From JALXCG01 sp026991065 [NCBI: Gemmatimonadota bacterium] (GTDB lineage: Bacteria; GCA-2686955): DNA of 16,588 nucleotides. A program made the translations under genes and the position numbers. The stretch is from positions 1 through 16,588 of the forward strand of contig JALXCG010000554.1 of the NCBI GenBank assembly GCA_026991065.1. Reading direction: 5' to 3'. A model generated the notes under the pieces. The model saw nothing but the letters and a program-made list of their open reading frames with translations. It was not told where the DNA came from and did not search any database. This document shows, piece by piece, positions 1 through 16,588 of this stretch. How positions within the stretch are numbered: position 1 is the stretch's first letter; every line of letters begins with the position of its first letter.

Positions 1-646
1 AGGCATCGGAGCGATGTGTGCTGCTGCTCTACTCTCCATGGCCCACCATTCTCCACAAGGGGTAGAGGCGAACTGGATTTGCGGCCTACTCACAGTGGCG
101 ATTGTGGTGACAGGTGTCTTCTACAACGACCACGGGAAGATGCACGGACTTTTGGGGCACGGAATCGTTGCATTTGGCGTAGGTGCGATACCGCTGTGGG
201 GTGCGCTGAAACTTTATGGCAACACGGGCCTCGCGATTCTTCCGCTTGCGCTCGCGATCTTCGTGATGGAAATCGGTCGCGAGATCATGGTCTGCATTGG
301 GGACATGCCGGGTGACCTGGAAGCTGGTTTTCAAACGACCCCGATTCGCCTGGGACGGGACAGAGCGATGCGCCAGGTTCTACTGTACTATGCTGCATAT
401 CTGCTCCTCTTGCCATTGCCGTTCACGGGAGTTGGGCCGTTTCCCCCTCTTTTCGGGCGCGTCTACCTGGTTGGTGCCCTGATTTTCGCCGCAGTGTTGT
501 TTGCGACCTGGGTCGCAACCTGGAAAGCGATTCGCAGAGGCGGAGAAGAGCAGATTTTTGCTGCGTTTGAACGTCACATCCGACTTGGAACACGGATGGG
601 AGTCGTGTTCTTTCAGTTGGTTCTCTTCGTGGAGGCGTTCGTGTGA
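1..646 (+). CDS. UbiA-family prenyltransferase, 3' part (5' end outside window)
   Basis: The reading frame is open from the first bases, and the ATG at 14 falls inside a hydrophobic segment, so the true start lies upstream of the window. The visible 214 residues are a polytopic membrane protein. They carry the second Asp-rich motif of the UbiA superfamily: REIMVCIGDMPGD followed by GFQTTP, with Asp97 and Asp101 counted from the ATG at 14. In this family that motif binds the Mg-diphosphate of an isoprenoid donor. The first motif (NDxxDxxxD) must lie upstream. The next gene starts inside the stop codon (GTGA) and is a CruF-type carotenoid protein, so a carotenoid role such as a lycopene-elongase-type enzyme is plausible. 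A quinone or other lipid prenyltransferase cannot be excluded. The family is clear; the substrate is inferred. Confidence 0.8.
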   Translation, partial: GIGAMCAAALLSMAHHSPQGVEANWICGLLTVAIVVTGVFYNDHGKMHGLLGHGIVAFGVGAIPLWGALKLYGNTGLAILPLALAIFVMEIGREIMVCIGDMPGDLEAGFQTTPIRLGRDRAMRQVLLYYAAYLLLLPLPFTGVGPFPPLFGRVYLVGALIFAAVLFATWVATWKAIRRGGEEQIFAAFERHIRLGTRMGVVFFQLVLFVEAFV

Positions 647-1443
647 CCCGAGAACATGCGCGAAACCGCAACATCGGACTGGGATTCTCCATTCTCTCGG
701 TGATTTTCCTGGGTGCATTTCGGCTGGGCAACTACTTTGGTTTTGATGTACCCATCTTGATTCGTGCGGTTTATCTTCTTTGTGCGATGGCGTTTGGGGC
801 GCGGCATGCGGTACAGACGCGCGGCAAGACGGGAGCACTGCGCTTCACCTTCGCGATCGCCTCTCTTTCCTATGCCGCTGAGGTCATCGGTGTGCGCACT
901 GGGTGGCTCTTCGGACACTACGCCTACGGCACAATTCTTGGTCCGCATCTTCCCGGTGGAGTGCCGGTCGGGATCCCTGTCTTCTGGGTCTTGATCCTCT
1001 ATGCCGCGGATGATTTGGTTGGCATCTGCCTGGGGCCACGCTCCTTACCAATGCTACGGATTCTGATGGTCGGCGCTCTGACAGCTGCTTGGGATCTGCT
1101 CATAGACCCGATTGCAGTAGCTTATGGTGGTTGGACTTGGGTTACAGACGCCGCCCCCGACGCGCTCGTGTTCGGCATTCCAGCCACCAATGCCGTCGGC
1201 TGGTGGTTGGTGGCCAGTGTCGCAATTTGGGTTGCTGGACGGCCGCCGGCTACGGCAGCGCCAGAGTTGCCCGCTTGGTATCGGCATCTGCCAGCTCTGG
1301 CGATGGTCGGGGCGGTGTCGAACAACCTCGCGGCCGCCGTCGAGCTGGGTTTCCCCGCCGCTGGTGTCGCGGGCTTTGCGGCGCTGGCTCCCTACTTCGT
1401 GGTTGCTGCATCCCGCTGCAGTTGGCGGAGTTTCTCGACGTAA
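643..1443 (+). CDS. Carotenoid biosynthesis protein, DUF422/CruF family (copy 1)
   Basis: This is a 266-residue multi-span membrane protein starting at a GTG that overlaps the upstream TGA (GTGA), which implies translational coupling to the prenyltransferase. Family hallmarks are SYAAEVIGVRTGWLFGHYAYG (about 76-96), the Pro-rich VPVGIPVFW (107-115), AWDLLIDPIAV with GGWTW (149-166) and a Thr-Asn-x-x-Gly-Trp motif, TNAVGW (182-187). The conserved Glu80, Asp151 and Asp155 are the expected polar residues of the family. Characterised members include CruF 1',2'-hydratases and bisanhydrobacterioruberin hydratase, which hydrate carotenoid end groups in the membrane. The exact substrate is unknown. 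The C-terminal 17 codons overlap, on the other strand, the end of a paralogous gene. Confidence 0.85.
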   Translation: MTREHARNRNIGLGFSILSVIFLGAFRLGNYFGFDVPILIRAVYLLCAMAFGARHAVQTRGKTGALRFTFAIASLSYAAEVIGVRTGWLFGHYAYGTILGPHLPGGVPVGIPVFWVLILYAADDLVGICLGPRSLPMLRILMVGALTAAWDLLIDPIAVAYGGWTWVTDAAPDALVFGIPATNAVGWWLVASVAIWVAGRPPATAAPELPAWYRHLPALAMVGAVSNNLAAAVELGFPAAGVAGFAALAPYFVVAASRCSWRSFST

Positions 1444-2222
1444 CCTTGGACCCCCATGAGAACGATGGGCAGCGCGGCCGCAGCGCCGAGAAGAGCCTCC
1501 GCGATGAGATCAAGACGCAGGGCGAACACAACCATGAGAGCGGTAATACCGAAGTAGAGTGGAATCGGGGCTCCAAAACGGAACGGATCGGAACGGGCGA
1601 ATGCCTCCGCCCGTTGCTGCTCCTCGCGCCGTCTTCCCCCCAGCGTGTAGAGTGCAAAAATCACCAGTGAAACTGCGTACCAGCCGGCGAAATTGGTGAG
1701 CGGAATGTGACCGAAATAGGCTCCTCCCCCGTCCCACGTCCAGGCACCCAGAGAGACGCAGATTGGGTCAAACAGAAAGTCCCAGGCGGTGAGGGTGAGT
1801 GCTGCATAGATCACGCGGAACCACGAAGAGGACCCCGACGGCAAGGACAGACACGCCAATGCATCCGCAAGGTAGGCCAAGACGTACCAAGCGAGCGGAA
1901 TCAGGATCGGCACTTCGCCGCCGATTCGCAGGCCCAGAAGTGTGCCGTAGTCGTAGGAACCAAAGATCCAGCCGCGCGAAGCTCCCAGCCACTCCGCCCC
2001 CAACGAGAGCGTGATCGTAAGAAAGAAAAGCTGCAGCGCACGTCGAAAACCACTTCTTGCACAAGCGTGAAGCCAAGTCAGCCCAAGCACCATCGCTCCC
2101 TGGGACAGAACAACGGGGCCGGCAAGGCTAACGGTACCGCCCAGGAGCGCGCGGCGAATGACCACGGTGATCAGGAACGTGAGCAAAAGAGCATCGTAGG
2201 CGCGGCGAGTATTGGGTGTCAT
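1392..2222 (-). CDS. Carotenoid biosynthesis protein, DUF422/CruF family (copy 2)
   Basis: This 276-residue polytopic membrane protein has the same motif order as the convergent neighbour: LGAEWLGASRGWIFGSYDYG (75-93), VPILIPLAW (104-112), AWDFLFDPICV (146-156) with GAWTW (159-163), and TNFAGW (176-181). It is therefore a second DUF422 member, clearly diverged, with a longer charged loop after the Trp motif (GGRRREEQQRAE) and a basic C-terminus. Its ATG overlaps the stop of the upstream VTT-domain gene (ATGA). Its 3' end runs 52 bp into the 3' end of copy 1 on the opposite strand. By family it would hydrate or otherwise modify a carotenoid or related polyprenoid; which one is not visible. The two copies may act on different ends or substrates, which is inference. 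Confidence 0.83.
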   Translation of the reverse strand: MTPNTRRAYDALLLTFLITVVIRRALLGGTVSLAGPVVLSQGAMVLGLTWLHACARSGFRRALQLFFLTITLSLGAEWLGASRGWIFGSYDYGTLLGLRIGGEVPILIPLAWYVLAYLADALACLSLPSGSSSWFRVIYAALTLTAWDFLFDPICVSLGAWTWDGGGAYFGHIPLTNFAGWYAVSLVIFALYTLGGRRREEQQRAEAFARSDPFRFGAPIPLYFGITALMVVFALRLDLIAEALLGAAAALPIVLMGVQGYVEKLRQLQRDAATTK

Positions 2223-2896
2223 GCGCCTCTTCCCCGCGCAGCGAGACGCCGACGACCCACTTCAACGAACGCGCCACAAAGCAGCACTGCGATCACAAGC
2301 GTCCATCCATGCTGTCGGAGAGCCTCCCACACCTCCTCGTGATAACGGCTGGCGGCGAATCCGAGAACCGCGAACCGAACTGTGCGCATGATTGATGAAG
2401 CGCCAATAAAACGCGTGAAATCCAAATTGAAAAAGCCGGCCGTGAGCGAGATGTGCTTGAATGGAATGAATGGGAGCAGCGCACCGATACCAACCGTGGT
2501 CACATCGTGGCGGCGATAAAGATCCTCGATCCATCTCCGACCAGTGGCGGGCAGCACCCTACGAATCAATGGACGACCAATACCACGTCCCAGCCAATAA
2601 CCGAAAGCTGCCCCGAGAATAGAGGCTCCGATCACTATAGTCGTTGCCGCCAGCCACTGATCGGGTCGTCCGGCAATGAACAAAATGAGTAGAAAGTCGG
2701 TGGCCGCCGCTACCAGACCGGATTCCAGCAAAGAGGCCAGGGCCAACGCGCTCAATGCCACCGGACCCGGGGCTGCCGCAAGTCTCTCTAGCCATTCGAC
2801 CAAGTGGGCCCTCGTTTCTCTATCGCCGGGCGTTTTGCCACCTGGCCTGAGTTTCTTATCGGATTCCGTCGGAGATGGCGGGATCGGTTGTGCCAT
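2219..2896 (-). CDS. VTT/DedA-type (SNARE-associated) membrane protein
   Basis: This 225-residue inner-membrane protein has a charged N-terminal tail (1-35), then the VTT-domain signatures: the glycine-rich GAAFGYWLGRGIGRPL (95-110) and the re-entrant-loop motif PFIPFKHISLTAGFF (142-156), followed by two further hydrophobic segments. DedA/VTT proteins are implicated in lipid or polyprenyl-phosphate flipping and membrane homeostasis; no specific activity can be assigned here. The ATG at 2896 is the first in frame after a TGA. A CAGGG lies almost against it, so the Shine-Dalgarno is poor. The stop overlaps the start of the downstream DUF422 gene (ATGA), making a two-gene unit. A link to carotenoid or isoprenoid carrier traffic is possible but only inferred from this coupling. 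Confidence 0.78.
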   Translation of the reverse strand: MAQPIPPSPTESDKKLRPGGKTPGDRETRAHLVEWLERLAAAPGPVALSALALASLLESGLVAAATDFLLILFIAGRPDQWLAATTIVIGASILGAAFGYWLGRGIGRPLIRRVLPATGRRWIEDLYRRHDVTTVGIGALLPFIPFKHISLTAGFFNLDFTRFIGASSIMRTVRFAVLGFAASRYHEEVWEALRQHGWTLVIAVLLCGAFVEVGRRRLAARGRGA

Positions 2897-3496
2897 CCCT
2901 GTTTGATGCAGATGGCCGATGCTTCATTCACGGGGTTTGTCCATCGGGGCGATCGCGGGAAGTGCCGCACCTCCGCCTTCACGCTGCGGAGTCTGGTGTG
3001 AGGCGAGGAGAGGGAACCGGGGAGCGACAGCGCTGGTGGGGCGAAGGCGTTGATTTGAACACCGCCTAAGCTTTCTCGCATACCGGGCCGATAAACAAAA
3101 GGACCGGTCGTTGCCCGCCGCCGGTATCTTCCAACAGGAGTTGATCTTGTTTCTTCAACACAAAAAGAACTCCTCCGCAGTTCCAAACGACCCCCCGCCG
3201 CTTCCATGGCGAGCATTCAAGCGGATGCCTTTCCGACGACGCGATTGTCGTCCCCTGCAAGAGCGGGATTCAATCGCGGAATGCACCCGCTTGATCCGCG
3301 CGATTTGCCTCGAAGAGGATCGCGTGTGGGAAGCTTGAAGCAGTATCCCGGTCTCGCGTAGAACTCGGGGCCGAAAAGGGCTGGCGGCGTGGAGTGGACC
3401 TCAGTGCCCTACCTCTGGCCCTGTGGAGTTCGCGAACCGAACTCGCAACAGGGCACCGCATCCCCCGTCCGAGGCTCTAAAGAGGCCGGAGGTTGC
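2897..3496. other. 600-bp stretch without a recognisable gene
   Basis: This lies between the stop of etfA and the start of the VTT gene, both on the - strand. The open frames here (for example - strand 2788-3216 and 3270-3461) give Arg/Ser/Pro-rich products with no recognisable motif and overlap the start of a real gene. The only strong structure is the hairpin at 3418-3454. There is also a weak 7-bp inverted repeat, AGGAGTT (3136-3142) with AACTCCT (3168-3174). I see no convincing -35/-10 pair for the VTT gene and no tRNA. Confidence 0.6.
3418..3454 (-). terminator. Strong hairpin 43 nt behind etfA, no U-tract
   Basis: GCCCTGT (3418-3424) pairs with ACAGGGC (3448-3454). Inside it GAGTTCG (3426-3432) pairs with CGAACTC (3438-3444), leaving a 5-nt loop and a small asymmetric bulge. 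It sits where the long fab-rnc-etf transcript would end, so a 3'-end stabiliser or Rho-linked terminator is likely. There is no run of T after it on either strand, so it is not a canonical intrinsic terminator. AGGGCAC (3450-3456) could alternatively pair with GTGCCCT (3404-3410). Confidence 0.45.
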
Positions 3497-4471
3497 CTAA
3501 CCGAGTTCTCGGATGGCTGCCGTGAGGGCGGGGACAACCTCGAAAAGGTCGCCCACGACGCCATAGTCTGCCACCTTGAAAATCGGCGCTTCGGGATCCT
3601 TGTTGATGGCGACAATGCACTTGGAGGAACTCATGCCCGCCAGGTGCTGAATCGCACCCGAGATACCCGCGGCGATGTAGAGAGCGGGTGAGACGACTTT
3701 GCCCGTCTGCCCCACTTGCATCTCGTGTCCGGCCCAGCCGGCGTCCACGACGGCACGAGAAGCGCCGACGGCCGCGCCCAAGAGACCCGCCAATTCTTCA
3801 ATGATGCCCCAGTTTTCTGGTCCTTTGATGCCGCGTCCGCCGGATACGATGATGTCTGCCTCGGCCACATCGATCCGTCCACCTTCGGCTCGCACGATTT
3901 CGAGGGTGCGCGCCTTGAGGTCATTCTCATCTAGATTCATGGCCGCAGATTCCACCGCGCAGGTCCGGGCGGGATCGGCCTCAAGCGGGGGAATGCTGTT
4001 GGGGCGCAGTGTCACCATCCGTACAGTTCCCGGCTTCACGCGAACGGTAGCGATCGCCTTCCCCGCCATGATCGGCCGCTCACAAACCAGCTCTTCTCCA
4101 TCAAGGCGAAGCGCTGTCACATCAGACGCCATCCCGGCATCCAGACGAGCGGCGATCCGAGCCGAAACGTCCTTGCCTTGCGCTGTGGCGGCGCAAACAT
4201 AGATCCCACCACCGGCGCTGGTCATGAGGTCGGCAACTACCTTGGCGGTTGCGATTGGCGCATAGAACTGTAGCCGGTCATCTTCGGCGACGAGGACGCG
4301 ATCCGCACCCCGCTGCCCCAACTCGGCACCGAGATCCTGTACACCGGACCCCACAATGATCGCGACCACTTCGCCTTCCGGTGCGAGGCTGCGAGCGGCA
4401 GCAATTGCTTCGAAGCTGGCCTTCTTGACGGTACCTTCGCGATGCTCTACATAGACAAAAATCGAACCCAT
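3497..4471 (-). CDS. etfA: Electron transfer flavoprotein alpha subunit
   Basis: EtfA is the FAD-carrying subunit of the soluble EtfAB heterodimer, which collects electrons from acyl-CoA and other dehydrogenases and passes them to a membrane quinone reductase. The start was moved 24 codons inside the longest frame, to the ATG of MGSIFVYVEH. An AGGAG lies 5 nt before it, and the extra residues do not resemble the family. The resulting 324 residues are normal length. The N-terminal nucleotide-binding-like domain covers about 1-190. The C-terminal FAD domain shows SGGRGIKG (210-217), SRAVVDAGW (238-246), VGQTGKVVSPALYIAAGISG (253-272) and AINKDPEAPIF (288-298), the classic FAD-contacting signatures. 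It follows etfB after a 115-nt gap. No ETF-quinone oxidoreductase or acyl-CoA dehydrogenase gene is visible nearby. Confidence 0.95.
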   Translation of the reverse strand: MGSIFVYVEHREGTVKKASFEAIAAARSLAPEGEVVAIIVGSGVQDLGAELGQRGADRVLVAEDDRLQFYAPIATAKVVADLMTSAGGGIYVCAATAQGKDVSARIAARLDAGMASDVTALRLDGEELVCERPIMAGKAIATVRVKPGTVRMVTLRPNSIPPLEADPARTCAVESAAMNLDENDLKARTLEIVRAEGGRIDVAEADIIVSGGRGIKGPENWGIIEELAGLLGAAVGASRAVVDAGWAGHEMQVGQTGKVVSPALYIAAGISGAIQHLAGMSSSKCIVAINKDPEAPIFKVADYGVVGDLFEVVPALTAAIRELG

Positions 4472-4476
4472 GGTTG

Positions 4477-4481
4477 CTCCT
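4477..4481 (-). promoter_or_regulatory. Ribosome binding site of etfA (decides the start)
   Basis: AGGAG on the - strand, 5 nt before the ATG at 4471. It supports that start over the ATG at 4543, which has no such site and would add 24 residues unlike the family. Confidence 0.75.
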
Positions 4482-4586
4482 GGGGGCAGAACCGGCACTG
4501 CGCCGATCTTGCCGCTAGACTCAAATTTGGTAGTGGATCGCACTCTGAAATGCGAAATCCACGATTGCGTTCAGGCACAGAAGTGC

Positions 4587-5375
4587 TTAGATAACCTTGG
4601 CCTCTTCGCGAAGGAGTTGAGCGAGATTGCGGGCTTTTTCGGCGGCATCGGCACCGTCGATCAAGCGTCCGGCGGAACGCTGAGGCGGCATTTGGTAGCT
4701 GATTACCTCGGTACCCGCGCCCGCAGCACCGACCATCTCTCTCTCCAGGCCGATGTCGTCGGGAGTGAGGTGAGTCAGCTTCTTACGCTTGGCCTTCATG
4801 ATCCCTGGGAGTGAGGCGAAGCGTGGCTCACCCAGGCCTTTCTGGCACGTAGCCAATGCGGGAAGAGACAGCTCGATCTTCTCGTGCCCCCCCTCGATCT
4901 CGGAACTGCAGATGGCCCCGCTGCCGTCATCAGCAACCTGCAATTCGGTGATTGCGCCTGCGTGCGGGATGCCCAGAATCTCGGCAACGCGGACACCGAC
5001 CTGGCCCTGGTCACTGTCGATCGCCTGCTTGCCGGCCAGGATCAGATCGAAACCAATGTGTTTACAGGCAGCGGCTAGGGCTCTGGCATCGGAGCGAGCA
5101 TCTCCCCCCTGGAATGCCTCATCCGCAAGCAGATAGGCCTCGTCCGCGCCCATTGCCAACCCCTTGCGAATCTCGGGTTCACATCGATCCGGACCGAGGG
5201 TCAGAAGAATGACCGAGGCATCTCGCGCGTCCTTGAGTTGCAGTGCCGCCTCGATGGCGTATTCGTCGTAAATGTTTAGTTCGTAGCTGAAGTCGGATTC
5301 GTTCAACGCCCCGTCAACAACATTGACGCGGGTGTCTGACTTCGGCACGCTTTTGACTAGGACTAGGATCTTCAT
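4587..5375 (-). CDS. etfB: Electron transfer flavoprotein beta subunit
   Basis: This 262-residue protein is the AMP-binding partner of EtfA. It starts MKILVLVKSVPKSDTRV and contains NIYDEYAIEAALQLKD (34-49), LTLGPDRCEPEIRKGLAMGA (59-77), LAGKQAIDSDQGQVGVRVAE (113-132) and the EtfB signature region GEPRFASLPGIMKAKRKKL (182-200), which ends in the basic recognition loop for partner dehydrogenases. GAGAGGAA precedes the ATG. The ATG overlaps the TGA of the upstream rnc gene (ATGA), so etfB translation is probably coupled to ribonuclease III. That is an unusual neighbour, because etfBA is more often beside acyl-CoA dehydrogenase, fix or thiolase genes. Typical length, no missing motif. Confidence 0.95.
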   Translation of the reverse strand: MKILVLVKSVPKSDTRVNVVDGALNESDFSYELNIYDEYAIEAALQLKDARDASVILLTLGPDRCEPEIRKGLAMGADEAYLLADEAFQGGDARSDARALAAACKHIGFDLILAGKQAIDSDQGQVGVRVAEILGIPHAGAITELQVADDGSGAICSSEIEGGHEKIELSLPALATCQKGLGEPRFASLPGIMKAKRKKLTHLTPDDIGLEREMVGAAGAGTEVISYQMPPQRSAGRLIDGADAAEKARNLAQLLREEAKVI

Positions 5376-6265
5376 TGTTTCCTCTCTGCGCCATCGGTTG
5401 GACCGGCCGGGCCCATTGTCGATGGTCCGTCAAGGTTCGGTGTTTCTTCGCGCGAGTCCGATGGATTGTCGGGCCGCCCGGAGGAGGCTCTAGCGATCTC
5501 CTCGATTATACGCGATGTCGGGGAGATTTGCCGCATTGCGTCACGGGCAGCTTCCACTTCTGCGGCTCGCTTGCTTTGCGCCTTGCCCCGGCCGAGGCTG
5601 CGGTCGGCGACCAGCACCTCCACGGTAAATGTTCGATGGTGGGGCGGCCCCTCTGTCGAGATGACCCGATAGTCCGGCGGCGACCGCACACCAGCCTCCT
5701 GAACCAACTCCTGGAGGAGGTTCTTTGGGTTGATGTAGTCGCCGCTCTGCTGCAGGGCGTCTGCTCGCATCAGCAGCAGTCTTTCCAAAACCTCAGTTGC
5801 CGCATCGAGACCGCCGTCCAGGAAAACAGCGCCGATCACAGCCTCAAATGCATCGGCCAAAATCGACTCGCGTTCTCTGCCACCTCGCCTTTCCTCCGCG
5901 CGGGAGAGTTTGATGCTCTCACCGAGGCCGATTGCGCGGGCAGCCATGGCCAAGGAATCGCGACGGACCAGTGCGGCTCTCAATTGGGTCAACGCTCCCT
6001 CTCCGAGAGCGGGATAGCGGAGAAAAAGGTAGCGCCCGGTCACCAGCCCCAGCACCGAATCACCCAGGAACTCAAGTCGTTCATTGGAAGCTCCACGTCC
6101 ATCTTTGAAATAGAAGGCGTGTGAGCGATGACGGAGTGAGTGCCCCAACAGCCGAGGCTGCCGGAAATGGTAGCCCAGGCGAGTCTCAAGGTTTGAAGCG
6201 GGGCGCAGGAACCTCGAAAGCGTCCGCCGCCATGAGCGGACACGCTGAGGAAGCCCCCTAGACAT
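5372..6265 (-). CDS. rnc: Ribonuclease III
   Basis: RNase III is the double-strand-specific endoribonuclease that processes rRNA precursors and many mRNAs. The catalytic domain holds the signature NERLEFLGDS (61-70) and the metal-binding ADAFEAVIGA (137-146, with Asp138 and Glu141). The dsRNA-binding domain runs from about 178 (NPKNLLQELVQE) to 246 and ends in GKAQSKRAAEVEAARDAM. The ATG at 6265 gives 297 residues; the longer frame to 6430 lies inside fabF and adds an Arg/Ser/Pro-rich segment unlike the family, so I rejected it. The start overlaps the end of fabF by 8 nt. About 50 residues follow the dsRNA-binding domain, rich in Pro, Ser, Gly and Asp, which is longer than the usual protein end and probably disordered. 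rnc next to fabF-acpP is a familiar bacterial arrangement. Confidence 0.93.
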   Translation of the reverse strand: MSRGLPQRVRSWRRTLSRFLRPASNLETRLGYHFRQPRLLGHSLRHRSHAFYFKDGRGASNERLEFLGDSVLGLVTGRYLFLRYPALGEGALTQLRAALVRRDSLAMAARAIGLGESIKLSRAEERRGGRERESILADAFEAVIGAVFLDGGLDAATEVLERLLLMRADALQQSGDYINPKNLLQELVQEAGVRSPPDYRVISTEGPPHHRTFTVEVLVADRSLGRGKAQSKRAAEVEAARDAMRQISPTSRIIEEIARASSGRPDNPSDSREETPNLDGPSTMGPAGPTDGAERKQ

Positions 6266-7508
6266 CCGCCGAATGGCGCCGGAAAGCGAGGGTGACATTG
6301 TGGCCGCCAAAACCCAGGGAGTTGGAGATCGCGGCCTCAATCTTCGCTTCTCTGGCCTGCCCCGGCACGCAGTCGAGGTCACACTCCGGATCGGGGTTGA
6401 CATAGTTGGTCGTCGGCGGAACGACTCCATGGAAAATCGTTAGCGCGGTCGCTACCGATTCGAGCCCGCCGGCCGCACCGAGCAGGTGCCCGGTCATCGA
6501 CTTGTTGGAACTAACCATCAAGCTGTCGGCGTGGGTGCCAAAGACACGCCGGATTGCCGCAGTCTCTGTCTTGTCATTGAGTGGCGTGGATGTACCGTGG
6601 GCGTTTACGTACTGAACATCGGTCGGGTCAAGTTGAGCATCGGCCAACGCCAAAGAGATGCCATGTGCGGCGGAGAGGCCGTCGGGGTGTGGCATGGTGA
6701 TGTGGAATGCGTCGGCGGTGGCGCCGTATCCAGCCAGTTCCGCATAGATGCGAGCCCCCCGATCGAGAGCGTGTTGGCGCTCTTCAAGAAGCAGGACACC
6801 TGCTCCCTCCCCCAGGACAAAGCCATCACGCTCCGCATCGAAGGGACAACTGGCGTGTTGCGGATCATCATTCCGTTTGGAGAGCGCCCCCATCTTGGCG
6901 AATGCCGCGATCGAGAAGGGTGTGACCGCAGCTTCACTGCCGCCGGCCAACATGAGATCGCACTCGCCACGCTGAATCGCGCGCCGCCCCTCGCCAACGG
7001 CGTGGGCTCCCGATGCGCAGGCTGATACCGGTGAATAGTTGATCCCGCGAGCGCCGAAACGGATCGCCACCTGACCGCTGGCCATGTTGGCAATCATCAT
7101 GGGTATCGCAAGCGGGCCGGCGCCGGCGGGGCCACGACGCTCCATGCGTGCATATTCGACGGCGAAAGTCTCGATTCCGCCGATACCGGAACCGATGATC
7201 ACACCGAATCGAAAAGGGTCTACTTGATCGAGTTGCAGGTCGCTGTCCGCAATCGCTTGGACGGACGCCGCCATGGCATACTGGGCGTAGCGGTCGCTTC
7301 TCCGGGCTTCCCGGCGGTCCATGTAGGCGGTGACATCAAAATCCCGCACCTCTCCAGCGAAGCGCACCGAGTGTTTTGAAGCATCGAATCGTTGAATGGG
7401 AGCAACGCCGCTTGTTCCGGCGCAGAGCGCACTCCAGTAGTCTGGGACGTTGTGCCCGATGGGACTAACAACACCCAGGCCAGTGATTACGACGCGCCTC
7501 TCCTTCAT
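6258..7508 (-). CDS. fabF: 3-oxoacyl-ACP synthase II (beta-ketoacyl-ACP synthase)
   Basis: FabF elongates acyl-ACP by decarboxylative condensation with malonyl-ACP in type II fatty acid synthesis. The thiolase fold has the catalytic triad: Cys164 in SACASGAHAVGEG, His304 in VNAHGTSTPLND, and Lys336/His341 in SSNKSMTGHLLGAAGG. The glycine-rich tail NSLGFGGHNVTLAFR is also typical. Two ATGs lie close together. I chose 7508 (416 residues, MKERRVVITGLGVVSPIG) because AGGAG lies 9 nt before it but only 3 nt before the ATG at 7514. It lies 117 nt behind acpP, the usual acpP-fabF order, and overlaps rnc by 8 nt. Confidence 0.96.
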   Translation of the reverse strand: MKERRVVITGLGVVSPIGHNVPDYWSALCAGTSGVAPIQRFDASKHSVRFAGEVRDFDVTAYMDRREARRSDRYAQYAMAASVQAIADSDLQLDQVDPFRFGVIIGSGIGGIETFAVEYARMERRGPAGAGPLAIPMMIANMASGQVAIRFGARGINYSPVSACASGAHAVGEGRRAIQRGECDLMLAGGSEAAVTPFSIAAFAKMGALSKRNDDPQHASCPFDAERDGFVLGEGAGVLLLEERQHALDRGARIYAELAGYGATADAFHITMPHPDGLSAAHGISLALADAQLDPTDVQYVNAHGTSTPLNDKTETAAIRRVFGTHADSLMVSSNKSMTGHLLGAAGGLESVATALTIFHGVVPPTTNYVNPDPECDLDCVPGQAREAKIEAAISNSLGFGGHNVTLAFRRHSADV

Positions 7509-7517
7509 GGTCATTCA

Positions 7518-7522
7518 CTCCT
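7518..7522 (-). promoter_or_regulatory. Ribosome binding site of fabF
   Basis: AGGAG on the - strand. Spacing is 9 nt to the ATG at 7508 and 3 nt to the ATG at 7514, which favours the inner start. Confidence 0.6.
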
Positions 7523-7625
7523 GCGGGACGATTGGTGTGCGTGCATACCCGCTTATGGCAGGTACGCGATACTTGCTGAATGGCGGATCGATGGCCCCCG
7601 CCGGCAGATACCATTGCTGGACCGA

Positions 7626-7868
7626 CTAGTCGCCTAGCTTCTCTTTCAGATAGTTGATAACCGAACCGACAGTCGTGACCTTTTCGGCGTCTTCGTCCGG
7701 GATCTCGATCTCGAAGTGCTCTTCGAAAGCCATGACGAGTTCAACCGTATCCAGTGAGTCTGCACCCAAGTCATCAATGAATGATGCTTCGGGAACAACC
7801 TGTGATGGATCAACGTTCAGTTGCTCGACGATGATTTCCTTGACCTTGTCCTCAATTGTCGAAGCCAT
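7626..7868 (-). CDS. acpP: Acyl carrier protein
   Basis: This 80-residue acidic protein carries growing acyl chains on a 4'-phosphopantetheine arm attached to Ser38 of the [18 protein letters not shown] motif (35-52). The remainder ([20 protein letters not shown] at the start, [12 protein letters not shown] in helix [14 protein letters not shown] at the end) is textbook AcpP. The start at 7868 is set by a strong GGAGGT 6 nt upstream; the longer frame to 7973 adds 35 residues foreign to the family. The 186-nt gap to fabG is the largest in the cluster and contains a 20-bp near-palindrome (7919-7938). A TACACT at 7952-7957 (- strand) could be a -10 but has no good -35. A separate acpP promoter would suit the high demand for ACP. 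Confidence 0.97.
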
Positions 7869-7874
7869 GTGCGA

Positions 7875-7880
7875 ACCTCC
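7875..7880 (-). promoter_or_regulatory. Ribosome binding site of acpP
   Basis: GGAGGT on the - strand, 6 nt before the ATG at 7868. It is among the strongest Shine-Dalgarno matches in the window and fixes the 80-residue start. Confidence 0.75.
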
Positions 7881-7918
7881 GTTGCCTAGTTTTCTTGCGG
7901 GTTTTACAAACGCGTTCG

Positions 7919-7938
7919 GAGCTGCGCAGGCGCAACTC
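7919..7938 (-). promoter_or_regulatory. 20-bp near-palindrome in the acpP leader
   Basis: On the - strand GAGTTGCGC and GCGCAGCTC are separated by CT, giving 9 paired positions with a single G-U mismatch. It lies about 50 nt before the acpP start and about 14 nt downstream of a TACACT that could be a -10. It could be an operator for a dimeric repressor of acpP-fabF, or an mRNA leader hairpin. No regulator is identified. Confidence 0.3.
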
Positions 7939-8054
7939 GTAAACGATGGATAGTGTAGCCGTTTTCCGGCCATGGATTGGAGATGAAATCACCGCTGAAA
8001 GATTCTTCGTCGCAGATCGGGCGAAACAGCAGCCGAAATGGGCGCCATGCCCAA

Positions 8055-8801
8055 CTACCCCATGGCCAAGCCGCCATCTACTGCGAAAATCTGCCCGGTA
8101 ATGTATCCGGCCAAGTCGGAAGCAAGAAAGGCCACTAGAGATGCGATTTCCGCCGGTTTGGCCAATCTTTTCAATGGCACCCGCTCGAGAATCTCTTGCA
8201 GCGCATTCTCGGGAAGCGCGGCGAGCATATCGGTGTCAACGAGACCTGGAGCAACCACATTGACACGTACATTCCGGGGTGCGAACTCTCGTGCGAGCGA
8301 GAGGCTCATTCCGTTGAGCCCCGCCTTGGCCGCCGCATAGTTGGCCTGCCCGGCATTGCCGATACGGGCTGTGACTGACGAGACGTTCACGATCGATCCG
8401 GAACGTTGCCGCAGCATGGGGCGTGCGGCGGCCCGAAGAACATTGTAGGGGCCGGTGAGATTGGTGTTGATCACCGCCTGCCACTGCTCCCGAGTCATCC
8501 GGAGGAAAAGATTGTCCCGCGTGATTCCAGCGTTGTTGACAAGGATATCGAGACTGCCGAATTCCGTCACACAAGCTTGAATCAGTTCCTTCGCAGCGTC
8601 CTCCTCCGCGACATCAAACGGGGCGGGAAAAGCATCCCCGCCGTTGCCCTGAATTTCATCGACTACTTCGCGCAGAAGTTCCTCGTTGCGACCGTTGCAC
8701 GCAACGCGAGCCCCGGCACTGGCCAAAGTGGTGGCAATCGCGCGGCCGATTCCGCGGGAAGCGCCAGTTACCAAGGCAGATTTGCCGCTCAAGTCGATCA
8801 T
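8055..8801 (-). CDS. fabG: 3-oxoacyl-ACP reductase
   Basis: This 248-residue classical short-chain dehydrogenase reduces 3-oxoacyl-ACP to (R)-3-hydroxyacyl-ACP with NADPH. Visible are the Rossmann motif VTGASRGIG (11-19) and NNAG (89-92). Also present are the catalytic Ser142, Tyr155 and Lys159 in SSVTARIGNAGQANYAAAK, and PGLVDTDM (185-192), followed by the usual C-terminal GYITGQIFAVDGG. GGAG lies 6 nt before the ATG. It is placed 48 nt after fabD and 186 nt before acpP, in the standard fabD-fabG-acpP order, so fabG is a firm call rather than a generic SDR. Confidence 0.95.
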   Translation of the reverse strand: MIDLSGKSALVTGASRGIGRAIATTLASAGARVACNGRNEELLREVVDEIQGNGGDAFPAPFDVAEEDAAKELIQACVTEFGSLDILVNNAGITRDNLFLRMTREQWQAVINTNLTGPYNVLRAAARPMLRQRSGSIVNVSSVTARIGNAGQANYAAAKAGLNGMSLSLAREFAPRNVRVNVVAPGLVDTDMLAALPENALQEILERVPLKRLAKPAEIASLVAFLASDLAGYITGQIFAVDGGLAMG

Positions 8802-8849
8802 TCATCACTCCAGGAGTTCAGGTTCTGGTCGCTTATAACCGGGTTCTTG

Positions 8850-9794
8850 CTAACTGCCGATCGCAGTGAGTGCGTTTTCCAGTGTCTCCAGATTGGATAC
8901 TGCGTGGCAACTCGCTTGCCTGTCGACTTTTTTCAGCAGCCCACTCAGTACCTTGTTGGGGCCGATTTCAAGGAATGTTCGGACGCCTTGGCCCACCATC
9001 CATTCGAGAGTCTCCACCCAACGCACCGGATGGGTCAGTTGCTGCCCCAAAAGCTCAGGAATCTCCGTCACATCGGTGACCGGCAAGGCGGTCACATTGG
9101 CCACAACCGGAAACCGCGGTGCCGACCACTGGACAGTTCGCAACTTCGCACCCAGCGCTTCGGAGGCCGGCAGCATCAGCGCGCTGTGGAAAGCACCGCT
9201 GACCGGCAGCCGGACAGCCCGTCGAGCCCCGGCGGCCTTCGCCAATGACATGGCCTGCTCGACCGCATCGACCTCGCCCGAGACCACCGTCTGGGTTGGG
9301 GCGTTGAAATTCGCGGCTTGTACAACCTGGCCGGTTTGATTCGCCGCTTCGCGCGCGGCTTCTTCAACCACCGTCGAGGGCACACCAAGGATTGCCGCCA
9401 TTGCCCCGGGGCGCTCGATGCCGGCACGGAACATGAGCGTTCCCCGCAGTCGCACGAGTTCGAGCCCATCAAAAAGCTCCAACGCGCCGGCGGCATGGAG
9501 CGCCGAGTACTCCCCGAGGCTATGCCCCGCCGCTGCAACAACCTGAAGTCCACGGTCGGCGAGCAGATGCCAGCAGGCGGCACTATGAAGATAAAGTGCC
9601 GGTTGCGTGTGGTGCGTTTCCCGCAGCAGGTCCTCTGGGCCCTCGAGCATGATCTTCGACAGCGAGTAACCCAGATGAGCGTCAGCCTCTTCGAAGAGCG
9701 CTCGGGTCTCTTCGGAAGCTTCGACCAATTCCCGCCCCATTCCGACGAACTGGGAACCCTGGCCGGGGAATAGAAGCCCTACTCGTGTTGTCAT
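8850..9794 (-). CDS. fabD: Malonyl-CoA:ACP transacylase
   Basis: FabD moves malonyl from CoA to ACP, supplying the extender for FabF. The 314 residues contain LLFPGQGSQ (7-15, Gln13 for the oxyanion hole), the nucleophile elbow GHSLGEYSAL (90-99, Ser92), Arg117 in VRLRGTLM, NFNAPTQTVVSG (162-173) and the catalytic His203 in SGAFHSALM. GAGGA lies 6 nt before the ATG. Its upstream neighbour is rpmF at a distance of 52 nt; plsX and fabH, which often lie in this gap in other bacteria, are not here. Confidence 0.96.
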   Translation of the reverse strand: MTTRVGLLFPGQGSQFVGMGRELVEASEETRALFEEADAHLGYSLSKIMLEGPEDLLRETHHTQPALYLHSAACWHLLADRGLQVVAAAGHSLGEYSALHAAGALELFDGLELVRLRGTLMFRAGIERPGAMAAILGVPSTVVEEAAREAANQTGQVVQAANFNAPTQTVVSGEVDAVEQAMSLAKAAGARRAVRLPVSGAFHSALMLPASEALGAKLRTVQWSAPRFPVVANVTALPVTDVTEIPELLGQQLTHPVRWVETLEWMVGQGVRTFLEIGPNKVLSGLLKKVDRQASCHAVSNLETLENALTAIGS

Positions 9795-9846
9795 GCGTCA
9801 TCCTCGGTCAGGGGAGTCAACGACAAGGCGCATTTGGAGCGAATGC

Positions 9847-10029
9847 TTATCTCCCGTCCATCGGCACAATTTCGCGACCGCCGTAGTAGCCACAAGAAGG
9901 GCACACCCGATGTGGCAGCGAATGCTCGCCGCAGTTGTTGCAGACGGAGAGATGGGTGCTGTCGATTTTCCAGTTTGCGCGGCGCTTGTCACGGCGGGCT
10001 TTGGAGTGGCGTCGTTTGGGGGTATTCAC
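9847..10029 (-). CDS. rpmF: 50S ribosomal protein L32
   Basis: This 60-residue basic ribosomal protein reads (V/M)NTPKRRHSKARRDKRR at the N-terminus, then a zinc ribbon with Cys30-x2-Cys33 and Cys43-x2-Cys46 (CNNC, CPSC). It is thus the C+ zinc-binding form of L32, not the Cys-less paralogue. The start is the GTG at 10029, which overlaps the TGA of yceD (GTGA) and has AGGAAA 6 nt upstream. The longer frame to 10278 runs through yceD out of frame and is not family-like. yceD-rpmF coupling is conserved in many bacteria. Confidence 0.94.
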   Translation of the reverse strand: MNTPKRRHSKARRDKRRANWKIDSTHLSVCNNCGEHSLPHRVCPSCGYYGGREIVPMDGR

Positions 10030-10577
10030 TGTAGGTTTCCTGGGCTTTGGGTGAACGAATTGCGCTGTTTCTGAGGTTGATTCGGTTGCAGGAGAACTCG
10101 CCACCGGGGATCGATCTCCTGGCTTTCGCAGGCGCACTGGTCGTGATTGAGGTCGGCGCCACAATGAGCGCAGAGCCCCGCACAGTCTGGCCTGCACAGT
10201 GGCTTCATTGGGAATTCCAGAATCAATAGTTCCCGCACATCGGAGTCGAGAACCAATTCGCCATGCTCGCCGTCCCATAAGGGACCCGCGGCAGGTATGT
10301 CCTTCTTGGGGTCAAAGAGGAGATCCGTTTCTGCTTGAAGAGGGGTCTGCACCGGAGCCAAACAGCGCCCACACGATGAAGAGGAAAAGCCCTCGGCGCT
10401 GAGATGAATTGTCAAACGCCCACGAACATCTACATCGACCCGCGCGGCTACCTCGATCGGCGTAGCCATCCGGAAATCGCCTTGGTCCAAATCGAGGGCA
10501 ACCGCTTCAACACTCCACTGGTGTTCTGACCGCCCGGCCGGCAGATTCTCGACTCGAAGACGTATCACGCTTTGCAT
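10026..10577 (-). CDS. yceD: YceD/DUF177 family protein (rpmF-linked)
   Basis: This is a 183-residue member of the YceD/DUF177 family, which is found with rpmF across bacteria and is implicated in 23S rRNA/50S subunit metabolism; its biochemical role is not settled. Visible hallmarks are the CGRCLAP motif (69-75, Cys69 and Cys72), the acidic-hydrophobic stretch LDSDVRELLILEFPMKPLC (110-128) and the cluster CRPDCAGLCAHCGADLN (128-144) with Cys148 and Cys150. These Cys pairs look metal-binding. IDPRW (155-159) is the usual family ending, after which comes a 24-residue polar tail. Translation couples to rpmF through GTGA. A candidate promoter lies 56 nt upstream, so it probably heads the fab cluster. 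Confidence 0.9.
   Translation of the reverse strand: MQSVIRLRVENLPAGRSEHQWSVEAVALDLDQGDFRMATPIEVAARVDVDVRGRLTIHLSAEGFSSSSCGRCLAPVQTPLQAETDLLFDPKKDIPAAGPLWDGEHGELVLDSDVRELLILEFPMKPLCRPDCAGLCAHCGADLNHDQCACESQEIDPRWRVLLQPNQPQKQRNSFTQSPGNLQ
10036..10041 (-). promoter_or_regulatory. Ribosome binding site of rpmF
   Basis: AGGAAA on the - strand, 6 nt before the GTG at 10029. It supports a GTG start overlapping the yceD stop. Confidence 0.55.
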
Positions 10578-10632
10578 CCGCCACAGCCCCGGAGATCTGG
10601 TCCTCAGTGTGTTTGCCGTCCGAAAAACAATA

Positions 10633-10662
10633 AGTCTATCTAAAACAACAGCCTTAGGTCAA
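10633..10662 (-). promoter_or_regulatory. Candidate promoter of the yceD-rpmF-fab cluster
   Basis: On the - strand TTGACC (10657-10662) and TAGACT (10633-10638) are separated by 18 nt, giving 5/6 and 4/6 matches to the sigma-70 hexamers in an AT-richer patch. It lies 56 nt before the yceD start, just past the repeat copy behind ndk. Confidence 0.4.
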
Positions 10663-10722
10663 CACCTTGACGCCAGGGTGATTTCAGGGCACGCACACTC
10701 TTCGCCAGGTTCCAGATCAGGA

Positions 10723-10826
10723 CGCTGAGTCTGAAGGAAAGCTGGTTGTCATTTTCAAGGACTTAGCAACGCAGAGATCGGAGCAGGGAAGAGCGCGCGG
10801 CGACGTTAAGACAATGCGCGACAGGC
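10723..10826 (-). repeat. Copy of the MITE-like repeat behind ndk
   Basis: Read on the - strand this begins 1 nt after the ndk stop codon with GCCTGTCGCGCATTG (10812-10826) and ends in a hairpin, GCTAAGTC (10760-10767) with GACTCAGC (10724-10731). By eye, about 76 of 104 positions match the left part of the element at 12510-12612 read on the + strand, with one 1-nt gap. The similarity runs through the box, spacer and hairpin. Beyond the hairpin the match fades, so a second terminal repeat is either diverged or missing. Confidence 0.65.
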
Positions 10827-10827
10827 A

Positions 10828-11244
10828 CTAGGCTAGCAGGTCAGCCGTCGAGAAGAAAAACGGGATCTCGACCGCAGCAGTTTCTGGTGCGTCAGATGCG
10901 TGCACGCAGTTCTCTTGCTTGCTGGCGGCGAACTTCGCCCGAATCGTTCCCGCGGCAGCTTCCTTCGGGTCGGTGGCGCCAATCACGGTTCGCAAATGGG
11001 CGATGGCATCGGCGCGCTGCAGTACCAGCGCGAAAATCGGGCCCGAAGTCATGAAGTCCACCAGGTCTTCGTAAAACGGACGTTCCCGATGAACAGCGTA
11101 GAAAGCCCTTGCCGCCGCTTTGCTGAGTTGTACTCTGCGGATCGCGGCGATGGAAAACCCCTCGGCTTCGAGGTGCTGTATGATCGGGCCGGCCAGCTTG
11201 CGCTTGGTTGCGTCGGGCTTGATGAGGCAGAGCGTGGTCTGCAT
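10828..11244 (-). CDS. ndk: Nucleoside diphosphate kinase
   Basis: Ndk transfers the gamma-phosphate among nucleoside triphosphates through a phosphohistidine. The 138-residue protein starts MQTTLCLIKPDATKRK (Lys9 in KPDA). It carries Tyr49 and RPFYEDLVDFMTSGP (55-69), Arg85, Thr91, Arg102, Asn112 and the active His115 in NCVHASDAPETA, so all catalytic residues are present. The start at 11244 has TGGAG 8 nt upstream; the longer frame to 11385 has 47 extra residues with no family match. The stop codon TAG is immediately followed by the repeat box GCCTGTCGCGCATTG. It is the downstream neighbour of the EIIA-CBS gene, 183 nt away. Confidence 0.95.
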   Translation of the reverse strand: MQTTLCLIKPDATKRKLAGPIIQHLEAEGFSIAAIRRVQLSKAAARAFYAVHRERPFYEDLVDFMTSGPIFALVLQRADAIAHLRTVIGATDPKEAAAGTIRAKFAASKQENCVHASDAPETAAVEIPFFFSTADLLA

Positions 11245-11252
11245 GCGATTGA

Positions 11253-11257
11253 CTCCA
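11253..11257 (-). promoter_or_regulatory. Ribosome binding site of ndk
   Basis: TGGAG on the - strand, 8 nt before the ATG at 11244. It decides that start over the ATG at 11385. Confidence 0.6.
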
Positions 11258-11401
11258 GGAACTTGGCTGCGGTTTGAAGACTGTTTGAGTCGAACGAGTG
11301 TGGGAAATTCCAAGCCGCAAAAGATGGCATGCATGCAGACCAGATTCAAGGGAAAGATCCGCCCCGCCCTGCGTTGGCCGAGCAAGACACAGCAGATCGG
11401 A

Positions 11402-11424
11402 CCGTCGCTCTCGGGAGCGACCGG
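11402..11424 (-). terminator. Hairpin directly behind the EIIA-CBS gene
   Basis: GTCGCTC (11404-11410 and 11415-11421, read as inverted arms) forms a perfect 7-bp stem around a 4-nt loop, extended by CC/GG pairs past a one-base bulge. It starts 3 nt after the TAG stop. There is no T-run after it, so termination would need Rho, or it protects the mRNA end. The bases from the stop, TAGGAGCCGGTCGC, resemble the end of the MITE-like repeat. Confidence 0.45.
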
Positions 11425-11427
11425 CTC

Positions 11428-12339
11428 CTAGCGTACGCCCACCTTGCGGATCACGTTGCGAATGATGTCGGCACGCCCGACAATACCGACCAGTTTGCCC
11501 TTCCGCACGACTGGGATTCGGCGCACCTTCTGATCGACGAGCATGCGCGCGAGATCGACGACCTCCGTATTCTCGTCGGCGCAGACGATCTCACAATTCA
11601 TAATGTCGCCGACGAGAATGTCCTCTTGCGTGAGAAGGCGCTCGATCACCGAGTCGAAAGTTGCGTGGAAGCCAATCGCGTCGAAAAACTCCCGAAGCTT
11701 GGGCATGCCTACCACGAGAACATCTTTTTCGCTTACCACGCCGATGACACGGTTTTCGGCATCAACAACCGGCATCCCCGAGATGTTATGCCGAATCAAG
11801 AGCTGAGCCAGGGCACGAACCGTTTCGCCGGGGCCAATGCTGATGACTTCGCGGATCATGATGTCTTTCGCGCGGCGAAAGACCGTGATGCGGACTCCTG
11901 CGTGGCGAATGAGTTGAAGAACTTCCTGAGGGTTGGCGGCATCGCCCAGTGCCTGCGGAAGCCCGGGACGGTGGAGCAGTTCCGAAACGGCGGCGAGTGT
12001 GCAGATGTAGGTGGTCGTCACTTCAAGCGGCGTGACAAAGAGAAAAATCAGCCGCGCGACGCTGTCGTTTCCCCAGGCGATCCCTTTCGGTTGTACTCCA
12101 AGCACGACATAGAGTTGGTCCGTGAGAGGGGTTCGGGCGTGCGGGAACGCGACGTTTCGGCCCAAAGCCGTTTCCCCCGCCTCTTCTCGCCGCTCGATCG
12201 CCTCAATCAACGCCTGGGGATTGTCGAGGGGCGTCTGGGCGACCAGCAACTCCACCAACTCGCGAATCGCTTCCTGACGGGTCGCAGCTTGCATCGGGAG
12301 GCAGATCATGCCCCGCGCAAAAAGATCTGAGAGTTGCAT
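11428..12339 (-). CDS. PTS EIIA (PtsN-like) domain fused to two CBS domains
   Basis: The protein has 303 residues in two parts. Residues 1-145 form an EIIA domain of the fructose/nitrogen (PtsN) type, with the phospho-accepting His67 in RNVAFPHART and GNDSVARLIFLFVTP (90-104). Residues about 158-303 form a Bateman module of two CBS domains: the first 158-210 (AKDIMIREVISIGPGETV, GMPVVDAENRVIGVVSEKDVL), the second 244-299 (GDIMNCEIVCADENTEVVDL, RIPVVRKGKLVGIVGRADII). EIIA-Ntr proteins sense PEP/nitrogen status via phosphorylation and bind regulatory partners; CBS pairs bind adenosyl ligands such as AMP or ATP. The fusion therefore suggests a sensor of both PTS phosphorylation and adenylate state, which is inference. 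No EI, HPr or rpoN lies in the window. The ATG at 12339 has a GGAG about 11 nt upstream, so the start is slightly uncertain. Confidence 0.88.
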   Translation of the reverse strand: MQLSDLFARGMICLPMQAATRQEAIRELVELLVAQTPLDNPQALIEAIERREEAGETALGRNVAFPHARTPLTDQLYVVLGVQPKGIAWGNDSVARLIFLFVTPLEVTTTYICTLAAVSELLHRPGLPQALGDAANPQEVLQLIRHAGVRITVFRRAKDIMIREVISIGPGETVRALAQLLIRHNISGMPVVDAENRVIGVVSEKDVLVVGMPKLREFFDAIGFHATFDSVIERLLTQEDILVGDIMNCEIVCADENTEVVDLARMLVDQKVRRIPVVRKGKLVGIVGRADIIRNVIRKVGVR

Positions 12340-12445
12340 CTGCTTCGCATCTCCGTCGCTGTCGTGGCTGGGAAGGCTGGCGGCCGGGTGCTGCCTCCGC
12401 CCCCCAGGGAAAGCCGCGGTTGAGATTTAGACCCCTGGCCAACAT

Positions 12446-12503
12446 GGGTGGCGCGCAAACCCGTGCGGCATCGCCCCGACACCACATCTCCCTTGCGCCA
12501 CCC
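12446..12503 (-). repeat. Inverted repeat next to the MITE-like element
   Basis: GGGTGGCGC (12446-12454) and GCGCCACCC (12495-12503) are perfect 9-bp arms, extendable by AA/TT past a two-base bulge, enclosing 40 nt. Inside, read on the - strand, a smaller GTG(T)CGG/CCGCAC stem is possible. On the - strand this lies in the leader of the EIIA-CBS gene and behind sucD. It could be a terminator-like or leader RNA fold; there is no U-tract. Confidence 0.45.
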
Positions 12504-12505
12504 CG

Positions 12506-12528
12506 AGGAGGCTGTCGCGAATTGTCTT
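12506..12528 (+). repeat. Left terminal inverted repeat
   Basis: 23 bp, starting AGGAGGCTGTCGCGAATTG and ending TCTT. It mirrors 12649-12671 with mismatches at repeat positions 6, 15 and 20. Confidence 0.6.
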
Positions 12529-12648
12529 CACGTGACACCGCGTTCGCCCCGGCTCCAACCTCTGCATCGCTGAGTCCTTAGAAAGGCAACCGACCTTCCG
12601 GAGAACTCAGCGATTTGAAGTCGAAGCAAGCCCGAAGACGGGACTTGA

Positions 12649-12671
12649 AAGCCAATGCGCGACAGGCTCCT
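12649..12671 (-). repeat. Right terminal inverted repeat
   Basis: Read on the - strand this starts AGGAGCCTGTCGCGCATTG. It shares 15 identical bases, GCCTGTCGCGCATTG, with the box behind ndk at 10812-10826, and its first bases form part of the sucD TAG stop. Confidence 0.6.
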
Positions 12672-13542
12672 AGAGCACGTTCATCTGCTGCACCAAATGC
12701 GGAATGCTGGAGGGCAACTCGGCAACCGCAACTCCGGCCGCTTCCAGCGCTTCGATCTTGGCCGCGGCGGTTCCGGAACCACCGGAGATGATCGCGCCGG
12801 CGTGCCCCATGCGCTTGCCTGGCGGCGCCGCGCGACCGGCGATGTAGGCCGCCGCCGGCTTGGACATCTTCTCGGAAATGTACGCCGCCGCCCGCTCCTC
12901 TTCGTCTCCGCCGATCTCACCGATCATTACCACCGCCTTAGTATCAGGATCGGCCTCAAATGCCTGCAGGCAGTCCAGGAAACTGGTTCCGGCAACCGGA
13001 TCGCCGCCGATGCCGACGCAGGTCGACTGCCCCAAGCCAGCGAGAGTCAAGGCGTAGACCACCTCATAGGTCAGGGTGCCGGAGCGGGAGACCAAACCAA
13101 CGTTGCCCGGAGTGCAGATATTGCCCGGAATGATGCCGACCTTGGCCTGGCCGGGGGTGATGATCCCCGGACAGTTGGGACCGATGAGGCGTGTCGGACG
13201 ATCCTTCAGGAAATCGTATACCTGAAGCATATCGTTGATGGGAACACCTTCGCTGATGCAGACAACAAGATCCATGCCCGCCAGCGCAGCCTCAAGGATT
13301 GCGTCGGCCGCGAACACGGCCGGAACATAGATCACTGACGTGTTGGCACCGGTTGCCTCCCGTGCCTCAGCCACCGAGTTGAAAACCGGGACGCCATGGA
13401 CCTCCTGCCCACCTTTTCCGGGCGTAACGCCGGCCACGACCTGTGTGCCGTATTCCTGCATCTGCTGGGTGTGAAAGCCACCATCACGCCCCGTGATCCC
13501 CTGCACGAGGACCTTCGTATTTTTATCGACAAAGATTGCCAC
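12670..13542 (-). CDS. sucD: Succinyl-CoA synthetase (succinate-CoA ligase), alpha subunit
   Basis: SucD carries the phosphohistidine and CoA site of the heterotetrameric TCA-cycle enzyme that interconverts succinyl-CoA and succinate with NDP phosphorylation. The 290 residues show the CoA-binding [18 protein letters not shown] (11-28) and [13 protein letters not shown] (38-50). Further along are [12 protein letters not shown] (121-132), the [10 protein letters not shown] loop (151-160) and the phospho-acceptor His247 in [14 protein letters not shown]. The start is a GTG at 13542 (GTG GCA ATC), with GGAG 8 nt upstream. It lies 57 nt behind sucC in the standard order. The stop codon overlaps the terminal repeat of the MITE-like element, so the last codons (MNVL) border the insertion. 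Confidence 0.96.
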
Positions 13543-13599
13543 TTTGGATTCTCCGAAGGGCTCAGTCCCGGACCAAAGGCCGGGCCGGGCCGAGAAAGA

Positions 13600-14736
13600 T
13601 CAGCTGTTGGCCAGGGAGATCGCGCGCTGGATCACGCCGTCCATGCTGGTTTCTGTGATGACGTTGGCTTGCTTGAGGATTTCTTGCGCTTCCTCCTCAT
13701 TGGTTCCGGTTAGTCGAATCACCACCGGGACGCCGACCTCGGTGCTGTTCAGGACTTCGACCAAGCCATTGGCGACATCGTCACAGCGGGTAATACCGCC
13801 AAAGATGTTAAAGAGGATTACCCGCACATTGGGGTCGCGCAGGATGATCTCCATTGCCGTGCGGACCTTCTGCGGGTTGCTGGAACCGCCAATATCGAGG
13901 AAATTCGCCGCTGAACCGCCGAAATGCTTGATGACATCGAGCGTCGACATCGCCAATCCGGCGCCATTGACGATACAGCCGACCTCGCCCTCCAACTTGT
14001 GGAATGCCAGACCCGCCTCACGCGCTTTGGCATCGCCGATATCTTCCGCCGTGAGGTCACGTAGCTCTTCCAACTCCGGGTGTCGTGCGAGGCCGTTGTC
14101 GTCGAGAGAGACCTTGGCATCAAGAGCGATAAGCTCGCCCTGCTCGGTCACGATCAACGGATTGATCTCGGTGAGCGTGCAGTCATGGGTAAAGAAAACC
14201 TTGCCCAGATTCAGCAGGAGCGAAACGGCCTGTTTGGCGATCGCCGGGTTATTCGGGTAAAGATGATACGCAAGCCGCCGGGCTTGGGCCCTGGTTACGC
14301 CCAGTGCCGGTTCAATGATCTCCTTGAGGATCGCGTCGGGGTTGTTTTTGGCGACCTCTTCGATATCGATGCCGCCCTCGGCACTCACCATGAAAGTGGC
14401 CTTGCGCGCGGCCCGGTTGTGGGTGATGCCCACATAGGCCTCGCTGGCGATATCCGCAGCCTCGACCACCAGCACCTTGCGCACGGTCTTGCCCTTGATC
14501 TGCATCCCGATGATCTTCTCGGCGTTGGCACGCGCCTCCTCCGGGGTCTTGCAGAACTTGACGCCGCCGGCTTTGCCACGACCTCCGGCGTGCACCTGCG
14601 CCTTGACGACGACCGGGCGCCCGACACGCTCAGCGATGCTGGCCGCTTCCGCGGCGCTGCATGCAACTTCTCCGCGCAGGATGGGAATCCCGCTTTTCTC
14701 GAAAAGCTCTTTGGCTTGATATTCGTGAATGTCCAT
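13600..14736 (-). CDS. sucC: Succinyl-CoA synthetase (ADP- or GDP-forming), beta subunit
   Basis: SucC provides the ATP-grasp nucleotide site and succinate site of the enzyme. The 378 residues begin MDIHEYQAKELFEKSGIPIL. They continue with the ATP-grasp stretch VVVKAQVHAGGRGKAGGVKF (42-61), the metal/phosphate segment NPLIVTEQGELIALDAKVSLDDN, and the power-helix region NGAGLAMSTLDVIKHFGG followed by ANFLDIGG. NIFGGITRCDDVANGLVEV marks the subunit interface near the C-terminus. The length is normal. AAGGAG lies 7 nt before the ATG. It heads the sucCD unit; the 161-nt region upstream, behind arcC, may hold its promoter, but no convincing hexamer pair is visible. Nucleotide specificity cannot be read reliably by eye. 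Confidence 0.96.
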   Translation of the reverse strand: MDIHEYQAKELFEKSGIPILRGEVACSAAEAASIAERVGRPVVVKAQVHAGGRGKAGGVKFCKTPEEARANAEKIIGMQIKGKTVRKVLVVEAADIASEAYVGITHNRAARKATFMVSAEGGIDIEEVAKNNPDAILKEIIEPALGVTRAQARRLAYHLYPNNPAIAKQAVSLLLNLGKVFFTHDCTLTEINPLIVTEQGELIALDAKVSLDDNGLARHPELEELRDLTAEDIGDAKAREAGLAFHKLEGEVGCIVNGAGLAMSTLDVIKHFGGSAANFLDIGGSSNPQKVRTAMEIILRDPNVRVILFNIFGGITRCDDVANGLVEVLNSTEVGVPVVIRLTGTNEEEAQEILKQANVITETSMDGVIQRAISLANS

Positions 14737-14897
14737 TCACAGGCTCCTTGGCCGTGCCCGGCGCAGTTTGTCCAACCCGATGGGCGTATAGACCGTTTAA
14801 TCGGTGGCGAATCGCAGCGAGTCGTGAGAACCGTCACGCTTCCCCGCGATTTGGTTAAACTCAGTTTTTTCTGGTGCGGTGATCGCCCGTGGGGGAA

Positions 14898-15869
14898 TCA
14901 GCCGGCGCCATTTGATGCACGATCCGGAACAATGCGAGTTCCCGCGCTCCCCTCCCAGGCGCGGGGCAGCGCGGCGAAAGAGGTAATCAGAACCTCTTTG
15001 CCTCCATTGCGAAGAAAATCGATTGCGCCTTCAATCTTGGGCCCCATGGAACCGGCAGGGAACTCCCCCTGTGCCAAGTATTGCTCAGCTTCGCTGACCG
15101 TCAGTTGGTCCAACTCGCGCGCATCTGGCGTGCCAAATCCCAGGGCCACCCGCTCCACAGCGGTGAGAATGATCATGTAGTCTGCCTCGATCTCCTTGGC
15201 CAGGAGAGCGGAAGCGCGGTCCTTGTCTATCACCGCGTCAACCCCATCCAGCAGGCCATGCTCAGTCTCGGTAACCGGCACCCCTCCCCCACCGCACGCG
15301 ATAACGATCTGCCCTTGGTCAACCAGCGCCTTGATCGCCGGAGCTTCCACGATCCGCACCGGGCGGGGCGATGGGACCAAGCGCCGATAGCCCGATTTTG
15401 CATCTCCGCTGACCCGCCAACCATGGGCGCGGAATCTGGCGGCATCCTCTTCTGTGCAAGGCATCCCAATGGGCTTGCTTGGGTCCCGCAGCGCGGGATC
15501 AGCCTCGTCGACGACGACTTGGGTCACAAGAGCGGTAACGGGGCGCGGTTTTCGCTCGAGAACCAGCCAATTGTCGATGACCTGAGCGAGCATGTAGCCG
15601 ATTCCGCCCTGCGTATCCGCCACCAAGACACCGAGCGGCCTGGCCGGTGTTACGCCGCGGGCGATCTCCATGCGGGCGAGCGCCATCCCCACCTGCGGGC
15701 CATTTCCGTGGGTAATGACCAAGCCGGCGTCGGAGCGCAACAGGGGACCGATGCCGCGCACGGCAACCCGCGTATGATAGAACTGCTCGTGAATCTCACC
15801 GGTGTCATCCGCGCCGGTAATCGCGTTGCCGCCAAAAGCGATAACTACACGTTTTGGGAAATCTACCAT
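14898..15869 (-). CDS. arcC: Carbamate kinase
   Basis: Carbamate kinase makes ATP and carbamate from carbamoyl phosphate and ADP. The 323 residues of the amino-acid-kinase fold contain VVIAFGGNAI (8-17), VITHGNGPQVGMAL (51-64), KSGYRRLVPSPRPVRI, IACGGGGVPV, the ADP-loop VIDKDRASALLAKEIEAD and GSMGPKIEGAI. All are characteristic of ArcC rather than of UMP or aspartate kinases. It stands alone: no arginine deiminase, ornithine or other carbamoyltransferase is beside it, so the source of carbamoyl phosphate (purine, agmatine or arginine catabolism) cannot be told. GGAA lies 8 nt before the ATG. It is separated by 163 nt from hldC and 161 nt from sucC, so it may be its own unit. Confidence 0.92.
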   Translation of the reverse strand: MVDFPKRVVIAFGGNAITGADDTGEIHEQFYHTRVAVRGIGPLLRSDAGLVITHGNGPQVGMALARMEIARGVTPARPLGVLVADTQGGIGYMLAQVIDNWLVLERKPRPVTALVTQVVVDEADPALRDPSKPIGMPCTEEDAARFRAHGWRVSGDAKSGYRRLVPSPRPVRIVEAPAIKALVDQGQIVIACGGGGVPVTETEHGLLDGVDAVIDKDRASALLAKEIEADYMIILTAVERVALGFGTPDARELDQLTVSEAEQYLAQGEFPAGSMGPKIEGAIDFLRNGGKEVLITSFAALPRAWEGSAGTRIVPDRASNGAG

Positions 15870-16032
15870 GGGAGTTTCCGGGACAGTTGCCAGGTGGCCA
15901 AGAGAATGAGAGTGCAGAGGCTATCGAGCCACCCCGCACACGGTCAACTGCAATCCCCAGGATTCGCACCGGGCACGCTCGAAGTTGGGTGAGATTTCCA
16001 GCCTGCGCCGGTGATTCGCTCACAATCCGTCG

Positions 16033-16536
16033 CTACACGTCATTTGCCGCTCCCGGCCCGGTCTCGCCTCCTGCGCGAATTCTCGCGATCAAATCACTGG
16101 TGGAATAACCTTCGAGCAGAGGCAATAGCTGGACCCGCCCCCCCCACGAGCGCACCTCTTTCGATCCGATTACAGTGCGCCCGGCATAATCCTCGCCCTT
16201 TACCAGGACATCCGGTCGCAGCGCGATGATCGTTGCCAGCGGGGTGTCGTCGGCAAAAGGGACCAGCAGATCCACGACCCGCAGGGCAGCCACCATGCGG
16301 GCCCGCTCGACCAGCGGAATCCAGGGCCGCTCCGGCCCTTTCAGCCGCCGAACCGAAGCATCGTCGTTGATCGCGACCACCAGAACGTCACCGCAGCTTC
16401 TGGCTCCTTCGAGTGCATGGATGTGCCCCGGATGGAGAAGATCGAAACAGCCGTTGGTGAAAACCACTTGGCGGCCCTGCTCTTTCCAGGCAGCGACGCG
16501 GGCGATGGCCGCGTGGAGTTCCACGACCCGATTCAT
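16033..16536 (-). CDS. hldC: D-glycero-beta-D-manno-heptose 1-phosphate adenylyltransferase
   Basis: This 167-residue stand-alone nucleotidyltransferase has FTNGCFDLLHPGH (26-38, the HxGH nucleotide-binding motif). It also has VVAINDDASVRRLKGPERPW, VLVKGEDYAGRTVIGSKEV and YSTSDLIARIR, the typical end of RfaE domain II. It activates heptose 1-phosphate to ADP-D-glycero-beta-D-manno-heptose for the LPS inner core, which implies a Gram-negative envelope. The ATG overlaps the stop of the upstream partial gene (ATGA), whose visible end fits the sugar-kinase partner. Here the two HldE activities are therefore separate adjacent genes. Glycerol-3-phosphate cytidylyltransferase is the main alternative family; the motif context favours the heptose enzyme. 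Confidence 0.92.
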   Translation of the reverse strand: MNRVVELHAAIARVAAWKEQGRQVVFTNGCFDLLHPGHIHALEGARSCGDVLVVAINDDASVRRLKGPERPWIPLVERARMVAALRVVDLLVPFADDTPLATIIALRPDVLVKGEDYAGRTVIGSKEVRSWGGRVQLLPLLEGYSTSDLIARIRAGGETGPGAANDV

Positions 16537-16588
16537 GCCCCTGCTCCATGGTGCGACAGGGCGCTTCGAACTTCGTCCGCGGTGACTG
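16533..16588 (-). CDS. C-terminal end of the upstream gene, probably heptose 7-phosphate kinase
   Basis: Reading the - strand from the window edge, 17 codons are open (VTADEVRSALSHHGAGA) and then TGA, which overlaps the hldC ATG. The ending VTADEVRSAL is like the VTxEELxAAL end of PfkB-type D-glycero-beta-D-manno-heptose-7-phosphate kinases (RfaE domain I/HldA), which usually precede hldC. The rest lies outside the window, so the identity rests on this short tail and the context. Confidence 0.5.
   Translation of the reverse strand, partial: VTADEVRSALSHHGAGA

Follow-up and report, generated by a model that had tools for sequence, protein, structure and literature searches.

The palindromic element that adjoins the stop codon of sucD in the window, as we term the whole 16,588-nt stretch of DNA analyzed here, very probably belongs to a non-autonomous mobile family without protein genes that inserts at C-TA-G with a 2-bp duplication and may spread via a folded strand. 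The copy in the window is an old, decaying member of this mobile family, inserted at the stop codon.

The ends of the window copy form inverted repeats of 23 nt, 20 of which match (counted from the left end, positions 6, 15 and 20 do not), and its centre contains a perfect 10-bp stem that lies within a mechanically found pair of 21-nt arms. Both features had been reported in a preliminary description of the stretch and were borne out by direct reading. The same description placed a 166-bp element against the sucD stop; the contact with the TAG holds, but the element proper comprises 164 nt. The terminal repeat had further been credited with two bases of the stop codon, whereas the element actually supplies one (G) and the target supplies the TA. 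As to the open frames said to be missing, the element entirely contains two mechanically called ORFs that start with TTG (33 and 25 aa), and others enter from the sides, but nothing gene-like is present among them. Folding of the 166 nt yields -71.6 kcal/mol, compared with -50.7 +/- 4.6 kcal/mol for 200 dinucleotide shuffles (z = -4.5, none of the 200 as good), and the pairing runs almost the full length, beyond the ends and the centre. The parts are as follows:

12507-12670, minus strand (the better-folding "sense" strand, which is the sucD strand): element proper, 164 nt (GGAG...CTCC), delimited by alignment with 39 other copies
12507-12528: left terminal arm, GGAGGCTGTCGCGAATTGTCTT, 3 of 22 positions mismatching the right arm
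12649-12670: right terminal arm, from direct reading and the alignment of copies
12505-12506: left target dinucleotide GA (most commonly TA elsewhere), preceded by C, here mismatched with the right side
12671-12672: right target dinucleotide TA, reading CTAG with C12670 and G12673
12610-12617, minus strand: box 1 (family CAAGGCGC, window CAAATCGC, 2 mismatches), with its first base at sense-strand nt 54
12562-12570, minus strand: box 2 (family GCAACGCAG, window GCGATGCAG, 2 mismatches), 56 nt from the sense 3' end
12566-12614: apical hairpin with the perfect 10-bp stem 12566-12575 / 12605-12614
12670-13542, minus strand: sucD ORF, with its TAG stop (12672-12670) made of the target TA and the first element base

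The flanking GA and TA are the two copies of the target duplication, which no longer match each other, and lie outside the element proper. The window copy is 83.1% identical to the family consensus and is the most diverged both-ended one among 40 aligned copies; a further both-ended copy outside these 40 (locus L065, 82.7%) is as diverged. The changes of the window copy relative to the consensus are mostly one-sided, and those at Watson-Crick pairs produce a sense-strand G.U eight times, an A.C once and non-transition mismatches five times.

The preliminary description had suggested a search of the host genome for further copies and a comparison of orthologous sucD loci. The former returned at least 40 matches, window copy included, in the element's own genome (G000; 4.14 Mb in 902 contigs, about 84% complete), so that the copy beside sucD does not stand alone. 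In the stretches fetched from this genome, 65 whole or partial matches are found, 42 of them with both ends; 40 of the 42 are at least 160 nt long and 2 carry internal deletions. Of the 40 aligned copies, 26 are at least 94% identical to the consensus, some of the low values being due to truncation at contig ends. A search of 60 genomes of relatives, G000 included, gave matches in two, G000 and G001, the latter being the only genome listed as of the same family. G001 has its own subfamily, the consensus of 10 aligned copies being 87.9% identical to that of G000, and among the matches listed for the sucCD region against G001 (at least 40), 37 of 40 overlap the element. The sucD gene of G001 ends in ...QMGVA-TGA, and the gap to the next gene lacks the element; conservation at the same locus was therefore not seen, and the presence of the element at sucD is either not ancestral to the two genomes or was lost in G001. 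The element is short and multicopy, has terminal inverted repeats and contains no recognisable gene, as is characteristic of a MITE, and the initial MITE-like reading is supported by the dispersed matches, the G001 subfamily, the 2-bp direct duplications described below and the element-free sucD locus.

Partial and altered forms accompany the complete copies. Sites matching the 13-nt end with at most one mismatch number 371, complete copies counted in, compared with 161 in a reversed control. Solitary 13-nt ends (GGAGCCTGTCGCG) without interior or partner occur at L052, L054, L055, L059, L060, L064, L067, L068, L085, L087 and L090; they are mostly preceded by pyrimidine-purine, similarity to the element is gone within 2 nt past GCG, and several lie close to gene 3' ends. 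At L009 (4614), L019 and L026 a further end motif, in some cases imperfect, follows a copy in direct tandem, like a remnant of a second element of which only the first 13 nt survive. The copies at L062, L075, L077 and L079 are truncated, with the broken side 1-11 nt from the called 3' end of the neighbouring gene, and at L084 (2085-2140) the left third of the element passes into another palindrome, which may be a second repeat nested there. Internal-deletion derivatives are found at L080, L082 and L089, and also at L159 and L160; the latter two, from Poly30, are near-perfect minimal palindromes of 32 and 68 bp.

The same ends occur under other phylum names. When 84,980 public species genomes were scanned with the pattern GGAGNNTGTYGCG-N(121-149)-CGCRACANNCTCC (permitted length 147-175), 51 stretches were obtained: Dactylosporangium fulvum contributed 23, each of 175 bp, and the remaining 28 measure 153-166 bp. 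The record titles include Planctomycetes/Planctomycetota, Myxococcales, Deltaproteobacteria, Thermoleophilia, spirochaetes, a Dysgonamonadaceae bacterium and Mesorhizobium, the last probably a match by chance, as well as Gemmatimonadetes ARS67 (which is G001, since G001:C8 coincides with NYZA01000008) and two MAGs without a phylum in the title. In Planctomycetota, the left end plus box 1 matched in 8 of 392 genomes, and families are real in only two of these (G061, 6 sites; G067, 8 sites). The remaining six are single matches, about the control count of 5, and lack the right end (5-6 mismatches); presence throughout this phylum was therefore rejected. The end-pair pattern gave no match in viral contigs, and one G000 copy gave none against plasmids and phages. 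Carriage by phages or plasmids was likewise dismissed, as all 30 viral matches to the left end plus box 1 lack the right end (4-7 mismatches). The sucCD region has distant plasmid matches (64-70% identity among the 20 listed), which, where annotated, are mostly sucCD genes.

Several of these carriers show peculiarities of their own. The stretches at L091, L095, L112 and L121, from spirochaete and Dysgonamonadaceae MAGs, have the same ends and lengths of 153-156 bp with other interiors, and possibly represent a further family. The 23 Dactylosporangium fulvum copies (among L094-L141) are centred in variable larger palindromes whose flanks pair mutually (111 complementary positions compared with a shuffled mean of 86.6 and maximum of 104), as if they had inserted into another palindromic repeat. 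Poly30 also has near-identical copies (L153, L154, L157 and L158) of a separate repeat, at least 200 bp long, that contains GGAGCTTGTCGCG by coincidence or descent.

The sites of insertion are marked by a short duplication. The dinucleotides flanking the element are equal in 22 of the 42 both-ended G000 copies (shuffled mean 11.9, maximum 20 in 2000), as TA/TA in 13, TG/TG in 4, GA/GA in 2, CA/CA in 2 and TT/TT in 1; the dinucleotide is preceded by C in 39 of 42 and followed by G in 33 of 42. Because equal pairs such as TG/TG are non-palindromic, they fit a direct duplication and not a longer inverted repeat. The Dactylosporangium copies have equal dinucleotides in 17 of 23 cases (shuffled mean 4.1, maximum 11) and the outer C and G in every one of the 23; the copies of the other carriers have equal dinucleotides in 13 of 19, which is not decisive alone (mean 8.3, maximum 14). 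Two groups thus show a clear 2-bp direct duplication at C-TA-G, and a third agrees with it. Since the outer C and G are nearly fixed, a 4-bp duplication of CTAG, with the element one base shorter at each end, fits equally well. The TA target and TA duplication of IS630/Tc1-type elements are accordingly present, although other dinucleotides also occur, and the CTAG duplication of the IS5/IS427 type is possible, the outer C/G being mostly fixed and the central 2 bp duplicated.

The C-TA-G target with its 2-bp duplication also accounts for the junction at TAG stop codons. With gene ends called in the G000 loci by a simple codon-usage gene caller, 16 of the 42 both-ended copies adjoin a TAG stop made of the target TA and the element G, and at L016 and L029 one copy provides the stops of two convergent genes. 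Other copies lie between divergent genes (7 of 42) or inside called genes (2). Outside the elements, the same loci contain 61 CTAG sites, 12 of which would disrupt a gene if used; TAG stops make up 11 of the remaining 49. The choice of target together with the avoidance of gene damage can explain much of the enrichment at stop codons, and we therefore do not take the enrichment (16 of 42 compared with 11 of 49 free CTAG sites) as a sign of function. The choice of target also provides a simple reason for the undamaging build-up of small elements at TAG stops.

The interior of the element is conserved in a defined manner. Among 19 representatives, 11 are hairpins of 161-166 nt with both boxes on the same strand and 0-2 mismatches in 17 positions; CAAGGCGC starts at about nt 54-56 and GCAACGCAG ends about 54-58 nt from the other end. 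In none of the 11 did any of 2000 interior shuffles match the boxes as well, bearing in mind that some of these sequences are those in which the boxes were originally spotted and so do not test them independently. The other eight representatives share the ends and lack the boxes (6-9 mismatches); they are CSSed, Thermoleophilia, Dactylosporangium, four from spirochaetes and Dysgonamonadaceae, and Mesorhizobium. Fourteen box-bearing sequences were aligned in the orientation defined by the boxes (alignment A1), the structure being derived from the alignment and not the alignment fitted to a structure. RNAalifold predicts 56 pairs in A1, with double changes at 38 of them and 89.9% of cells able to pair. 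The covariation amounts to 0.581, compared with 0.184 for shuffled alignments (none of 500 as high) and 0.073-0.126 for slid controls; the 14 hairpins are not independent, as G000, G001 and the window copy provide three of them, CALHGQ two and Poly30 three, and some lineages are homologous. Wobble pairs are also kept, one pair being U.G in 11 of the 14.

Within G000, double Watson-Crick changes account for 12 cells (7 kinds) in 38 of the 40 aligned copies and fall at terminal positions 1, 6, 7, 8 and 14; in two more cells both sides have changed without pairing. Independent change of the two sides would be expected to give about 6 double changes. Between the G000 and G001 consensus sequences, 6 of the 11 changed pairs are double Watson-Crick changes. 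In box-bearing members the interior is therefore not free filler: the long hairpin and the boxes are kept, and pairing is maintained by compensating changes. The preliminary description foresaw a hairpin element; the interior boxes, the one-strand pairing and the ends in other phyla go beyond it. The window gave no match to Rfam at the gathering threshold, and with permissive settings three copies matched nothing but eukaryotic miRNA-precursor, lncRNA and CRISPR-repeat models, all below threshold; the strongest match (MIR839 on the OFTM79 copy; E 1.4e-10, 54.8 bits against a cut-off of 200) is of the kind found with long hairpins.

The two strands of the element differ in their capacity to fold. 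With RNA energies, the box-defined sense strand folds better in all 14 sequences, by 1.0-31.8 kcal/mol, the values for the window copy being -86.1 for the sense and -70.0 kcal/mol for the antisense strand. With DNA energies the sense strand is better in 13 of 14; fen is reversed and the window copy nearly equal. Forbidding G.U pairs reduces the difference in 12 of 14 sequences and enlarges it in two (NCgw and fen), so that 8 favour the sense strand, 1 is equal and 5 are reversed by at most 2.5 kcal/mol. An energy-free count gives 88 G.U against 35 A.C, with G.U exceeding A.C in 11 sequences, a tie in one (2bin9) and the reverse in two (NCgw and fen). When 23 sequences had previously been counted in the opposite orientation, the outcome was mirrored (70 to 124); PS1 and probably others were mis-oriented in that set. 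One-sided changes within G000 are symmetric in kinds (G.U 19, A.C 19) but not in cells (51 versus 26, the excess being sense-strand G.U), because related copies share changes. Genes read into the copies in the sense direction 19 times and in the antisense direction 19 times, and at abutted stops 8 and 10 times, respectively. This 19:19 orientation makes it unlikely that selection on neighbouring transcripts maintains the strand-specific fold. From copies that are neutral in orientation and biased in fold, we infer that the folded single strand (ssDNA or RNA) serves the spread of the element itself, as a substrate or intermediate of its own life cycle.

A search for the mobilising enzyme covered four transposase families in 2-13 genomes each, and no gene flanked by the element ends was found among the inspected loci of PF13358, PF01609 and PF01797. 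PF13358 is absent from G000 and G001; among the 12 carriers other than G000, 6 genomes have 13 loci in all, which displayed only two single, unpaired one-mismatch end matches, counted with two variable bases ignored. No end match with fewer than 2 mismatches accompanies PF01609 (18 loci of 4 genomes), and PF13340 (IS427-type DUF4096) was found only in Dactylosporangium (7 loci), 11 of the 12 carriers examined having none. The transposase or RAYT gene with the same ends that had been proposed as a check was thus not encountered, PF01797 (Y1_Tnp) being absent from G000 and present once in G001, with no end match of fewer than 2 mismatches nearby. Exact ends facing each other 0.2-10 kb apart were surveyed in two complete genomes (100 of 114 Dactylosporangium sites, 40 of 40 Poly30 sites). 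The single pair found, 955 bp in Dactylosporangium, consists of two miniature copies and was rejected as an autonomous element. The incompleteness of the MAG may hide the enzyme in the own genome.

To the observed dispersal, target duplication, covariation and strand asymmetry, the favoured explanation adds an enzyme acting in trans and a folded intermediate. Insertion would occur at C-TA-G, less often at C-YR-G, with duplication of the central 2 bp, after recognition of the ends GGAGCCTGTYGCG by the putative trans-acting enzyme. As CTAG outside genes is often a TAG stop, and TA with the leading G of the element rebuilds TAG, the protein would be left intact; the sucD copy would be a stop-codon insertion of this kind, now decaying. 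During its spread the element would use a folded single strand, either ssDNA or RNA. A stricter proposal, in which the moving form is one folded strand of fixed size whose internal-loop signal is read by a conserved enzyme, with CTAG integration and 2-bp duplication in several phyla, is put forward tentatively and appears rather unlikely in this complete form. If the movement of a folded strand is true, it would possibly represent a SINE-like or folded-ssDNA way of spreading, unlike the double-strand cut-and-paste assumed for MITEs.

It is quite possible, with a chance somewhat below even, that the family is an ordinary MITE, a shortened DDE insertion sequence either of the IS630/Tc1 kind that duplicates TA or of the IS5/IS427 kind that duplicates CTAG, its hairpin being extended terminal repeats whose pairing persists by arm-to-arm correction; this differs from the favoured explanation only in the role of the folded strand. 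The target and duplication agree with such an origin, as do the internal-deletion derivatives (L080, L082, L089, L159 and L160) and the precedent of MITEPsy1, described as duplicating CTAG or YTAA (PMC3189936). Correction of one arm on the other as template during replication could also yield part of the compensating changes without selection. Neutral correction, however, predicts perfect pairing and not kept boxes and kept wobble pairs, and fixed boxes that break the palindrome are not expected from it; moreover, none of the inspected PF13358 and PF01609 loci has paired element ends, and PF13340 occurs in one of 12 carriers. A structured RNA kept for host benefit, such as mRNA stability or processing, and spread secondarily would explain the strand-biased, covarying fold and the many copies just past stop codons; it is improbable given the balanced orientation of the copies and their mixed positions, between divergent genes and inside called genes included.

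The REP-like alternative of the preliminary description, a REP/REPIN-type repeat moved by a RAYT (Y1 HUH) transposase, receives little credence. Solitary 13-nt ends do occur alongside full elements, and palindromic GTAG REPs whose termini often give TAG stops are already in print (PMC3733652). The two genomes searched nevertheless contain a single Y1_Tnp gene, without ends, and some 165 nt is far above REP length. Duplications of 2 bp are, to our knowledge, not expected of the RAYT mechanism. For a native 3'-UTR RNA or terminator of sucCD there is practically no room: a stable fold lies directly at the stop codon and the better-folding strand is that of sucD, but this origin is ruled out by the dispersal of the element in its own genome and the element-free sucD locus of G001, and half of the gene-end readings into copies (19 of 38) are antisense. 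An intrinsic terminator was discarded, as no T run is seen by eye at either end and both orientations are equally common.

Descriptions of bacterial MITEs usually deal with one genome at a time and treat the elements as degenerate insertion sequences. The present family retains its ends, target, length, box positions and pairing from phylum to phylum, with divergence in the remaining sequence, and a folded strand as transposition intermediate is thereby directly testable. In the open-licence literature, no description of the ends, spread or internal design of the family was found; one 13-mer end occurs once, in a paper on an M. tuberculosis enzyme.

By their published descriptions, several repeats come close to the window family. 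YPAL or RU-2 of Yersinia (about 168 bp) is likewise palindromic and intergenic and of similar size, but is described with variable duplications of 3-26 bp and without TA termini (PMC2229807). GTAG REPs and REPINs with RAYT share the palindromic form and the TAG stops given by their termini (PMC3733652), as well as the solitary ends, yet they are reported to measure 20-40 bp, and the own genome of the window family lacks Y1_Tnp. MITEPsy1, an IS5-like element of 100 bp, uses a CTAG target with a 4-nt duplication (PMC3189936), a reading the window family allows; its ends differ, and 11 of 12 carriers lack an IS427-type DUF4096 gene. RUP and Correia (NEMIS) elements likewise have terminal inverted repeats, terminal TA, target duplication and stem-loop transcripts (PMC2229807). 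RUP shares its ends with IS630-Spn1, whereas no IS630-type gene with the ends of the window family was found in 13 genomes. ERIC (127 bp), described in enterobacteria with a related unit in Vibrio cholerae, is close as well: it is intergenic, has TA ends, a target duplication and a long stem-loop, and its mechanism of transfer is given as not elucidated (PMC2229807, PMC2759123). The fixed-distance boxes and the strand-biased pairing belong to the window family and were not met in the passages on ERIC. As ERIC, RUP and Correia share TA termini, duplications and long stem-loops, the kind of element, an ERIC/RUP-type MITE, is already known.
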